Assembly: GCF_002310495.1 (NCBI RefSeq)
Contig: NZ_CP023344.1
Location: 496,001 to 560,000, forward strand
Source of the DNA: Nibricoccus aquaticus
GTDB taxonomy: Bacteria; Verrucomicrobiota; Verrucomicrobiia; Opitutales; Opitutaceae
Length of the DNA: 64,000 nucleotides
Direction of reading: 5' to 3'
A program made the translations under genes and the position numbers. The notes beneath the pieces were generated by a model. It saw only the letters and a program-made list of their open reading frames with translations, had not been told where the DNA came from and made no database searches. The number at the start of each line of letters is the position of its first letter. Position 1 is the first letter of the stretch. Shown in pieces: positions 1 to 64,000 of this stretch.

Positions 1-220
1 GCTCATCCATCACACGCAATCCCCGGATCACCACGTCATTTCCCGTCGCGATCTGCACCGCCACAAAACACTTCGCCGCCACCGCATCCGGCAGCGCCTC
101 CCCGACCTGATACGCCTCCAGCCAGCGCGTTCCGGTCGCGAGCGTCTCCCACGCCATCGCCGGAATGGGCGACGCCGCTGCGGCCTTCACGACTGCGGAG
201 GGATTGGGTGGGGTGGTCAT
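1..220 (-). CDS. Hypothetical protein, 5' part only (runs off the left edge)
   Basis: A reading frame starts with ATG at 218-220 and stays open for 73 codons to the left edge. The visible N-terminus is rich in Ala and Pro, followed by a stretch containing FVAVQIATGNDVVIRG and then LRVMDE, which looks like a folded beta-rich start. I do not recognise the family. It is divergently oriented to the CPBP protease, with about 140 bases between them, so the promoters of both genes probably lie at 221-359. The C-terminus and the stop lie outside the window. Confidence 0.5.
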   Translation of the reverse strand, partial: MTTPPNPSAVVKAAAASPIPAMAWETLATGTRWLEAYQVGEALPDAVAAKCFVAVQIATGNDVVIRGLRVMDE

Positions 221-359
221 CGAAGCAACCAGACTCTACCCGCCAACATCGACGCGACCAACGCTCCCCTAAACCATGAAAACTCTTCCCCTCGCCTACG
301 TCCCACCCGCCAGCCCCGGCCTTGAAATAGCCCCGCGCCCCTGAAAGCGTGCCCCAACC

Positions 360-1259
360 ATGCCGGATAAATTGATCGTCGCCAGCGCCCTCGAGGCCGC
401 CCTCGTCCTCTCCGGACTCGTGCTGCTCTGGTGCTTCTTCCTAAGCCCGTCCGCCCGTGCGCGCGCCTCCCAGCCCATGCCTCTCCCTTATTGGGACATC
501 CCCGGCTACGTCTTCGGCCTTACCATCGTCCGGCTTTTCGGTGTGGCCTTCATTATCCAGCTGCTGGCCGCCTCTCTGCTCAAAAAATATGCCCCCGATG
601 TCCCGCTCGATAAAGGCTTCGGCCTCCTCCTGAGCGGCTTCGCGCTCCAGCTCGGCCTGCTCCTCGGTCTCGGCGTCAGCTGGGTGCTTCTGAAATCCAA
701 CCGCTTCCAAGCCCAGCTTAATGTCGCCATCAACCCGGCTGCGGTACAACTGCCCGAGCCGCTCCCCCTGTCGCGAATCCCCTTCGCCGGCATCGCGACC
801 TTCCTGATCATGATCGCGCTCATTGCGCCGATCGCCCTCCTCTGGCCAGTCCTGCTAGAGCAGTTCGGCCATACGCCAAAGCCCCAGGAAGTCGTCGAGC
901 TTTTCACCGCCGCCGACTCTACCGCACAGCTCCTCTCGATGATGCTGTTCGCCACCATCATCGCACCGATCACCGAAGAACTGATCTTCCGCTTCGGCAT
1001 CTTCCGCTACCTGCGCGGCCGCGTTCCCCGCTCCGTTGTTTTCATTCTCCCTGCCCTGATGTTCGCCGCTGCCCACCAAAGCCTCACGGCCGGACTCCCG
1101 CTCTTCGTCTTCGGCCTCATCCAGGCCGTCGCCTACGAACGCACCGGACGCATCGCCGTCCCCATGATAGCGCACGGCCTCTTCAATCTGCACACCGCGC
1201 TCTTCCTCATGACCGGCACCGATCCCTATTCGGCTTTGATCAACCGGCTCGCGCCATGA
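360..1259 (+). CDS. CPBP family intramembrane glutamic endopeptidase
   Basis: This is a 299-residue polytopic membrane protein of the CPBP (CAAX protease and bacteriocin-processing, Abi) family. Several hydrophobic segments precede the catalytic region. The diagnostic motifs are all visible: EELIFR at residues 206-211 (the Glu pair activates water), a His at about 239 in AAAHQS, and the last motif PMIAHGLFN with His 272. Bacterial members cleave substrates within the membrane; the substrate here is unknown. The stop overlaps the start of thiL (ATGA), so the two genes are translationally coupled. No functional link to thiamine metabolism is implied. Confidence 0.9.
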   Translation: MPDKLIVASALEAALVLSGLVLLWCFFLSPSARARASQPMPLPYWDIPGYVFGLTIVRLFGVAFIIQLLAASLLKKYAPDVPLDKGFGLLLSGFALQLGLLLGLGVSWVLLKSNRFQAQLNVAINPAAVQLPEPLPLSRIPFAGIATFLIMIALIAPIALLWPVLLEQFGHTPKPQEVVELFTAADSTAQLLSMMLFATIIAPITEELIFRFGIFRYLRGRVPRSVVFILPALMFAAAHQSLTAGLPLFVFGLIQAVAYERTGRIAVPMIAHGLFNLHTALFLMTGTDPYSALINRLAP

Positions 1260-2209
1260 CCCCCTTCAGTCACCGCAAAGCCGATACCGTCGCCGCCCTC
1301 GGCGAAGAGCGCCTCATCTCCGCCATCCGCCGCTGGCTCGGCGATGTCTCCCCACCCGCCCCGCTCGGCATCGGTGACGACTGCGCCATTCTCCCCGCGT
1401 CGAAAAAAGCCCAGGCCATCACCGTCGATCCCGTCATCTACCGCCGTCACTTCGACGACTCCATCCCGCCCTGCGCCGTCGGCGCGAAACTCCTCAAGCG
1501 CAACCTCAGCGACCTCGCCGCCATGGGCGCAAAACCCCGCGCCGCCGTCGTCGCCCTCACGCTCGATCCCCGCACGCGCCTCGACTGGCTCGAAAAATTC
1601 TACCGCGGCCTCGCCGCCTGCGCGCGCACGTACAACCTCGCCATCGTCGGCGGTGACGTCGCACAAGCCGACAAAATCCTCGCCGCCAGCCTCACCCTGA
1701 TCGGCGAGGCTAGCGGCTCGCGCATGTTGACCCGCGCCGGCGCGCGCAGCGGCGACTGGATCTACGTCACCGGCCCCCTCGGCGGCAGCCTGCTCGGTAA
1801 ACATCACCGCTTCACGCCACGCCTCTCCGAAGGCGCCTGGCTCGCCGCCCACCCCGAAGTCCGCGCCATGATGGACCTGAGCGACGGCCTCGCCAAAGAT
1901 CTTCACGCGCTCACTCCCTCCAACGCCGAGCCCGCGCTCGATCCCGCTCTCATCCCCATCAGCCCTGCCGCCCGCAAACTCGCTCGCGACTCCAAGCGCA
2001 CTCCGCTCGCTCACGCCCTCGGCGACGGCGAAGACTTCGAGCTCCTCTTCGCCGTCCGCAAAAACTCCAACCGCGCCTCCTTCGAAAAAACCTGGCTCCG
2101 CCACTTCCGCCAGCCCCTCTACTGCATTGGCAACTTTGTCTCCATTGGAAAACGTCCCGCCGGCTCCATCGACCTCAACGCGCACCGCGGCTATGAGCAT
2201 CTTCGATAA
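1256..2209 (+). CDS. thiL: Thiamine-monophosphate kinase
   Basis: ThiL phosphorylates thiamine monophosphate with ATP to thiamine diphosphate, the last step of cofactor synthesis, in the cytosol. The 317-residue length fits the family. The N-terminus carries the GEERLI motif followed by the metal-binding GIGDDCA motif at about residues 38-44. The AIR-synthase-like core follows, with the NLSDLAAMGA helix, the VGGDVAQ segment, the MMDLSDGLAKDL motif and a C-terminal GDGEDFELLF motif. The start overlaps the CPBP gene by 4 bases and the end overlaps tsaE by 17 bases. No thi-box riboswitch or other thi gene is seen nearby. Confidence 0.95.
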   Translation: MTPFSHRKADTVAALGEERLISAIRRWLGDVSPPAPLGIGDDCAILPASKKAQAITVDPVIYRRHFDDSIPPCAVGAKLLKRNLSDLAAMGAKPRAAVVALTLDPRTRLDWLEKFYRGLAACARTYNLAIVGGDVAQADKILAASLTLIGEASGSRMLTRAGARSGDWIYVTGPLGGSLLGKHHRFTPRLSEGAWLAAHPEVRAMMDLSDGLAKDLHALTPSNAEPALDPALIPISPAARKLARDSKRTPLAHALGDGEDFELLFAVRKNSNRASFEKTWLRHFRQPLYCIGNFVSIGKRPAGSIDLNAHRGYEHLR

Positions 2210-2624
2210 ACTCCGCGCCGGCGTCCAAACCGCCTCCGCCGCCGAGACCCAATCCCTCGCCGCCGAATTCGCCGCCGCCCTCCCGCCGGACACCACCCTC
2301 GCACTCCACGGTAATCTCGGCGTCGGCAAAACCACCTTCGTCCAAGGCCTCGCCCTCGGCTTCGGCATCGATGCCACCGTCACGAGTCCGACCTTCACGA
2401 TCTTCACGCTCTACCGCGGCCCGCGCACGCTCGTGCATCTCGACGCCTACCGCCTAGAACGCGACGCCCAGATCGAGTCGCTCATGCTCGATGATTTCCT
2501 GACCAGCCCCTACTGCCTCGCCGTCGAGTGGCCTGAGAAAATTCCCAGTTGGATTCCCTGCGACGCTTTCCACCTCACCCTCGGCATCGCCCCCGACAAC
2601 CAGCACACCCTAAAGCTCGCCTGA
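2193..2624 (+). CDS. tsaE: tRNA threonylcarbamoyladenosine biosynthesis ATPase TsaE
   Basis: TsaE is the P-loop ATPase that works with TsaB and TsaD to install t6A37 on ANN-decoding tRNAs. The 143-residue product has the Walker A motif GNLGVGKTT, the switch-like SPTFTIF motif, LVHLDAYRL with the conserved Asp and Tyr, and a C-terminal AVEWPEK motif. The ATG at 2193 is chosen because the conserved part follows directly; a longer in-frame start at 2127 would run further into thiL. The gene overlaps thiL by 17 bases, completing a CPBP-thiL-tsaE operon. A stretch of about 180 bases with a REP-like hairpin and a terminator for the opposite strand follows. Confidence 0.93.
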   Translation: MSIFDKLRAGVQTASAAETQSLAAEFAAALPPDTTLALHGNLGVGKTTFVQGLALGFGIDATVTSPTFTIFTLYRGPRTLVHLDAYRLERDAQIESLMLDDFLTSPYCLAVEWPEKIPSWIPCDAFHLTLGIAPDNQHTLKLA

Positions 2625-2666
2625 GACTCCAAGCACCGCTGCACGTTCATGCGGCGGTCCCCTCCG

Positions 2667-2692
2667 CTGGAGGGACGACCTCCGTGTCGTCC
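2667..2692 (+). repeat. REP-like hairpin, stem variant 1
   Basis: The 26-base unit has the layout CTGGAG, a 7-base stem arm (GGACGAC), a CTCCGT loop, then the complementary arm GTCGTCC. The same layout, with a different but still fully paired stem, occurs at 4924-4949, 4984-5009 and 48955-48980. Compensatory stem changes with a conserved head mark a REP-type dispersed palindrome. Confidence 0.7.
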
Positions 2693-2756
2693 AGTCTGCT
2701 TCCAATGCAGAGCCTGCGCTTGCGCAGCCCCTTCATAGCTCGTCCCGCCCATCCAC

Positions 2757-2789
2757 AAAAAAGGCGCGGCGAAAAAAATCGCCGCGCCT
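2757..2789 (-). terminator. Intrinsic terminator of the RGG-protein gene
   Basis: Bases 2762-2772 pair perfectly with 2779-2789 (11 bp, GC-rich) around a six-A loop. Read on the minus strand, the stem is followed by six U (A tract at 2757-2762), 15 bases after the stop of the 646-residue RGG protein. On the plus strand no U tract follows, so it serves the leftward gene. Confidence 0.85.
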
Positions 2790-2803
2790 CTCGCGCAAAA
2801 AAC

Positions 2804-4744
2804 TTACTCCGTCTTCGGAGCTTCTGCTTCCGGCGGTGCTTCCTCGGTTGCAGGTGCCGCAACTTCCGTCTCAGCAGAATCTGCTACCGGAGCGGCTGAC
2901 TCCGCCGTCGGGATCGGCGGGGTGGTCTGCGGAGCTTCCGGGAAGTTCTCCGGATCGTGCTCGGACTTTTCGACCTCGTTCTTGCGAGCCTCGGTCATCG
3001 GCGGCGCGGCAAAGAGACGGCCATCGATGAACTCGGTCACATAACCTTCGGTCACCAGCCAGCGGAGATCGCCATTGAGGCGGTTCAACTTGGACTGATC
3101 TTCTGCCGTGAGCGCCGAGCCCTGGCCCTGCGCAAACGGAGCGATCGAGCCACTCGTCGCGATCACCGGCTGCGCACCCTCGGCGGCAGGTGCCGCATCA
3201 GCCGCAGGAGCGCTTTCGGCAACCGGAGCTGCTGCGACCGGCGCTGCCACCGGAGGCTGGATGCCCGCAAACTTCACCGGCAGCTCGCTGGCCTTCACCA
3301 TCGGGTGCGCTTCGATGAACGAGATGAGCGCGCCGATCGTGTCGGAGAACGTCTGGCCTGGGACGCGGAATTTCCGTTTCACCGCACAGACATAGGAAAT
3401 GCCCTTGGAGCCCTTCTTGAAGATCGTGAACCCTTCGCGACGCAGACGACCGCGCAGCGCGTTCGCCGTATCGAGTGGGAAACGGCGCTGGCGCTCCGCC
3501 GTGCCTTCGATGGCGCGGCGCAGTTCGCCCTGCGGCAGTTGCTCGATGAGTTTGCCGTGGAAACGGGCATTCTCGACCGGCTTCACGACCTTGTCTTTGG
3601 CATTCGCGAGCAGGTAGCTGCGCGCGTCATCGAGTGAATCAAAGGTCAGCGGCGTGGTACCTTCGGGGGCATTCTTCCACGTGTAGCGCGTGACCTTTTT
3701 CATCTTCTCCAGCCACTGGTTGACGACCTCCGGATCGCGCACCGTCTCGATGCGCGACTTGTAAGCGTCGAATGACATCCGCGAGCCCTTGGCCGCATGA
3801 TGCTGCTGCACGATCTGATTGTAGCGGTGATAATTCGGTGGCCCGAGCAATTCGCCCGTGAGCCCGCACTTGTTGATCACTTGATAGCTGCCCTTCGGCG
3901 GATCGATTTCGACCTCGGCCGAATCAAAAAACACGCCGAGATGCTTGCTCAGCACATGGGCGATGGCGGCTTCTTCGGACTCGAACGGCAGGCCGTCGGG
4001 CATCGAAATCGCCAGTGGCGCGAGTTTACCAGCGGTACCTTCAGCGGCGCCTTGCGGGCCGTTACCTTCAGGAGCCTTGCGCTGGATCACAGCCACGTAG
4101 CGGTCGTTCTTGCCGACGATCACCTTGGCAATCTCGAACAACTCATACGTGCGGCACGAGGTGCGGATAGCTTTGGCCAGCGCCGTGAACCCGGTGTCTT
4201 CCGGATAGAAAGTAACGTTGAAAAACGGGCTGATGTACGGACCGCGATCGCGTTCCTGGCCGCCATCACGCGCATCGCGGAAACCGCCTTCGCGAGGGCC
4301 ACCCTGGCCACCGTAACGCGGACCACCACCGCGGTATTCACCGCGTTCGCCGCCACCGGGACCGCCTGGGCCGCCGCGGAAATCGCGACGCTGGCCACCT
4401 GAGTAACCGCCAGCACCTGGACCACGTGACGGCGCACCGCCACCGGAGTCGGGACGTGGTGCGCCTTCGCCACCACCGCCTGCCGGAGCATCCGTACCGG
4501 GGCCCGCTGGTTTGCGGAAGGCACGGCGATCACGGCGGATTTCTCCACCGGGTGCGCCACCACCGGGACCGTCACGGCGTCCTTCACCTTCGTCTCTACG
4601 ACGGGGACGCTCATCGCCACGCGCGTCGCGCGGGGACGATTTGTCCTGAGTCCACAGGGTGCCGAAGCTGAACCCCTGGAGTTGAGTGAGATCGAGTTTG
4701 TTGAAATCCTTGGGAGGATTTTCTGAGGGAGCGTTGTCGTCCAT
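2804..4744 (-). CDS. Large RGG-rich protein, probable RNA-binding protein of unknown function
   Basis: The 646-residue protein has a modular build. After a short acidic head, residues of about 40-165 are packed with Arg, Gly, Asp and Pro, with many RGG, RRD and GGPGG units like eukaryotic RGG boxes. A compact region follows from about 170 to 230 (starting ISPFFNVTFYPED), then a mixed folded region of about 240-480 with TRYTWKNAPEG and basic KRKFRVPGQTF stretches. Next come an Ala/Pro linker of about 490-535, a short helical winged-helix-like segment ending GRLFAAPP, and an acidic Glu/Ala/Pro tail. RGG boxes bind RNA in known proteins; an RNA role here is inference. The gene stands alone, has its own terminator, and has a leader of up to 170 bases. 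I do not recognise a named family. Confidence 0.85.
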   Translation of the reverse strand: MDDNAPSENPPKDFNKLDLTQLQGFSFGTLWTQDKSSPRDARGDERPRRRDEGEGRRDGPGGGAPGGEIRRDRRAFRKPAGPGTDAPAGGGGEGAPRPDSGGGAPSRGPGAGGYSGGQRRDFRGGPGGPGGGERGEYRGGGPRYGGQGGPREGGFRDARDGGQERDRGPYISPFFNVTFYPEDTGFTALAKAIRTSCRTYELFEIAKVIVGKNDRYVAVIQRKAPEGNGPQGAAEGTAGKLAPLAISMPDGLPFESEEAAIAHVLSKHLGVFFDSAEVEIDPPKGSYQVINKCGLTGELLGPPNYHRYNQIVQQHHAAKGSRMSFDAYKSRIETVRDPEVVNQWLEKMKKVTRYTWKNAPEGTTPLTFDSLDDARSYLLANAKDKVVKPVENARFHGKLIEQLPQGELRRAIEGTAERQRRFPLDTANALRGRLRREGFTIFKKGSKGISYVCAVKRKFRVPGQTFSDTIGALISFIEAHPMVKASELPVKFAGIQPPVAAPVAAAPVAESAPAADAAPAAEGAQPVIATSGSIAPFAQGQGSALTAEDQSKLNRLNGDLRWLVTEGYVTEFIDGRLFAAPPMTEARKNEVEKSEHDPENFPEAPQTTPPIPTAESAAPVADSAETEVAAPATEEAPPEAEAPKTE

Positions 4745-4923
4745 GACTGACAGGGTGCAAAGCGAGATGTGTTACCCGCGGAAGTGTCTACAAGAAGGGT
4801 GCCTAATTGAACCGATGAGCCGGGTCAGCTTCACCGGGCGTATCCGGGTGGCAAGCGCGATTTGCCCCGGGAAACCCCGGTTGATGCCCAGCCCTTCAAA
4901 GAGGTCTGAGGTCTATCTTCAGC
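4745..4923 (-). promoter_or_regulatory. Upstream region / leader of the RGG-protein gene
   Basis: About 180 bases without a gene lie upstream of the RGG-protein start. On the minus strand the stretch contains several short GC-rich inverted repeats, such as CCGGGGTTTCCCGGGG and a CCCGGAT...GCCCGG pair. No clear Shine-Dalgarno sequence precedes the ATG. It could be a structured 5' leader, which would fit an RNA-binding protein controlling its own messenger, but this is inference. No known riboswitch motif was recognised. Confidence 0.3.
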
Positions 4924-5009
4924 CTGGAGGGCGCTGCTTCGTCAGCGCCGCAAATGCCGGGAATGTGGTGGCATTTGGAAAGCGGCGGCGAAGAAGCGCC
5001 GCCCTCCAG
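4924..5009. repeat. Paired REP element (BIME/MITE-like, 86 bp)
   Basis: A left REP hairpin (4924-4949) and an inverted right REP hairpin (4984-5009) flank a third hairpin in which CAAATGCC (4951-4958) pairs with GGCATTTG (4970-4977). Both outer units begin, from the outside, with CTGGAG. The left stem is GGCGCTG/CAGCGCC with loop CTTCGT. The right stem, read inward, is GGCGGCG/CGCCGCC. The left unit is identical over 26 bases to 48955-48980. The composite palindrome is typical of REP pairs mobilised in trans by a RAYT-type transposase; none is encoded in this window. Confidence 0.75.
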
Positions 5010-5013
5010 TATG

Positions 5014-5045
5014 AAAAAAGCGCGGGCAACTGGTCATGCCCGCGC
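5014..5045 (-). terminator. Terminator of the five-gene sugar operon
   Basis: GCGCGGGCA (5020-5028) pairs with TGCCCGCGC (5037-5045) around an 8-base loop. On the minus strand six U follow (A tract 5014-5019). It lies about 45 bases past the last stop of the leftward operon at 5089-11348, which defines the operon end. Confidence 0.85.
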
Positions 5046-5088
5046 CAAGTAGAAATGAGAGCCGTTGAGGCTGCTATGAACCGTTTCG

Positions 5089-5910
5089 TTACTTCCGCAG
5101 ACCCGTTTCGCGCATGAGGCGGGCGGTTTCGCGGTAGGCTTCTTCGACCCAGTCGACGATCTTCGAAGGGTCGGGAGAATATTCGAGTTCGATCGAGATC
5201 GTGCCGTCGATGGCGAGCTCTTTGATCGCCTGGAGGTACGGCGCGAATTTCACCACACCGCGGCCGGGAGGAAGGTCTCCGTGGACCTTGCCGTCGCAAT
5301 CGCTGATGTGCACGTGGATCGCCTTGCCCTTCAGCTTCGCGACATCGAGCGGGCTGGTGTCGGCGAGGACGAGATGGCTGACGTCGATGTTCGCACGGAT
5401 GCGGGGATGATTACAGTCGTCCACAAAACGGACCATCTCGTGAATGCTGTTCAGCAAACTCAGACGGAACGGCTCCAGCTCGAGCGCGATGTCGATACCC
5501 TTCGTGTCGGCGTAGTCGCCGAGGATTTTGCACGTCTCGACGGCCCAGCCCCACTGCGCGGCGGGCGGGATGACTTCGCGCTGCCAGATGTATTCGCCGA
5601 GAACCAGCAGGATGTTTTTCGCGCCAAACTCGGCCGCGAGATCGATGGTCTTCTTGCAACGGGCGACATGGAAATCGCGGACCGGATCATTGAAATCGAC
5701 GAGCCCGGTGGCGACGACGACGAGGGAGATGATCGGGAGTTTTTCCTGCTCACAGGTGCGCGCGATGATCTTTTTCTCCTCGGCGGTGATGGTCATGGCT
5801 TCGGCGAAAAGATCGACCGAATCGAAGCCGATGCGGGCGATGTGCTTGAGGCCGGTGGCGGTATCCACGCCGGCCTGACCGAACGCGCTGTTGATGATGC
5901 CTAGTTTCAT
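5089..5910 (-). CDS. Sugar phosphate isomerase/epimerase (xylose-isomerase-like TIM barrel)
   Basis: The 273-residue protein begins MKLGIINSAFGQ and belongs to the AP endonuclease 2 / xylose-isomerase-like TIM barrel superfamily, which includes inosose dehydratases, MocC and 3-dehydroshikimate dehydratases. Family features seen are the early FDSVDLFAE strand, ALELEPF (metal-ligand Glu), RANIDVSHLVL (Asp and His ligands), HVHISDCDGK and a C-terminal ISIELEY Glu. The ATG at 5910 is preferred to an upstream in-frame start at 5967, because the conserved first strand starts at MKLG and the longer form would overlap the oxidoreductase gene. It is the last gene of the operon. The substrate is unknown; the neighbours point to a sugar or cyclitol intermediate. 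Confidence 0.88.
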   Translation of the reverse strand: MKLGIINSAFGQAGVDTATGLKHIARIGFDSVDLFAEAMTITAEEKKIIARTCEQEKLPIISLVVVATGLVDFNDPVRDFHVARCKKTIDLAAEFGAKNILLVLGEYIWQREVIPPAAQWGWAVETCKILGDYADTKGIDIALELEPFRLSLLNSIHEMVRFVDDCNHPRIRANIDVSHLVLADTSPLDVAKLKGKAIHVHISDCDGKVHGDLPPGRGVVKFAPYLQAIKELAIDGTISIELEYSPDPSKIVDWVEEAYRETARLMRETGLRK

Positions 5911-5941
5911 GTGCGGTGTGTGTTGGGTTGGGAGTTTTGGG

Positions 5942-7033
5942 TTATTTCTTCGGGGAAAGGATTTCACTCGGCGCGACGGCGCGGTGCTCGGCGGCGCTGA
6001 CGTAAGCGGCTTCGACGAGCGCCATGGTCTTGAGGTTGTCGCGGCCGCTGATGGCGGGTTCGCGTTTGGTTTCGAGCGCGATAAGAAGCTGGCCCATCGT
6101 TCCGGCGAAGGCGTCGGGGAACCAGCTCTCCTGCCAGGTCGGCGCGGTGAAGGACTTGTCGCCTTTCGCGGCGTAGCGGATCGACGACGGGCTCGTGTAA
6201 GGATCTTTGCACCAGCCGATGTCGCCCATCGCGAGGCCGTTGAGGCCTTCGATGCGCCACTGGATGCTGATGTCTGACGGGCAGCCTTCTTTCGCCGGAC
6301 CAGTCCAGATGTCGTCGATCACGACGCAGCGAAGTCCGTTGGCGTATTCGAGAATGTAGGAGCAGATGCCGTCGGTGTGTTCGAATTTCGTGCGCGGGTC
6401 GGAGCGCGTGCTGCAATAAATCCGCTCTGGATCGCCGAACCAATAGCGCAGGCAGTCGATGTGGTGGATCGACATGATGCGGAGCGTGACCCAGCCGAGT
6501 TCCTCCTGCCAGGGCATCAAGTGCGGGACGCCGCGCATATCGATCGTCGCGAAAACGGGCGCGCCGATCGTGCCGTTTTCGAGGAGCGTTTTGCCCGCGC
6601 GCACCGACTGGTCGTAGCGCATGTTTTGGTTCACCGCGAGAGTGACGCCCGCCTGCTCGCAGAGGCGCACGGCCTCGGCGGCCTCAGCGAAATTTTTGCC
6701 GAGCGGTTTCTGCGCGAGGATGCCTTTGACGGTTTTGCGCGCGCACGCGGCCTTGATCAGTTCGAGCTGATTTTGCGGCGGCACGGCGATGTCGAGCACC
6801 TCGATCGTGGGATCGTTGAGGAGCTGCTCGTAGGTGTCGTAGACTTTCGCGATGTTGTGACGCGCGGCGGTTTTAGCGGCGTTTTCGCGGGTGCGTGAGG
6901 CGATTGCGACCGGGTTGAAACCGGCTTTGCGGTAGCTCACGAGGTGGCAGTCGCTGACGATGAAACCGCTGCCGACGATACCGATGCGGTAATCTTTTTT
7001 GGCGGGCGGCGTGGGCGTGATTTTGAGGTCCAT
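5942..7033 (-). CDS. Gfo/Idh/MocA family NAD(P)-dependent oxidoreductase
   Basis: The 363-residue protein has an N-terminal Rossmann fold with GIVGSGFI at about residues 18-25, a conserved ILAQKPLGKNF motif (the catalytic Lys-Pro of the family) at about residues 105-115, and a C-terminal beta-sheet substrate domain with the MSIHHIDCLRYW segment (His of the active site). Family members oxidise or reduce sugars and inositols at a ring carbon, among them inositol dehydrogenase and the rhizopine-catabolism protein MocA. It lies 31 bases upstream of the TIM-barrel gene in the same operon. A role in oxidising the sugar product made by the operon is inferred. Confidence 0.92.
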   Translation of the reverse strand: MDLKITPTPPAKKDYRIGIVGSGFIVSDCHLVSYRKAGFNPVAIASRTRENAAKTAARHNIAKVYDTYEQLLNDPTIEVLDIAVPPQNQLELIKAACARKTVKGILAQKPLGKNFAEAAEAVRLCEQAGVTLAVNQNMRYDQSVRAGKTLLENGTIGAPVFATIDMRGVPHLMPWQEELGWVTLRIMSIHHIDCLRYWFGDPERIYCSTRSDPRTKFEHTDGICSYILEYANGLRCVVIDDIWTGPAKEGCPSDISIQWRIEGLNGLAMGDIGWCKDPYTSPSSIRYAAKGDKSFTAPTWQESWFPDAFAGTMGQLLIALETKREPAISGRDNLKTMALVEAAYVSAAEHRAVAPSEILSPKK

Positions 7034-7110
7034 GAGTAATGCTAAGAAAGTGAACTGGCGACCGCCCGGAAACGGGGTGAGCGGTCGCGTCGGATCAGGG
7101 AACGCTGCGC
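7034..7110 (-). other. Intercistronic hairpin between galM and the oxidoreductase gene
   Basis: The longest gap in the operon (77 bases) holds a stem formed by GCGACCGC (7058-7065) and GCGGTCGC (7081-7088). No U tract follows, so it is not a terminator. It may act as an RNA-processing or stability hairpin, but nothing in the sequence proves this. Confidence 0.4.
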
Positions 7111-8166
7111 TTACTTCTCGACTGAGAAACTATGCACGGTCGTCTGGCGGTAAGTTTCGCCGGGGCGGAGCGTGATGTTGCCGAGGTGCGGAGCGTTGAT
7201 CGAGTTGGGGTAACGCTGGCACTCGAGGCAGAGCGCGCCGTGCTTTTCGTAGCGTTTGCCCGCTTTGCCGACGAACGAATCGTCGAGCGACGAACTGCTG
7301 TAGAACTGCACGCACGGCTCAGTCGTCGTGATTTCCAAAACGCGTCCACTGCGCGGCTCGACCAAACGCGCGGCTGGCGTAAGCTTCGCACCGGCGCCGG
7401 TGGATTGAGTGCGGAGAAAATAATTATCGCCGTGGTTATTCCACAGACCGGGCAAGGCGTCGCCGACGCGCTTGGGCTTCGTGAAGTCGTTGGCTTTTCC
7501 CGCGACGGCTTCGCGGCGATCGATGAGCGTCATCGCTTCACCGCACGGCGCGATTTCGTCGGAGAAAATTTGCAGCACGTGGTCGTCGACGCGGCCGCTG
7601 CCCTCGCCCGCGAGATTGAAATACGCATGATTGGTCAGGCTGAGCAGCGTGGCTTTGTCGGTCGTCGCCTCGTACTCGATCGTGAGTTCGTTGGCTTCGG
7701 TGACGACGTAGGTGACGGCGATGCGGACGTTGCCGGGATAACCTTCTTCGCCGTCGGGGCTGAGGTAGCTGAGGCGGAGCGCGTCGGAGCCGCTGCTGTG
7801 TTTCACAATCTCGGCGGACCAGACGCGTTTGTCCAAACCGGTGTTGCCGCCGTGGAGGTGATTCGGGGCGTTGTTGATCGCGAGGCTGTAGGATTTGCCG
7901 TCGAGCGTGAACTTCCCGCTCGTGAGGCGGCCTGCGATGCGGCCGGTGATGCAACCGAAGTAAGGATGACCTTCCAGGTATTTTTCGAGGCTCGAAAAAC
8001 CGAGGACGATGTCGGCGCTCTTTCCCGCCCGATCCAGCGTATGCAGCTCGGTGATGATGCCGCCGTAGGTGATGACCTTGGCGGAGAGGCCGCGGGAATT
8101 GGAGAGCGTGTACTCGTCGACGACTTCGCCGGAGGGTAGCTGGCCGAAATTTTTCTTGGTGATCAT
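7111..8166 (-). CDS. galM: Aldose 1-epimerase (galactose mutarotase)
   Basis: GalM interconverts the alpha and beta anomers of aldoses such as galactose and glucose. The 351-residue product starts MITKKNFGQLPSGE and shows the family landmarks: VITYGGI near the N-terminus, YFGCITGRIAGR, an HLHGGNTGLDKRVW motif (catalytic His), LTNHAYFNLAGEG (second His), and the substrate-binding region near the C-terminus with HGALCLECQRYPNS and its catalytic Glu. The start at 8166 overlaps the stop of the upstream TIM-barrel gene (ATGA), so the two are coupled. No signal peptide is seen. Its presence shows that the operon handles a pyranose or a derivative. Confidence 0.95.
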   Translation of the reverse strand: MITKKNFGQLPSGEVVDEYTLSNSRGLSAKVITYGGIITELHTLDRAGKSADIVLGFSSLEKYLEGHPYFGCITGRIAGRLTSGKFTLDGKSYSLAINNAPNHLHGGNTGLDKRVWSAEIVKHSSGSDALRLSYLSPDGEEGYPGNVRIAVTYVVTEANELTIEYEATTDKATLLSLTNHAYFNLAGEGSGRVDDHVLQIFSDEIAPCGEAMTLIDRREAVAGKANDFTKPKRVGDALPGLWNNHGDNYFLRTQSTGAGAKLTPAARLVEPRSGRVLEITTTEPCVQFYSSSSLDDSFVGKAGKRYEKHGALCLECQRYPNSINAPHLGNITLRPGETYRQTTVHSFSVEK

Positions 8167-9056
8167 GAACGTTGTTTGGCTTGTTCGAAACATTCGCGGG
8201 CGATGCGCGCGTAAACGAGCGCCTGCGCGTAGCGGTCGGACTCTTCGCGGAGAGTGCCGTCGGGCTGCGTGAATTTGCGGCCGTAATAAATCGCAGGCGA
8301 CAGAATCTCCGGCGCCAGGACGAGGTAGTCGCCGGGCTTCGCGGACTTCAGGAAACCGGTCATGGCGTGCGTCCACATGGCGCGATAGTGCGCGAGGAAA
8401 TCGCACATGCCAAAAGCCTGCGGCACCGGCGGTTTTCCGTCGGCGATATCGACCTGCATGCACGAGGTATTGCCGATGCGCCCGTGCATGAAACTGACGC
8501 GGTCAAAGATCGGCTGCATTGCGCGCCACTTGGCTTCGATGTCGCCGTAGGCGAGTTCCTGGCCGGTGTAGTAATGACTGAAGTCGCCGTTGAAGCGGAC
8601 GGCGGGAACGCGCTTCGTGAGCTGGATCGTGCGCCAGACATCTTGCGTGATCGTGGCGCGGTGCGTCTCGATATAGAGAGGGAAATTCAACTCGTCCGAT
8701 GCTTCGACGGTGGCGCGCACAAGGGCGTCCATCTGCGCGTCGTCTTCGAAACCGGTGCCGACGTGCGCGGTGGCGGCATCGTGGCCCGCGTCTTTCATTT
8801 TCTTCGCGAACTCCTTCGCCTCAGCGACGGAGTCGATGCGACCGCTTCCGGCGGAGCCGATGCCTGCGGCGCGGCAGTCGGCGGCACTGCCGTCTTGCGC
8901 GCCTTCGAAGCCGTCCTTCTTGAGGAAGGCCATTGCTTCGACGCCTTTCAGCTTCGGCCAGATCGAGTGCGCGGGAAGATCGGTGAGCGTGCCGAGGTTC
9001 AGGTAGACTTTGAGACGCGGCGGCTGGTTCGAGCCGTCGTTGAGATTTTTAGGCAT
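8163..9056 (-). CDS. Second sugar phosphate isomerase/epimerase-like TIM barrel protein
   Basis: The 297-residue protein starts MPKNLNDGSNQPP and continues LKVYLNLGTLTDLP. Segments FPLYIETHRATITQD, VRFNGDFSHYYTG and FMHGRIGN look like the metal-ligand strands of xylose-isomerase-like TIM barrels, with Glu/His, Asp/His and His positions. It is only distantly similar to the TIM barrel at 5089-5910, so the operon carries two different isomerase-type enzymes. It follows the oxygenase fusion by 24 bases and overlaps galM by 4. The exact reaction is unknown. Confidence 0.8.
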   Translation of the reverse strand: MPKNLNDGSNQPPRLKVYLNLGTLTDLPAHSIWPKLKGVEAMAFLKKDGFEGAQDGSAADCRAAGIGSAGSGRIDSVAEAKEFAKKMKDAGHDAATAHVGTGFEDDAQMDALVRATVEASDELNFPLYIETHRATITQDVWRTIQLTKRVPAVRFNGDFSHYYTGQELAYGDIEAKWRAMQPIFDRVSFMHGRIGNTSCMQVDIADGKPPVPQAFGMCDFLAHYRAMWTHAMTGFLKSAKPGDYLVLAPEILSPAIYYGRKFTQPDGTLREESDRYAQALVYARIARECFEQAKQRS

Positions 9057-9080
9057 GAGTGTGCGTTCCCGCGGGAAAAA

Positions 9081-11348
9081 TTAAAATTCGTCGAACGCGA
9101 TCTGGTTTTGCGGGACTTCGAACTGACGCAGCATCGCCGTCGTGGCCTTGATCATCACGGGCGGGCCGCAGAGGTAGAAGTCCACGCCCTTCGGCGATGG
9201 GTGTTTGTCCAGCAACTCGGCCTTCACGACGTCGTGGATGAAGCCGGTGAACGACGTCCAGTTGTCCTCCGGCTGCGCTTCCGAGAGCGCGACGTGGAAG
9301 GTGAAATTGGGGAAACGCTTTTCGAGATCGCGGAAGTAATCGGCGTAGAAAACTTCCTGCAGCGAACGCGCGCCGTACCAGAAACTGATGCGACGATCGG
9401 TCCCGTGCGTCTCGAGCAAGTGCGAGATGTGCGAGCGGAGCGGAGCCATGCCCGCGCCGCCGCCGATGTAAACCATCTCGCGGTCGTTGTGCTTGATGTG
9501 AAACTCGCCGAACGGGCCGATCGCGGTGACTTCGTCGCCGGGCTTGAGGCGGTGCACGTAGGCGGAACCGGCTCCGGCGTTGCAGGCCTGGCCGCGGGGC
9601 GGCGTGGCAATGCGGACGTTGAAGCGGAGCTGTTTGTCGGTCGCGGGATTGGTCGCGAGCGAGTAGTTACGGCGGATCGGCACTTCGTTTTCGCTGCGGA
9701 AATCGAAGACGTGCTGCGCTTCCCAGACGTCGGAGAACGGCTTGTTTACGGCGATCTCGCGGAACTTGATTTCCGGATACGCGGGGATGTCCAGCTGCAT
9801 GTAGTCGCCCGGCTGGTAATTGATCACCGTGGTCGGATCGATGGGCTCGAGGACGAGTTCTTTGATGAAGGTAGCGACGTTGTTATTGCTCACCACGCGG
9901 AACCGGTAGGTCTTCTGCGTGGTGGGCGCGGCGCTTTCGTTCGCGGCGAGGCGGAGGAAGATTTTCCCAGCGGTCTCGCGCACGGGATAAGTCTGGAGCG
10001 CGATGCAGACGGGTTTGCGCTGCGGTGAGCCGTCGGTGACGTCGAAGCGGCCGTTGTGCTTCGGGCACTCGACGAGTTTTCCCTTCACGAGGCCGTCGGC
10101 GAGGTGCGTGTTGCCGTGCGTGCAAATGCCGTCGGTCGCGTACACGGCGTCGTCGGCGAGGCGGTAGATCGCGTAGGTGCGCTTCGCGTGGTCGAAGCGG
10201 ATTACGTCTTCTTTCCCGAGGATCGCGCTGTCGCAAACCTCGATCCAGCCATTGACGACCGGGCGGTTGGCCGAGGTGATCGCGGGGGCGACTTGGGAAA
10301 CTTCCTTGCGGTCAGTAGGCGTCGGGATGACGCGCTTCACGTGGTACGCGGGATCTTTTCGCTGGCGGAGCACGGCCGGGATGATTTCGCGCCAGGCGTC
10401 GTAGAGTCCCGAATACGGCGTGGGCGTGTCGTCTTTGATGATCTCGTGGAGCTTCGGCAGCTGGTGATACGGCACGAGCGGGAACATGTGATGCTCAAGG
10501 TGGAAATTCATGTTCCAGTAGAAAAACCGGTTGATGAAATTCATGCGCACCGTGCGGCAGTTGAGGCGGTGATCGAGGACGTTTTCCGCGAGGCCGGTGT
10601 GTTGCGTGAGTCCGTAGACGAGCATGAGCCACGCGCCCCAGAGATTGGGCAGGCCGACGTACATGAGCGGCAGGAACGTGCGGTAATAAATCGCGAAGCC
10701 GAGCGCGGTGCCGTAGATCACGACGTAGACGCGCGCCTTCCAGAACACTTTCGAGTGCTCCGATTCGGGGATGTACGTGAGCTCCTCGGGCGTGAGTTTG
10801 CCGGTGCAGTGGAGGAGGACGTTCTTCGCGTAGTTGGGAAACGTTTTGATGTTAAAGAACGCCATCCCGAGTCCCACGAGATCCGGCGGACGCGGCACGG
10901 CGATCTCGGGATCGCGGCCGACGATGATCGTGTCGCTGTGGTGGCGTGTGTGACTCCAGCGCCACGGCGTCGATTCGCGCAGCACCATGAACGACGCGAC
11001 CTCGTAGAGCGCGTTGTTCATCCAGTCGGTTTTGAACGCTGTGCCGTGGCTCGACTCGTGCCAGCGCGAGTCGGACGTCGACGCGTAGAGCACGCTGTAG
11101 AGGCCGAACGGGATGATCGCCCACCAGCTGCCCCACCAATAAAAACCCCACACGCCCGCCGCGATGATCAGCGAAAACCAGATGATCGTGTCGCGGATCG
11201 CGGGGCCGTCCTTGCGCTGCAGCAGCTCGCGCATCTTGGCCTTGGGAACGGGCGACGCATACCAAGTCGCCTCGGCCAGCCCTTTCTCAATCGCCAGCGC
11301 AGAGTCTTTGCCCACGAGGCTGTAATCGCTGAGTTCAATCTTACTCAT
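9081..11348 (-). CDS. Three-part oxygenase fusion: membrane di-iron hydroxylase/desaturase, Rieske ferredoxin, NqrF-like reductase (MocDEF-like)
   Basis: The 755-residue protein joins a whole electron-transfer chain in one chain. Residues of about 30-340 form a membrane fatty-acid-desaturase-like domain with hydrophobic segments at 52-90 and 205-250 and three His boxes: HESSH (97-101), HTRHH (133-137) and HLEHH (283-287). Residues of about 365-470 form a Rieske domain with Cys409-x-His411 and Cys428-x2-His431. Residues of about 478-755 form a ferredoxin-NADP reductase module with RRNYS (FAD), GGGAGMAP (629-636, NAD(P)H) and CGPP (727-730). This last part reads very like the C-terminal half of NqrF, including the terminal FDEF. 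In rhizopine catabolism the same three activities are separate proteins (MocD, MocE, MocF) proposed to remove an O-methyl group. It is the first gene of the operon. Substrate and reaction are inferred. Confidence 0.88.
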   Translation of the reverse strand: MSKIELSDYSLVGKDSALAIEKGLAEATWYASPVPKAKMRELLQRKDGPAIRDTIIWFSLIIAAGVWGFYWWGSWWAIIPFGLYSVLYASTSDSRWHESSHGTAFKTDWMNNALYEVASFMVLRESTPWRWSHTRHHSDTIIVGRDPEIAVPRPPDLVGLGMAFFNIKTFPNYAKNVLLHCTGKLTPEELTYIPESEHSKVFWKARVYVVIYGTALGFAIYYRTFLPLMYVGLPNLWGAWLMLVYGLTQHTGLAENVLDHRLNCRTVRMNFINRFFYWNMNFHLEHHMFPLVPYHQLPKLHEIIKDDTPTPYSGLYDAWREIIPAVLRQRKDPAYHVKRVIPTPTDRKEVSQVAPAITSANRPVVNGWIEVCDSAILGKEDVIRFDHAKRTYAIYRLADDAVYATDGICTHGNTHLADGLVKGKLVECPKHNGRFDVTDGSPQRKPVCIALQTYPVRETAGKIFLRLAANESAAPTTQKTYRFRVVSNNNVATFIKELVLEPIDPTTVINYQPGDYMQLDIPAYPEIKFREIAVNKPFSDVWEAQHVFDFRSENEVPIRRNYSLATNPATDKQLRFNVRIATPPRGQACNAGAGSAYVHRLKPGDEVTAIGPFGEFHIKHNDREMVYIGGGAGMAPLRSHISHLLETHGTDRRISFWYGARSLQEVFYADYFRDLEKRFPNFTFHVALSEAQPEDNWTSFTGFIHDVVKAELLDKHPSPKGVDFYLCGPPVMIKATTAMLRQFEVPQNQIAFDEF

Positions 11349-11583
11349 GAGTTAAACAGGGGAAGGTCCAAGCGGGGTGAGTTGGACGGGGAATTGCGCG
11401 ATAGAAAGCGGTGGCATTTTCGCGCGCGTCAAACCTGCAAAGGCAGATTCATGAAAAAAGTCGGCGAAGAGCTCTAATTCATGAAATAGAAATTAACTCC
11501 CAGCCGAAACGCACACTCACTGGCCATGAAATAAAGTCAGCTAGGCTTGAAAGACCACTAACTAACCGTGCCACATTGTTGAG
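11349..11583. other. Intergenic region upstream of the oxygenase operon
   Basis: These 235 bases hold no gene. The promoter of the leftward sugar operon should lie here; a TTGACG-like hexamer on the minus strand near 11425 has no convincing -10 partner. The short motif ATTCATGAAA occurs twice, near 11448 and 11478. No terminator hairpin with a U tract was found for the SIR2 gene, which ends at 11584. Confidence 0.3.
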
Positions 11584-12909
11584 CTACAAAGCCCCAAAAT
11601 CACCGGTGAGCCAATCAGTGATAGCATCCGCATGTGTAGCAGCCGCTAGGAACCCGCCGGTGTAGAGAGCCACTGGTCGCGCCGAGTCGGTGTATTGTTC
11701 GAAACTTTCCGAAGGGAGCACATCGGGAAGATTCAACCAGTGTTTTTGACCGACGTTTTCTTTGCTCCGAAATCTTTGCGGGCTAGTTCGCATCGTAATC
11801 GCCATGGTTGTGGCCCATGGATCCGATCGCTTTGCGACGGGTTGCCGTTTTTTATCCCAATCGAGGATCATTACTGGAGGCCACGCCCCTCGACTTCCGC
11901 GTGAGCGAAGCATGTTTGAGAGAATCGAATCGATATGCGAATCGCCGAAACCATATCCAGCAATCAAGACAGCGTCCGCCTCATAAGCATGTCGCGCTAG
12001 CTGGCTATAGAAGGTTAGGAATGGATCTGACTGCAGCTGATCGAGCTTCCATCCACCTGCGACTAAAGATGCCACGACCATTCGCTTCTGATCACTTCTG
12101 GTCGAAATGAAGTCTGTGTCGTCCCAGTCCACTGTATCTCGGCTTTGCCACAGATCGTCGTACCAAATTATCTTGGGCCCGAAATCGATATGTTCGGTGT
12201 CTTTGACGGGCCTGATAATCCGGTGATGCACGCTGCCATGCAGATGATAAATGAAACTCCACTCTCTGCGGCCAATTACCTTAGCCGGAAGAAAAGCACC
12301 GCCGTGACGATCAAACCCGACAAAGGAGTTCGGAAGAGCATTAAGTGCCGCGGTATCGTAGTTGAGGTTATAAATTCCCACATCGAACGTGCGGGCTAGA
12401 GCCGCAAAAAGAGAGCTGTATGTTTTGAATTCCGTTCGCGCCCTGCGTTCGAATTCAAAAATTTTACTTGTTCCTCTGACACGGAAAGCGACTCGGGAAA
12501 GTAAGGCACTCAGCTGCCCCTGCGTTTGATAAAACAGCTTGTTCGACGTCGGCTCCTTCAAATCAAAACTACTCAGCAATCGTGAATACATCGGATCACC
12601 GTGCGGAGAACCGAGCGTAGCATTCATGAGCAGATGGAGGTCCCCTAAAACACGTTCGAATGTAGGTCTGGTGCGCCACTCCAAAAGTGGGCGAGTTTCG
12701 TCGGTAAGCTCCAATCCATAACGCTCACGATTGTCCCAGAGAACTTGGAAGAAATCAGGGCCGCCTCGCGAACTAACATATGTTTTAGCCTGCTCTCGGA
12801 GATCGCGGTCTAAGTCGTCGACAGAAGGGAAACCTTGTTCGATCGAGCTGCCCGCTCCGAGAATCACTAGCAGCTTCTTTTTGGCATCAGGTGCGCAATC
12901 GGTGGACAT
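11584..12909 (-). CDS. SIR2-like domain protein, possible defence NADase
   Basis: The 441-residue protein carries the nucleotide-binding core of the SIR2 fold: LVILGAGSSIEQGFPS at residues 14-29 (GAGxS loop), NLNYD at 181-185, an HLHGSVHH segment at 222-229 with the likely catalytic His, and ADAVLIAGYGFGDSHID at 311-327. There is no zinc-binding Cys cluster of classical sirtuin deacetylases, so it fits the SIR2-like NAD-consuming proteins common in antiphage systems. An AAAGG Shine-Dalgarno sequence lies before the ATG. Its base composition is clearly less GC-rich than that of its neighbours. It sits alone, just past the 3' end of tRNA-Leu, which suggests horizontal transfer. A defence role is inference. 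Confidence 0.8.
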   Translation of the reverse strand: MSTDCAPDAKKKLLVILGAGSSIEQGFPSVDDLDRDLREQAKTYVSSRGGPDFFQVLWDNRERYGLELTDETRPLLEWRTRPTFERVLGDLHLLMNATLGSPHGDPMYSRLLSSFDLKEPTSNKLFYQTQGQLSALLSRVAFRVRGTSKIFEFERRARTEFKTYSSLFAALARTFDVGIYNLNYDTAALNALPNSFVGFDRHGGAFLPAKVIGRREWSFIYHLHGSVHHRIIRPVKDTEHIDFGPKIIWYDDLWQSRDTVDWDDTDFISTRSDQKRMVVASLVAGGWKLDQLQSDPFLTFYSQLARHAYEADAVLIAGYGFGDSHIDSILSNMLRSRGSRGAWPPVMILDWDKKRQPVAKRSDPWATTMAITMRTSPQRFRSKENVGQKHWLNLPDVLPSESFEQYTDSARPVALYTGGFLAAATHADAITDWLTGDFGAL

Positions 12910-13023
12910 CGATAGACCTTTGTAGGCTTCGTCCTAACACTGCTTTTCTCACAGTCGACCTCCCGTTTTCGTGGAGCAAGCACTAGTTATTGTGCGGCTT
13001 GGAGACTCAGTCTCCTCGACCGC

Positions 13024-13108
13024 TGGTGCTCAGGAAGGGACTCGAACCCTTACGCCTTACGGCACACGCCCCTCAAACGTGTGTGTCTACCAATTCCACC
13101 ACCTGAGC
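13024..13108 (-). tRNA. tRNA-Leu (anticodon GAG)
   Basis: The minus strand folds into a class II tRNA. The acceptor stem GCTCAGG pairs with CCTGAGC, followed by discriminator A and an encoded CCA (13024-13026). A D-loop with TGGTAGAC, an anticodon stem-loop with GAG at 13072-13074, a long variable arm, and the T-loop GGTTCGAGTCCC are all present. It decodes CUC (and CUU). Confidence 0.96.
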
Positions 13109-13129
13109 GTTTCCAGTCGGAGGAGTGCG

Positions 13130-13159
13130 GAATAAGAGTCTTCGCGCCGTGGGTGTAAA
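13130..13159 (-). promoter_or_regulatory. Candidate promoter of tRNA-Leu
   Basis: On the minus strand a TTTACA hexamer (13154-13159) and a weak TTATTC hexamer (13130-13135) are separated by 18 bases. They lie 21 bases before the tRNA 5' end. The -35 match is good and the -10 match is poor, so this is tentative. Confidence 0.35.
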
Positions 13160-13240
13160 GCCCGGAAATGGGAAAATCTTAAAATCCCTTTTGACCCCCT
13201 GCCCGCCCCGGCAACTGTCAGCCACCTTCACCGGCCGGCC

Positions 13241-14161
13241 ATGACCCACGACGAAATAAAACGCGCCCTGCTCGCATCCTACGAAACCGATGGCGGCATC
13301 AATCACCTCGACGGCACCAACCTGCCCGCCGAGGAATCGGTCAACCAGCTCGCCCGGGATTTCATGCACATCCTCTTCCCGGGGTTCTTCGATGAAAAGG
13401 CGCTGACCAAGAGCTGCGTTCCGTCGCTGGTCGATGCGTTGCTGGCGCGCATCGAAAGCCGGCTGTCGTCGGAACTCGAAAAGTCCCTGCGTTTTGCCAA
13501 GGAGCCGCGCGCCAGCGAACTCGCCCGCGAACACACCGCCGTTCTCCTTTCCCGCCTTCCCGACATCCGCCGCATCGTCCAGACCGACGTCACCGCCGCC
13601 TACCAAGGCGATCCGGCCGCGCGCAGCACCGAGGAAATCATCCTCGCCTATCCGTGCGTGCTGGTGATCTCGCTCCAACGCGTCGCCCACGAACTCTACA
13701 AACTCGGCGTTCCGTTGCTCCCGCGCATGTTGACCGAGTACGCCCACGAACGCACCGGCACCGACATCCACCCGGGCGCGCAGATCGGCACGCATTTCTT
13801 CATCGATCATTGCACCGGCGTCGTCATCGGCGAAACCGCGCGCATCGGTAACAACGTCAAAATCTACCAAGGCGTCACTCTCGGCGCGAAGTCGTTTGTC
13901 GTGGACGACGCCGGTCATCCGGTGAAAGGCGTGAAACGCCACCCAAAGCTCGAAGACGGCGTGATCGTTTACCCCGGCGCCACGATCCTCGGCGGCGACA
14001 CCGTGATCGGCGAAAACTCGATCGTCGGCTCCAACGTCTGGCTCATGCAATCGATGCCCGCCAACAGCATCGCCTACTACCAAGGCGACACCGCCTCGAT
14101 CATCCGCCCGCGGAAGAAGAAGGAAGCGCTGCTGGAGGAGTTCAGCGATTGGGTGATTTGA
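13241..14161 (+). CDS. cysE: Serine O-acetyltransferase
   Basis: CysE transfers acetyl from acetyl-CoA to L-serine, giving O-acetylserine for cysteine synthesis. The 306-residue product has the all-helical N-terminal part of about 170 residues, then the left-handed beta-helix of hexapeptide repeats starting at HPGAQIGTHFFIDHCTG (catalytic His and Asp). It continues through VVIGETARIGNNVKIYQG and ends in the ATILGGDTVIGENSIVGSNVWL coil. The C-terminal tail is short and basic. The gene is alone; it converges on leuD across a strong bidirectional terminator. Confidence 0.93.
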   Translation: MTHDEIKRALLASYETDGGINHLDGTNLPAEESVNQLARDFMHILFPGFFDEKALTKSCVPSLVDALLARIESRLSSELEKSLRFAKEPRASELAREHTAVLLSRLPDIRRIVQTDVTAAYQGDPAARSTEEIILAYPCVLVISLQRVAHELYKLGVPLLPRMLTEYAHERTGTDIHPGAQIGTHFFIDHCTGVVIGETARIGNNVKIYQGVTLGAKSFVVDDAGHPVKGVKRHPKLEDGVIVYPGATILGGDTVIGENSIVGSNVWLMQSMPANSIAYYQGDTASIIRPRKKKEALLEEFSDWVI

Positions 14162-14170
14162 TCCGCATTC

Positions 14171-14197
14171 GGAACGGCACTTAGCAAGTGCCGTTCC
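14171..14197. repeat. Perfect palindrome after cysE
   Basis: GGAACGGCACTT (14171-14182) pairs perfectly with AAGTGCCGTTCC (14186-14197) around a 3-base loop. No U tract follows. It sits directly before the true terminator and may be a dispersed palindromic repeat. Confidence 0.5.
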
Positions 14198-14210
14198 CAC
14201 ATCCATCCAC

Positions 14211-14244
14211 AAAAAAGCCGCGTCATTTTGGACGCGGCTTTTTT
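14211..14244. terminator. Bidirectional terminator between cysE and leuD
   Basis: Bases 14211-14224 (six A then GCCGCGTC) pair with 14231-14244 (GACGCGGC then six T) around a 6-base loop. A U tract follows the stem on either strand, so it can end both cysE (+) and leuCD (-). Confidence 0.92.
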
Positions 14245-14284
14245 GTTTAGAAACTCGTTCGAACAACGAGAGCGACCAACTCGC

Positions 14285-14887
14285 TCAGGCCGCCATGTAC
14301 GGCAGCTTGGCGGCGGTCGTCTTCACCGCAGGCAAGCCATCGATCAATTCGCCGATGGCGTCCCAACGGCCGTTGATCAGCGCGTCGCGCGCGGTTTCGC
14401 GCTGGGTGATTTTCACGGATTCGCCGCCGAAACGGACTTCCAACTTCTCCAGGTCGATGGTGATCGGTTTGTCGGTGTTGGCGTTCACGTAGGCCGCGAT
14501 CTTCGCGATGTCTTCGCGGCTAGCGCTCACGCAGGGCATGCCGAGCGTGGTGCTGTTGCCGAAGAAAATCTCGGCGAAGTTCTCGGCGATGATCGCCTTG
14601 AAACCGGCCTTGGAGATCGCCTGCGGAGCGTGTTCGCGCGAAGAGCCACAGCCGAAGTTGGCACCGGAGAGGAGGATGGTCGCGCCCTTGTGCTGGGGAC
14701 GGTCGATCGGGTGATCGATCTTGTTACCCTGCGGATCGTGGCGGACGTCAAAGAACGCGAATTCGCCGAGACCGTCGAAGGTGACGCACTTCATGAAGCG
14801 CGCCGGGATGATGCGGTCGGTGTCGATGTCGTTGCCGGGGACGTAAACGCCGCGACCGGTGACTTGGGTGATTTTTTCGAGAGCCAT
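14285..14887 (-). CDS. leuD: 3-isopropylmalate dehydratase small subunit
   Basis: LeuD forms the swivel domain of isopropylmalate isomerase, which with LeuC converts 2-isopropylmalate to 3-isopropylmalate in leucine synthesis. The 200-residue product has the family signature GNDIDTDRIIPARFMK near the N-terminus and FGCGSSREHAPQAI, the substrate-binding motif, in the middle, with the later IIAENFAEIFFGNS. It is downstream of leuC in the same direction, about 100 bases away. That gap is filled by a large inverted repeat. Confidence 0.95.
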   Translation of the reverse strand: MALEKITQVTGRGVYVPGNDIDTDRIIPARFMKCVTFDGLGEFAFFDVRHDPQGNKIDHPIDRPQHKGATILLSGANFGCGSSREHAPQAISKAGFKAIIAENFAEIFFGNSTTLGMPCVSASREDIAKIAAYVNANTDKPITIDLEKLEVRFGGESVKITQRETARDALINGRWDAIGELIDGLPAVKTTAAKLPYMAA

Positions 14888-14905
14888 GTTTTTGAAAAGG
14901 AGTGA

Positions 14906-14984
14906 GTAGCGGGTAGTGGGTAGCGAGTAGGTGAAAAAGCGGTGTGAGCGTGATGCTCGCTACTCGCTACCCACTACTCGCTAC
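14906..14984. repeat. Long inverted repeat between leuC and leuD
   Basis: A 25-base left arm (14906-14930) matches the inverse of a 25-base right arm (14960-14984) with one mismatch, around a loop of 29 bases. Each arm itself contains the sub-motif GTAGCG(A/G)GTAG twice. In the leuCD messenger it would form a very stable hairpin. It may lower leuD expression relative to leuC or protect the upstream transcript; either is inference. Confidence 0.75.
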
Positions 14985-14991
14985 TTCGAGA

Positions 14992-16404
14992 TCAGTTGAC
15001 CGAGAACACTTCACGAGCATCCGCGACCTGGCCCGTGACAGCGGCGGCGGCGACCATGACCGGGCTCATCAACACCGTGCGACCGGTGATGGAGCCCTGG
15101 CGGCCCTTGAAGTTGCGGTTGGAGGACGACGCGCAGAGTTCGTCGCCGACGAGTTTGTCGGGATTCATCGCGAGACACATCGAGCAGCCCGCGGCGCGCC
15201 ACTCGAAGCCGGCCTCGGCCAGCACCTTGTCGATACCTTCCTTTTCGCACTGGAGAGCGACGATCTGCGAGCCGGGCACGGCGATCGCGCGCACGCCCGA
15301 GGCGACTTTCCTGCCCTTGATGAATTTCGCGACTTCGCGGAAGTCAGAGAGACGTCCGTTCGTGCACGAGCCGAGGAAGGCGACGTTGATCTTGGTGCCC
15401 TTGATCGGAGCGCCAGCCGGGAGCTTCATGTATTCGAGCGCCTCGATGATGCCCGCCTTTTCGTCGACCGACGTAGCCTTGGCAGGATCGGGAATCGTCT
15501 CGTTGATCGAGATACCCTGGCCGGGATTGATGCCCCAGGTGACGGTCGGCGCGATGTCGGCCGCGTCGATCTTCATGACGTCATCATAATGGCAGCCCGG
15601 ATCGGAGGCGAAAGACTTCCAGCGAGTAACCGCTTCGTCCCAAGCCGCGCCAGTCGGCGAGTACGGACGGCCCTTCAGATAATCGAACGTCGTCTGGTCC
15701 GGATTCACGTAACCGACGCGCGCGCCGCCTTCGATGGACATGTTACACACCGTCATGCGCTCCTCCATGGAGAAGCCGTCAAACGTGGTGCCGCAGTATT
15801 CGTAGGCAAAGCCCGTACCGCCGTTCACGCCGGTGAGGCGGATGATGTGGAGAATCACGTCCTTCGCATACACGCCGGGACGCAGCTTTCCGTTAACCTC
15901 GATGCGACGAACCTTGAGCGCGCCGAGCGCCATCGTCTGCGTGGCGAGCACGTCGCGCACCTGCGACGTGCCGATACCAAACGCGATCGCGCCAAACGCG
16001 CCGTGCGTGGACGTGTGCGAGTCGCCGCACGCGATCGTCGTACCCGGTTGGGTGATACCCTGCTCGGGACCGACGATGTGGACGACGCCCTGCTTGCCGC
16101 TCGCGCGGTCGAAGAAAGTGATGCCAAAGTCCTTCGTGTTTTTGCGCAGCTCGTCCATCATGGCCTGCGCGAGCGTGTCCTTGTACGGCTCGACCAGCTC
16201 GTTCGTCGGCACGATGTGATCGACCGTCGCGAACGTGCGGTGCGGATAAGCGACCTTCAGGCCGAGATCGCGCAACATGCCGAACGCCTGCGGGCTCGTC
16301 ACTTCATGGATAAGGTGCGTGCCGATCAGCAATTGAGTCTGGCCGTTAGCCAGCTTGCGGACGGTGTGAGCGTCCCAGACTTTTTGAAACAGTGATTTGG
16401 CCAT
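14992..16404 (-). CDS. leuC: 3-isopropylmalate dehydratase large subunit
   Basis: LeuC carries the [4Fe-4S] cluster of isopropylmalate isomerase. The 470-residue product starts [15 protein letters not shown] and has the aconitase-family motifs [25 protein letters not shown], the single cluster Cys in LGSCTNGR, and the CxxC pair in [14 protein letters not shown]. Length and motifs are typical. It is transcribed away from the LysR gene at 16537, and the 132 bases between them form a shared regulatory region. Confidence 0.96.
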
Positions 16405-16536
16405 GGGAAAAGTGATTTTGAGTGAGACTAAAAAGAGGGTCGTGAACTTGCCCGAAAACGACTCCGGGCGTCAAGGATTCGGCCAGATAATACCTCACCG
16501 TTGCGTTGCCGGAAAATACCTGTTTCGTCGCCTGTG
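16405..16536. promoter_or_regulatory. Divergent leuC / LysR regulatory region
   Basis: The 132 bases between the two divergent starts hold AT-richer patches near 16425-16435 and 16485-16520, within an otherwise GC-rich background. LysR proteins usually bind T-N11-A sites in such a gap and control both directions. Specific boxes could not be fixed by eye. Confidence 0.4.
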
Positions 16537-17463
16537 ATGCCTCGCGAGTATCAATTCCCCTACGAGCTGCGCCACCTCGTTTACTTCCTCGAAGTCGCCC
16601 GCCAGCTCCATTTCCGCAAAGCCGCCGAGGCTCTGGCCGTCGCGCAACCCGCGCTCAGCCGCCAGATCGCGCAACTCGAAGCCGCCGTCGGCGCCGAGCT
16701 TTTCGTCCGCTCCCGCCGCCGCGTCGAACTCACCCCCGCCGGCCGCGCCTTCGCCAAACGCATCGAGCCCGTCCTCCGCTCCCTCGCCGCCGCCGGTCGC
16801 GAAGTCCAGGCGCTTACCCGCGGCGAAGAAGGCCACATCCGCGTCGCCTTCACCGGCCTAGCAATGGCGACGGTGCTTCCCGGCATCCTCCGTGAATTCA
16901 GCCGCCGCTTCCCCGGCATCCGCCTCGAACTCAACGAATCGCCCTCAACCACCCAGCTCGTCGCGCTTCAGGCCGGTGAACTCGGCTGCGGCTTTTTCCA
17001 TCCCGGTGCCACGCCCACGCCAGGCCTTCGCACGCGCCTGCTCCTCCGCGAGCGCAACGGCATCCTCCTCCCCTCCGGCCACGCCCTCGCGAAACAGGAG
17101 AAAAACTCTCTCAAACTCAGCCAGCTCGCCGACACGCCCTTCGTGCTCTTCCCGCGCTCGCACAACCCGAGCTTCTATGACCGCGTGCTCAGCGCCTGCG
17201 CCAAGGCCGGGCTCACCCCGCGCATCGCCGAGGAAGTCTGGCCCCGCGCCAACGGCATCGGCCTCGTGCGCGCGGGCTTGGGCGCGACCTTCATCACACC
17301 GTCCGAAGCAAAAAATCTCCCCGGCGATGTCGTCTTTCGCCCGCTCGCCGGTCCCGCCCCCGAAAGCAGTCTCGTCCTCGGCTGGCGACAACCGCCCGCG
17401 CCCGAGCCCGCCCTCGCCGCCTTCCTCGCCGTCGCCAGCGAAACCGTTGCGACGCTTTCCTAA
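16537..17463 (+). CDS. LysR family transcriptional regulator
   Basis: The 308-residue product starts MPREYQFPYELRHLVYFLEVAR. The winged HTH spans about residues 10-70, with LHFRKAAEALAVAQPALSRQIAQLEAAVGAELF. The effector domain follows from about residue 95, with IRVAFTGLA and LPGILREFSRRFPGIRLELNE. The ATG at 16537 is chosen over an upstream TTG at 16501 because it gives the usual spacing before the HTH. Divergence from leuC suggests, by family habit, that it controls leuCD or a branched-chain-linked response. The inducer is unknown. Confidence 0.9.
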   Translation: MPREYQFPYELRHLVYFLEVARQLHFRKAAEALAVAQPALSRQIAQLEAAVGAELFVRSRRRVELTPAGRAFAKRIEPVLRSLAAAGREVQALTRGEEGHIRVAFTGLAMATVLPGILREFSRRFPGIRLELNESPSTTQLVALQAGELGCGFFHPGATPTPGLRTRLLLRERNGILLPSGHALAKQEKNSLKLSQLADTPFVLFPRSHNPSFYDRVLSACAKAGLTPRIAEEVWPRANGIGLVRAGLGATFITPSEAKNLPGDVVFRPLAGPAPESSLVLGWRQPPAPEPALAAFLAVASETVATLS

Positions 17464-17563
17464 TCGTCGCTTCCGCCGCCGCTAATCCCGCCTGCCTCCG
17501 CGCCTGATACTTGCAGGGTTTGGGTTGAAGTCCGCGTTCAATGCTCAACCTTCAACGCCTTTC

Positions 17564-18751
17564 ATGCGTCGCCAACATCTCCTCTCCGCCACCGCCGCAC
17601 TCACCGCCCTGCTTGCGCTAGGCGGCTGCCGCAAACCCGAGATCACGACCTACACCGCGCCCAAAGACCCCGCCCCGGCCATCACCGGTCCCGCCATGAG
17701 CGCGGCCAATCTCCCGCCGTCCACCACCGCCGCGCCCGCGATCCGCTGGCAGCTCCCAGCAGGATGGACCGATCAAGGAGCCAACAACATCCGCCTCGGA
17801 AACATCCTCGTCACGGGCCCCGACAACCAGCGCGCCGAAATGACCGTCACTCGATTCGAAGGCACCGTCGGTGGCGATCTCGCCAACGTGAACCGCTGGC
17901 GCAACCAGCTCCAGCTCCCGCCCATCGACGAAGCCGCACTCTCCGCCGCCATCGTCCACCGCGATTACCCCGCCGGACACATGGACGCCGTCGATCTCGT
18001 CAGCGACACTCCGCTCGGCAACTCTACTCACAAAACCCGCACGCTCGTCGCCTGGCTTCCGCAGGCCGACGCCACCTGGTTCTTCAAACTCACCGGCGAC
18101 GACGCACTCGTCGCCTCCCAGCGCGACGCCTTCTCCTCGTTTCTCGCTTCCGTCGAATTCTCCGCAGCTCCCGCCACGTCCATCCCGTCCGGCCCGCTCC
18201 CTGACGGACACCCGCCCATAACCAGCGGCTCCGGCGTATCCACTTCCCCGGCACCGTCCTCGCCCTCAATGTCCGGCGCGCCCGCCTCCGGTCCGATGAC
18301 GATGGCCAACTCAACTCTCCCCGCCTCCGCCGTCTCCAGCGGCACCGCCCTCATCTGGTCCGCTCCATCGTCCTGGACCGAGAAACCCCTCGGCCCCATC
18401 CGCAAAGGCAGCTTTGCCGTCGGCGACGCCGATCTCGCCATCACCGCTTTCCCCGGTGAAGTCGGCGGACTCCTCGCCAATCTCAACCGCTGGCGCGGCG
18501 AACTCCAACTCGAGTTTCTCACGCCCGCCGATCTGCCCACCGCAACCGTCACCGTTCCCTCCGCCGATCCGTCGCTGAAATTCCTCGTCGTCGACATGGC
18601 CGGAAATCCCGGCGCGCCCACGCGCACACTCGGCGCGATTCTCCCCGTCGGCAGCGACACCTACTTCTTCAAACTCAAAGGTCCCGACGCCACCGTCGCC
18701 GCCGCGAAGAACGACTTCCTCGCGTTTCTCGCCACCGTGAAATCCCGCTGA
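17564..18751 (+). CDS. Lipoprotein with a duplicated domain, unknown function
   Basis: The 395-residue product starts MRRQHLLSATAALTALLALGGC, a type II signal peptide with lipobox LGGC at about residues 19-22. The mature part holds two copies of one domain. The first is at about residues 65-210, with WQLPAGWTD, VGGDLANVNRWRNQLQL and ATWFFKLTGDDA. The second is at about residues 260-395, with WSAPSSWTE, VGGLLANLNRWRGELQL and DTYFFKLKGPDA. A Ser/Pro/Gly-rich linker joins them. The family is unknown to me. It precedes resB by 46 bases on the same strand, so a periplasmic part in cytochrome c maturation is possible but unproven. Confidence 0.85.
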   Translation: MRRQHLLSATAALTALLALGGCRKPEITTYTAPKDPAPAITGPAMSAANLPPSTTAAPAIRWQLPAGWTDQGANNIRLGNILVTGPDNQRAEMTVTRFEGTVGGDLANVNRWRNQLQLPPIDEAALSAAIVHRDYPAGHMDAVDLVSDTPLGNSTHKTRTLVAWLPQADATWFFKLTGDDALVASQRDAFSSFLASVEFSAAPATSIPSGPLPDGHPPITSGSGVSTSPAPSSPSMSGAPASGPMTMANSTLPASAVSSGTALIWSAPSSWTEKPLGPIRKGSFAVGDADLAITAFPGEVGGLLANLNRWRGELQLEFLTPADLPTATVTVPSADPSLKFLVVDMAGNPGAPTRTLGAILPVGSDTYFFKLKGPDATVAAAKNDFLAFLATVKSR

Positions 18752-18797
18752 GCATCCACGCTCCCACGTCCCGACCGCCGTCTACGCCTCCGCCATC

Positions 18798-19952
18798 ATG
18801 CTCCGCACCCTCTGGCAGAAAACCCTCCGCTTCTTTTCCTCGCTCGGCCTCACCGTGACGCTGCTCGCGTTGTCGATGGTGCTCATCTTCATCGCGACCC
18901 TCGATCAGGTCGATCTCGGCATCTACACCGTTCAGGAAAAATGGTTCCGCTCCTGGGTCGTCGTCCACTTCTTCGGCAAGGTAGGCTTCCTCTACCCCGG
19001 CGGCTACACTCTTGGCTTCCTCCTCCTCTTCAACCTCATCGCCGCCCACGCCACGCGCTTTAAGATGTCGTGGAAAAAGTCCGGCATCTTCCTGACCCAC
19101 TTCGGCCTCATCCTGCTCCTCCTCGGCGAATTTTTCACCGGTATCCTCCAGGAAGATTTCCAGATGCGCATCGATGAGGGCCAGACGAAGAACTACTCCG
19201 AGAGTTTCCGCCTAAACGAACTCGCCATCATCGACGCGACCGACGCCAAGACCGACAAGGTCACCGCCATCCCCGAGGAGCTGCTCGCCACGCAAAAAAT
19301 CCTCCACCACTCCACGCTCCCTTTCCGCATCGAGGTCAAAGCCTACTACCCGCACGCCGCGATGCAGATGACCGAGCAAGCGCAAAACCCCGCGCCCCAA
19401 CTCGCCACCACCGGTTTCGGCCGCCGCTTCTCTGTCACCCCTTTCCCACTACCGAAGTCCGATCAGATCACGCTTCCCGCCGCCTACGTCGAACTCATCG
19501 GCCCGCAAGGCTCGCTCGGCACCTTCCTCGTTTCCGCCATGTCGCCGCAGCCCGAGAGCTTCAGCTACGCCGGTAAAACCTGGCAGCTCTCCCTCCGCGT
19601 CGCGCGCGAGTACAAACCCTTCTCACTCCACCTCATCAAGGTCACGCACGACATCTATCCCGGCTCCGACATCCCGAAAAACTTCGCCAGCCAGGTGCGC
19701 CTCCAGACCTCCGACGGCAAGCAGGACCAGGAATTCAAAATATACATGAACAACCCGCTGCGCTTCGGCGGCTTCACGTTCTTCCAGTACCAGATGGATT
19801 CGGCGAACAAGAGCACGGTCCTCCAAGTCGTCCGCAACCCCAGCTGGCTCGTCCCCTACATCGCCTGCCTGATCATGTCCGTCGGCCTCGGCCTCCAATT
19901 CGTCCTCAGCCTGATCGCCTTCCGCCAAAAACGCTCCCGCGCCGCCGCATGA
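18798..19952 (+). CDS. resB: Cytochrome c biogenesis protein ResB (system II)
   Basis: ResB with CcsA delivers haem to the outer face of the membrane and attaches it to apocytochromes c. The 384-residue product has N-terminal transmembrane helices from SLGLTVTLLALSMVLIFIATL and GYTLGFLLLFNLIAAH, another near residues 100-115, and a large periplasmic domain. The NPLRFGGFTFFQYQMD motif typical of ResB follows, then a last helix before a basic tail. The start lies 46 bases after the lipoprotein gene and the stop overlaps ccsA by 4 bases (ATGA). These proteins would serve the many c-type haems of the respiratory locus at 24.9-36.4 kb. Confidence 0.9.
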   Translation: MLRTLWQKTLRFFSSLGLTVTLLALSMVLIFIATLDQVDLGIYTVQEKWFRSWVVVHFFGKVGFLYPGGYTLGFLLLFNLIAAHATRFKMSWKKSGIFLTHFGLILLLLGEFFTGILQEDFQMRIDEGQTKNYSESFRLNELAIIDATDAKTDKVTAIPEELLATQKILHHSTLPFRIEVKAYYPHAAMQMTEQAQNPAPQLATTGFGRRFSVTPFPLPKSDQITLPAAYVELIGPQGSLGTFLVSAMSPQPESFSYAGKTWQLSLRVAREYKPFSLHLIKVTHDIYPGSDIPKNFASQVRLQTSDGKQDQEFKIYMNNPLRFGGFTFFQYQMDSANKSTVLQVVRNPSWLVPYIACLIMSVGLGLQFVLSLIAFRQKRSRAAA

Positions 19953-21865
19953 AAAAGCTGATCCCTATTCTCGTTTTAGTCCTCGGCGCGCTCTATCTCG
20001 CCTCCGGTTTCCGCTCACCGAAAAACCCGACCGACTTCGACGTCACCGGCTTTGGCAAACTGCCTGTCCTTCTCAACGGCCGCATCAAGCCCGTCGATAC
20101 CGTCGCCCGCACCACGCTCCTCACGCTCCAAGGCCGGCAGCGCGTCAACAATCCCGAACGCAGCGAGCCCTACGTCAGCTCGCCCACCGCCTGGCTCCTC
20201 GACGTCGTCTACCGCCCGGAGCTCGCCGACACCTACACGACGTTCAAGATCGATAATCTCGAGCTCCTCAGCCTCATCGGGAAAACCTCCGACGTCACCC
20301 GCATCAACTACGACAGCGGAGCCAAGAAGTTCATGGTCATCCTCGGCTTCCTCCCGAGCCACCACAGCCGCTTCTCGTACGCCGACCTCTCACCGCACTT
20401 CGACGAGATCGAGCGCCAGTCCCAGCTCGCCGCCAGCACCGAGTCCCCGCAGCGCACACCTTTCCAACGCGCCGTCCTCACCCTCCGCTCCAACCTCGGC
20501 ATTTATCAGCAGCTCAAATACAGCTTCGTCGCCGCCGAAACGCCCGACTTCTTCGCGGAAGTCACCGCCTTCCAGGAAAACATCACCAAGAGCATCGAAG
20601 CCGCCGCCAACCGCGAAGCAGGCAAACCATTCGACGCCGACTCCCTCAAAAAGGCGATGGAGTCCATCAGCCGTTACGAAGCGCTCTCCGACTTCACCTA
20701 CGTCCGCCCGATCCCCTCGCACGATCCCGCCAAACCCTCCGAGTGGCTCTCCATCGGCCGCGCTCTCCTGCAAAGCTACAGTCGTGGCGACGTCCCCTAC
20801 GAAGTCCTGACCTACGCAGCCCTCGGCAAATCCTGGCGCGAGAACCAGCCCGAGCGCTTCAACGAAGGAGTCCGGCTCTATCGCGCCACGCTCGAAAAAA
20901 CCTCCTCCAACTTCCTCGCCAAAACCGACACCGAGGCCCGCTTCAATCACGCCGAGCCTTTCTACAAGAGCATGAATCTCTACATGCTCGCCTTCTTCGT
21001 CGCCATCGCTTCCTGGCTCCGCTGGCCGGATACACTCGGCCGCGTCGCTTTCTGGCTCATCACTCTCGCGTTCATCTCCACGACGATCGGATTTCTCGCC
21101 CGCATGTGGATCGGCGGCTATGCGCCTGTCACCAATCTCTATTCCTCCGCACTCTTCGTCGGCTGGGTCGCTGGTGGCCTTTGTCTCGCGCTTGAAGCCA
21201 TTTACAAAAACGCCATCGGCAGCGTCGCCGCCGGCATGATCGGCTTCGGCACGTTGCTCATCGCGCATCACCTCTCGCTCACCGGCGACACGCTCGAAAT
21301 GATGCGCGCCGTGCTCGACTCCAACTTCTGGCTCGCGACGCACGTCATCACTGTCACCGCCGGTTACGGCGCCACGTTCCTCGCCGGTTTCCTCGCGATC
21401 ATCTATATCTTCCGCGGCCTCTTCACCCGCTCACTCGATAAAACCACGGCCGACACGCTCACGCGCATGGTTTACGGCATCGTCTGCTTCGCGATGTTCT
21501 TCAGCTTCGTCGGCACGATCCTCGGCGGCATCTGGGCCGATCAATCCTGGGGACGCTTTTGGGGCTGGGATCCCAAGGAAAACGGCGCACTCATCATCGT
21601 CATCTGGAACGCCATCATCCTCCACGCCCGCTGGGGTGGCCTCGTGAAACAACGCGGCATCATGGCCCTCGCCGTCTTCGGCAACATCGTCACCGGCTGG
21701 AGCTGGTTCGGCACGAATCTCCTCGAGGTCGGCCTCCACAGCTACGGCTTCACCGACAACGGCGCCAAGACCCTCGCGATCTTCGTCATCGCCCAACTCG
21801 CCATCATCGCCCTCGCGCTGATTCCCTTGGAAAGGTGGCGCAGCTTCGCCACCAAGTCTGCGTGA
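19949..21865 (+). CDS. ccsA: Cytochrome c biogenesis protein CcsA/ResC-type haem lyase
   Basis: The 638-residue product has a single N-terminal helix, a long soluble insert of about residues 25-330, and a C-terminal CcsA domain with about eight helices. The haem-handling WWD-type motif reads WGRFWGWDPKENGALI near residue 535, and conserved His residues are visible in LLIAHHLSLTG, LATHVITV and LHARWGG. The N-terminal half, including the segment LPVLLNGRIKPVDTVAR, occurs in the long CcsA proteins of Bacteroidota and Verrucomicrobiota-type systems. It is translationally coupled to resB. Confidence 0.92.
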   Translation: MKKLIPILVLVLGALYLASGFRSPKNPTDFDVTGFGKLPVLLNGRIKPVDTVARTTLLTLQGRQRVNNPERSEPYVSSPTAWLLDVVYRPELADTYTTFKIDNLELLSLIGKTSDVTRINYDSGAKKFMVILGFLPSHHSRFSYADLSPHFDEIERQSQLAASTESPQRTPFQRAVLTLRSNLGIYQQLKYSFVAAETPDFFAEVTAFQENITKSIEAAANREAGKPFDADSLKKAMESISRYEALSDFTYVRPIPSHDPAKPSEWLSIGRALLQSYSRGDVPYEVLTYAALGKSWRENQPERFNEGVRLYRATLEKTSSNFLAKTDTEARFNHAEPFYKSMNLYMLAFFVAIASWLRWPDTLGRVAFWLITLAFISTTIGFLARMWIGGYAPVTNLYSSALFVGWVAGGLCLALEAIYKNAIGSVAAGMIGFGTLLIAHHLSLTGDTLEMMRAVLDSNFWLATHVITVTAGYGATFLAGFLAIIYIFRGLFTRSLDKTTADTLTRMVYGIVCFAMFFSFVGTILGGIWADQSWGRFWGWDPKENGALIIVIWNAIILHARWGGLVKQRGIMALAVFGNIVTGWSWFGTNLLEVGLHSYGFTDNGAKTLAIFVIAQLAIIALALIPLERWRSFATKSA

Positions 21866-21872
21866 GCGTCAG

Positions 21873-21971
21873 TTGAATCGCGAAGACGCAAAGCTGCGAA
21901 GATCGCAGGCGTTTGAAGTAAACGTTCCCATCTTTGCTCGACCTTAGCGTCTTCGCGTCTTTGCGATTCAA
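21873..21971. repeat. Inverted repeat between ccsA and recN
   Basis: A 29-base left arm (21873-21901, beginning TTGAATCGC) is matched by the inverse of 21943-21971 with five mismatches. The arms are built of AAGACGC-type units. A related fragment occurs at 43251-43275. It fills the gap between two convergent genes and could serve as a two-way transcription barrier, although there is no clean U tract. Confidence 0.6.
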
Positions 21972-21996
21972 GTAAAACGCGGTCCCGCGTTGAACG

Positions 21997-23658
21997 TCAC
22001 TTCCCCAGCAACTCTTCGGCGTGCGCGAGCGCGCTCTTTGCCGTGCGATCGCCCAGCATGCGCGCAAGTTCGCTCACACGACTCTTCCGGCTCTCATGGA
22101 TCGGCGCGATCGTCACTACCGCACGATCCTTCGACTGATCCTTCGTCACGACCAGATGGCTGTCCGCCTGCGCCGCCACCTGCGGCAGATGCGTCACGCA
22201 CAACACCTGATGCCCGCGCGCGATCTCGGCCATTTTCTCGCCGACGACTTTGCCAATCTCTCCGCCGACGTTCGCATCCACTTCGTCGAAGACCAGCACC
22301 GGCACACCATCGAGATCGGCCAGCACGCTCTTCAATGCGAGCATCACGCGCGCGAGTTCTCCACTCGAAGCAATGCGGCTCAGCGGCAGAGGCGCTTCAC
22401 CGACGTTCGGTGAGAACAGGAACTCACAGCCGCAATCGCCGGCCGGCCCGAGCTGATCAAGGGGAACGATCCGCACTTGGAAATCCGCCTTCTTGAATCC
22501 GAGCTGCACGATGCTCTTGGCCGCAACCTTGGCCAACTCCTTCGCCGCCTTCTCGCGGATCGCGCGCAATGCTTGCGCCTCTTTCTTCGCCGCCCGCTCC
22601 GTCTCGGCGACTTCCTTGTCCAATCTCGCCAGCGTGCCCTCAATATCGCTCTGCGAGTCAAGCCTGCGCCGCATCTCTTCGCGCGCCGCAGCCACGGCTG
22701 AAACGTCGCCGCCGTGCTTCCGCTTCGCCTCGAGCCACGCGTTCATCCGCGTCTGCAACTGCTCCGCCTGTTCGGGATCGAACTGATACTCGCCACTCAA
22801 CGCCTCATACTCTGCGCCGAGATCCGCCAATTCGAGCGAGGCCGACGCCAGCCGGTCCGCCAGCGCCTTGCTCGCCGGATCGAGTGTTTCCAAGTGCCGG
22901 GCTTCGCGCACGAGACCCGCCACTTTGCCAGTAGCGCCGTCTTCACCGGTGAGCCCATTGGCGAGCGTTGCCGACAGCTCGATGAGTTCCTGCGCACGGC
23001 TCTGCCGTTGAAAATCGCGCTCCAGCGTTTCGATCGCCTCGTCGGTCAACTCCAGCGCATCGAGCCGCGTCAGCTGCGCTTCCAAAAACTTCAACTGCTC
23101 GGGCGAGAGCTTCGTCTCGTTCGCGATCTGCGCTCGTTCGGCCACACGGCCGTGCCACGCGTCATACTTTTCCGAGTACGCCGCGAGTGCCTTCTCCGCC
23201 CGACCGAACAGGTCGAGCAGCTCCCGCTGGCAGCTTTCCTTAAGCAACCGCCGCGGCTCGCTCGGCCCGTGAAAATCCACCCACGACTCACCGAGCCGCT
23301 GGAGCGATGCGAGCGTGGCGAGCCCGCCGTTGACGGTGATCTTCGGCGCTTTCTCGCGCGGCACACTGCGTTTCAAAATCAGCATTCCTTCCTCGCACTC
23401 CGGCAAATCCAGCTCCGCGAGCAACGCGTTGATCGCCTTCGCATTTTTGAAAAACAACGCCGCCTCCACCTCGCACGCAAGCGCGCCCTGGCGGATGATG
23501 GTTTTATCCGCACGCTCACCCGCAAGCAGGCTGAGCGCGCCGAGCAGGATGCTTTTGCCCGCGCCGGTCTCGCCCGTCACCGCCGTGAATCCCGCTTCAA
23601 AATCGAGGGAAACTTCTTCAAGCAGGGCGAGGTTCTTGATCCGGAGCGACTGAAGCAT
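21997..23658 (-). CDS. recN: DNA repair protein RecN
   Basis: RecN is an SMC-like ATPase acting early in double-strand break repair. The 553-residue product starts MLQSLRIKNLALLEEVSLDF and has the Walker A motif GETGAGKSI at about residues 30-38. Long coiled-coil regions from about residue 140 to 370 are rich in Glu, Ala and Arg. The C-terminal part has the ABC signature SSGELARVMLALK, Walker B VLVFDEVDANVGG and the LCVTHLPQVAAQAD motif. Length fits RecN. It is a single gene converging on ccsA. Confidence 0.95.
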   Translation of the reverse strand: MLQSLRIKNLALLEEVSLDFEAGFTAVTGETGAGKSILLGALSLLAGERADKTIIRQGALACEVEAALFFKNAKAINALLAELDLPECEEGMLILKRSVPREKAPKITVNGGLATLASLQRLGESWVDFHGPSEPRRLLKESCQRELLDLFGRAEKALAAYSEKYDAWHGRVAERAQIANETKLSPEQLKFLEAQLTRLDALELTDEAIETLERDFQRQSRAQELIELSATLANGLTGEDGATGKVAGLVREARHLETLDPASKALADRLASASLELADLGAEYEALSGEYQFDPEQAEQLQTRMNAWLEAKRKHGGDVSAVAAAREEMRRRLDSQSDIEGTLARLDKEVAETERAAKKEAQALRAIREKAAKELAKVAAKSIVQLGFKKADFQVRIVPLDQLGPAGDCGCEFLFSPNVGEAPLPLSRIASSGELARVMLALKSVLADLDGVPVLVFDEVDANVGGEIGKVVGEKMAEIARGHQVLCVTHLPQVAAQADSHLVVTKDQSKDRAVVTIAPIHESRKSRVSELARMLGDRTAKSALAHAEELLGK

Positions 23659-23816
23659 GTGGGCGAAATGGGGACGAAAACGCCGCGCGTTTCAAGCGGC
23701 TGCTTGCACGCATTTTCAGGGTTTGATCGCGCATCGAAAACCGCGCCAAACATCGCGGAAATTTTTCTTGCCGAACCGCCAGCCCGCCGTGCTTACTCCG
23801 CGACTCGCAAGAGAAC

Positions 23817-23893
23817 GGACCCTTAGCTCAGTTGGTTAGAGCGTTTCCTTGACATGGAAGAGGTCACTGGTTCGAGTCCAGTAGGGTCCACCA
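23817..23893 (+). tRNA. tRNA-Val (anticodon GAC)
   Basis: The 77-base sequence folds as a full cloverleaf. Acceptor stem GGACCCT pairs with AGGGTCC, then come discriminator A and an encoded CCA. The D arm GCTCAGTTGGTTAGAGC, an anticodon arm with GAC at 23851-23853 in loop TTGACAT, and the T arm CTGGTTCGAGTCCAG are present. It decodes GUC and GUU. A TTGCCG hexamer lies about 50 bases upstream. Confidence 0.97.
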
Positions 23894-23974
23894 TTCGCGA
23901 CAAAAATGGCTGAAAATCAGCATTTTGCGTGATGAAGCATCAAGAGAATCAAGCTCGTTTTCGTGTGCCTAAAA

Positions 23975-24358
23975 TCAGCCGGTCGGATTTCTCCACACAC
24001 GTGGCAGCAGCGATTCCGGGCCGTTGATGTACATCTGGTAGTAGAGCCAGAAAACCACCGCCCCGAGTGCGAGCAGGAAAACGGCCTCGCCCACGCGCCC
24101 CGCTTCATGACGGCTGCCGCGATGAAGGTTGCGCACGATCGCCTCCAATCCCGGCGCGACGGCAAACGCCACGAGCGAGCCGCCAAAGAGCACGAGCAGG
24201 ATAATGATCACGACGCGCAGGAACGGATCGTGAATCACCTCGGCTTTGTAGGAGACGAGGTTGTTGACCAGGTTGAGCAACAGCAGGCAGCACGGAAGAA
24301 TGTAATAGGCGCGGACAACGTTGGTCTTTTTCACGGCGACAATGAATGGGCGAACCAT
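23975..24358 (-). CDS. Small three-helix membrane protein, unknown function
   Basis: The 127-residue product starts MVRPFIVAVKKTNVVRAYYIL. It has hydrophobic segments at about 18-36, 48-70 and 92-108, with a basic loop between the second and third. No motif or family is recognised. It lies between tRNA-Val and the MIF-family gene, on the opposite strand to both. The clean stop and the typical membrane-protein composition support a real gene. Confidence 0.6.
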   Translation of the reverse strand: MVRPFIVAVKKTNVVRAYYILPCCLLLLNLVNNLVSYKAEVIHDPFLRVVIIILLVLFGGSLVAFAVAPGLEAIVRNLHRGSRHEAGRVGEAVFLLALGAVVFWLYYQMYINGPESLLPRVWRNPTG

Positions 24359-24428
24359 GTGAGGAAGAGGCGGCGGGCGTAAAGCACTGCAAAGCGGCTC
24401 CCACGTTAGACAGGGCTCCCCCGCTTTT

Positions 24429-24773
24429 ATGCCCTACCTCAAAATCCAGACCAACCTCCCGCTGTCGAAAAAGGCCGAGCGCACTGTGCTGAAACCCGCC
24501 TCTGCGCTCGTGGCTACCGAGCTACAAAAACCTGAGGAGTTCGTGATGATCGCGATCCAGCCAGACACACCGATGCTCTTCGCAGGTAGCGATGACCCGG
24601 TGGCATTTCTCGAACTCAAGAGCATCGGCCTGCCCGCGAGGAAAACAAAGGTGCTCTGCAAAGCGCTGTGCGCGCTCATCGAGGAGCACTTGGGAATCGC
24701 GAAAGATCGCGTGTATGTGAAATTCATCGACGTGAAGCACGGGATGTGGGGTTGGAAGGGCGACACGTTCTAA
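24429..24773 (+). CDS. MIF/phenylpyruvate tautomerase-family protein
   Basis: The 114-residue protein starts MPYLKIQTN, leaving the N-terminal Pro that acts as catalytic base in the tautomerase superfamily. The length and pattern of macrophage migration inhibitory factor homologues are seen: the FVMIAIQPDTPMLFAGS strand, AFLELKSIG, and the C-terminal VYVKFIDVKHGMWGWKGDTF. Members tautomerise phenylpyruvate or dopachrome in vitro; the bacterial function is poorly known. It stands alone. Confidence 0.88.
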   Translation: MPYLKIQTNLPLSKKAERTVLKPASALVATELQKPEEFVMIAIQPDTPMLFAGSDDPVAFLELKSIGLPARKTKVLCKALCALIEEHLGIAKDRVYVKFIDVKHGMWGWKGDTF

Positions 24774-24805
24774 ACGGCTGCGCGCAGGTAAAGGTAATCG
24801 GTGAC

Positions 24806-24834
24806 AAAAAAACCCGGCCGTGTCGGGCCGGGTT
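24806..24834 (-). terminator. Terminator of the ACIII-cbb3 respiratory locus
   Basis: AACCCGGCC (24811-24819) pairs with GGCCGGGTT (24826-24834) around a 6-base loop, and on the minus strand a run of U follows (A tract 24806-24812). It lies about 40 bases past the stop of the ccoP-like gene. Confidence 0.88.
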
Positions 24835-24874
24835 GAAGAGGTTTGCGGTGATCGTCGTGGCGAACAGACGTCGA

Positions 24875-25606
24875 TCAGGGAACTGCGAGCAGTTCGGCCT
24901 CGGTCCAGTTGCCAGGGCGGGCGGCTGCGACTTGTTCACGGATTTCCTTAACCTTCGCTGTCGTGATAGGAGCGGCTGCGTTGCCCCATTCGTGACGGAT
25001 GAAGGTCAGGACGTGGGCGATTTTATCATCGGTCCAGTTATAGCCACTATTGGGTACTTTGCCAAAGGCAGGCATGAGGCCGTTGTACTTGTTACCTTCC
25101 ACAGTGATTTCACCTTTTAGGCCATTGAGAAGAATGCGGATGAGGCGGTCCTCGCTGCCCAGAACCCACTCCGACTTAGCCAGTGGAGGATAAGTGCCTG
25201 CGAGGCCGGTGCCCGTGGGCTGGTGGCAGGTAGCGCAGGTGGCGTAGAGTTTTTTGCCAGAGGCGAGCACTTGCTCGGGAGTAAGCTCTTTAACCGCACC
25301 CGCACCGGGAGCGGTTGCGGGGTCGTAGCGTTCGTCGTACACGAGCGCGGCTTCTTTGAACGTGAGGCCGCTGACTCCGCTTTTCAGCGAGGGACCGATG
25401 CCGCCACGGTTGTGGACGAAATAGACTGAGACGATGAAGATCATCGCCGAGACGAAACCGAGCAGGAACAGCGGCATCGGCGAGTAGCCTTCGGCGGGCT
25501 CGGGCTTTTCGCGCAGAAGGATCGCGTGAACCTTCTGGATGTTTTGGTCAGAGGCTGCGGCCTGTTCGATCTTGGGATTATTGGCCTTCGGATCTTGGGC
25601 GCTCAT
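24875..25606 (-). CDS. ccoP: Membrane-anchored monohaem cytochrome c, CcoP-like subunit of cbb3 oxidase
   Basis: The 243-residue product has a soluble N-terminal tail, one transmembrane helix at about residues 44-64, and a periplasmic cytochrome c domain. Its single haem motif is CATCH (124-128), with a distal Met in YNGLMPAFG. By position after ccoN and ccoO and by its anchor, it takes the place of CcoP. Classical CcoP has two haem domains; here only one CxxCH is present. Its start overlaps the ccoO stop (ATGA). It should pass electrons from ACIII or from the CcoO haem towards CcoN. Confidence 0.85.
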   Translation of the reverse strand: MSAQDPKANNPKIEQAAASDQNIQKVHAILLREKPEPAEGYSPMPLFLLGFVSAMIFIVSVYFVHNRGGIGPSLKSGVSGLTFKEAALVYDERYDPATAPGAGAVKELTPEQVLASGKKLYATCATCHQPTGTGLAGTYPPLAKSEWVLGSEDRLIRILLNGLKGEITVEGNKYNGLMPAFGKVPNSGYNWTDDKIAHVLTFIRHEWGNAAAPITTAKVKEIREQVAAARPGNWTEAELLAVP

Positions 25607-26307
25607 TTGTGTGCCTCCGGCTTGGCGGCTTCGGAGCTGGCTCCGGCCTTTTGCTCTTTCTTCGGTTCGACGTAAACGCGGGTGGCTTCCTCAGGGTAAG
25701 TGTAGCTGTCCTTCAAGCTGAGGAGATATTCGATCAGCGCGTTACCGCGATCCGTGAGGACGATTTCATAACCGGCGGCGGGTTGGGCGCTGGCAGGGAG
25801 AAGGCGTTGCACGGCTTTGGTCGAGGGCTCGCCCACGATCTTGCGGGTCTCGAAGAGGAACTTGTACTTCGGCATGATCGAATCCTTCGAGGTGATCTCG
25901 GGATCGTACATGTGGCGGATATGCCATTCGCGCCCGGCGTCGCCTGCCTGACGGGCTCCGATGTTACGGAGATCGGGACCGGTGCGCATGGTGCCGAGGA
26001 GCACGCGGCGTTCGCGGATGTAGTCGCGGGCCACGCTCTGACGTTCGCCCCAGCCGCGGTCGATGTCGCCACCGTAACCGGGGCGGCGGACCTGCTGGGT
26101 GTGGCAGTAGATGCAGCCAAGATCTTGATACACCAGCTTGCCTTGGGCGGCGAGGCCGGGGAGCGCCTCGGGGAAGGACTTATTTTCGCCTTCGTCGAAC
26201 ACGGGCTCGAGTTTGCCGTAGGCGATTTGGTTGGTCAGCACGATGCCGGTCCACGAGAAGGCCAGTGCGAAGAAGATGCCGAGGAAAATGAGGGGCGCGC
26301 GATTCAT
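25603..26307 (-). CDS. ccoO: cbb3-type cytochrome oxidase subunit II (monohaem cytochrome c)
   Basis: The 234-residue product has an N-terminal transmembrane anchor and the CcoO/FixO signature GCIYCHTQQVRRPGYGGDI, with haem motif CIYCH at residues 65-69. RTGPDLRNIGAR and a Met-containing IMPKYKFLFE segment (axial ligand) follow. CcoO carries one haem c and is tightly bound to CcoN. It overlaps ccoN and ccoP by 4 bases on each side, showing a tightly coupled ccoNOP unit. Confidence 0.93.
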   Translation of the reverse strand: MNRAPLIFLGIFFALAFSWTGIVLTNQIAYGKLEPVFDEGENKSFPEALPGLAAQGKLVYQDLGCIYCHTQQVRRPGYGGDIDRGWGERQSVARDYIRERRVLLGTMRTGPDLRNIGARQAGDAGREWHIRHMYDPEITSKDSIMPKYKFLFETRKIVGEPSTKAVQRLLPASAQPAAGYEIVLTDRGNALIEYLLSLKDSYTYPEEATRVYVEPKKEQKAGASSEAAKPEAHK

Positions 26308-27785
26308 CGTGCGGAGATCTCCAGGTCAGGATTCGGATGAGCGAAGAGCGTGGGCGCAGTGTTATCGGCGCGGGGCTTGAAGATCATCCAGGCGAAGTTG
26401 ATGGCGAAGGCGACGTGGCCAACCGTGATCAAGACGCCGGCGTAGCTGCGAAGCTTAAGCCAGACGATCGTGTGGCGAACCACATCCATGAAGGGAATGC
26501 TCGCGTCGTTCATCTCCAGTCCCTGTTTGGTGCCGCCGATGCTGGTGACGATCACGTAGATCGTAATGCCGATGGCGCAGGTCCAGAAGTGGACGCTGAT
26601 CAAACGGGCTGAGGGCCATTCCTTGTGAAGGATGCGCGGCAGGATGTAGTAGATGGAGCCAAACATCACCATGGAGAAGAAAGCGTAGAGGCCGTGGTGA
26701 GCGTGGCCGACGACGGCGTGGGTGAAGTGAACGACTTCACTGACACCGCGATCCGCCATGAGCGAACCGAGGAGACTGGAGAGCGTGTAGTTGACCGCGC
26801 CGAAGACGATGAAGCGAAGCGTCGGGCTGTATTTCAGCGCCTGGAAACTGCCGATCATCGTGAGGTGATGGTTGATCGCTGTGACGACGACGGGGACGAC
26901 CATCATGAAGCTCGCGGCGATACCGGCGGTGATGACCCAGGCCGGGACGGGACCACCGATCAAATGGTGAACGCCGGCCCAGTTGTAGAAGATTGCAAGC
27001 GACCAAAACCCGAGGACCGAGAGGTAGTAGCTGTGAATGGGTTTACCGAGAACCTTCGGAAGGAAATAGTAGACGGCGGCGAGACCAATCGGCGTGAACC
27101 AGAGCCCGAGGACATTGTGAGCGAACCACCAGTTGACCAGCGCTTGCACGGTGCCGCGGGCGGGCGAGAAGATCAGCATGATCTGGGCGACCGAGTACAA
27201 CCACGGGAACCAGAAGAGCGCTGCGAGGATGTACCACTGGGAAACGTAGATGTGCTCAGATTTGCCAAAGCGGAAAGTAATGACGGCCCAGGCACCGATG
27301 AGCGCGTAGGCTATGAAGAGCATCGGCGTGGCGTAGGGCGGCATCTCGAGCCACTCGATCGACGTGGCATCACCGGCGAGGATGCCGTACATACCGACGG
27401 TCACACCGACGTTCCAGAACGCACCGGCGAGCATCAGGATGCCGCTGTGACGAACGACGGAGCGCGCGAGACGGGCCATAAGCCACATGGCGACGGCGAA
27501 GGAGGCGTTGACGCTCCAGCCGTAGATCACGGCGTTTAGGTGAGCGGTGCGGGCGCGGCCGAAGGTGAGCCACTCGATGTCACCAAGAAGCTCAGGCTTG
27601 TGCATCTTAAACGACGAGATCAGCGCGAACGCCGTGCCGATGATCAGCCAGAGGATCGCGGAGCACAGGAAGTACATCGCCGGCGCCTTGGTGGAGGCGT
27701 CGATCTCGCTCAGTTCAGCACGCGTCACCGTGTCGGATGACGTGGCCGGGCTGACTGATGCGGCAAGACTGGAAGCGGAAGCCAT
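26304..27785 (-). CDS. ccoN: cbb3-type cytochrome oxidase catalytic subunit I
   Basis: CcoN is the haem-copper oxygen reductase subunit, holding haem b and the haem b3-CuB site. The 493-residue polytopic product has the expected His ligands: RTAHLNAVIYGW (haem b), WWFAHNVLGLW with the cross-link region Tyr in AAVYYFLP, HHLIGGPVPAWV (CuB), and HAVVGHAHHGLYAFFSM (haem ligands). The length fits the family. An 89-base gap separates it from ccoS; no CcoQ gene is seen in the locus. Confidence 0.95.
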   Translation of the reverse strand: MASASSLAASVSPATSSDTVTRAELSEIDASTKAPAMYFLCSAILWLIIGTAFALISSFKMHKPELLGDIEWLTFGRARTAHLNAVIYGWSVNASFAVAMWLMARLARSVVRHSGILMLAGAFWNVGVTVGMYGILAGDATSIEWLEMPPYATPMLFIAYALIGAWAVITFRFGKSEHIYVSQWYILAALFWFPWLYSVAQIMLIFSPARGTVQALVNWWFAHNVLGLWFTPIGLAAVYYFLPKVLGKPIHSYYLSVLGFWSLAIFYNWAGVHHLIGGPVPAWVITAGIAASFMMVVPVVVTAINHHLTMIGSFQALKYSPTLRFIVFGAVNYTLSSLLGSLMADRGVSEVVHFTHAVVGHAHHGLYAFFSMVMFGSIYYILPRILHKEWPSARLISVHFWTCAIGITIYVIVTSIGGTKQGLEMNDASIPFMDVVRHTIVWLKLRSYAGVLITVGHVAFAINFAWMIFKPRADNTAPTLFAHPNPDLEISAR

Positions 27786-27874
27786 TGTTGAGGGAAAAGG
27801 TGAAACGAGGAGGCGCGGCTTTCACCGCTAATCTGGCCGGAGGCGGGAAAAATTAGCGGCGATTGACGGCGGAA

Positions 27875-28087
27875 TTAGTGGTGTCGTTTGGGCGTCTTGC
27901 CAGGGAAGAAATCCGTGGGCTGACCGATGGGTTCTTTGTCATCGAAGATGGAGGCGGCGCCTTTTTCCAGGTCGCGCAGCTGGCCTTTACTCGATGCCCA
28001 GTAGAGCGCGTAAACCGCCGAGCCCGTGATTGCCACAGCGACGATGAAGGCGAGCCCGTAGAAGAACCATTCGTTAATCCATTCCAT
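27875..28087 (-). CDS. ccoS: CcoS-like cbb3 oxidase maturation protein
   Basis: The 70-residue protein has one helix at about residues 8-30, followed by ALYWASSKGQLRDLEKGA and SIFDDKEPIG, which match the RSGQFDDLE...ILFDD pattern of CcoS/FixS. CcoS proteins are needed to insert haem b and copper into cbb3 oxidases. A Pro- and His-rich tail ends the protein. It is placed between the ACIII genes and ccoN, consistent with that role. Confidence 0.8.
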   Translation of the reverse strand: MEWINEWFFYGLAFIVAVAITGSAVYALYWASSKGQLRDLEKGAASIFDDKEPIGQPTDFFPGKTPKRHH

Positions 28088-28095
28088 CCGTGAGC

Positions 28096-28395
28096 CTATT
28101 TCTTCGCGTTGAGCTCTTTGATGGTGAGCTCGACGGCGCGATCGGTGGGGAGGCGGACCACGCCGGTCGCTTGATCGACCCAGGCATACGTGGTGGCGGC
28201 GGCTTTATCTTTAGCGCGGATCTCAGCGAGAATTTGCGCGCGCTCGGCCGGGGTTTTGGTGCCTTCCGGGAGCGGTGCGGGCTGCTGGGGCAGGTACGCG
28301 ATGAAGAGGATGAGCAGGAAGATCGCGAAGCCGCCGATGATGGCGCCGAGCGTGATCCAGAAGTTCTTGGGAGCGGGTGAAGGATGATCACTCAT
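28096..28395 (-). CDS. Small single-helix protein between ACIII and cbb3 genes, unknown function
   Basis: The 99-residue product starts MSDHPSPAPKNFW, has one transmembrane helix at about 12-32, a Pro-rich stretch (LPQQPAPLPEG), an amphipathic helical stretch rich in Ala, Lys and Glu, and a short C-terminal domain with TYAWVDQATGVVRLP. The ATG at 28395 is chosen because it gives a clean membrane start and overlaps actF by only 8 bases. I do not recognise the family. Its place suggests an accessory subunit of ACIII or of an ACIII-oxidase supercomplex. Confidence 0.8.
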   Translation of the reverse strand: MSDHPSPAPKNFWITLGAIIGGFAIFLLILFIAYLPQQPAPLPEGTKTPAERAQILAEIRAKDKAAATTYAWVDQATGVVRLPTDRAVELTIKELNAKK

Positions 28396-29665
28396 GGTGC
28401 GTGAGGCATTCGCCGATGCGAGGATCGCGGATCGGGATGAGTTTCTGTTTCGGGAAGCTACGAAGATAAGACCAGACGAAGATACCGCCAACTCCGACAA
28501 CTGTGGTAAGAACCCAGACGAGGTTCAGAGACAGGAATGGAAGCGGGTCGCCATGCGAGTCCTTGAGGACCGGGAGGATGTTGTAGCAAAGGTCGATGAG
28601 GATCGTCGCGAGAATCCAGTAAACGATGAATTTGATGCGCGAGGGCGTGACCTTGTTTTTGTAAGACAGGAGATAGAGGAACGGGACGACGAAGTGACCA
28701 AAGAGGATCACCATACCGACGTATTTCCACTGGCTGGGCGTACCGTCGGCGTGGATTTCGCGGAGGTTATACCAGAAGGTTTCTTCAGGCACGTTGGCAT
28801 TCCAGATCAGGAAGTACTGAGAAAACGTGACGTAGGCCCAGAAGACGGTGAACGCGAAGATCAGCTGGCCGATAGAGTGGAAGTGATTCGTATTGAGGAT
28901 GCCTTTGTAGTCTCCGCGAGCGAGGAGCCAGAGCATGATCAGAACACCGATGGCGAGTGCACCGCGGACGCAGTTGGCGAAGAACCAGACGCCGAACATC
29001 GTGGAGAACCAGTGATACTCGAGGCTCTTGATCCAGTAAATCGAGGCGAGCGTAAGTGTGACGGCCGTGAGCGCGATGCCGAAGGCAGCGGTCTTGCGGT
29101 TCATGTAGGTCCACTTCAGGTCGCCGTCCACGTCTTGAGTGAAAGAGGCTTTGCGGAGGCGGGCAGACAGCCAGAACCAGATCAAGAAACTCGCGCCCGT
29201 GAGAATCGTGAACATCGGCAGGTTCAAGAACGCAGCCTTCTTCACATAGAGGACGTCTTCACCGATGGTGCCGTGACCACCGTGGACGTGGCCGTCCAGA
29301 TTCATCCAAGACCAGATGGTGTCGTGCGTGCCCGTCCACGAGACGATAACGAGAGGTGCGAAGAGCAACGCGAGCCAGGGGAATACTGCGATGCAGTGTT
29401 CGAACTGGCGGCGAAGAACGACCGACCATGAGGCGTCGAAGATGTGGTGGATGAGCGTCCACATCAGCATGCCGATGGCGATGGCGATCCAGAAGGTCAG
29501 ACCTACGAGGTATGACAGCGCTACAGCACCAGGAGCGCCGGAGACGAAGAGACCGACTCCGGTCAAAGCGAGACCGACGATGCCGATGATGAGCGCTTTG
29601 CCGGCGCCGCTGGCGCTGGATTCAGCAGAGAGTGAGACGGGAGCAGATGCAGCGTGGGTGCTCAT
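28388..29665 (-). CDS. actF: Alternative complex III membrane subunit ActF
   Basis: The 425-residue protein has about ten transmembrane helices after a short Ala/Ser-rich head. It matches the NrfD-like second membrane subunit of ACIII (quinol:cytochrome c oxidoreductase). Visible segments are TLIHHIFDASWSVVLRRQFE, WTGTHDTIWSWM and FAYVTFSQYFLIWNANVPEET-type patches, the last seen here as FTVFWAYVTFSQYFLIW. ActF and ActC flank the proposed quinol site and ion channels. It overlaps actE by 4 bases and the small downstream gene by 8. Confidence 0.9.
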   Translation of the reverse strand: MSTHAASAPVSLSAESSASGAGKALIIGIVGLALTGVGLFVSGAPGAVALSYLVGLTFWIAIAIGMLMWTLIHHIFDASWSVVLRRQFEHCIAVFPWLALLFAPLVIVSWTGTHDTIWSWMNLDGHVHGGHGTIGEDVLYVKKAAFLNLPMFTILTGASFLIWFWLSARLRKASFTQDVDGDLKWTYMNRKTAAFGIALTAVTLTLASIYWIKSLEYHWFSTMFGVWFFANCVRGALAIGVLIMLWLLARGDYKGILNTNHFHSIGQLIFAFTVFWAYVTFSQYFLIWNANVPEETFWYNLREIHADGTPSQWKYVGMVILFGHFVVPFLYLLSYKNKVTPSRIKFIVYWILATILIDLCYNILPVLKDSHGDPLPFLSLNLVWVLTTVVGVGGIFVWSYLRSFPKQKLIPIRDPRIGECLTHHE

Positions 29666-30282
29666 TTGATACCAAGCTCCGATTTATGAGAGGCGGGGAC
29701 GTCGTTGATCGAGCCGGTCTGTGCGCGCTGAAGGGCGCGAACATAGGCGATGACGGCCCAGCGTTCTTCGGGGGAAAGTTTGTCGGCGTAAGCGCCCATG
29801 GCGGCCTTACCGTGAGTGATGGTGTTGAAGATTTCGCCCTCTGTCATTTTGCGCAGACGGTCGTCATGGTAGGTCGGGGTCGATCCCATGCCGTAAGACT
29901 TGGTGATGCCATTGCCGTCACCGATGGTGCCGTGGCACGGGAGGCAAAAAATCGAGTAGCGATCTTTGCCGCGCTCCAAGAGTTTGGCGTCGATAGAAAT
30001 CGAAGCGGGGAATCCCGCGGCGAAATTACCGTTGGTGGCTTTGCCAAGATAGAGATGGTCATCGGCGCGAAGGTCGCCACGGGAGACGACTCCGGCGGGA
30101 AGCGGACGATCCGCGCGGCCATCCGCGAAGAAAGGGCTTTCGGCCTGAGGCTTGTATTTAGCCTGGCGGTCCATGTCCGGAAAAACTTCCAGCGGAGGTT
30201 TGGTTGAGATCGAGCCGCGGAATCCGAAGATGGAAACCGTACCGATGACGACGAGTGCGAGAACGAGATAAGCGTAACGCAT
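29662..30282 (-). CDS. actE: Alternative complex III monohaem cytochrome c subunit ActE
   Basis: The 206-residue product has an N-terminal hydrophobic anchor (residues of about 4-22) and one haem motif, CLPCH, near residue 115, followed by a GMGSTPTYHDDR loop with the likely Met ligand. ActE is the exit haem subunit of ACIII and hands electrons to the oxidase. It starts 3 bases after actD and overlaps actF (ATGA). Confidence 0.9.
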   Translation of the reverse strand: MRYAYLVLALVVIGTVSIFGFRGSISTKPPLEVFPDMDRQAKYKPQAESPFFADGRADRPLPAGVVSRGDLRADDHLYLGKATNGNFAAGFPASISIDAKLLERGKDRYSIFCLPCHGTIGDGNGITKSYGMGSTPTYHDDRLRKMTEGEIFNTITHGKAAMGAYADKLSPEERWAVIAYVRALQRAQTGSINDVPASHKSELGIK

Positions 30283-30285
30283 GGC

Positions 30286-30819
30286 TCAGGCTTCCAGCTC
30301 CGTGATGGATTTTCCGCCCGCCTTCTCAAGGAGGGCCTTGGTGGCGGCGAAGTTGAATTTCGGGTCGCGTGCGTCGATCACGATGAAGAAGAGGTCATCC
30401 ATGCCGCGGTGGATCTGGTCATACTTGAGCACCGGGTGGTAGTGCATCGGAAGGCGGTTCAGGAAGAACATGCCGCCGATGGTGGCGAAGGCTGTGAAGA
30501 GAATCGTCAGCTCGTAGGAAACCGGGAAGGCGAACATCGGGCTGAAGAAGGGCTTGCCGCCCACGATCAGCGGGTAGTCAACCGCGCCGGTAAAGAAGAT
30601 CATCGACATGCCGGTGGTGAAACCGATCAAGCCGCCGACGAGCGAGAAGCGCGGGACGATGGAGCGTTTCAGGCCCATGGCTTTGTCCAAGCCGTGAACG
30701 GGAAACGGGGTGATGCAGTCCCAGGATTTATAACCTGCGTCGCGCACCTTTTCCGCGGCGTGCATGACGTCGGGGACGGTTTCGAATGTGGCGATCAGGC
30801 CGTGTGGTTGTGCTGCCAT
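30286..30819 (-). CDS. actD: Alternative complex III membrane subunit ActD (DUF3341)
   Basis: The 177-residue protein begins with a soluble segment (HGLIATFETVPDVMHAAEKVRDAGY) and then two transmembrane helices (FSLVGGLIGFTTGMSMIFF and the YELTILFTAFATIGGMFFL region), which is the DUF3341 layout of ActD. The PFPVHGLDKAMGL motif is characteristic. ActD is a non-haem structural subunit. The gene lies 36 bases after actC. Confidence 0.92.
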   Translation of the reverse strand: MAAQPHGLIATFETVPDVMHAAEKVRDAGYKSWDCITPFPVHGLDKAMGLKRSIVPRFSLVGGLIGFTTGMSMIFFTGAVDYPLIVGGKPFFSPMFAFPVSYELTILFTAFATIGGMFFLNRLPMHYHPVLKYDQIHRGMDDLFFIVIDARDPKFNFAATKALLEKAGGKSITELEA

Positions 30820-30855
30820 TTTCTCAGTGAAAGTTGAGGGTGATCGAATGACGGC

Positions 30856-32286
30856 TTAGTGCTTGTCGTGGCCGTGACCGGCGTGAGCGTCGGCCTGCGG
30901 GGTGACCGCTTTGATTTCTGCCATCGGCATGATGGGGAGGAAGCGGATGAAGAGGAGGAAGAGCACCGAGAAGACGCCGAAGGTGCCGAAGAAGGTGAAG
31001 ATCTCGACGATCGACGGGCTGTAGTAACCCCAGCTGGAAGGAAGGAAGTCACGAGCCAGCGAGGTGACAATGATCACGAAGCGCTCGAACCACATACCGA
31101 CGTTGACGAAAATCGAGAGGACCCAGACGAACCAAGTATTTTCGCGGACCTTCTTGAACCAGAAGAACTGCGGCGTGATGACGTTGCAGCCGATCATGAT
31201 CCAATAAGCCCAAGCGTAGTTGCCGAACGCACGGTTCACGAAAGCGAAGCCTTCGTACGGATTCGCGCCGTACCACGCGATGAAGAACTCCATACCGTAG
31301 GCGTAACCGACGATGGTGCCGGTCGCCAACGTGATCTTACACATGCAGTCGATGTGGTACTGCGTGATGAGGTCTTCGAGTTTGTAGATCGCACGCAGCG
31401 GGAGCATGAGCGTGAGCACCATGCCGAAGCCCGAGAAGATGGCACCTGCGACGAAGTACGGAGGGAAGATCGTGGTGTGCCAGCCCGGGAGGAGCGACAC
31501 GGCGAAGTCGAACGAGACGATCGTATGCACCGACAACACGAGCGGCGTGGAGATACCGGCGAGGATCAGGTACGCCATTTCGTAGTTGCTCCAGTGGCGG
31601 TTGGAACCGCGCCAGCCCATGGCGAAAAAGCCATAGATCGTGGAGCGAAGTTTGTTACCGGCCTTGAAGAAGCGGTCGCGGAGGACGGCCAAGTCAGGGA
31701 TCAGGCCGACGTACCAGAAGAGAACGGAAACGGTACCGTAGGTCGAAACGGCGAAAACATCCCACTCCAGCGGAGAACGGAAGTTCTGCCAGATGTAGTT
31801 CGAGTTCGGGATTGGGAAGAGATACCAGGCGAACCAGACGCGACCGACGTGGAAGACCGGGAAGATACCGGCGCAAACGACGGCGAAGATCGTCATGGCT
31901 TCGGCGGCGCGATTGATGGATGTGCGCCACTTCTGACGCAGCAAGCACAAGATCGCAGAGATCAAGGTACCGGCGTGACCGATACCGATCCAAAACACAA
32001 AGTTGACGATGTCCCACGCCCAATTGACGGGATTCGCGTGACCCCAAACACCGACGCCGGTGGCGACGAGGTAGGTGATACCAGCGACCGTGAAGGACGC
32101 GACGCAGCACGCGAGGGCGAAGCAAACCCACCACCAAGTGGGCGTCTTGCCTTCGATAATAGAGCACACTTTTTCGGTGATCCACGCGAAGCTGCGGTTG
32201 TTTTCGACGAGGATGGCGCGCGGGAGGACCGCAGGCTTCACCTCTTTAAGAATCGCCGGAGCGGCGTGATCAGTGGCGTGAGCCAT
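30856..32286 (-). CDS. actC: Alternative complex III NrfD-like membrane subunit ActC
   Basis: The 476-residue polytopic protein belongs to the NrfD/PsrC quinol-interacting family. It has about ten helices with the charged [26 protein letters not shown] segment, [31 protein letters not shown], and [23 protein letters not shown]. ActC contacts the Fe-S subunit ActB and forms the main quinol site. A His-rich tail ends the protein. The start shares one base with the actB stop (TAATG), giving translational coupling. Confidence 0.95.
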
Positions 32287-35200
32287 TAGACGAGCCCTCC
32301 GAGGCGCTTAAGGTTTTGGAGCGAGGTATGGCCATGCTCATTTTTAGCGGGTGTGCCGTGAGAATCTTGCTCCCCTGCCCCGTGCGAATGATCGTGGCCG
32401 TGGCCATGACCGTCGCCGTGCTGAGGATGGTTCTTGTTTTCGTATTCCTGACGGCTGAAAGGCGTTTTGATCGCAGCGTAGTCGGGCATCGACGGATTCG
32501 GATTACGCAGCTTTCCGAGGAAGGTCGTGCGCGGGCGAACGTTGAGATAACCGAGGAGCGAATAATCCTGCTCGCGGGCTTTCGCCTTGGAGACCTCGCT
32601 GGTTGGATCGCTGATGTCACCGAAGTAAACACCATCGACCGGGCAGGCCTGCTGGCAGGCGACTTTGACCGTGCCATCGGGGATCTTCACATCGGCGGAA
32701 GCCTTGGCTTTCACCTTCTGCGCGATCTTGGCCTGCTGGATGCGTTGCACACAATAGGTGCATTTCTCCATCACGCCGCGCATACGCACGGTGACGTCTG
32801 GATTTTTCACCATCTTGACGAGCTCGGGCATGCCGCTCTCGCCGAGCGGCCCCATGTAAAGCTGGTCAAGCTGGCGCTTGTTCCAGTCGAAGAAATTGAA
32901 GCGGCGGACCTTGTACGGACAGTTGTTCGCGCAGTAACGCGTACCGATGCAGCGGTTGTACGCCATGCCGTTGAGGCCTTCTTCGTCGTGAACCGTCGCG
33001 TTGACGGGGCACACGGTTTCGCACGGAGCGGTTTCGCAATGAGCACAGGCGATAGGCTGGAGAGAAACCTGCGGATCTTCGGGAAGCTCGCGGTTTTTGC
33101 TGGGCGTATCGCTGAACAAATCCGCCATCGCACGAGCGTCGGCCTGGCCGTCAGAGTAATAACGATCCAGACGAATCCAGTGCATCTCACGGCCACGCAT
33201 GACCTGATCTTTACCGACGATCGGAATGTTATTCTCGGCCTGACACGCGATGATACAGGCGTTGCAGCCGATGCAGGTGTTCAGGTCGATCGCCATGCCC
33301 CACTGGTGGACACCATTGAAGGCAGGCGTGACGTAGAGCGAGCCGCCCCGAGGAAGCTCGGTCGCGCGCTTGGCGGCGAGCTGGGCGCGTTCTTCGCGGG
33401 AGAGTTTGTTATCGTTAGTCGGCGTGTTGTCCGCGCCATAGATGGCGGGCGAGTGCGACTCGGTGCCGATGTCGTCAACGAAACCGGGATTCTTCAGATA
33501 CTCGTCGAAGTTGGCTTCGCGAACGATGTCGCGGCCTTCCATCGACCAGTGTTCCTGGGTGTTCGCCAGCTTGTAGCGTTCGCCGGTGAGTTTGATCGTC
33601 GCACCGACGGCGTAGCTCATGCCTGCGGAGGTGCGCAGCCGATACGCGTCGAAACCCTGGCCTTTGCCCACGCGACCGGAAACGGTACGGCCGTAACCGA
33701 GTGGGAGAATGAGCGTGTAATTGGAGAGACCTGGTTGGATGTGGAGCGGTCCCTTGATCGTGCGGCCACCGATGGTGATCTCGGCGAGTCGGGCGTTTTC
33801 TTTGCCGACTTCGAAATCAGCTTCTTCCACACGAGCCACCTGAATGCCTGAGCCGACTGGATAAATATCCAGTTCGCGCGCGAGCTTGGGGCTGATGAGG
33901 ATGGCGTTGTCCCACGAGATCTTGGTGATCGGATCGGGGCACTCTTGGAGCCAGCCGTTGTTCGCGAAGCGGCCATCGTCGATCTTCTGATCAGTCGTGA
34001 AACGGACTTCGAGATTGTCCTTCGAGAGCGCCTGGAACTTCGGTGTGTTGTTCAGCAAGCGACCGAGGTCGCTGGAGCTGAGACTGACGGAGGCTTTGCG
34101 GAAGCTGCTGCCAGCGAGAACACCGTCATGGAGGAATTTGCGGAAGACGTCGTCTGCATCGCCTCCAGCGATCGTGGTGATCGTCTGGTAAACCAGCGAG
34201 TAGGCGTCGCTGGTCACTTCACCCGAGATACGGGCGAGGACTTCAAGCTCGGTGAGGCCGTTAAAGAGAGGGAGAATCATCGGCTGCACGGCAACTATGG
34301 TGCCGTCGGCCGTGCGGGCATCGCCCCACGATTCGAGATAGTGCGTGGCTCCGATGTGCGCGGCGGAGTTCGTCGAAGTTTCATCGACGTAATAACCGTG
34401 GCGGATGACTTCGAAAACGGACTTCTGCAACGCCGCCCAATCGAGATCAGCGGGGGCGTTGTAGGAAGGATTGCCGCCAAGCACGACGAGCGTTTTGACG
34501 GAGGCTGCTTTGATCGCAGATGCGAGATCGTTGATCGAGGCGGCGGACGGTGCTTCGACTTCGAGGAAGTCAACGGTCTGTCCGACGTTACCGAGGGCGA
34601 GATTGATCGCGTAGGCGATAGCGTGGACTTCAGCGGGCAAGTGCGCGCCAGCAACGACAAGCGACTGGCCGCGATGATCGGTGAGATCCTTCGCGCAGGC
34701 GGCGATCCACTTGTCTTTGTCTTTGAAATCGAGTCCCTGAGCGAGCGGAGCAAAGGACGAATCACCCGTGATTTGGGCAGCGAGCGCGCCCGCGAGTGCG
34801 AGCATGTGGCTCGAAGCGAGACGGAGACGATGATCGGCCATGCCGCCGGTGAGCGTGAAGCCGCTCTCGACAACGTAGAGGCGGTTCATCTCGTCCTTAA
34901 CGGACGTGACTTTGCGGCCCTTGGAGAATTCGCGGGCGTAGTAGAGGCTGGCGGCTTCCGAGTGGAAGAAATCAGCATCCAGCGAAACGATACGCTTGGC
35001 CTTGGCGAACTGGTAGAGAGGCTGGACGTTTTTGCCGAACGCAGCCTGAGCGGCGGCGAGCGGGGGCGTGTCGTTGACGGGCTCGTACTCGGCCCAAATT
35101 GCCTTCGGAAATTTCGCCTTCAGACGGGCAACGAGCGCAGCGCGCGTGGGCGAGCCGGATTCCTCGGCGAGAAACGCGAGGCCGGCCCCTTGCGAAGATT

Positions 35201-35759
35201 CGTAAGCTTTGCCGATGCCTGCGAGTTTGTCCTGAATCGCGGCGATCGTGACGGCGGTGCCACCGATGGTGTGCGTGGTGGCGCGATCTGGATCATAAAG
35301 ATCGAGGACCGACGCCTGAACGAAGGCATTCGTACCACCTCCATAAGGAGCGTAGCTTGGGTTACCCTCGAGCTTGGTCGGACGACCTTGGTGCGTCTCT
35401 GCGATGACCGGAACTGCCGATTTGCGCATCGGCATCGCAGTGGCAAAATAAAGCGGGAGCCCGGGGATCAGGCCTTCGACGGATTTTCCGTAAGGCAGGA
35501 TGTGCGCTTCGGGACGGCGGCAACCGGCGGCGAGACCAACGCCACCGAGGGCGAAGGAAGCGGCCATGAGCTTGAAGAATCCTCGGCGATCAACGCCGTC
35601 GAGATTCGACGCGCCCTCAGGAAACTCGCGTTCGAGGTGCTGCTTGAAGCCCGGCGTGGCGGCCATCTCATCGAGACTGCGCCAGTATTTCGGGCCGTTC
35701 AGCTGCTCGCTTGGGGAGGGTTCGGGATGGAGGACTTTGCGTTTCATCAGCGATGGCAA
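32286..35759 (-). CDS. actB: Alternative complex III Fe-S/molybdopterin-like subunit ActB
   Basis: The 1157-residue protein is the fused ActB (B1 molybdopterin-oxidoreductase-like plus B2 ferredoxin-like part). Near residues 60-85 lies [24 protein letters not shown], a Tat-type twin-arginine segment ending in a lipobox-like Cys. The B1 region (to about residue 770) keeps the fold but is not expected to hold molybdenum cofactor. The B2 region has Fe-S motifs [41 protein letters not shown] and CTYC...CQQACPVDG. It relays electrons between the quinol site and the haem subunits. It overlaps actA by 13 bases and actC by 1. The C-terminal tail is His/Gly-rich. Confidence 0.95.
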
Positions 35760-36406
35760 CCGGTGCAGCTTTGCGGAGGCGAAATTTTGTTATTCTTAAC
35801 GAAGGCCTCAGCCCACTTGGCGTGTTCTGCGGCCTGCTCAGGTTTCCAGTTCAAGTTGGTAATCTGATCGAGGGGACGGACGTGAGCGGCTGGATTGCGA
35901 TGGCAATCAAGGCAGAACCCCATCGAAAGAGGCTTCGAGTGCATCACGACATCCATTTGGTTGATCTGGCCGTGGCACTCGACGCACGAGATGCCGCGGT
36001 TCACGTGGACGGCGTGATTGAAATAAACGTAGTCAGGCACTTGGTGGATCTTCACCCATTTAACGGGATCACCCGATGCGAAACTCGCACGAACAGGAGC
36101 GAGCGCCGGGCTATCGGCTTTGATGAGACCGGTGTTATGACAGTTCATGCACGTCTGTGCCGTGGGAACGGTGGACGTGGCACCTTTATCGACTCCGATA
36201 TGGCAATAACGGCAGTCGATGCCGAGCTGACCGTTGTGGAGCGCGTGACTGAAAGGCACTGGCTGGACCGGGGCGTATCCGATGCGCGTGTACTTCGGCG
36301 TGGCGTAGTAGGTCGTGGCGGCGGTGACCACGCCCACGAGGACCAGCACGAAGATGATAATCTGGAGCGGCAGCTTGTTGGCCGACTTGGGAAAGATATG
36401 CGACAT
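35747..36406 (-). CDS. actA: Alternative complex III pentahaem cytochrome c subunit ActA
   Basis: The 219-residue protein has one N-terminal transmembrane helix (residues of about 14-31) and five haem motifs: CRYCH (65-69), CMNCH (86-90), CVECH (131-135), CLDCH (155-159) and CTGCH (214-218). Extra His residues in HALHNG and HAVHVNRG are likely distal ligands. Five haems match the known ACIII ActA. Only 12 bases separate it from the small upstream gene, and its 3' end overlaps actB by 13 bases. Confidence 0.95.
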   Translation of the reverse strand: MSHIFPKSANKLPLQIIIFVLVLVGVVTAATTYYATPKYTRIGYAPVQPVPFSHALHNGQLGIDCRYCHIGVDKGATSTVPTAQTCMNCHNTGLIKADSPALAPVRASFASGDPVKWVKIHQVPDYVYFNHAVHVNRGISCVECHGQINQMDVVMHSKPLSMGFCLDCHRNPAAHVRPLDQITNLNWKPEQAAEHAKWAEAFVKNNKISPPQSCTGCHR

Positions 36407-36418
36407 AAGCCGGAGGCG

Positions 36419-36604
36419 TTAGACGGTGTCGCTCGTACGAGCGACCGCGCGCGTCTCTGTGCGCAGTTGGAAGGGCGCGGATGCGGAGACCGGAGCGGCC
36501 GCAGGGGACGGAGATTTAGCCAGCAACTTAGGCGCGATGCCGGCAGCAGCCAGCAGGCCTAGAAACTTGGCAAAGAAACTCTTTCGAGAGTGTTGAGTGC
36601 TCAC
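36419..36604 (-). CDS. Small exported-type protein at the head of the act operon
   Basis: The 61-residue product begins, from a GTG start, with MSTQHSRKSFFAKFLGLLAAAGIAPKLLA. This is a basic head plus hydrophobic run that resembles a signal or a single membrane anchor, and the rest is a Pro/Ala/Ser-rich tail. No family is recognised. It ends 12 bases before actA, so it is probably co-transcribed and may be the first gene of the operon. A short functional or leader peptide is possible. Confidence 0.6.
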   Translation of the reverse strand: MSTQHSRKSFFAKFLGLLAAAGIAPKLLAKSPSPAAAPVSASAPFQLRTETRAVARTSDTV

Positions 36605-36799
36605 AGTTCTTCGTAAAAGTTAAAGTCGAGGCGCAGCGAACGCCGCGAGGATTAGATTGTAAACTAAAATTTGGAACCGGGGATTTTTTTAAGCCGCAAA
36701 AGTAGCGCAGCGGCCATCGACCGTTGGGTTTGCTTATCAGCTGCGGATCACCCTGTGCATTTCTTGACCAAAATTTTCCGCCCCCCTCCAACGCAAGTC
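36605..36799 (-). promoter_or_regulatory. Upstream region of the act-cco operon
   Basis: These 195 bases between the exporter operon and the respiratory operon are AT-richer than the surroundings, with a run of seven T near 36685-36691 and a TTTACAATCTAAT stretch on the minus strand. The main promoter of the respiratory operon should lie here. No pair of promoter hexamers with standard spacing, and no FNR-type palindrome, was convincing. Confidence 0.4.
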
Positions 36800-37522
36800 T
36801 CAGACAAAAACACCATCACGCATCGGCCGCACCAAATCACAGCGCTGGGCGATATCCGGATTATGAGTAACGAGCACAATGGCCTGGCCGTGTTCGCGGG
36901 CGAGCCGGGTCATCAGATCAAAGACGACCGTGGAGTTTTTGACGTCGAGATTTCCAGTCGGCTCATCGGCTAGCAGGATCGAGGGCTGGTTCGCCAGAGC
37001 TCTGGCGATGGCAACGCGCTGCTGTTCGCCTCCTGAGAGGTGCGTAGCCAGACGATGCGTTTTCGCACCGAGGCCAACCGCCTCGAGGAGCATCTTTGCG
37101 CGATCCGTCATCTGAGCCACGCTCAGTCTGCCGAGTTTGCGCATAGGAATCATGACGTTCTCCAAGGCAGTGAACTCCAGCATCAGGAAGTGAAACTGGA
37201 AAACGAAGCCGATGTGCTCGTTGCGCGTCTGCGTGCGTTGTTCGTCGCTGGCCGTAGCGAGGTTTTTGCCGCCGATCCAGATTTCGCCGCCTTCGGGCCG
37301 GTCGAGCAGCCCGAGTAGATAGAGCAGCGTACTCTTGCCGCAGCCCGATGGCCCCACGATGGCCGTGACCGTGGACGGCGCGGCCGAGAAGGAAACCTCG
37401 CGCAACACATGCACGCGACCTTCGCCTTCGCCTAGATAACGCACCAGCCGCTCGCAACGAATCGATTCCCCACTGCGCGGAGCGGATGAAGCCTGCGATT
37501 GATTCTGAGAAACGCCTTTCAT
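36800..37522 (-). CDS. ABC exporter ATP-binding protein (LolD/MacB type)
   Basis: The 240-residue product starts MKGVSQNQSQASS. It has Walker A GPSGCGKST, a Q-loop region FVFQFHFLMLEFTALENVM, signature LSGGEQQRVAIARAL, Walker B ILLADEPTGNLD, and the LVTHNPDIA switch His. The sequence class is the LolD/MacB/FtsE group that pairs with FtsX-type permeases. Start ATG at 37522 overlaps the permease stop (ATGA). It powers the tripartite exporter encoded at 36.8-41.3 kb. Confidence 0.93.
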   Translation of the reverse strand: MKGVSQNQSQASSAPRSGESIRCERLVRYLGEGEGRVHVLREVSFSAAPSTVTAIVGPSGCGKSTLLYLLGLLDRPEGGEIWIGGKNLATASDEQRTQTRNEHIGFVFQFHFLMLEFTALENVMIPMRKLGRLSVAQMTDRAKMLLEAVGLGAKTHRLATHLSGGEQQRVAIARALANQPSILLADEPTGNLDVKNSTVVFDLMTRLAREHGQAIVLVTHNPDIAQRCDLVRPMRDGVFV

Positions 37523-38778
37523 TGTGAAGCCCCCCGGATGATCGCCGCCGGTTCCAGTCGTGCCGCCCGGCGAGCCGGCAGCCAGCTCGCCACGAAAACC
37601 ACCACCGTCGCCGCCACCGCAGCCCCCGCATAATGCGCGAGATCCCAGGCCACCACGACGTGATCGGTCGAAAAAATGCCCCGCACCGAGATCGGTACGC
37701 TCGAAACCGCATAGGTGCTCAACGCTCCCAGCCCCCACCCCGCCACCACGCCGATCAGCAGCACCAGCACGCCTTGCAGCATGAAAATCGCCCCGATGTC
37801 ACCCCGCGTGAAACCCATCGAGCGCAGGATCGCGATGTCCTTGGTCTTCTCCATGACTATCATCGCGAGCGTATTGAACATCCCGAGACCGGACACGATA
37901 ATGATGGTCGAGACCATGATCGCCGCCGCGATACGGAAAAACAAAAACACATCCAACCACACCTTCTCGCGTTGCTGCCAGCTCGTCGCGCGATGACTCG
38001 CCACAAGTTCGATCTGCCGCGCGATCTCCGGTGCCTGCGCCGAGTCTTTCAACGACAGCTGGATGAAACTCGCCCCATAAGGCCGCTTGAGCACCGTCCG
38101 CGCCTCGCTCAGGTGCAGAAAAATCCGCACCCGGTCGATCTCGCGCACACCTGTTTCATAAATCGCCGCCACCCGGTAACGCGTGGACTGCCCCGCATAC
38201 GTCAACAGCACCGAGTTTCCCGGACTGATCCGCAACCGCTCCGCCAGCGCCGCACCCACCAAAATGCCCGACGGCGAATCCCGAAACGCCGCCAGTTCCC
38301 CCAACACGATTTGCTCCTCCAGATTGGAAACGCCTGCGTGATCGTCGAACTCGATGCCGATCACCTGCGCGTTATCTTCGCGCGTCGCCGATTGGATGAG
38401 CACGCTCCCACGCACGACTTCCGACATGCCCGTGATCTCGGGAAAACGCGCGAGCGATTCCCGCAACAACCGCGGCTCCGCTACGCCTTCCTGATAACGC
38501 CGTTCGCTCTCCACCGTGATCGCCGCCACCGGCCCTTTTTTTTCCACGCCTCCGTCATCCACCGGAATGTCCACCGTCGTCGCCTGAAATTTATCCTCCA
38601 CGCGGATCGCGCCGTCCGTGCCGAGGATCGTGCGAATAAAAAACTCCTGGAAGCCCGACGTCACCGCCTGCGTGAGCACGATGAATCCCACGCCAAACGC
38701 GATGCCCAGCAGGCTCATCGCCATGGAGCGTTTCTTCGCCAGCAGGAAACGCAGCGCGATCTGCAGATTCGTACGCAT
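37519..38778 (-). CDS. ABC transporter permease (LolC/MacB FtsX-type)
   Basis: The 419-residue protein has one N-terminal helix (SMAMSLLGIAFGVGFIVLTQA), a periplasmic domain of about 230 residues, and three C-terminal helices (AAAIMVSTIIIVSGLGMFNTL, IFMLQGVLVLLIGVVAGWGLG, HYAGAAVAATVVVFVASWLPARRAARLEPAAIIRG). This is the FtsX/MacB-domain topology. The ending LPARRAARLEP is typical of the family. It shares one base with the membrane-fusion protein gene upstream (TAATG). Confidence 0.92.
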   Translation of the reverse strand: MRTNLQIALRFLLAKKRSMAMSLLGIAFGVGFIVLTQAVTSGFQEFFIRTILGTDGAIRVEDKFQATTVDIPVDDGGVEKKGPVAAITVESERRYQEGVAEPRLLRESLARFPEITGMSEVVRGSVLIQSATREDNAQVIGIEFDDHAGVSNLEEQIVLGELAAFRDSPSGILVGAALAERLRISPGNSVLLTYAGQSTRYRVAAIYETGVREIDRVRIFLHLSEARTVLKRPYGASFIQLSLKDSAQAPEIARQIELVASHRATSWQQREKVWLDVFLFFRIAAAIMVSTIIIVSGLGMFNTLAMIVMEKTKDIAILRSMGFTRGDIGAIFMLQGVLVLLIGVVAGWGLGALSTYAVSSVPISVRGIFSTDHVVVAWDLAHYAGAAVAATVVVFVASWLPARRAARLEPAAIIRGASQ

Positions 38779-39896
38779 TAACGGCTGGCTTCCTTCACCG
38801 CGCGCACCTTTTGCCCGTCGCGAAATCCGGCCGGGTTACTCACGATCACCAGATCGCCTTCATTCACGGCGGAGAGGATCTCTGTGTGCCGCATATTCGA
38901 ATACCCGATGATCACCGGCACATAATGCGCGACACCGTCCCGCACCACGAAGAGCGTGTGCCCCAGCATCGAGCGCCGCTCCGCCAGCAGCGTGTTGTCG
39001 TGGCGATCGATCGTGATGCTCGCCTCGCCAGTCAATCCCGGCGCCAGCAGCGCTTCGTCGATATCGATTTTCAGAAACGCCGTATAACGCTTTGTGCGCT
39101 CATCCGCGCCCGGCAGCACGCGCTCGACCTTGGCGGTGAAAAGTTTTCCGCCATAACCGAGCAGCTGCACATTCGCCGACAGGCCCGGACGCACACCCGC
39201 GAAGTTCTCCTCGCTGATCTGCGCCAGCACCAGCCGCGCCTTCGAGATCACCCGCGCCAGCAACTGCCCTCCGCCGACCAATTCGCCATTGATCGCAAAA
39301 ATCTCCGACACCGTGCCGTCGTCCGGCGCGAGTACCCGCATCTTCTCCAACTGGCGGCGCTTCGTCTTCAGCGTGTTGTCGAAATTATCCAGCGTCTGCT
39401 GGTTGTTGATATTCTCCGTCGCCAGCTCGTCCTGCAGCTGCGTCACCGCGCGCTTCGATTGATCGAGCGCGATTTGCGCGAGCTTCCCCTGCTCCACCAG
39501 CCGCGTGTTGTTGCGGACCGTTTCCTCCGCCGTCGCGATCTGAAAACGCTTCTGCGAACCCAGATCGATGCGCGCCTGCGCTGCCTTACGATCCGACTCG
39601 ATTCGCTCGATCTCCAATTCCAAATCCCTCGGATCGACCTCAAATAAAACATCCCCCGCCTTCACCTGCGTGCCGAGCTGCACATGACTCTTGATGATCC
39701 GCCCGCCGGATTCGCTTTTGATCTCCATGCGAAACTCCTCCGTCACGAGGATGTTCGCCGGCACCGCATGCACCGCCGAGCCGCGCGTGATCGGCCCCAC
39801 CACCGCAACCGGATGGGTTTGCTGATAGCCAAACCAACCCGCCGCACCGAGCGCCAGCAGCAGACCGCCCGTCACTAAAATTTTCGTCGAAGACAT
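38778..39896 (-). CDS. Membrane fusion protein (HlyD/MacA-type periplasmic adaptor)
   Basis: The 372-residue product has an N-terminal signal anchor (ILVTGGLLLALGAAGWFGY). The lipoyl halves follow (IIKSHVQLGTQVKAGDVLFEVDPRDL and VLAPDDGTVSEIFAINGELVGGG), flanking a coiled-coil hairpin of about residues 100-180, and then a beta-barrel with PGLSANVQLLGYGGK and ending GFRDGQKVRAV. The adaptor links the inner membrane ABC permease to the TolC-type channel. Confidence 0.92.
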   Translation of the reverse strand: MSSTKILVTGGLLLALGAAGWFGYQQTHPVAVVGPITRGSAVHAVPANILVTEEFRMEIKSESGGRIIKSHVQLGTQVKAGDVLFEVDPRDLELEIERIESDRKAAQARIDLGSQKRFQIATAEETVRNNTRLVEQGKLAQIALDQSKRAVTQLQDELATENINNQQTLDNFDNTLKTKRRQLEKMRVLAPDDGTVSEIFAINGELVGGGQLLARVISKARLVLAQISEENFAGVRPGLSANVQLLGYGGKLFTAKVERVLPGADERTKRYTAFLKIDIDEALLAPGLTGEASITIDRHDNTLLAERRSMLGHTLFVVRDGVAHYVPVIIGYSNMRHTEILSAVNEGDLVIVSNPAGFRDGQKVRAVKEASR

Positions 39897-39942
39897 ATGA
39901 ATGATTAAAAAATTTCCCGTGGATCAGCTCGCCCCCCTGCGC

Positions 39943-41340
39943 TTAACGCGCCCCCATGCGCACGGCCGGATCGAGCCCGCGGTTGGAAAAATAAGTGGCC
40001 AGCGCCGTGTAGAAATTTGTCCTCGCCACATTCACCGCCTGCAACGCCGTGTCCGCTCCCAGCCGCGTCAGATCGGCCTCGCTCGCCGGTATCCAGCCCG
40101 CCGCCACATCTTTTTCCACCGCTTCGACTGCACCACGCGCCCCACCAAACGCGATCTCCGCCTGCTGCAACTGCCGCCAGTAAAGCTGCAGCCGGTTCAC
40201 ATCGCTGCGGCGCTCATCTGCCTCAACGCGGGCGACCAGGTCACGGTCCGCCTCATAAGAACGCAGCCGCGCGAGCGATGCCCGCTGCGAAGCCTTCGCG
40301 CTGAACCCGTCGAATAACTGCCAGTCCACCGTCGCGAACGCATTCCAGGACGTGACGAGCGACTTCTTCCCAAGCACGTCGTTGTCTGGAGTCCGGTTAT
40401 CCTGCCCGCCGGAGAAACTCACGCCCAGCTTTGGTTTCAAGCGCGTCTTCTCCACCTGATAGCGCAGCGTCTCCATCCGCACAGAGTCCTCCGCGTTCAA
40501 CATCCGCGCCGACTGTCCCGTGACGCCCTCCGCTGCCGACAGCGCCTTTACCACTGCGTCCAGCTCCGCCGGTTTCGGCAGCTCGGCCACCGTCGCCGGA
40601 AGCTTTTCAACCGCCACACCCGAAACTCTCGCCAAATCATAGCGCCGCATATCGCGGTCATCTTCCATCTGCTGAAGGACTAACTCAGCCGCCGTGATCT
40701 GCCCCGTGATGAGCCCGCTCGCCGTGGACGCCGCGAAACCGTCCTCCACCTGCTTCTTTGCAAAATCAAACTGCCGGTTCAGCTCCTTCAGATTCTTCCG
40801 CGCCATCTCGATCGCCCCATCCACCGTCACCAGCTCCAGATAACGCCGCCGCAAATCCAGCGCCAGCAACCGCCGGGTCTCTTCAAGATTACGCGACGAC
40901 ACCGCCTGGGTCAGTTTTGCAATATCGTGATTCTTCGACAGCGCTCCCCAGTGATAAACCGGCTGCGAAACACTCGCATCATACAATACCGCGGCCAGCG
41001 TACGATCACTCCTCGCACCACCATCATCCCGCTGCTCCAACGTCACACCGGCTCTAAAAGATGCCCGCGCATTCGGCAGCATGGGCGCCCGCGCGATCCG
41101 CGTATTCTGCACCGATTGCTCCGCCTCCCAGCGCCGCACTAAAATCGTCGGCCCATTCTCCAACCCCACCCGCAACAACTCCTCCAGCCCTCGCAGACTC
41201 CGCTCAGGCAACGCCGCCATCAATGGATCAATCGCCTCCGCGATCACCGGCACCGCCGGCGTTTCAGCTCCCACCACCAGCACACGCCCAACCGCCTGCA
41301 CCGCCACCAGCCACAAAATATAAGGACGCAAAAGAGACAT
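39943..41340 (-). CDS. TolC family outer membrane efflux protein
   Basis: The 465-residue product begins MSLLRPYILWLVAVQAVGRVLVVGA, a signal peptide. Two OEP repeats follow, with long helical regions rich in Ala, Arg, Glu and Leu, among them LEETRRLLALDLRRRYLELV and the C-terminal DRDLVARVEADERRSDVNRLQLYWRQLQQAE. ATG 41340 is chosen because the signal peptide starts there. It is the first gene of a four-gene leftward exporter operon (channel, adaptor, permease, ATPase). The exported substrate is unknown. Confidence 0.9.
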   Translation of the reverse strand: MSLLRPYILWLVAVQAVGRVLVVGAETPAVPVIAEAIDPLMAALPERSLRGLEELLRVGLENGPTILVRRWEAEQSVQNTRIARAPMLPNARASFRAGVTLEQRDDGGARSDRTLAAVLYDASVSQPVYHWGALSKNHDIAKLTQAVSSRNLEETRRLLALDLRRRYLELVTVDGAIEMARKNLKELNRQFDFAKKQVEDGFAASTASGLITGQITAAELVLQQMEDDRDMRRYDLARVSGVAVEKLPATVAELPKPAELDAVVKALSAAEGVTGQSARMLNAEDSVRMETLRYQVEKTRLKPKLGVSFSGGQDNRTPDNDVLGKKSLVTSWNAFATVDWQLFDGFSAKASQRASLARLRSYEADRDLVARVEADERRSDVNRLQLYWRQLQQAEIAFGGARGAVEAVEKDVAAGWIPASEADLTRLGADTALQAVNVARTNFYTALATYFSNRGLDPAVRMGAR

Positions 41341-41526
41341 TCGTACGAGGGAAGCGATGAGAGTAACGATTAGGATAAAGATGCCGCTTGAGAGTTTTTC
41401 AGCACAAGCTCCGCATCGCCGAAGACGAGCGGAAAAATGATCCGCCGCCACCGACACCCATAATCGCAACCGGCTCCAAAAAATCCCCCGCAGAATTTTT
41501 GCCGGAAGCGTGCTATAGTCCTGCGT
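41341..41526. other. Divergent intergenic region
   Basis: These 186 bases separate the leftward exporter operon from the rightward ATPase-like gene. Promoters of both should lie here. The stretch is AT-richer near 41350-41400. No operator palindrome was recognised. Confidence 0.3.
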
Positions 41527-42165
41527 ATGATTTTCCTTCGCAGCATCGAGCGGCTGAGTGGCGAACCCGAAGGCTATACCAACACTCCGTTCGCAATTCC
41601 CCGGCTCGTCGCCCTTCGCAGCCTTACCCTCAGTTCGCCCGTTACTTTTCTCGCAGGAGAAACAAGCGCGAGCCGCTCCACCCTCCTGGCCGCCATCGCC
41701 ATTCGTGCCAAGCTTCCCACCCCGGCCGATCTCCCGCCCGAGCACGAGCCTTCTCTCGCCGCCAGCCATAAACTCGCGCGCAATCTGAATCTCCACTGGT
41801 CGCCAAAGACCCACTACGGCGTCTTCCTCCGTTCCTGCGATCTCCACTGCCACGACGGCGAAGCCTGCCTCGAAATGCTCCGCAGCCGCTGCGTTCCCGG
41901 CGGACTTCACCTGATCGACACCCCGGAATGCATTTTCCCTCCCCAGCATCAGCTTGCTCTTCTAGCACTCCTGAAATCCCTCGTTAGCGGCAACGCCCAG
42001 TTCATCATCGCCACCAATTCCCCGATCCTGCTCGCCTTCCCCGACGCCCAGATCCTCGACTTCGACGCCCCAGAAATCACCCCGCGCACCTACGACGAAG
42101 TCCCCGTAGTGAAATTCATGCGCGCCTTCCTCGCCGACCCCGAAGACCACATTCGCAAACTCTGA
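41527..42165 (+). CDS. Degenerate AAA-type (ABC-like) ATPase, probably inactive
   Basis: The 212-residue protein follows the plan of the small single-gene ATPases with SLPAI, GENGSGKST, HGESF and DEPEAALSPQRQ motifs. Here, however, the Walker A position reads GETSASRST (residues 44-52): both loop Gly and the Lys are lost. The Walker B/D-loop position reads LIDTPECIFPPQHQLALL, with DTPE in place of DEPE. The FIIATNSPILLAFP segment (usually ATHSP) also has Asn for the His. The reading frame is intact. It may be a pseudo-ATPase or a decaying gene. It lies about 130 bases before dapF on the same strand. Confidence 0.75.
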   Translation: MIFLRSIERLSGEPEGYTNTPFAIPRLVALRSLTLSSPVTFLAGETSASRSTLLAAIAIRAKLPTPADLPPEHEPSLAASHKLARNLNLHWSPKTHYGVFLRSCDLHCHDGEACLEMLRSRCVPGGLHLIDTPECIFPPQHQLALLALLKSLVSGNAQFIIATNSPILLAFPDAQILDFDAPEITPRTYDEVPVVKFMRAFLADPEDHIRKL

Positions 42166-42294
42166 GCGCCTCCGCGCTCCTTCCGGCATTCTGCTCTCTT
42201 TGCGCTTTTCGCTGCCACTCCGGATCGGTGCCGCATTCCGCGTTTCCGCGATTGCCCGCCACGGAAAATCCCCTTGGCTCCGCGCTTTTCGCCC

Positions 42295-43155
42295 ATGCGC
42301 TTCTACAAGTATCACGCCCTCGGCAACGACTACATCGTGCTCAATCCCGCCGATTTTCCCCAATGGAAATCCGCCCCCACGCTCGACCAGATCCGCGTCG
42401 TCTGCCACCGCAACTTCGGCGTCGGCTCCGACGGCATCCTCTGGGGCCCGCTTCCGTCGCAGAAAGCCGACTTCGGCCTGCGCATCTTCAATCCCGATGG
42501 CTCCGAAGCCGAGAAATCCGGCAACGGTCTCCGCATCTTCTCCCGCTATCTCTGGGACCAGAAGCTCGTTAAAAACCCCGACTTCACCATCGAAGTCCCC
42601 GGCGGCCTCGTCCGCTCCGTCATCCTCGACAACGGCCAGCTCATCAAAATCGCGATGGGCAACGTCTCCTTCGACAGCGCCAAAATCCCCGTCAACCTCA
42701 CCGGCCCCGCCCGCGAGGTCATCAACGAGAAAATCACCATCCTCGACCGCGAGTTCACCTACTGCGCCGCCACCATCGGCAATCCGCACTGCGTCCTCCC
42801 GCTCCCTGAGGTCACCTCCGAGCTCGCTCACAAATACGGCCCTCACCTCGAGGTTCACGCCAACTTCCCGCGCAAGACCAACGTCCAGTTCCTCCAGGTC
42901 CTCGACCGCGCCAACATCCGCATCGAGATCTGGGAACGCGGCGCCGGTTACACCCTCGCCTCCGGCAGCAGCTCCAGCGCAGCCGCCGCCGTCGCCCACC
43001 GCCTCGGCCTCGTCGATAAAGACATCACCGTCCACATGCCCGGCGGCAAAATCGGCATCGAGATCGGCGATAACTTCTCGATCATGATGACCGGCACCGT
43101 GAACAAAGTCGCCGAAGGCGACATGCACCCCGAACTCTTCGCCGTAAAAGTCTGA
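42295..43155 (+). CDS. dapF: DapF-family epimerase homologue lacking both catalytic cysteines
   Basis: The 286-residue protein has the DapF twin-domain fold signatures: KYHALGNDYIVLNP at the N-terminus, FGVGSDGILWG, RIFNPDGSEAEKSGNGLR, GNPHCVLPL and IWERGAGYTLASGSS. True diaminopimelate epimerases use two Cys, one in GNGxRC and one in ACGSG/ACGTG. Here these positions are Ile81 and Ser223, and the preceding CGNG Cys is also Ser75. It is therefore unlikely to work as a standard two-base DAP epimerase. It may be a paralogue with another role, possibly binding a related ligand. ATG 42295 is chosen at the conserved MRFYKYHALGN start. A terminator follows. Confidence 0.85.
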   Translation: MRFYKYHALGNDYIVLNPADFPQWKSAPTLDQIRVVCHRNFGVGSDGILWGPLPSQKADFGLRIFNPDGSEAEKSGNGLRIFSRYLWDQKLVKNPDFTIEVPGGLVRSVILDNGQLIKIAMGNVSFDSAKIPVNLTGPAREVINEKITILDREFTYCAATIGNPHCVLPLPEVTSELAHKYGPHLEVHANFPRKTNVQFLQVLDRANIRIEIWERGAGYTLASGSSSSAAAAVAHRLGLVDKDITVHMPGGKIGIEIGDNFSIMMTGTVNKVAEGDMHPELFAVKV

Positions 43156-43201
43156 GGTGGAACGTGCGCTCCGCGCGCGTTCGTTCGACATCGTCCCCAC
43201 C

Positions 43202-43232
43202 AAGGCCCGGATTCCCCCCCCCGGGCCTTTTT
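43202..43232 (+). terminator. Terminator after dapF
   Basis: AAGGCCCGG (43202-43210) pairs with CCGGGCCTT (43221-43229) around a C-rich 10-base loop, followed by a run of T to 43232. It lies about 45 bases past the dapF stop. Confidence 0.85.
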
Positions 43233-43250
43233 CATACCGCCCCTCGTCTT

Positions 43251-43275
43251 CTTGGCGTCTTCGCGCCTTTGCGTG
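43251..43275 (+). repeat. Fragment related to the 21.9 kb inverted repeat
   Basis: The 25 bases starting CTTGGCGTCTTCGCG closely match the right arm at 21943-21967 (CTTAGCGTCTTCGCG). The second site has no matching inverted arm, so it looks like a solitary copy of a dispersed short repeat. Confidence 0.45.
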
Positions 43276-43372
43276 ATCCCCTCCCTCCTTCGCCGCGACA
43301 ATCAATTCCGGCCACTCCGCGCTTCGAGTGCCACCGCTTGCCGCCGGCCCAAAACCTCCCACGCTCCGCGCC

Positions 43373-44977
43373 ATGCGCCGCCTCCTCTCTGTCTCCGTCA
43401 CCGCACTCCTGCTCGCCGTCGCCGCTTTCTCCCTACCCGCCTCCGCCCACGCCGCGCCGAAAATCCTGAACTACGGTAACGGTGCAGAGCCCCAGGATCT
43501 CGACCCGCAAGTCATCACTGGCGTCCCCGAGCATCACATCATCGACTCGCTCTTCGAAGGCCTCGTCATGCCTTCGCCCGACGGCTCAAACGTCGCCCCC
43601 GGCGTCGCCGAACGCTGGGACCTTTCTGCCGACGCGCTTACCTACACGTTCCACCTCCGCGCCGACGCCCGCTGGTCCAACGGCGACCCCGTCACCGCCC
43701 ACGACTTCGTCCGTTCCTACCAACGCATGCTCACGCCCGCCCTCGGTGCCGACTACGCCTACATGCTCTACCTCGTCGCCGGTGCCGAAGACTTCAACAC
43801 CGGTAAACTCACCGACTTCTCCCTCACCGGCTTCCGCGCCCCCGATGCCCGCACTCTTCAGATCACTCTTCGCAAACCCGCCCCCTTCTTCCTGAAATCC
43901 CTCGTCCACTGCGCCTGGTTTCCCGTCCACATCCCCACCCTCGAAAAGTTCGACGCCGTCACCCGCAAAGCCACCCGCTGGACCCGCCCCGAAAACCTCG
44001 TCGGCAACGGCGCCTTCACTCTCACCGACTGGAAACCCGGCCAGAAGATTATCGTCTCCCGCTCTCCCACCTACTGGGACCGCGCCAGCGTGAAACTCGA
44101 CGAAATCCACTTCCACCCGATCGACGTCCCCGACACCGAGGAAAAAATGTTTCGCACGGGCCAGCTCCACGTCACCCACGAAATCCCACGCGCCAAAATC
44201 GCGACCTACCAGCGCGACCAGCCCGCCCAGCTCAGCCTCGAACCGTATTGCGGCATCTACTACTACCGCTTCAACACCGCCAGGAAACCCTTCGACGACG
44301 TCCGCGTCCGCCGCGCCCTCGCCCTCTCGATCGATCGCGAGACCATCGTGAAGTTCATCACCCGTGGCGGCGAAATCCCCGCCTATAACTTCGTCCCGCC
44401 CAACGTCAGCGGCTTCGTCAGCGAACACCATCTCACCGCCGACATCGCTGAAGCCCGCCGTCTCCTCGCCGAGGCCGGCTATCCCGGCGGCAAGGGTCTC
44501 CCCAAGATCGAGCTCCTCTACAACACCGACACCAAGCACCGCAGCATCGCCGAAGCCCTCCAGCAGATGTGGAAAAAAAATCTCGGCCTCACCAACATCA
44601 GCCTCACCAACCAGGAGTGGAAAGTGTACATCGCCGCCCAGAAAGCCGGCGACTTCCAGTTCCAACGCGCCGGTTGGATCGCCGACTACGTTGACCCCAA
44701 TGTCTTCTTCGACCTCTGGCAGACCGGTGCCGGCAACAACAACACCGGCTGGGGCAGCGCAGACTATGACCGTCTCCTCTCCGATTCGCTCGACGCTAAA
44801 ACCGAGGCCGAGCGCTACGCCATCTACCAGCAGATGGAAAAAATCCTCGTGGCCGAAATGCCCGTCATGCCGATCTATTTCTACACCCATCCCCGCCTGA
44901 TTTCTCCTCAGGTCCGTAACTTTCGCACCACCTACCTCGACACCTTCCCCTGGAAACACATCGACCTCGCCCCGTAG
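43373..44977 (+). CDS. oppA: Oligopeptide ABC transporter substrate-binding protein
   Basis: The 534-residue product has a signal peptide (MRRLLSVSVTALLLAVAAFSLPASAHA) and the family-5 solute-binding fold. Typical motifs are EPQDLDPQ, GLVMPSPDGSNVAPGVAERWDLSADALTYTFHLR, ARWSNGDPVTAHDFVRSYQRML, YRFNTARKPFDDVRVRRALALSIDRETIV, and GWIADYVDPNVF near the C-terminus. It is close to OppA-type peptide binders that also load murein peptides. ATG 43373 is chosen because the signal peptide starts there. oppB follows after 136 bases. Confidence 0.93.
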   Translation: MRRLLSVSVTALLLAVAAFSLPASAHAAPKILNYGNGAEPQDLDPQVITGVPEHHIIDSLFEGLVMPSPDGSNVAPGVAERWDLSADALTYTFHLRADARWSNGDPVTAHDFVRSYQRMLTPALGADYAYMLYLVAGAEDFNTGKLTDFSLTGFRAPDARTLQITLRKPAPFFLKSLVHCAWFPVHIPTLEKFDAVTRKATRWTRPENLVGNGAFTLTDWKPGQKIIVSRSPTYWDRASVKLDEIHFHPIDVPDTEEKMFRTGQLHVTHEIPRAKIATYQRDQPAQLSLEPYCGIYYYRFNTARKPFDDVRVRRALALSIDRETIVKFITRGGEIPAYNFVPPNVSGFVSEHHLTADIAEARRLLAEAGYPGGKGLPKIELLYNTDTKHRSIAEALQQMWKKNLGLTNISLTNQEWKVYIAAQKAGDFQFQRAGWIADYVDPNVFFDLWQTGAGNNNTGWGSADYDRLLSDSLDAKTEAERYAIYQQMEKILVAEMPVMPIYFYTHPRLISPQVRNFRTTYLDTFPWKHIDLAP

Positions 44978-45113
44978 GCCAGCGTGCTCGCACGCGCTCC
45001 GTTGATTAGTCGGCGATCTCTCGCAACGCACACTTTACATCCCGCGAAACCTCCGCAGCCCAGACTTGTCACCACCCGCGCGCACTCGCACCGTCACCGG
45101 CCGATCTCGCTGA

Positions 45114-46133
45114 ATGCTCCGCTTTTTCCTCTCACGCTTCCTACAGTCCTGCGTCGCGCTGTTCATCATCATAACAGCCACGTTCTTCATGCAGCGCTTT
45201 GTGCCGGGCGGCCCCTTCACTCAGGAACGCGCCACCACCCCCGAGATCGAGCAGCGCATCAAGGAATACTACCGGCTCAACGATCCGCTCTGGAAACAGT
45301 ACGCGGATTACATGTGGGACATTACTCCGAAGAAATTCGCCCCGCTCGAACTCCGCCACGGCCTCGATTTCAAAGCCGCCTTCGGCATCGATCTCCGCCC
45401 CTCGTACCGGTACGCCAGCTACACGGTCAACGAGATCATCGCCGATAAACTCCCCGTCTCGATCGAGCTCGGGTTCCTCGCCCTCATCGTCGCTCTCCTC
45501 ATCGGCGTCCCTCTCGGCGTGATCGCCGCCATGCGCCGCAACACCTGGCCCGACTACGGCGCATCCAGCTTCGGCATGATCGGCATCTCCACGCCTACCT
45601 TCGTCGTCGGCCCCATCGCCGTCCTTCTCTTCGCGATCTACTGGCGCCAAGTCCCCGCCTCGGGCTGGGTCCGCTGGGACGAAATCGCCAGCGGCCGCCA
45701 GACCCTCGCCGACCTCATCTCCACCCGCATCCTCCCCGCCCTCGTCCTCGGCATCGCCTTCGCCGCGCCCATCCTCCGCATCACCCGCGGTGGTATGCTC
45801 GACGTTCTCAACCAGGACTTCATCCGCACCGCCCGCGCCAAAGGTGCCTCCGAGCTTCGCATCGTCCTGCGCCACGGCCTGCGCGGCGGCCTGCTCCCGC
45901 TCGTCTCCTACCTCGGCCCCGCCATCGCCGGCGTCCTCACCGGTTCCTTCGTGATCGAAACCATTTTCCAAATACCCGGCCTCGGCCGCGAATTCGTCAC
46001 CAGCATCGGTAACCGCGACTACATGTTGGTGATCGGCACCGTCATCATCTACGCCGGCTTCATCATGGCGCTCAACCTCCTCGCCGACGTCGTCCAGGCC
46101 TGGATGAATCCCAAGATCCGCCTCGACTCCTGA
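45114..46133 (+). CDS. oppB: Oligopeptide ABC transporter permease OppB
   Basis: The 339-residue inner-membrane protein starts MLRFFLSRFLQSCVALFIIITATFFMQRFVPGGPF, the conserved OppB/DppB head. It has five further helices and the EAA-like loop FIRTARAKGASELRIVLRHGLRGGLLPLVSYLGP. The LPVSIELGFLALIVALLIGVPLG and ETIFQIPGLG segments are standard. With OppC it forms the transmembrane channel. oppC starts 6 bases later. Confidence 0.95.
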   Translation: MLRFFLSRFLQSCVALFIIITATFFMQRFVPGGPFTQERATTPEIEQRIKEYYRLNDPLWKQYADYMWDITPKKFAPLELRHGLDFKAAFGIDLRPSYRYASYTVNEIIADKLPVSIELGFLALIVALLIGVPLGVIAAMRRNTWPDYGASSFGMIGISTPTFVVGPIAVLLFAIYWRQVPASGWVRWDEIASGRQTLADLISTRILPALVLGIAFAAPILRITRGGMLDVLNQDFIRTARAKGASELRIVLRHGLRGGLLPLVSYLGPAIAGVLTGSFVIETIFQIPGLGREFVTSIGNRDYMLVIGTVIIYAGFIMALNLLADVVQAWMNPKIRLDS

Positions 46134-46139
46134 CGCGCC

Positions 46140-47081
46140 ATGCCCGCCGCACCTTCCGCTCCACCCGCCGCCGCCCCGGCTCCGCTCGCCATCGAGCGCG
46201 GCACCTCCCTCTCGCGCGACGCCTGGCACCGCCTCCGCAAAAACAAACTCGCCGTCTTCGGTATGGTCTCGCTCGCGATCATCACCCTCGCCTGCGTCTT
46301 CGGCCCCATGATCAGCCCGTACAGCATTTCCGAAATGCCGTTCGAAAACGTCGGCGAGCCCCCCAGTTGGAAACACTGGTTCGGTACCGACGATAACGGC
46401 GGCCGCGACCTCCTCGTTCGCGTTCTCGTTGGCGGCCGCCTCTCCCTCGCTGTCGGCCTCTGCGCCACCTTCGTCGCCCTCACCATCGGCGTCACCTACG
46501 GCGCCATCGCCGGCTACGTCGGCGGCAAAGTCGATGCGCTCATGATGCGCATCGTGGACATCATCTACGCACTGCCCTTCACGATCTTCGTCATCCTGCT
46601 GATGGTTTTCACCCGCACGCTCACGATCAAATATAACCTCCCCGCCTCCTTCGATCTCCTCCTCATCTTCGCCGCCATCGGCGCCGTCGAATGGCTCACC
46701 ATGGCCCGCATCGTCCGCGGCCAGGTCATGTCCATTAAGAAAATGGAATACGTCGAAGCCGCCCGGTCCCTCGGCTACGGCCCCGCGCGCATCATCTTCC
46801 GTCACATTCTTCCCAATACCCTCGGCCCGATCATCGTCTACACCACGCTCACCATTCCGTCCGTGATGTTGCTCGAAGCCTTCCTCAGCTACCTCGGCCT
46901 CGGCGTCCAGGCCCCGATGAGCTCATGGGGCGTGCTGCTCAACGACGGCCAGCAAAAACTCGAAGAGTTCCCCTGGCTTCTCCTCTTCCCTGCCGGCATG
47001 TTCTCCTGGACCCTTTTCTCCCTCAACTTCCTCGGCGACGGCCTCCGCGACGCCCTCGATGTGCGCTCCTCCAAAGACTGA
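46140..47081 (+). CDS. oppC: Oligopeptide ABC transporter permease OppC
   Basis: The 313-residue protein has the OppC/DppC layout: an Ala/Pro-rich N-terminal tail, WHRLRKNKLAVFGMVSLAIITLACVFGPMI, HWFGTDDNGGRDLLVRVLVGGRLSLAVG, the EAA loop EAARSLGYGPARIIFRHILPNTLGPIIV, and LEAFLSYLGLGVQAPMSSWG. The system lacks an ATPase gene here, so OppD and OppF must come from elsewhere. The MsbA-type gene follows after 42 bases. Confidence 0.95.
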   Translation: MPAAPSAPPAAAPAPLAIERGTSLSRDAWHRLRKNKLAVFGMVSLAIITLACVFGPMISPYSISEMPFENVGEPPSWKHWFGTDDNGGRDLLVRVLVGGRLSLAVGLCATFVALTIGVTYGAIAGYVGGKVDALMMRIVDIIYALPFTIFVILLMVFTRTLTIKYNLPASFDLLLIFAAIGAVEWLTMARIVRGQVMSIKKMEYVEAARSLGYGPARIIFRHILPNTLGPIIVYTTLTIPSVMLLEAFLSYLGLGVQAPMSSWGVLLNDGQQKLEEFPWLLLFPAGMFSWTLFSLNFLGDGLRDALDVRSSKD

Positions 47082-47123
47082 TGCCTCCCGCCTTCCTCAC
47101 TCTTCGTCCAGCCGTTTAATTCC

Positions 47124-48884
47124 ATGCGCCGCTTCGTTCCGTACATTAAATACCTGAAGGCGATCCGGGCCCAGTTCATCGGCTCCGTCCTCTGCGCCGC
47201 CCTTTACGGCATCATCTCCGGCTTCGTGCTGAATTACGTGCTGATGAAAAAAGTCCTGCCCGCCGTCTTCTCCGAAGGCGCGCGCGACATGAGCACGTGG
47301 CAGATCGCCGGATACGCCGCCCTCGTCCCCGCCGTCTTCCTCGTCCGCGCCCTCGCCGCATTTTTCAACTCCTACCTCGTCAGCCTCTGCGGCGTCCGCG
47401 TCCTCGAACAAGTCCGCCTCGATTTCTTCCAACGCCTCCAGGCTCTCCCTCTTAACTTCTTCGCCCGACACACCAGCGGCGACCTCCTCTCCCGCGGCCT
47501 CGCCGACACCAACCAGCTCCAGTACACGCTCACCAACGTCGGCAACGAAATCTTCAAGCAGCCCGCCACGCTCCTCTTCGCGTTGGGCGCACTCATCTAC
47601 GAAGCCTCCTCCACGCCCGACGCTTGGAAAATGCTCCTTTGCCTCGCCTCCGTTCCCCTCGCCGTCTTCCCGATTCGCTACGTCGGCAAACACATCCTCC
47701 GCCGCGCGCAACAACTCCAGTCCCAGCTCGGCGTGGTCAGCGATCGCCTCAGCGAAAATCTTTCGGCCACCAAAGAAATCCGCGCCTTCGGCCTCGAAGA
47801 ACGCGAAACCAACCGCTTCCGCACCGCGGTCCAGAGCCTCTTTCACGTCCAGATGAAGATCGTGAAGTACTCCAGCTTCCTCTCCCCCACCATCGAGTTC
47901 ATCTCCTCCCTCGGGATCGCCGGCACCCTCGTTTACGCCTACTACGCGAACATTCCTTGGACCAGTTTCCTGTTCATCGTCGGCGCCATCTACTTCGCCT
48001 ACGAACCGATCAAAAAAATTGGTGCCATCAACAACGACCTCAAACGCGGCCTCAGCGCCCTCGATCGCATCGAGGAAATCCTCAACGCCCCGCTCGAAAT
48101 CGACGACCCCGCGAACCCCGTCGCCGTTGACCGCCTCCAGGGCCGCATCGCGTTTCAAAACGTCTCCTTCGCCTACAAGACCGACACCCACGTCCTCAAA
48201 GACGTCACCATCGATCTCCCCCCCGGCACCGTCTGCGCCCTCGTCGGCCCCAGTGGCGCCGGCAAATCCACCTTCGCCAACCTCGTCCCGCGTTTCTACG
48301 AGGTCTCCAACGGCGGCGTCACCATCGACGGCATCGACCTGCGTGCGATGAAAGTCGCCGACCTCCGCCGCAACATCGCCCTCGTCTCCCAAGACCCCGT
48401 CCTCTTCAACGACACCATTTATAACAACCTCCTGCTCGGTCGCGCCGGTGCTACCCGCGAAGAAGTCGAGCAAGCCGCTAAAGACGCCTTCGCCCACGAT
48501 TTCATCCTGTCTCAGCCCAACGGCTACGACACCATGGTCGGCGAACGCGGCGGCAAACTTTCTGGCGGACAAAAACAGCGCGTCGCCCTCGCCCGCGCCT
48601 TCCTGCGCAACGCCCCCATCCTCATCCTCGACGAAGCCACCAGCGCCCTCGACAGCGAGAGCGAAGCCTTCATCCAGCGCGCCCTCCAGAAACTCGTCGT
48701 CGGCAAAACTGTCCTCATCATCGCCCACCGCTTCAGCACGATTCGCGACGCCTCCAAAATCCTCGTCTTCGAAGAGGGCCGCATCGTCGCCCACGGCCCC
48801 CACGCCCAGCTCTACGGCACCAGCCCCCTCTACAAAACCCTCTACGACCGCCAGCAAGGCGCGGGAGCGGAAGTGCGCGCCTGA
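47124..48884 (+). CDS. MsbA-type ABC transporter, fused permease and ATPase
   Basis: The 586-residue protein has six transmembrane helices in the first 310 residues, with the conserved intracellular loop LPLNFFARHTSGDLLSRGLADTNQLQ. The ATPase follows with Walker A GPSGAGKST, Q-loop VSQDPVLFNDT, signature LSGGQKQRVALARA, Walker B ILILDEATSALDSESE and H-loop IIAHRFST. It belongs to the ABCB/MsbA group exporting lipids, lipid A-core or drugs. It precedes the glycosyltransferase cluster, so a part in surface glycolipid export is plausible. The substrate is not shown by the sequence. Confidence 0.92.
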   Translation: MRRFVPYIKYLKAIRAQFIGSVLCAALYGIISGFVLNYVLMKKVLPAVFSEGARDMSTWQIAGYAALVPAVFLVRALAAFFNSYLVSLCGVRVLEQVRLDFFQRLQALPLNFFARHTSGDLLSRGLADTNQLQYTLTNVGNEIFKQPATLLFALGALIYEASSTPDAWKMLLCLASVPLAVFPIRYVGKHILRRAQQLQSQLGVVSDRLSENLSATKEIRAFGLEERETNRFRTAVQSLFHVQMKIVKYSSFLSPTIEFISSLGIAGTLVYAYYANIPWTSFLFIVGAIYFAYEPIKKIGAINNDLKRGLSALDRIEEILNAPLEIDDPANPVAVDRLQGRIAFQNVSFAYKTDTHVLKDVTIDLPPGTVCALVGPSGAGKSTFANLVPRFYEVSNGGVTIDGIDLRAMKVADLRRNIALVSQDPVLFNDTIYNNLLLGRAGATREEVEQAAKDAFAHDFILSQPNGYDTMVGERGGKLSGGQKQRVALARAFLRNAPILILDEATSALDSESEAFIQRALQKLVVGKTVLIIAHRFSTIRDASKILVFEEGRIVAHGPHAQLYGTSPLYKTLYDRQQGAGAEVRA

Positions 48885-48954
48885 TCCGTGAATCAGCCCT
48901 GCACCAATAACCGCCCCGCAGACTCAGGCGCTGTTTGGGAATTGTCCGTTTGCG

Positions 48955-48980
48955 CTGGAGGGCGCTGCTTCGTCAGCGCC
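48955..48980 (+). repeat. REP-like hairpin, identical to 4924-4949
   Basis: CTGGAG followed by the 7-base stem GGCGCTG/CAGCGCC with loop CTTCGT. All 26 bases match the left unit of the paired element at 4924-4949, 44 kb away. It is a single unit between the MsbA-type gene and the first glycosyltransferase. Confidence 0.75.
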
Positions 48981-49044
48981 GTAACCATGGGAAACCCTGC
49001 CTCTTGCGGGAAAGAACCCACACCGCACCGCAGCCGCCAAAACC

Positions 49045-50022
49045 ATGCGTGAGCCGGGCCTACGCCCCATGAAATCCCCGCTGCTCTTCCTGATTTTCAA
49101 CCGGCCCGACACCACCGCCACGGTGTTCTCCCGCATCCGCGAAGCGCGCCCCACCCGCTTGTACATTGCAGCCGACGGCCCCCGCGCCACCCGTCCCGAC
49201 GAAGCCCGCCACTGCGCCGATACCCGCGCCATCGCCACCGCCATCGACTGGCCTTGCCAGGTGACCACGCTATTCAGGGATAAAAACCTCGGCTGCAAAG
49301 AAGCCGTCTCCAGCGCGATCGACTGGTTTTTCAGCCACGAAGAAGAAGGTATCATTCTCGAAGACGACTGCGTTCCCGCCCCCGATTTTTTCCCCTTCTG
49401 CGACACCCTGCTCGCGCATCATCGCCACGATCACCGCATCCGCCACATCGCCGGCTGCAACTTCCAGCAAGGCACCACCCGCGGCGACGGCTCCTACTAT
49501 TTTTCAAACCTCACTCACGTCTGGGGCTGGGCCAGCTGGCGACGCGCATGGCACGACTACGACAAAGACCTCGCGCGATACACCGAAGACGAAATCTTCG
49601 AGCAGCTCGAAACTCGTTTCCACGACCCACTGCTCGCCGCCGCCTGGCTCGAGATGGCTGTGAGCATCAAAAAAAAGACCGTCGATACCTGGGATATTCA
49701 ACTCGCCGTCACCAACCTCATGCACGGCGGTCTATCGATCATTCCCAACGTGAATCTCATCTCCAACATAGGCTTCGACTCCCGCGCCACCCACACACTC
49801 TCGGCCACCGACCCCAAAAACGCCCAGCCCATCGGCGCACTCGGCGAAATACGCCACCCATCCACACCCGTGGCCGACCTCGCCGCCGATCTCCACACAC
49901 TGCACACCGAGATCAAACTCACCGAGGCCCGACGCCAAAAATACGCCCGCCCCAAATACCGCCTGAAACGCTTCATCGCCACCCTCGGCGGCCCTCGGCG
50001 CTGGAAACGCGCCGGCACCTGA
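49045..50022 (+). CDS. Glycosyltransferase, family 2-like (GT-A fold)
   Basis: The product is 325 residues from this ATG, or 317 from the ATG at 49069. The later start, giving MKSPLLFLIFNRPDTTATVFSRIREA, fits the family head better. The GT-A pattern is seen in RLYIAADGPRAT, then a strand ending VTTLFRDKNLGCKEAVSSAIDWFF, and the metal-binding ILEDDCVPAPDFFPF. FSNLTHVWGWASWRRAWHDYD is a conserved block of this group. It should act at the cytosolic face in surface glycan synthesis. It is the first gene of the rightward glycan cluster. Confidence 0.85.
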   Translation: MREPGLRPMKSPLLFLIFNRPDTTATVFSRIREARPTRLYIAADGPRATRPDEARHCADTRAIATAIDWPCQVTTLFRDKNLGCKEAVSSAIDWFFSHEEEGIILEDDCVPAPDFFPFCDTLLAHHRHDHRIRHIAGCNFQQGTTRGDGSYYFSNLTHVWGWASWRRAWHDYDKDLARYTEDEIFEQLETRFHDPLLAAAWLEMAVSIKKKTVDTWDIQLAVTNLMHGGLSIIPNVNLISNIGFDSRATHTLSATDPKNAQPIGALGEIRHPSTPVADLAADLHTLHTEIKLTEARRQKYARPKYRLKRFIATLGGPRRWKRAGT

Positions 50023-50047
50023 TTCGCCCCCATATCGAGGACCACAG

Positions 50048-51082
50048 ATGCGAAACCTAAGCGTAATCCTCCCGACGCTCAATTCCATGCCCCTGCTGCC
50101 GGCGCACATCGCGTCGATGCGCTCATGGATAGACCTCGCCGACGAAATCATCGTCGTGGACAGCCATTCGACCGATGGCACCCAGTATTATTTGCGCGAA
50201 AATTTGCGCGCCCACCCCGCGCAAATCCACACCCACCCCCGCGGCCTCTACCAATCCTGGAACAGCGCCATCCAACGCGCCACCGGCCGCTGGCTCTACA
50301 TCTCCACCGTCGGCGATCCCATCTCCCGCGACCTGCTCGAACACCTGCTCGACACCTCCGAACGCCTTCAAAGCGACGTCCTCCTCGGCAACCCCGCCTT
50401 CATCGACGAAAACGACCAGCCCCTCCCGGAGTTCTATTGGGCCCCGAATGAGATCGCGGATACACTCGCCACAGAAGGCCCGGTCACCTTCAGCGGTCCC
50501 GCTGCCCTCTTCTACGCCGCGAAACACCTCTACACCTCCGCCCTCCTCGGCAGCTGCGCCAGCAATCTCTACCGCACAACCCACCTGCAACGCCTCCCGT
50601 TCTGCACCGACTTCGGCATGGCCGGCGACGCCGCCTGGGGCATCCGCCACGCCCTCGAAACCACCTTCGCCACCACACGCCACCCCGGCTCCTTCTTCCG
50701 CGTCCACCGCAAAAGCTACGAAACCTGCGCCTGCGAGTGCGAAACCCTCGAACCACGCCTCCACGCACTTGTCCGGGAGACCTGCTCGCGCCAACCGGCA
50801 TCCGCCCTGCTGGACGAGCTCCAAATCCCGGAAATGATCACACACCTCACCTCGAGTATTCAGCTCGGCCGCTCCCTCAAAGTCCGGCGGCAACAATCCC
50901 GCGGCCCCTGGTACGTGCATCCCGCACTGTGGCGCGAACGCTCCGCGCTTCGATGCCACCGCCAGTCGCTCGACGCCATCGTCGCCCGCTCAACTCAGCT
51001 CATCCGCGAATCACACACTCAACGCACAGCCACGCTCACACCTCCCGTCAGCGATCGCTCCACCCAGTCCACGCCCTCGTGA
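50048..51082 (+). CDS. Glycosyltransferase family 2
   Basis: The 344-residue product starts MRNLSVILPTLNSMPLLPAHIASM and shows GT2 features: DEIIVVDSHSTDGTQYY, GLYQSWNSAIQRATGRWLYISTVGD (the metal-binding acidic motif position reads TVGD), and a C-terminal helical part. The sugar donor and acceptor are not predictable. It starts 25 bases after the previous gene, and its stop overlaps the GTG start of the next (GTGA). Confidence 0.85.
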   Translation: MRNLSVILPTLNSMPLLPAHIASMRSWIDLADEIIVVDSHSTDGTQYYLRENLRAHPAQIHTHPRGLYQSWNSAIQRATGRWLYISTVGDPISRDLLEHLLDTSERLQSDVLLGNPAFIDENDQPLPEFYWAPNEIADTLATEGPVTFSGPAALFYAAKHLYTSALLGSCASNLYRTTHLQRLPFCTDFGMAGDAAWGIRHALETTFATTRHPGSFFRVHRKSYETCACECETLEPRLHALVRETCSRQPASALLDELQIPEMITHLTSSIQLGRSLKVRRQQSRGPWYVHPALWRERSALRCHRQSLDAIVARSTQLIRESHTQRTATLTPPVSDRSTQSTPS

Positions 51083-52248
51083 GCACACCTCAGCCGCCCA
51101 TCCGCGTCCTCTACGACCACCAGGTCTTCACCTGGCAAAATTTCGGCGGCATTTCCCGCTACTACGCCGATCTTCTCTCCGCACTTCACACCAGCGCGGC
51201 CTTCCAGCCTAAACTCTCCCTGCTGTATTCGGATAACGCCCACATCGGTGAAACCCCGCCGTGGAAAGACGCCCTCCTCCCCAAGTCCGCCTGCAAACGC
51301 CCTCTCTCCGCCCGCCTCTTCCGCCGCTACCGCGCCCGTCACAGCGCCGCCGCGATGAACCGCCAGCACTCCATCGCCGCCCTCCAGCAACGCGACCACG
51401 ACCTCGTCCACCCCACTTACTACGACCCGTACTTCATCGAACACCTCCGCGGGAAACCCGCCGTGATCACCGTGTACGATATGATCCACGAGCTCTACCC
51501 CGAGCACTACCTCGACGACTACACCGTCCGCGAAAAAGAACAGGTCATCCGCCGCGCCGACCACCTCATCGCCATCTCCCACTCGACGAAAAAAGACCTC
51601 GTCGAAATCTACGGCATCGCCCCCGCGAAAATCGACGTCGTCCACCTCGGCACCGCCTTCAGCCCCGCCACCTGCCCGCCCGCCTCGCTTCAACTCCCCG
51701 ATAAATTCTTCCTGCACGTCGGCCACCGCGGCGGCTACAAAAACGCCTACTTCATGCTCCGCGCCCTGCGTGAAATCATCCAGGCTACGCCCGGACTTCA
51801 CATCATCTTTGCCGGCGGTGGCCATTTCACCAAAAACGAAACCCAGCTCATCGACATCCTCGGCCTGTCGGACCGCGTCCACTACCACGAAGCCTCTACC
51901 CCCAGCCTCGTCTCCCTCTATCAACGCGCCCTCGCGCTCCTCTGCCCCTCGCTCTACGAAGGCTTCGGCCTGCCCGTCACCGAGGCTTTCAACTGCGGCT
52001 GCCCCGTCATCTCCAGCCGCACCGCCGCCCTCGCCGAAGTCGCCGGCGACGCCGCGCTCTACTTCGACGCCAAAAACATCGTCTCCATCCAGGAAACCTT
52101 CACCCGCGTCCTCCGCGAGCCCGACCTCCTGCAATCTCTCCGCGAAAAGGGAAAACTCCGCGCCCAGGAATTCTCCCCGCTCAAATGCGCCCGCGAAACC
52201 GCCGCCGTGTACGCCCGCATCCTCGGCCGCCCCACTCACCCGTTTTAA
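51079..52248 (+). CDS. Glycosyltransferase family 4 (GT-B fold)
   Basis: The 389-residue product starts, from GTG, MSTPQPPIRVLYDHQVFTWQNFGGISRYYADLL, the glycogen-synthase-like donor-loop head of GT4. The C-terminal domain has FFLHVGHRGGYKNAYFMLRAL, HIIFAGGG, the LCPSLYEGFGLPVTEAFNCGCPVISS block with the Glu-x7-Glu signature, and a helical end. GTG 51079 is chosen because upstream codons are Arg/Pro/Thr-rich antisense-like sequence overlapping the GT2 gene, and because the GTGA overlap is typical of coupling. Confidence 0.9.
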   Translation: MSTPQPPIRVLYDHQVFTWQNFGGISRYYADLLSALHTSAAFQPKLSLLYSDNAHIGETPPWKDALLPKSACKRPLSARLFRRYRARHSAAAMNRQHSIAALQQRDHDLVHPTYYDPYFIEHLRGKPAVITVYDMIHELYPEHYLDDYTVREKEQVIRRADHLIAISHSTKKDLVEIYGIAPAKIDVVHLGTAFSPATCPPASLQLPDKFFLHVGHRGGYKNAYFMLRALREIIQATPGLHIIFAGGGHFTKNETQLIDILGLSDRVHYHEASTPSLVSLYQRALALLCPSLYEGFGLPVTEAFNCGCPVISSRTAALAEVAGDAALYFDAKNIVSIQETFTRVLREPDLLQSLREKGKLRAQEFSPLKCARETAAVYARILGRPTHPF

Positions 52249-52272
52249 TCCACCGCGCCCCGCGCCCTCACC

Positions 52273-53094
52273 ATGAATCCTCCCCTCTGCCCGATCTCCG
52301 GCCTCCCCATGAAGCCGCTGTTCAACGCCCAGGTGCTCGGACGCCACGACGCCGCCTTTTTCCACAGCCCCGAAAGCGGCCTCATCCAGACCCCGCAACC
52401 CCACTGGCTCTCCGAAGCCTACGCCTCCGCCATCACCGCCACCGATGTCGGCCTCGTCGGCCGCAACATCCACAACCGCACCCACGTCTCCTGGACCCTC
52501 TCCTTCCTCGGCCTCGATAAAGGCCCCTACCTCGATCTCGGCGGCGGCTACGGCCTCTTCACCCGCCTCATGCGCGACGACGGCTTCGATTTCCACACCA
52601 CTGATCCCTACTGCGAAAACATCTTCGCCAAAGGTCACGAGCCCGGCCCCGGCTTCACCGCCCAAGCCGTCACCGCCTTCGAAGTCTTCGAGCACATTCC
52701 CGACCCGCTCACCTTCATCAAAGACGCCTTCGCCCGCTACCAGACCCGGAACATTATCTTCTCAACGCTCACCTACGGCGAGGCCCCACCCGCCCGCGAC
52801 TGGTGGTACTGGTGCTTCGAAACCGGCCAGCACATCACCTTCTACAATCGCCACACCCTCGCCCTCCTCGCCGAAAAAGTCGGCTGCCACTACTTCAGCC
52901 TCAACGACGAGTTCCACGTCTTCACCGAACAGCCGCTCACGCGTATCCAAAAATTGGTCCTATCCAATCGCCGCGCCAGAAAACTCTACGACAAGTACAC
53001 CCGCAAACGCCGCCGCCGCACCGGACTCACCCTCCCCGACTACGAAGTCGCCCGCACCAGACTCCGCGCCAGCCAGGCCGCCCCCGCCGCCTGA
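52273..53094 (+). CDS. SAM-dependent methyltransferase with an N-terminal CPxSG segment
   Basis: The 273-residue protein opens MNPPLCPISGLPMKPLF, a Cys-containing head like the small metal-binding head of methyltransferase-23 proteins. The SAM-binding core has LDLGGGYGLFTRLMRDDGFDFHTTDPYCE (GxGxG-type loop and acidic end of strand 2), then VTAFEVFEHIPDPLTFIKDAF and a late GQHITFYNRHTLALLAEKVG. A methyl cap on a surface glycan is plausible. It ends 9 bases before the stop of the convergent gene. Confidence 0.85.
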   Translation: MNPPLCPISGLPMKPLFNAQVLGRHDAAFFHSPESGLIQTPQPHWLSEAYASAITATDVGLVGRNIHNRTHVSWTLSFLGLDKGPYLDLGGGYGLFTRLMRDDGFDFHTTDPYCENIFAKGHEPGPGFTAQAVTAFEVFEHIPDPLTFIKDAFARYQTRNIIFSTLTYGEAPPARDWWYWCFETGQHITFYNRHTLALLAEKVGCHYFSLNDEFHVFTEQPLTRIQKLVLSNRRARKLYDKYTRKRRRRTGLTLPDYEVARTRLRASQAAPAA

Positions 53095-53103
53095 CCTCTC
53101 CCG

Positions 53104-54066
53104 TCACTCTGCCAGCAGCTTCGCCACCACGTGCTCGAACTGCTTTTGAAACAGCACGTCATACGCGTGCTCACCCGCCGGCACCACATTCGGCATCCCT
53201 GGATCGAGTTCTAGCACGCGTCTCACCTTCAATCCCTCGGCCAGCGAATAAGGGAACGACTGATTCCCAATAAAGAGCCGCGCCCCCGCCACGATTCGCG
53301 CCAGCTCCAAAAAGTCGCGCACCTCCACCCACCGCGCCGACGGCACCTTCCGCTTGAAATCCTCGTACTCGTCCCGCAGCCCCACGAACACCACATCGCC
53401 CCGCCCCTCCAAAAACCCGTGGCTCAGCGCCAGATTCCGATAACGAAAACTCCGCGCCACCACGATGCTCCCCGCGTACGCGCGATCCGGCTCCACTGTT
53501 AGCCACGGCCGCGACAGATCCGCCGCCAGCCCAAACATATAAAAATACCAACGACTGATCCCCAGCCGGTCGATCAGCAGCGGCGCATCGCGAAACGAAT
53601 CCAGATCGTAATCCACCGCGCCCCCGCGTTCATGCACCTCCAACCGCTGGATGTAACTCTGCGCGCTCAATAACGGCGCCAGCATGTCATACATCTTCCG
53701 GTTCAACTGCACCGCGCCCAGCGGATGCCGGATCGACTTGTCCCGCAGCGGCACATCCAGCTCCAGCTTCAACAACGCCCCGGCCGCGCCGCCTAATTCA
53801 CGCACCGCCGGCAACGCATAGATCACATCGCCCGCGTTCCCCGAATGCTTGCAACTCACCACCGCACCCGGCGCTCGCGCCTGGATCGCGCCATCGCCGC
53901 GTAATCCCGGCGGACAATACCCGATGAACCGCCGCTGCAACTTCTCCCGCTTCACCTCGCTCCTCAGCACCTCGTAATTTTCCCGGTCGATCCACTTCAG
54001 GATGACTTGGGTTATTTTGTTCGAGGCCAGTGCCTTTTTGAACCGGTCGGAACGATCAAGACTCAT
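53104..54066 (-). CDS. GT-B-like glycosyltransferase-related protein, distant to family 9
   Basis: The 320-residue product starts MSLDRSDRFKKALASNKI. SCKHSGNAGDVIYALPAVREL resembles the GDxxxxLP head of family-9 (heptosyltransferase-like) proteins. RLFIGNQSFPYSLAEGLKVRRVLELD resembles the second-domain donor-binding block (DSGPMHLA in classical members), here with NQS. It is therefore a diverged relative; catalytic activity is uncertain. ATG 54066 is used because upstream residues overlap the opposite-strand GT2 start region. Confidence 0.7.
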   Translation of the reverse strand: MSLDRSDRFKKALASNKITQVILKWIDRENYEVLRSEVKREKLQRRFIGYCPPGLRGDGAIQARAPGAVVSCKHSGNAGDVIYALPAVRELGGAAGALLKLELDVPLRDKSIRHPLGAVQLNRKMYDMLAPLLSAQSYIQRLEVHERGGAVDYDLDSFRDAPLLIDRLGISRWYFYMFGLAADLSRPWLTVEPDRAYAGSIVVARSFRYRNLALSHGFLEGRGDVVFVGLRDEYEDFKRKVPSARWVEVRDFLELARIVAGARLFIGNQSFPYSLAEGLKVRRVLELDPGMPNVVPAGEHAYDVLFQKQFEHVVAKLLAE

Positions 54067-54202
54067 GCGGTACTCAGGATGCGAACGGGTAAACGACCCG
54101 CTCTCCGCACTGTCAAACGCCGATTCCCTCCCGCGCCTCCCTCGCGCCAACACCGGGATTGCCTTCCCCTCCGCTCCTCCCTTTACCCACCGCCACGACT
54201 TC

Positions 54203-55174
54203 ATGTCCGACCGCAAAATCAGCGTCCTCCTGCCCTGCTATAATCAGGCGCGCTACCTCCCGCAGGCCATCGAGTCCGTGCTCTCCCAGCAAAATGCCGA
54301 CTGGGAACTCCTCATCAGTGACGACGCCTCCACGGATAACTCCGCCGAGATTATCCGCGCCTACGCCGCCCGCGACCCGCGTATCCGTTTTCACCTGCAA
54401 TCCCCCAACCTCGGCATGGCCGCCAACTGGAACTGGTGCCTGCTCCACGCCACCGGCCGCTACGTCAAATTCCTCTTCGGCGACGACTACCACTGCGCCC
54501 CCGACGCCCTCGCCGCCCTCAGCCACGCCCTCGAATCCCATCCCGCTGCCACCCTCGCCACCAGCGCCCGTCTCATCGTCGGCGAAGACTCGCAAACCCG
54601 CTCCATCGCCGGCGACCTCGGCGGCGACGGCCTCAAACCCGGCGGCCCGACCATCGTCCGCTGCCTGCTCTCCGGGAAAAATCTCATCGGCGAGCCCTCC
54701 GCCGCCATGTTCCGCCGCGATGCCGCCCGGCGCGGCTTTGACCCCACCTACCGCCAGCTCATCGATCTCGAGTTCTGGGCTCACCTCCTCGAACAAGGCG
54801 ATCTCGCCTACGTTTCCCGCCCCCTCTGCGCCTTCCGCCGCCACGACGAACAACAGACCGCCGTCAACCGCCGCACCCGCGCCGGCGAGGAGGAAGGCCT
54901 CCGCCTACAGCTCAAATACCTCCCCCTCGTCCAGCGTCACCTCGCCACCGGAGGCTCACCCCACGAAGTCCGCCAGGCCCTCTTCCGCAGTCTCTACTTT
55001 GTACGCAAGACTCGCATACGCTGCAACGAAAGCCACGCCGACGAACGCGCCCTCATGCGCGAACTCAACCCCGTCTGGTACGCCGCTTACTGGCTCCGCC
55101 ACCGGCTGACCAAACCCTTCGCCAACCTCCATAAAGCCACCCGCCGCCAGCCTTCTGCGGCGCGCCACCCGTAG
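54203..55174 (+). CDS. Glycosyltransferase family 2
   Basis: The 323-residue product starts MSDRKISVLLPCYNQARYLPQAIESVLSQQNADWELLISDDASTDNSAEI, the classic GT2 head with the DD donor-site pair. GMAANWNWCLLHATGRYVKFLFGDDYHC follows (the DxD position reads GDD), and the later FDPTYRQLIDLEFWAHLLEQG. It is divergent from the GT-B-like gene with 136 bases between, and 5 bases before the family 9 gene. Confidence 0.9.
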   Translation: MSDRKISVLLPCYNQARYLPQAIESVLSQQNADWELLISDDASTDNSAEIIRAYAARDPRIRFHLQSPNLGMAANWNWCLLHATGRYVKFLFGDDYHCAPDALAALSHALESHPAATLATSARLIVGEDSQTRSIAGDLGGDGLKPGGPTIVRCLLSGKNLIGEPSAAMFRRDAARRGFDPTYRQLIDLEFWAHLLEQGDLAYVSRPLCAFRRHDEQQTAVNRRTRAGEEEGLRLQLKYLPLVQRHLATGGSPHEVRQALFRSLYFVRKTRIRCNESHADERALMRELNPVWYAAYWLRHRLTKPFANLHKATRRQPSAARHP

Positions 55175-55179
55175 AGCCC

Positions 55180-56232
55180 ATGCCCTCCGCCGCCAGCCCG
55201 CGCATCCTCGTTCTCCGCCGTCGCTACGTCGGCGACATCGTCCTGCTCGAAAGCGTCTTCCGCCTTCTCCGCCGCCACTGGCCCGCCGCCCACATCGTCG
55301 CCTCCGTCGATCCCGCCTACCGCGACCTCCCCAAACTCCACCCCGCCATCGACGCCACCCTCCCCATGCCCGTCCGCTTCCGCGACTGGCCCGGCTTCCT
55401 CTGGCGACTGCGCCGGGGAAAATTTACCCACATCCTCGACTTCGATAACCGCCCCCGCACCGCCATGATCGCGCTCCTCTCCGGCGCATCACTCCGCGCC
55501 ACCTTGCGCCACGGCGCCGAGCCCCGCTTCGCCCGCTGCTACAACCATCGCCTCGTCGTCGAAACCAACTACTTCGACGACCACCACATCACCGACTTCT
55601 ACCACCGCCTGCTCCGCTCCGTCGGCATCGCCATCAAACAGGAGCCCGGCCACCTCATCCCGCTCCCCCACGAAATCACCCAGATTGAGCAACTCCCCGC
55701 GATCGCCGCCCTGCCCACCGATCGCCCGCGCCTCCTCGTTCACCCCGGCAGCCGCAGCCCCCACCGCATCTGGCCCGCCGCCTCCTTCGCCACCGTCTGC
55801 GACGCCATCCAGTCCGAAGGTCGCGCCAGCGTCATCTTCGTCGCCGGTCCCGCCGAGCAACCCGTCGTCGAAGCCATCACGGCCAAAATGACCACACCCG
55901 CCACCGTCCTCAAAAACGCGTTCACCCTCACCCAGCTCGCCGCCCTCTTCGCCAGCGTCGACCGCCTCCTCTGCCACGACAGCGGCCCCATGCACCTCGC
56001 CACCTCCGTCGGCACGCCCGTCGTTGCTCTCTACGGCTCCCAAAAAATCACCAATTGGAAACCCGTCGGCGACGACAACCTCCTCCTGCAAACCCCGCTT
56101 CCCTGCCGCGACTGCGTGTCCCCCGGGTTCTGCAAACCCGACGACAGCTACACCAATCACTGCGTGCAAAAAATCACGCCCGAGGCAGTCCTCTCCGCCC
56201 TCCGCACCCGTCTGCCCGCGCCCGTCGCTTGA
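55180..56232 (+). CDS. Glycosyltransferase family 9 (heptosyltransferase-like)
   Basis: The 350-residue GT-B protein has RILVLRRRYVGDIVLLESVFRLLRRHWPAAHI at the N-terminus (GD motif) and the donor-binding block DRLLCHDSGPMHLATSVGTPVVALYGSQ near residues 263-290. HPGSRSPHRIWPAASFATVCDAI lies in between. The C-terminus has Cys residues (CRDCVSPGFCKP) typical of this family. It should add heptose or a similar sugar to LPS core. Confidence 0.93.
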   Translation: MPSAASPRILVLRRRYVGDIVLLESVFRLLRRHWPAAHIVASVDPAYRDLPKLHPAIDATLPMPVRFRDWPGFLWRLRRGKFTHILDFDNRPRTAMIALLSGASLRATLRHGAEPRFARCYNHRLVVETNYFDDHHITDFYHRLLRSVGIAIKQEPGHLIPLPHEITQIEQLPAIAALPTDRPRLLVHPGSRSPHRIWPAASFATVCDAIQSEGRASVIFVAGPAEQPVVEAITAKMTTPATVLKNAFTLTQLAALFASVDRLLCHDSGPMHLATSVGTPVVALYGSQKITNWKPVGDDNLLLQTPLPCRDCVSPGFCKPDDSYTNHCVQKITPEAVLSALRTRLPAPVA

Positions 56233-56256
56233 TCGACCGCGCGCAAATCGCGCACC

Positions 56257-57129
56257 TCAAAACGCCTTCCACGCGCCGTCTTCCCACTTCGCATGCAGCG
56301 TGCGTCCATGCGCGGCCAGCTCCGCGTCGCGCCACCGCTTCAGATTCCGCCGCGACGTGAACTTCTCCCAACGCCGCCTCCACCAACCGATCTTCCATTT
56401 CGCCCGGTAGTAAGCGCGGTTCTCCGCCTCATACGGCCGCACTTTCGGCCCGCCTCGTAACGCATCCTGCGTGATCGACCCAAAGTGGTGGATGAAACAA
56501 TCCCCGACGATCCCGAGTTTGAATCCTGCGATCCGGCAGCGCCGGAAAAAATCGCTGTCCTCAAACTGCCCAATCCGAAACCCCTCGTCGAAGCCGCCCA
56601 CCTTCGCAAACACCGCACGCTTCACCGCGAAACACACCCCATGCGCCGCATCCCGCCGCACCACGCCGCTCATCTTCGCCATGAAGTCCGCCGCGTACTC
56701 AGAAAACGGATAATTCTGCTCCCGCTCCCGCATCGCCGGCGAAACCACCGACATGCCCTCCCGCTCCGCCGCGCCGATCAACCGCCCCAGCCAGCCCGCG
56801 GGCAGCAGCACGTCGTTGTTCAAAATCACCGTCCACTCCGCGCCTTCCACCGCGCGCCACCCTTGATTCCACGCCGCCGCGCATCCGCGATTCTCCGTGT
56901 TGCTCACGACCACGAGTCCACTCTGCGCCTTGAGCCACTCGCCCGTTCCATCCGTCGAACCATTATCGATGATCACCACCCGCACACCCGCCGCGATATC
57001 GGGCTGCAAACAACCCACGCACGCCTGCGTGTAAGCGAGCTGGTTCAAGACCGGGATGACGACGGCGGCATTCACCCCGCCACGACCGCCGAATCCGCCC
57101 CCGCTGCCAACCCCTTTCTTGTTTTCCAT
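56257..57129 (-). CDS. Glycosyltransferase family 2 (rhamnosyltransferase-like)
   Basis: The 290-residue product starts MENKKGVGSGGGFGGRGGVNAAVVIPVLNQLAYTQACVGCL. Further GT2 features are VVIIDNGSTDGTGEWL, NTENRGCAAAWNQGW, VILNNDVLLPAGWL (NND at the DxD position) and a C-terminal DSDFFRRCRIAGFKLGIVGDCFIHHFGS block. A short low-complexity Gly-rich head precedes the domain, so the true start could be later. It converges on the family 9 gene (24-base gap) and diverges from the next GT2 gene (58-base gap). Confidence 0.87.
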   Translation of the reverse strand: MENKKGVGSGGGFGGRGGVNAAVVIPVLNQLAYTQACVGCLQPDIAAGVRVVIIDNGSTDGTGEWLKAQSGLVVVSNTENRGCAAAWNQGWRAVEGAEWTVILNNDVLLPAGWLGRLIGAAEREGMSVVSPAMREREQNYPFSEYAADFMAKMSGVVRRDAAHGVCFAVKRAVFAKVGGFDEGFRIGQFEDSDFFRRCRIAGFKLGIVGDCFIHHFGSITQDALRGGPKVRPYEAENRAYYRAKWKIGWWRRRWEKFTSRRNLKRWRDAELAAHGRTLHAKWEDGAWKAF

Positions 57130-57187
57130 CGCCCATCCGCGCACTCGACTTCGCGCCCCCGCTCCCGCCACGCTCCACCCCGCCTTC

Positions 57188-57985
57188 ATGCCGTCCGCCC
57201 TCCCGATCTCCGTCGTCATCGTCGCCAAAAACGAGGCGCACAACCTTCCCCGCTGCCTCGCCAGTGTGTACGGCTGGACCGCTGAAACCGTCGTTGTCCT
57301 CAACGACACGACCGACGCCAGCGGACAAATCTCCCGCGATCACGGCGCAGCCGTCCACCACACGCCCTGGCTCGGTTATCGCGACACCAAAAACCACGCC
57401 CTCTCCCTGGCCTCCAACAACTGGATACTCTCCCTCGACGCCGACGAAGAAGTCTCCCCCGCCCTCCATTCCGCGCTCTCCGACTTCTTCTCCCGCCCCG
57501 ATCTCTCTGAAATCTCCGGCGCGAAATTCCCCCGCAAAGTCTGGTTCATCGACCGCTGGATCACCCACGGCGACTGGTACCCCGATCTCAGCCTTCGCCT
57601 CTTCCGCCGCGACCGCGCCCGCTGGGGCGGCGATGCTCACGTCCACGAAAAAATCGAGATCACCGGCCCCGTCGCCACGCTTCGCGGCGATCTCCATCAC
57701 TACTCGTTCCCCACGCTCTCCAGCCACGTCGCGAAAATAAATCCCTTCGCCGACCTCTTCCTGAAACAACAACTCGAACGCGGCAAAAAATTCTCCGCCC
57801 CCTCCGCGATCTTCCGCCCGTGGTGGCGCTTCTTCCGCGCCTACATCCTGCGCCGTGGTTTTCTCGACGGGTTCCCCGGCTTCTACATCGCCATTGCGAC
57901 AGCCTTTAGCGCCTTCGTCCGCTACAGCCGCCTGTACGAAGCCGCTCAAAAGAAAAACCCTCCTGCGAATCTGCCCCATGTCTGA
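57188..57985 (+). CDS. Glycosyltransferase family 2, LPS-core type (WaaE-like)
   Basis: The 265-residue product starts MPSALPISVVIVAKNEAHNLPRCLASVYGW, then VVVLNDTTDASGQIS, LGYRDTKNHALSLASNNWILSLDADEEVSP and VHEKIEITGPVATLRGDLHHYSF. This pattern (NxT/DASxDxT head, DADE at the DxD position, and a late H-E-K block) is that of WaaE-type core glucosyltransferases. The last part is basic and aromatic, probably membrane-associated. It overlaps the DciA gene by 8 bases. Confidence 0.9.
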   Translation: MPSALPISVVIVAKNEAHNLPRCLASVYGWTAETVVVLNDTTDASGQISRDHGAAVHHTPWLGYRDTKNHALSLASNNWILSLDADEEVSPALHSALSDFFSRPDLSEISGAKFPRKVWFIDRWITHGDWYPDLSLRLFRRDRARWGGDAHVHEKIEITGPVATLRGDLHHYSFPTLSSHVAKINPFADLFLKQQLERGKKFSAPSAIFRPWWRFFRAYILRRGFLDGFPGFYIAIATAFSAFVRYSRLYEAAQKKNPPANLPHV

Positions 57986-58364
57986 CGAGCCACCCAAGTT
58001 CAGTTTCCAGGCGGAAAAGCTCATCGCCTCACTCCGTCGCATTCCCGACGAGACGTCGCCGCGCATGAAAAAGCGCCCGACCAAGGAGCTCGCCCGTCTC
58101 GTCGAAGATCTCCTCGTCCAGCACCAGATCGGCCGCGAATCTCCCGAGCAGACCATCCGCGACAACTGGCCCCAAATCGTCGGCCCCGCCAACGCTCAAT
58201 ACTCCCACGCCGCCCAGATCGACGGCCGCGGCCGCCTAGCCGTCCTCGCCTCTCATGCCGTTGTCCGCAACGAACTCTTTCTCCACCGGAAACTCATCTC
58301 CGAAAAAATTCGCAAGCTACCCGGTTGCAGCCACGTCCGTGAAATCAACGTCCGCGCCGGATAA
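57978..58364 (+). CDS. dciA: DUF721 protein, DciA-like replicative helicase loader
   Basis: The 128-residue product starts MSDEPPKFSFQAEKLIASLRR. The DUF721 core from about residue 40 to the end has LVEDLLVQHQIGRESPEQTIRDNWPQIVGPANAQYSHAAQIDGRGRLAVLASHAVVRNELFLHRKLISEKIRKLPGC. Its pattern of a central Trp and the VxSxxVxNELxxxK strand-helix is that of DciA, the ancestral loader of DnaB helicase. It overlaps the glycosyltransferase by 8 bases and is alone in function. The assignment rests on the DUF721 pattern alone. Confidence 0.75.
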   Translation: MSDEPPKFSFQAEKLIASLRRIPDETSPRMKKRPTKELARLVEDLLVQHQIGRESPEQTIRDNWPQIVGPANAQYSHAAQIDGRGRLAVLASHAVVRNELFLHRKLISEKIRKLPGCSHVREINVRAG

Positions 58365-58480
58365 CCGCGCTTCCCCCTGAAACGATCATCGTTTCCCTCT
58401 TCGCGGACACGTGGCTGGGGAAGGTTTGACCCCCGACCGCTAATCCATTCGATCACCGCTCTTTTCCTTTCACCCAACCC

Positions 58481-59584
58481 ATGAGCCTCAAGATCAAATC
58501 CTCCAAAGAAGTCACATTCGACCAGCTTTCCCTCGGCGAAGTCATGCTCCGCCTCGATCCCGGCGAGGGCCGCATCCGCACCGCCCGCGAGTTCAAAGCC
58601 TGGGAAGGCGGCGGCGAGTACAACACCTCCCGCGGTCTCCGCAAATGCTTCGGCTACAAGACCGCCGTCGTCACCGCTTTTGTCGACAACGAGATCGGCC
58701 ACCTCATCGAGGATTTCATCATGCAGGGTGGCGTCGCCACCGACTTTATCAAGTGGCGTGACGACGACGGCATCGGCCGCACCGTACGCAACGGCCTCAA
58801 CTTCACCGAGCGCGGCTTCGGCGTCCGTGGTGCCGTCGGCAATCCCGACCGTGGCAACACCGCCGCTTCCCAGCTCAAGCCAGGCGACATCGATTGGGAT
58901 CACATCTTCGGCAAACTCGGTGTCCGCTGGTTCCACACCGGCGGCATCTTCGCCGCCCTCTCCGCCTCCACCGCCGAGATCACCATCGAGGCCGTCAAGG
59001 CCGCCAACAAGTACGGCACGATCGTGTCCTACGACCTCAACTACCGCCCTTCCCTCTGGAAAACCATCGGTGGCCTCAAGAAGGCGCAGGAAGTTAATCG
59101 CGAGATCGCCAAGTACGTCGATGTCATGATCGGTAACGAAGAAGACTTCACCGCTTCCCTCGGCTTCGAAGTCAAAGGCGTCGATCACGCCAACAACCAG
59201 GGAGCCATCGAGCTCGATGCCTTCAAGAACATGATCGAGACCGCCGTGAAGGAATTCCCGAACTTCAAGGTCGCCGCCACCACCCTCCGCCACGTCCACA
59301 CCGCGACGGTCAACGACTGGTCGGCCATCCTCTGGCACGACGGCAAATTCTTCGAAAGTCGCAAATATCCAGAGCTCGAGATCCTCGACCGCGTCGGCGG
59401 TGGCGACAGCTTCGCCTCCGGCGTCCAGTTCGGTTTCATGGAATTCAACGACGCCCAGAAGGCCGTCGAGTACGGTGCCGCTCACGGCGCGCTCGCCTCG
59501 ACCACTCCTGGCGACACCTCGATGGCCACCCGCAAAGAAGTCGAGAAGCAGATCTCCGGCGGCGGCGCCCGCGTGGTCCGCTGA
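58481..59584 (+). CDS. PfkB family sugar kinase (KDG kinase-like)
   Basis: The 367-residue product has the ribokinase fold: LGEVMLRLDPGEGRI near the N-terminus, the GGGEYNTSRGLRKCFG substrate loop, a VSYDLNYRPSLWK segment, NEEDF, and the ATP-site signature DRVGGGDSFASGVQFG with catalytic Asp at about residue 307. The pattern best fits 2-keto-3-deoxygluconate kinases. It stands alone, preceded by 116 bases and followed by a strong terminator. The substrate is inferred. Confidence 0.87.
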   Translation: MSLKIKSSKEVTFDQLSLGEVMLRLDPGEGRIRTAREFKAWEGGGEYNTSRGLRKCFGYKTAVVTAFVDNEIGHLIEDFIMQGGVATDFIKWRDDDGIGRTVRNGLNFTERGFGVRGAVGNPDRGNTAASQLKPGDIDWDHIFGKLGVRWFHTGGIFAALSASTAEITIEAVKAANKYGTIVSYDLNYRPSLWKTIGGLKKAQEVNREIAKYVDVMIGNEEDFTASLGFEVKGVDHANNQGAIELDAFKNMIETAVKEFPNFKVAATTLRHVHTATVNDWSAILWHDGKFFESRKYPELEILDRVGGGDSFASGVQFGFMEFNDAQKAVEYGAAHGALASTTPGDTSMATRKEVEKQISGGGARVVR

Positions 59585-59612
59585 TCGCCGCAAAATCCAT
59601 CCGACAACTCTC

Positions 59613-59640
59613 AGCCCGGGCCGAAACGCCCGGGCTTTTT
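59613..59640 (+). terminator. Terminator of the PfkB kinase gene
   Basis: AGCCCGGGC (59613-59621) pairs with GCCCGGGCT (59628-59636) around CGAAAC, followed by TTTTT to 59640. It lies about 30 bases after the stop. Confidence 0.92.
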
Positions 59641-59665
59641 CGTGTCCGTCAAAAACGCAGCCAAC

Positions 59666-59695
59666 AAAAAGCCCGCGCTTAAAAGGCGCGGGCTT
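59666..59695 (-). terminator. Terminator of the UDP-glucose dehydrogenase gene
   Basis: AAGCCCGCGC (59669-59678) pairs with GCGCGGGCTT (59686-59695) around a 7-base loop. On the minus strand a U tract follows (A tract 59666-59670). Together with the hairpin at 59613 it gives each convergent gene its own terminator. Confidence 0.9.
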
Positions 59696-59719
59696 CGTCT
59701 TAGACAGTGCTCAACTCGT

Positions 59720-61078
59720 TTACTTCCCGATGCCAAACGCCCGGAAGCCAATCGCCGTCAGCTTCGCCAAATCGAGGATATTGCGACCATCGAAAATAAA
59801 CGCCGGCTTCGGCATCCCTGCGTAGATCTTCGCAAAATCCAGCGTCTTGAACTCGTCCCACTCCGTCACCACCGCGATCGCATGCGCACCCTTGCAGGCC
59901 TCGTACACGTTCGTCGCCACCGTGAGCCGCGCATTGGTGACACCTTTGCCAAGCGTATCGCTGATGATCTCGTGCGCAGGCACCTTGGGATCATAAACCA
60001 CCACGTTCGCGTGCTCCGTGAGCAAGTCACGGCAAACGTTGATTGCCGCCGATTCGCGCGTGTCGTTGGTGTCTTTCTTGAAGGCAAAACCAAGCACCAC
60101 GATTTTCTTGTCGGCGACCGTGTTGAACAGCGTGCGCACGATCTTATTCGCGAAACGTTTCTTCTGATAATCGTTCATCAACACCACCGACTCCCAATAG
60201 GCAGCAACCTCCGGTAAGCCGAAGCTTTGGCAAAGATAGACGAGATTCAGGATGTCTTTCTGGAAGCACGACCCGCCGAAGCCGACCGAAGACTTCAAAA
60301 ACTTCGGCCCGATGCGGCTGTCCTTACCGATCGCATTGCCAACCTCATCCACGTCAGCGCCCGTGGCTTCGCAAAGCGCAGAGATCGAGTTGATCGACGA
60401 AATGCGCTGCGCGAGAAACGCATTGGCCACCAGCTTGGAGAGCTCCGACGACCAGAGGTTCGTCGTGATGATACGCTCACGAGGAACCCAATTCGCGTAC
60501 ACATCGACCAACGTCTTTATCGCCGCTTCGCCCTCCGGCGTCCGCTCGCCACCGATCAACACACGATCCGGATTGATCAGATCCGCCACCGCAGTTCCCT
60601 CAGCCAGAAACTCCGGATTCGAGAGTACCGCGAACTTAATACCCTTCGTGTTGGCGCTCAGGATCTCCTTGATCGTCTCAGCCGTTTTTACGGGGACCGT
60701 GGATTTTTCGACGATGATCTTAGGGCCACCGGCAACTTCGGCGATCATCCGCGCGACCGATTCGATATAACGCAAATCCGCCGCGAGTCCGGTACCCACA
60801 CCATACGTTTTTGTCGGCGTGTTAACGGCGACGAAAATGATGTCAGCCGACTGAATATTCCCAACCACGTCAGTAGAGAAAAACAGGTTTTTGCCGCGCG
60901 CCTGCTTCACCACATCGTCGAGGCCTGGCTCGTAGATCGGCAGCGTGTCAGAATTCCACGCAGCGATGCGCGTGGCATTCATATCGACGACCGTCACCTG
61001 AATGCTCGGAGCCTTCAGAGCGATCATCGCCATCGTTGGACCACCGACGTAACCAGCACCGATGCAGCAAATTTTCAT
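59720..61078 (-). CDS. ugd: UDP-glucose 6-dehydrogenase (animal-type)
   Basis: The enzyme oxidises UDP-glucose twice to UDP-glucuronate with NAD. The 452-residue product starts [20 protein letters not shown] (Rossmann GxGxxG) and has [27 protein letters not shown] and [23 protein letters not shown]. The catalytic Cys lies in [20 protein letters not shown], and [16 protein letters not shown] follows. These blocks read like the eukaryotic UGDH branch, and bacterial members of this branch occur sporadically. The product supplies UDP-glucuronate for surface glycans such as those of the cluster upstream. Confidence 0.95.
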
Positions 61079-61181
61079 AAGATTGAAGTGCCGGACCGTG
61101 CCTTAACCCCACAGTAAATCCAAGGCCGATTTTCCCGGAAGGCGCTGTCCGGGAAGGCCTGATGAAAGTTTTACAGTCCCG

Positions 61182-62474
61182 TCATACGAAACGTCTCACC
61201 ACCGAAACAAAGCGCCGCCCCGCCTCAGCCAGATCCCGCTCGTTCAACACGCCAAAACTCGCGCGGATAAAATTCTTCGGCGCCTCATCGCCGAAACAAA
61301 GCTCTCCCGGCACATAGAGCACACCCGCCTCCAGACACGCCCGGCAAAACGCCGAGTCCAACCCCGTATCGAGCGACTCCGGGGCCTTCAGCCAAAGATA
61401 CAGTCCTCCTGTCGGCTCCGCCCAACTCCATCCAAGCGTCGGCAGCCCTTCGCGCACCAGCGTCTCGTGCAGCGCGCGCATCTTCCGCTCATACGCAGGC
61501 CGGATCTGCTCGAGCTGCCGGTCATAATTTCCCGAGACGAGCGCATGCTCCAAAATCGCCTGATTAAAATTCGCGCTCCCAAAATCGTGATGCCCTTTCA
61601 CGTGCAGCATTTTCTTCAGCCACGCATCGTCCGTGCAAAGTCCGTAGCCCACCTTCAGCCCCGTCGCGAACGGCTTGGTCAGCGTAGCCGTGTAGAGCTT
61701 CGGGAATTTTGCCCACGCAGGCAGACTCAGCACGCTGGGCGCAGCCGGTGCCTCCCGGTAGTAGAGTTCCCGGTACGCCGTATCCTCGACAACCGGGATG
61801 CACAATCCACGTGCTGAGAGTTCGGCGGCGACGCTAGTTTTCTCCGCAGCATCCAGGCTGCGCGCCGACGGATTGGAAAAATAGCTGACGAAATAAACGG
61901 CTCTGATTTTCCGCATCTCCCCCTTGCTCGCGAGCGAGTCGAGTAACGCGCCGAGCGCGGGCGCGTCGATTTTTCCCGCTGCATCCACAGGCATCGAAAC
62001 CGCGCGCAACCCAAGCCCCGTGAGCATCTCCAAAAACACAAAATAGCTCGGGCGATCCACCAGGATGATGTCCCCCGGCTCCCCGAGCACCTGCATCGCG
62101 AGATAGAGCGCCTGCTGCGAACCATTCGTCACGAAAAGCCCTCGCGATAATTCCGCCGCATCAAGCTTAGCTTCGATCTTCGCCAGTCGCTCAGCCAGCA
62201 GCTGCCGCAAACGCGGACGCCCCTGATTCGTTCCGTACTGGATAAACTCACGGTCGCCCGGATTGCCCAGCATCGCCTCCGTCGCTGCGCGCACAAAATC
62301 CACCGGCAGCGTCGCGTTATCCGTGAAGCCCGCCGCAAGCGAAAGGAGGTTTGGCGTCTCCAGCGCCATCGTCATCAACCGCGCGATCGTCGGCGGCTGA
62401 GCGCGCTCGCCGAGTGCGGAAAACGTGACAGGATTTTCTGACGCAAGAGCTGATTCGTCGGCGGATTTTTTCAT
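61182..62474 (-). CDS. PLP-dependent aminotransferase (class I/II, 2-aminoadipate transaminase-like)
   Basis: The 430-residue product starts MKKSADESALASENPVTFSALGERAQ. It belongs to the MocR/LysN-like group of fold-type I aminotransferases without an HTH head. Motifs are FIQYGTNQGRPRLRQLLAERL, FVTNGSQQALYLAMQVLGEPGDIILVDRPSYFVF, the PVVEDTAYRELYYR Asp-Tyr pair, the PLP-Lys region YTATLTKPFATGLKVGYG, and IRASFG with the carboxylate-binding Arg. The ATG at 62474 is preferred to a GTG at 62501, which adds a basic stretch. The amino donor is unknown. Confidence 0.88.
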   Translation of the reverse strand: MKKSADESALASENPVTFSALGERAQPPTIARLMTMALETPNLLSLAAGFTDNATLPVDFVRAATEAMLGNPGDREFIQYGTNQGRPRLRQLLAERLAKIEAKLDAAELSRGLFVTNGSQQALYLAMQVLGEPGDIILVDRPSYFVFLEMLTGLGLRAVSMPVDAAGKIDAPALGALLDSLASKGEMRKIRAVYFVSYFSNPSARSLDAAEKTSVAAELSARGLCIPVVEDTAYRELYYREAPAAPSVLSLPAWAKFPKLYTATLTKPFATGLKVGYGLCTDDAWLKKMLHVKGHHDFGSANFNQAILEHALVSGNYDRQLEQIRPAYERKMRALHETLVREGLPTLGWSWAEPTGGLYLWLKAPESLDTGLDSAFCRACLEAGVLYVPGELCFGDEAPKNFIRASFGVLNERDLAEAGRRFVSVVRRFV

Positions 62475-62562
62475 GCGGCGAAGCAGGTTTTTGGGGGGCA
62501 CGCGGCGCCGACGCGATGCCGGAAAAACTGTGCGGCCGAAAACGTGGCCCGGTGCCGAGGCT

Positions 62563-62622
62563 CGAGGTAGGGCCCGCTCGCCGAGCGCGGCCGGTTCGAC
62601 TGAGCGGCCCGGCTAGACCTCG
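62563..62622. repeat. Structured GC-rich palindromic element
   Basis: CGAGGT (62563-62568) pairs with ACCTCG (62617-62622), enclosing an inner hairpin of the type GGCCCGCTC-GCC-GAGCGCGGCC at 62571-62592. The whole 60-base unit is a compact folded shape without a U tract. It may be a dispersed repeat; no second copy was noticed in the window. Confidence 0.45.
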
Positions 62623-62649
62623 TCAAACATGCGCAGCAAATTCGGACGC

Positions 62650-62680
62650 AAAAAAGGCGCCCGATCACTCGGGCGCCTTT
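62650..62680 (-). terminator. Terminator of rpsA
   Basis: AAAGGCGCCCG (62653-62663) pairs with CGGGCGCCTTT (62670-62680) around ATCACT. On the minus strand a U tract follows (A tract 62650-62655). It lies about 55 bases past the rpsA stop. Confidence 0.92.
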
Positions 62681-62733
62681 GAAAACTGACTCAGCTTTTC
62701 AGCGAGCTCAGCGGATGATGATCGTCAGACGAC

Positions 62734-64000
62734 TCACTCCTTGCGGGAGGCCTCGTCGAGGATGTCGCCAAGGTTCATCATGTCGCCCGAGCTGTCACGG
62801 TTGAGCGCCTCGTAGGTCGCCGTCTCGGCAGCGAGCTGCTCGCTGGAGTAGTTGGCGGCCTTGATCGAGAGACCCAGACGACGCTCTTCGCGGTCGATCT
62901 TGATGACGCGGGCCTGGACTTCCTGGCCGGGCTTGAGGACATCTTTGACCTTGTCGATGCGCTCTTCGCTGATCTGCGAGATGTGTACGAGACCGTCGAT
63001 ACCGTCCTTGAGCTCCACGAAGGCGCCGAAGGAGGTGATCTTGGTGACGGTGCCTTTGACGACATCGCCGATCTTGAAGTGAGCGTCGATGTCGCTCCAT
63101 GGATCGGTGGCGAGCTGCTTCATGCCGAGGCTGATGCGCTGCTGCGACGGATCGACATCGAGGACGGTGGCGTCCACTTCGTCGCCCTTCTTGAGCACTT
63201 CGGACGGATGGTTGACCTTGCGGGTCCAGCTCATGTCGGAGACGTGCACCATACCATCGATGCCCTCTTCGAGTTCGATGAAGGCGCCGTAGGTGGTCAT
63301 GTTGCGGACCTTGCCGCGCACGCGCGCACCGATCGGGTAATTGTGGCGGACCATATCCCACGGGTTCGGCTCCAGCTGACGGAGACCGAGCGAGATCTTT
63401 TGATCTTCCTTCTGGATACCGAGGACAACCGCATCGAGCTCCTGACCGACCTTGAGAAGTTCGGAGGGCTTCGAAATGCGCTTCGTCCAAGACATCTCAG
63501 TGATGTGCACGAGACCTTCGACACCGGGCTCGATCTCAACGAACGCGCCGTAAGGCACGAGGTTGACGACTTTGCCGCGGACCTTGGTGCCGACGGGGAA
63601 CTTGTTCTCGATCTCGTCCCACGGATTTTTCGTGGTCTGCTTGAGACCGAGGGAAACGCGTTCCTTCTCGCGGTTCACTTCGATGATCATGACCTGGATC
63701 TCTTCACCCTGCTTGAGCATTTCGGAGGGGTGCGTGATGCGGCCCCAGCTCATGTCGGTGATGTGGAGGAGACCGTCCATGCCGTCGAGGTCGATGAACG
63801 CACCGAAGTCGGTGATGTTCTTCACGACGCCCTTGCGAACCTGGCCGGGCTGGATCGTATCGAGGAGATTGCGACGCTTGCTGGTGCGCTGCTCTTCGAT
63901 GAGCTCGCGGCGGGAGAGAACGATGTTCTTCCGGTCGAGATTGATTTTGAGAACCTTGAAGTCGTAGGTCTGGCCCACGTACTGATCGAGGTTCTTGGGT
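62734..64000 (-). CDS. rpsA: 30S ribosomal protein S1, 3' part (5' end outside the window)
   Basis: The frame stays open through the right edge, where the codons read PKNLDQYVGQTYDFKVLKIN, typical of S1. Four complete S1 (OB-fold) repeats are visible, each with the pattern KGVV...FGAFIDL...GLLHITDMSW...VSLGLKQ, plus the end of a previous one. The last repeat is followed by a short acidic tail (LGDILDEASRKE). S1 unwinds and binds mRNA on the 30S subunit. The start codon and at least one N-terminal repeat lie beyond position 64000. It has its own strong terminator. Confidence 0.95.
   Translation of the reverse strand, partial: PKNLDQYVGQTYDFKVLKINLDRKNIVLSRRELIEEQRTSKRRNLLDTIQPGQVRKGVVKNITDFGAFIDLDGMDGLLHITDMSWGRITHPSEMLKQGEEIQVMIIEVNREKERVSLGLKQTTKNPWDEIENKFPVGTKVRGKVVNLVPYGAFVEIEPGVEGLVHITEMSWTKRISKPSELLKVGQELDAVVLGIQKEDQKISLGLRQLEPNPWDMVRHNYPIGARVRGKVRNMTTYGAFIELEEGIDGMVHVSDMSWTRKVNHPSEVLKKGDEVDATVLDVDPSQQRISLGMKQLATDPWSDIDAHFKIGDVVKGTVTKITSFGAFVELKDGIDGLVHISQISEERIDKVKDVLKPGQEVQARVIKIDREERRLGLSIKAANYSSEQLAAETATYEALNRDSSGDMMNLGDILDEASRKE

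Follow-up and report, generated by a model that had tools for sequence, protein, structure and literature searches.

DapF enzymes, the DAP epimerases, work with two catalytic cysteines, the first of which precedes the GNG of the C-GNGxRC motif (Cys75 in Anabaena DapF; PMC12039745). As described there for the Anabaena complex, the backbone NH groups of Gly76, Asn77, Gly225 and Thr226 hold the proximal carboxylate of the ligand, Asn13 holds the proximal amine, and the distal centre is held by Asn66, Asn164, Asn197, Glu215 and Arg216. The same source gives a pKa of about 29 for the alpha carbon of amino acids; its deprotonation is already puzzling for a thiolate and should be far harder with serine. 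In the related enzyme PddB, Cys-to-Ser mutants are reported to keep less than 0.1% activity, with similar behaviour stated for Mt-DapF and others (PMC8225329); the activity of HisR Cys-to-Ser mutants is given as greatly reduced (PMC11602996). Natural departures from a Cys/Cys pair include an aspartate/glutamate racemase with a Cys/Thr pair (PMC8142540) and, in the proline racemase superfamily, a Ser93/Cys 4-hydroxyproline epimerase and a Ser/Thr 3-hydroxyproline dehydratase; in this superfamily a catalytic Ser is placed by a residue three positions on (PMC4113996). These superfamily members share with the protein described here a natural Ser for a catalytic Cys but belong to another family and act on other substrates, and, as far as described there, they do not have Ser on both faces. 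In the PVC superphylum, Chlamydia trachomatis DapF keeps both cysteines (C72, C207) and also racemises glutamate with PLP (PMC5885031). By title or abstract, no natural Ser/Ser DapF or Ser/Ser racemase was found in the open-licence literature among the matches listed.

We analysed a window of 64,000 nucleotides, meaning the whole stretch of DNA considered, from Nibricoccus aquaticus (Opitutaceae), whose genome is a single contig of 4,730,447 bases, listed as 100% complete. It encodes a DapF protein with serine at both catalytic positions. The open reading frame is real, running on the forward strand from the ATG at 42295 to a stop codon that ends at 43155. The features discussed below are as follows.

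42295..43155, + strand: dapF-like gene (286 aa) encoding a Ser/Ser DapF, the sole DapF match of the genome (TIGR00652, PF01678)
42514..42516, + strand: Lys74 codon AAA, adjoining Ser75, clade-typical and not invariant (92 Lys, 4 Ile and 1 Met in 97 Ser75 rows)
42517..42519, + strand: Ser75 codon TCC, replacing the first catalytic Cys (Anabaena Cys75, E. coli Cys73) by alignment
42535..42537, + strand: Ile81 codon, replacing the second, non-catalytic Cys of CGNGxRC (Ile in 97 of 97 Ser75 rows)
42961..42963, + strand: Ser223 codon TCC, replacing the second catalytic Cys (Anabaena Cys224, E. coli Cys217) by alignment
42970..42972, + strand: Ser226 codon AGC, covarying with Ser223 (Gly in 99 of 99 Cys223 rows read)

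The protein gives a full-length match to TIGR00652 (residues 1-277; 234.8 bits, cut-off 114.65) and 189 bits with PF01678 (Pfam cut-off 34.7), the only family matched in a Pfam scan at E 0.001. With the model for bifunctional DapF / glutamate racemase, NF038284, it scores 67.5 bits, short of the cut-off of 350. The nearest solved structures by sequence are the Pseudomonas, Anabaena and Arabidopsis DapF proteins. Its segment NPDGSEAEKSGNGLR departs from the PROSITE DapF signature, N-x-[DN]-[GS]-[SENGFT]-x(4)-C-[GI]-N-[GA]-x-R in the form given by PMC8225329, at the Cys alone. By alignment the residues that bind the two DAP centres are present, and the predicted model shows the two domains of the fold, with each catalytic position at the N-terminus of a helix; yet Ser75 and Ser223 occupy the places of the two catalytic cysteines. 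The protein is a DapF family member by descent and fold that lacks the cysteine pair by which the family is defined. A preliminary description of this DNA had noticed that neither catalytic cysteine is present, and had correctly assigned Ser223 to the catalytic position of ACGxG, where the motif reads ASGSS in place of the usual ACGTG. It had, however, taken Ile81 for the catalytic Cys of GNGxRC. The alignments put that residue at Ser75, within EKSGNGLRI, so both positions show Cys-to-Ser and neither shows Cys-to-Ile; with serine at both, a two-cysteine mechanism is indeed impossible.

An AlphaFold model based on a 41-row alignment (mean pLDDT 95.2, pTM 0.91) has helices 76-88 and 224-236 starting directly after Ser75 and Ser223. 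Its best structural match is Anabaena DapF (9mro; Z 38.2, rmsd 1.9 over 274 residues), followed by O-ureidoserine racemase (7vdy; Z 37.2) and Arabidopsis DapF (3ejx; Z 36.5). The H. influenzae C73S and C217S mutants (2q9h, 2q9j) match with Z 34.0 and 33.4, and proline racemase superfamily folds with Z about 24 to 28. Since the second-best match is a non-DAP racemase, the fold alone does not fix the substrate; 7vdy belongs to the same family by sequence, but it scores 110 bits where 14 of the 16 DapF sequences listed score 152 to 180, and it acts on a different substrate. With the Anabaena and Arabidopsis enzymes the window protein shares the fold, a Gly at the Gln44 site, the DAP ligands and the Glu before the catalytic loop, while it differs from them in Ser for both catalytic Cys, Ile for the second Cys of CGNGxRC, Ser226 for the Gly after ACGT and Lys74 for Met74. 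Other DapF proteins of the Verrucomicrobiota, including the GVPH type of families f49 and f57, fit the same family model and have the same expected role, but they are Cys/Cys, carry Gly226, mostly have Val at position 163 and fall in separate parts of the tree.

The Anabaena ligands listed above correspond to window residues 76, 77, 224, 225, 11, 66, 163, 196, 214 and 215. Asn66, Asn77, Asn163, His165, Asn196, Glu214, Arg215, Thr220 and Gly224 are each kept in 95 of 95 Ser/Ser rows, as is Asn11 in 93 (the remaining two being gaps) and Gly76 in 94 (the exception being Val76 in genome G291); position 225 holds Ser (87 rows) or Thr (8 rows). With the DAP-binding residues, those for the distal L-centre among them, preserved in almost every Ser/Ser row, a change of ligand is unlikely. 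Lys74 and Tyr219 are nearly fixed in the Ser/Ser enzymes and absent from the Cys/Cys enzymes read. Of the 96 Ser223 rows, 95 have Ser and 1 has Cys at position 226; the 99 Cys223 rows, the Ser/Cys enzyme included, all have Gly there, so that the 223/226 pair is Cys-Gly or Ser-Ser in 194 of 195 phylum rows. Kinship accounts for part of this pairing, as the Ser/Ser rows are one clade and not 96 independent events. In one Ser/Ser DapF (L127, G113:C29:57282-58220), some 35-40 inserted residues precede the catalytic loop.

The window enzyme is a real, clade-wide Ser/Ser DapF. Named contigs yielded 196 relatives; the best 80 were read, and every one of them is Ser/Ser. Their titles are mostly Opitutae, Opitutia, Opitutaceae and Opitutus, the rest being mainly Verrucomicrobia, with two Akkermansia and one 'bacterium', and they include Geminisphaera colitermitum TAV2 (L056), IMCC26134 (L067) and Lacunisphaera MAGs (L064, L079). 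The two Akkermansia muciniphila MAG contigs (L043, L054) encode Ser/Ser DapF proteins 79-80% identical to that of the window, and their titles are probably wrong. A set of 197 phylum rows (196 stretches plus the window protein, with the repeat loci L226 and L235 dropped) contains 98 Cys/Cys, 95 Ser/Ser, one Ser/Cys (L255, from genome G167) and three incomplete proteins. Being common to these 80 relatives and to 95 of the 197 rows, the Ser/Ser pair is not a product of chance or sequencing error. Further sampling covered 111 of the 134 matches of one phylum DapF search (our own included) and stretches from 64 further genomes of the order; 13 Verrucomicrobiota rows without the second column, left out of one alignment, were later read except L101.

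Among 90 genomes read in the window's order, 77 have only the Ser/Ser type, 10 only Cys/Cys and one (G189) both; in G169 the gene is split over two contigs with Ser in each half, and one genome is Ser/Cys. The 102 genomes read outside the order, which were partly chosen by score, comprise 84 Cys/Cys, 15 Ser/Ser, two with both types (G114, G448) and one incomplete. A Ser/Ser profile searched against 387 phylum genomes gave 82 matches of at least 353 bits, the next being at most 241 (matches to E 1e-60). From this search 20 stretches were read, picked by score rather than as a random sample: the 15 above the gap are all Ser/Ser and the 5 below it all Cys/Cys. The Ser/Ser type belongs to a large set of environmental bacteria, and in the majority of its carriers examined it is apparently the only copy. 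No DapF match at all was found in 18 of 135 order genomes of at least 90% completeness (e.g. G155, G170, G175, G181, G188); all six sampled f3 genomes of genus g104 are among them. A threshold of 1e-60 yielded no Ser/Ser-like match in four genomes of the window's own family (G324, G383, G389, G408; genera g131 and g132). Beyond the phylum, every match in the plasmid (115 records) and phage (26 records) collections was below 60% identity, and a scan of viral contigs for EAEKSGN or WERGAGY found no relative.

A quick maximum-likelihood tree was built from 97 of 110 phylum rows (longer than 200 aa), the window protein and three reference chains. In it, 28 Ser/Ser rows form one side of a single branch (SH-aLRT 100); E. 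coli is joined to this clade via a long branch, and the joining may be false. FastTree, which took in 193 of the 197 rows, places the 95 Ser/Ser rows together (support 96), with the Ser/Cys row as their sister on a long branch (support 94). This Ser/Cys DapF (L255), from a genome of 1.0 Mb, has Gly226 and is the sole mixed pair read. It is a possible evolutionary intermediate: a path from Cys/Cys through Ser/Cys to Ser/Ser would fit its sister position, which is itself unsure owing to the long branch. Among 108 Ser/Ser genes, a crude pairwise dN/dS has a median of 0.22 (4269 pairs with dS 0.1-1.5; range 0 to 0.77), and by this estimate the Ser/Ser enzymes are under purifying selection. Ser75 is kept across both serine codon boxes in these genes (TCN in 90, AGY in 18), and the Ser223 codon is TCN in all 108.

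The two types replace each other among related genomes. Families f49 (6 genomes) and f57 (5) of the order have a Cys/Cys DapF of the usual phylum type, nested with it in the tree, and the Ser/Ser gene was not seen in 10 of these 11 genomes, G189 holding both. The other families read in the order are Ser/Ser, or Ser/Cys in f61. Within family f20, G023 and G295 are Ser/Ser, and G092 (from the genus of G023) and G015 are Cys/Cys; within f27, G440 is Ser/Ser and G059 Cys/Cys. A second DapF match in G204, of 40 residues, was left unread in this tally. G023 has a single DapF match, and the presence of a second Ser/Ser genus in f20 makes bin contamination a less likely source of it. Such swaps are expected if both types do the same job, whereas the genomes with both types (G189, G114, G448) would also fit two jobs. 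The new ligand offered in the preliminary description as part of 'a new reaction or ligand' finds no support in the kept DAP-binding residues or in this interchange.

The genome of the window carries the surrounding pathway. DapL, for which the preliminary description had proposed a search, is present at 567 bits and LysA at 452. MurE scores 521 bits with TIGR01085 and 533 with the DAP-type model NF001126 (cut-off 373), against 297 with the Lys-ligase model (cut-off 536), and carries DNPRG, which we take as a mark of meso-DAP use. MurI (164 bits) has the ACNT and GCTHFP cysteines, presumably the catalytic ones; D-Glu thus need not come from the Ser/Ser DapF, and D-Glu supply was rejected as its purpose. 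A Ddh bypass and a second dapF were likewise rejected, as neither a Ddh match nor a further DapF match was found in the complete 4.73 Mb genome. DapL gives the genome a direct way to LL-DAP, after which an epimerase is needed unless an unrecognised enzyme supplies meso-DAP. Of the alternative route suggested earlier, DapL plus another epimerase, the DapL half is borne out; the searches turned up neither a second DapF nor a Ddh, and they leave room for another, so far unrecognised epimerase. The earlier view was to fall if no other dapF occurred and wall DAP was normal. The former is what we find; on the latter, the reports cited below describe DAP as present in some Opitutaceae, though in low amounts.

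This pathway is clear for the window's genome and not for each relative, the routes covered being DapL and Ddh. Across 29 genomes (24 Opitutales, G023, G079, G083, G114 and the Cys/Cys member G092), DapL is over its cut-off in 17, LysA in 15 (all 29 have at least a weak match) and Ddh in 3, all Opitutales. Matches below the cut-off for DapL and LysA are mainly in f2, f3, f5 and f6; for LysA they also occur in f4, two f1 genomes and f20, and for DapL in G080, f30 and G114. The three genomes with Ddh besides a Ser/Ser DapF (G018, G080, G096) are Opitutaceae, and G080 is without a plant-type DapL over the cut-off. Wall chemistry in the group is disputed. As reported in PMC5303756, three Lacunisphaera strains and O. 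terrae contain 3-7 nmol DAP against 63 nmol in E. coli, nearly tenfold less; TLC detected no DL-DAP in the three Lacunisphaera strains, ornithine was also found, DapF is listed among the DAP genes of Lacunisphaera IG16b, and DAP is described as absent in verrucomicrobial subdivision 4. Coraliomargarita is reported to be without DAP (PMC3035286).

The likeliest explanation appears to be an old reaction with new catalytic residues. The window protein would be a thiol-free DAP epimerase that uses a Ser/Ser acid-base pair to convert LL-DAP from DapL into meso-DAP for LysA and MurE, a reading to which we give a probability of about 0.57. As the apparent only copy in most of its carriers examined, the Ser/Ser enzyme probably does the usual DapF job. 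We infer catalysis, the roles of the two serines and of Ser226, and the stereochemistry as follows. The N-termini of helices 76-88 and 224-236 would flank the substrate, bound in the manner of other DapF proteins, with Ser75 on one face and Ser223 on the opposite face acting as base and acid for 1,1-proton transfer. The helix dipole and Ser226, which is Gly in the Cys enzymes, may orient Ser223 and make it more acidic; the spacing of Ser223 and Ser226 equals that of the catalytic Ser and its placing residue in the proline racemase superfamily. In favour of epimerase activity count the sole DapF, DapL, LysA and DAP-type MurE without Ddh in a complete genome, the kept ligands, the single clade, purifying selection, the 223/226 pairing, the Ser/Ser-Cys/Cys swaps, the MurI that can account for D-Glu and the confident model with Anabaena DapF as its best structural match, with the Ser93/Cys 4-hydroxyproline epimerase as precedent (PMC4113996). 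Against it stand the near-dead or greatly weakened Cys-to-Ser mutants (PMC8225329, PMC11602996), the lack of a Ser/Ser racemase among the papers listed, 7vdy as second-best fold match, the three genomes with both types, Ddh in 3 of 24 Opitutales, the 18 of 135 order genomes without DapF and the low DAP reported for Opitutaceae (PMC5303756).

Some of these observations would suit a protein that binds DAP without epimerising it and has a regulatory or other role, meso-DAP being made by an unrelated enzyme. Both thiols are lost, relatives mutated from Cys to Ser are reported to be nearly dead (PMC8225329), and three genomes hold both types. We nevertheless consider this unlikely, since the genome has no second DapF and no Ddh match, a Cys/Cys DapF takes the place of the Ser/Ser one in f49 and f57 with the reverse in part of f20, and the ligands of the proximal carboxylate and the distal centre are kept. 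It is distinctly unlikely that the protein is a DAP epimerase whose proton acceptors are Lys74, Tyr219, Cys166 or water rather than the two serines. Although Lys74 and Tyr219 are nearly fixed in the Ser/Ser enzymes and absent from the Cys/Cys enzymes read, Lys74 is replaced by Ile or Met in the five rows noted above, Tyr219 is Arg in 1 of 96 Ser223 rows, Cys166 is Ala or Val in some clade members, and the model puts Ser75 and Ser223 directly ahead of its two helices. As each of the three residues varies within the clade, all were rejected as the new catalyst.

The reported wall chemistry (a DAP content almost ten times lower than in E. coli, TLC without DL-DAP in Lacunisphaera, and ornithine; PMC5303756) raises the idea that the wall contains LL-DAP and needs little or no meso-DAP, with the enzyme a slow remnant feeding LysA only. 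That MurE fits the DAP-ligase model and carries DNPRG, that LysA is present and that the Ser/Ser genes are under purifying selection make this very unlikely. An elimination enzyme, a dehydratase or lyase acting on beta-substituted DAP in the manner of the 3-hydroxyproline dehydratases without one Cys, seems highly improbable, even with the Ser/Thr pair of such a dehydratase in the related superfamily (PMC4113996) as a parallel. It would leave the sole-copy status and the standing-in of Cys/Cys DapF unexplained, and the neighbourhood points to no such pathway: none of the eight window neighbours was matched near dapF in the 80 relatives (within flanks of at most 8 kb, some of them far shorter), which also gives no sign of a shared operon. 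Ten stretches from other genomes gave matches limited to dapF, frames overlapping dapF and one ABC-type gene.

A broader statement about the clade has slightly better than even odds in our judgement. The clade would have swapped the two-thiol catalysis of an essential cofactor-independent epimerase for a Ser/Ser acid-base pair, reached via a Ser/Cys step that persists in one reduced genome and stabilised by the second serine beside Ser223. It would be the first natural thiol-free racemase or epimerase of this fold within the library searched. Such a reading is remarkable given that engineered Cys-to-Ser mutants of a relative are reported to be less than 0.1% active (PMC8225329). A clade living on a Ser/Ser enzyme would reveal the surroundings that make serine work, and the lowering of the barrier would be directly testable, with natural Cys/Cys, Ser/Cys and Ser/Ser enzymes at hand for comparison. 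The question is also relevant to the dispute over the walls of verrucomicrobial subdivision 4 (PMC5303756). By inference, Ser/Ser enzymes should escape thiol-directed DapF inhibitors. For annotation, it matters that the family model passes Ser/Ser proteins as DapF well over its cut-off.

Just upstream of dapF, at 41527-42165 on the + strand, lies an open reading frame of 212 aa, for which Pfam gave no match at E 0.001. It has a broken Walker A (GETSASRST) and a Walker B (LHLIDTPE), and presumably resembles a small AAA/ABC-type ATPase.
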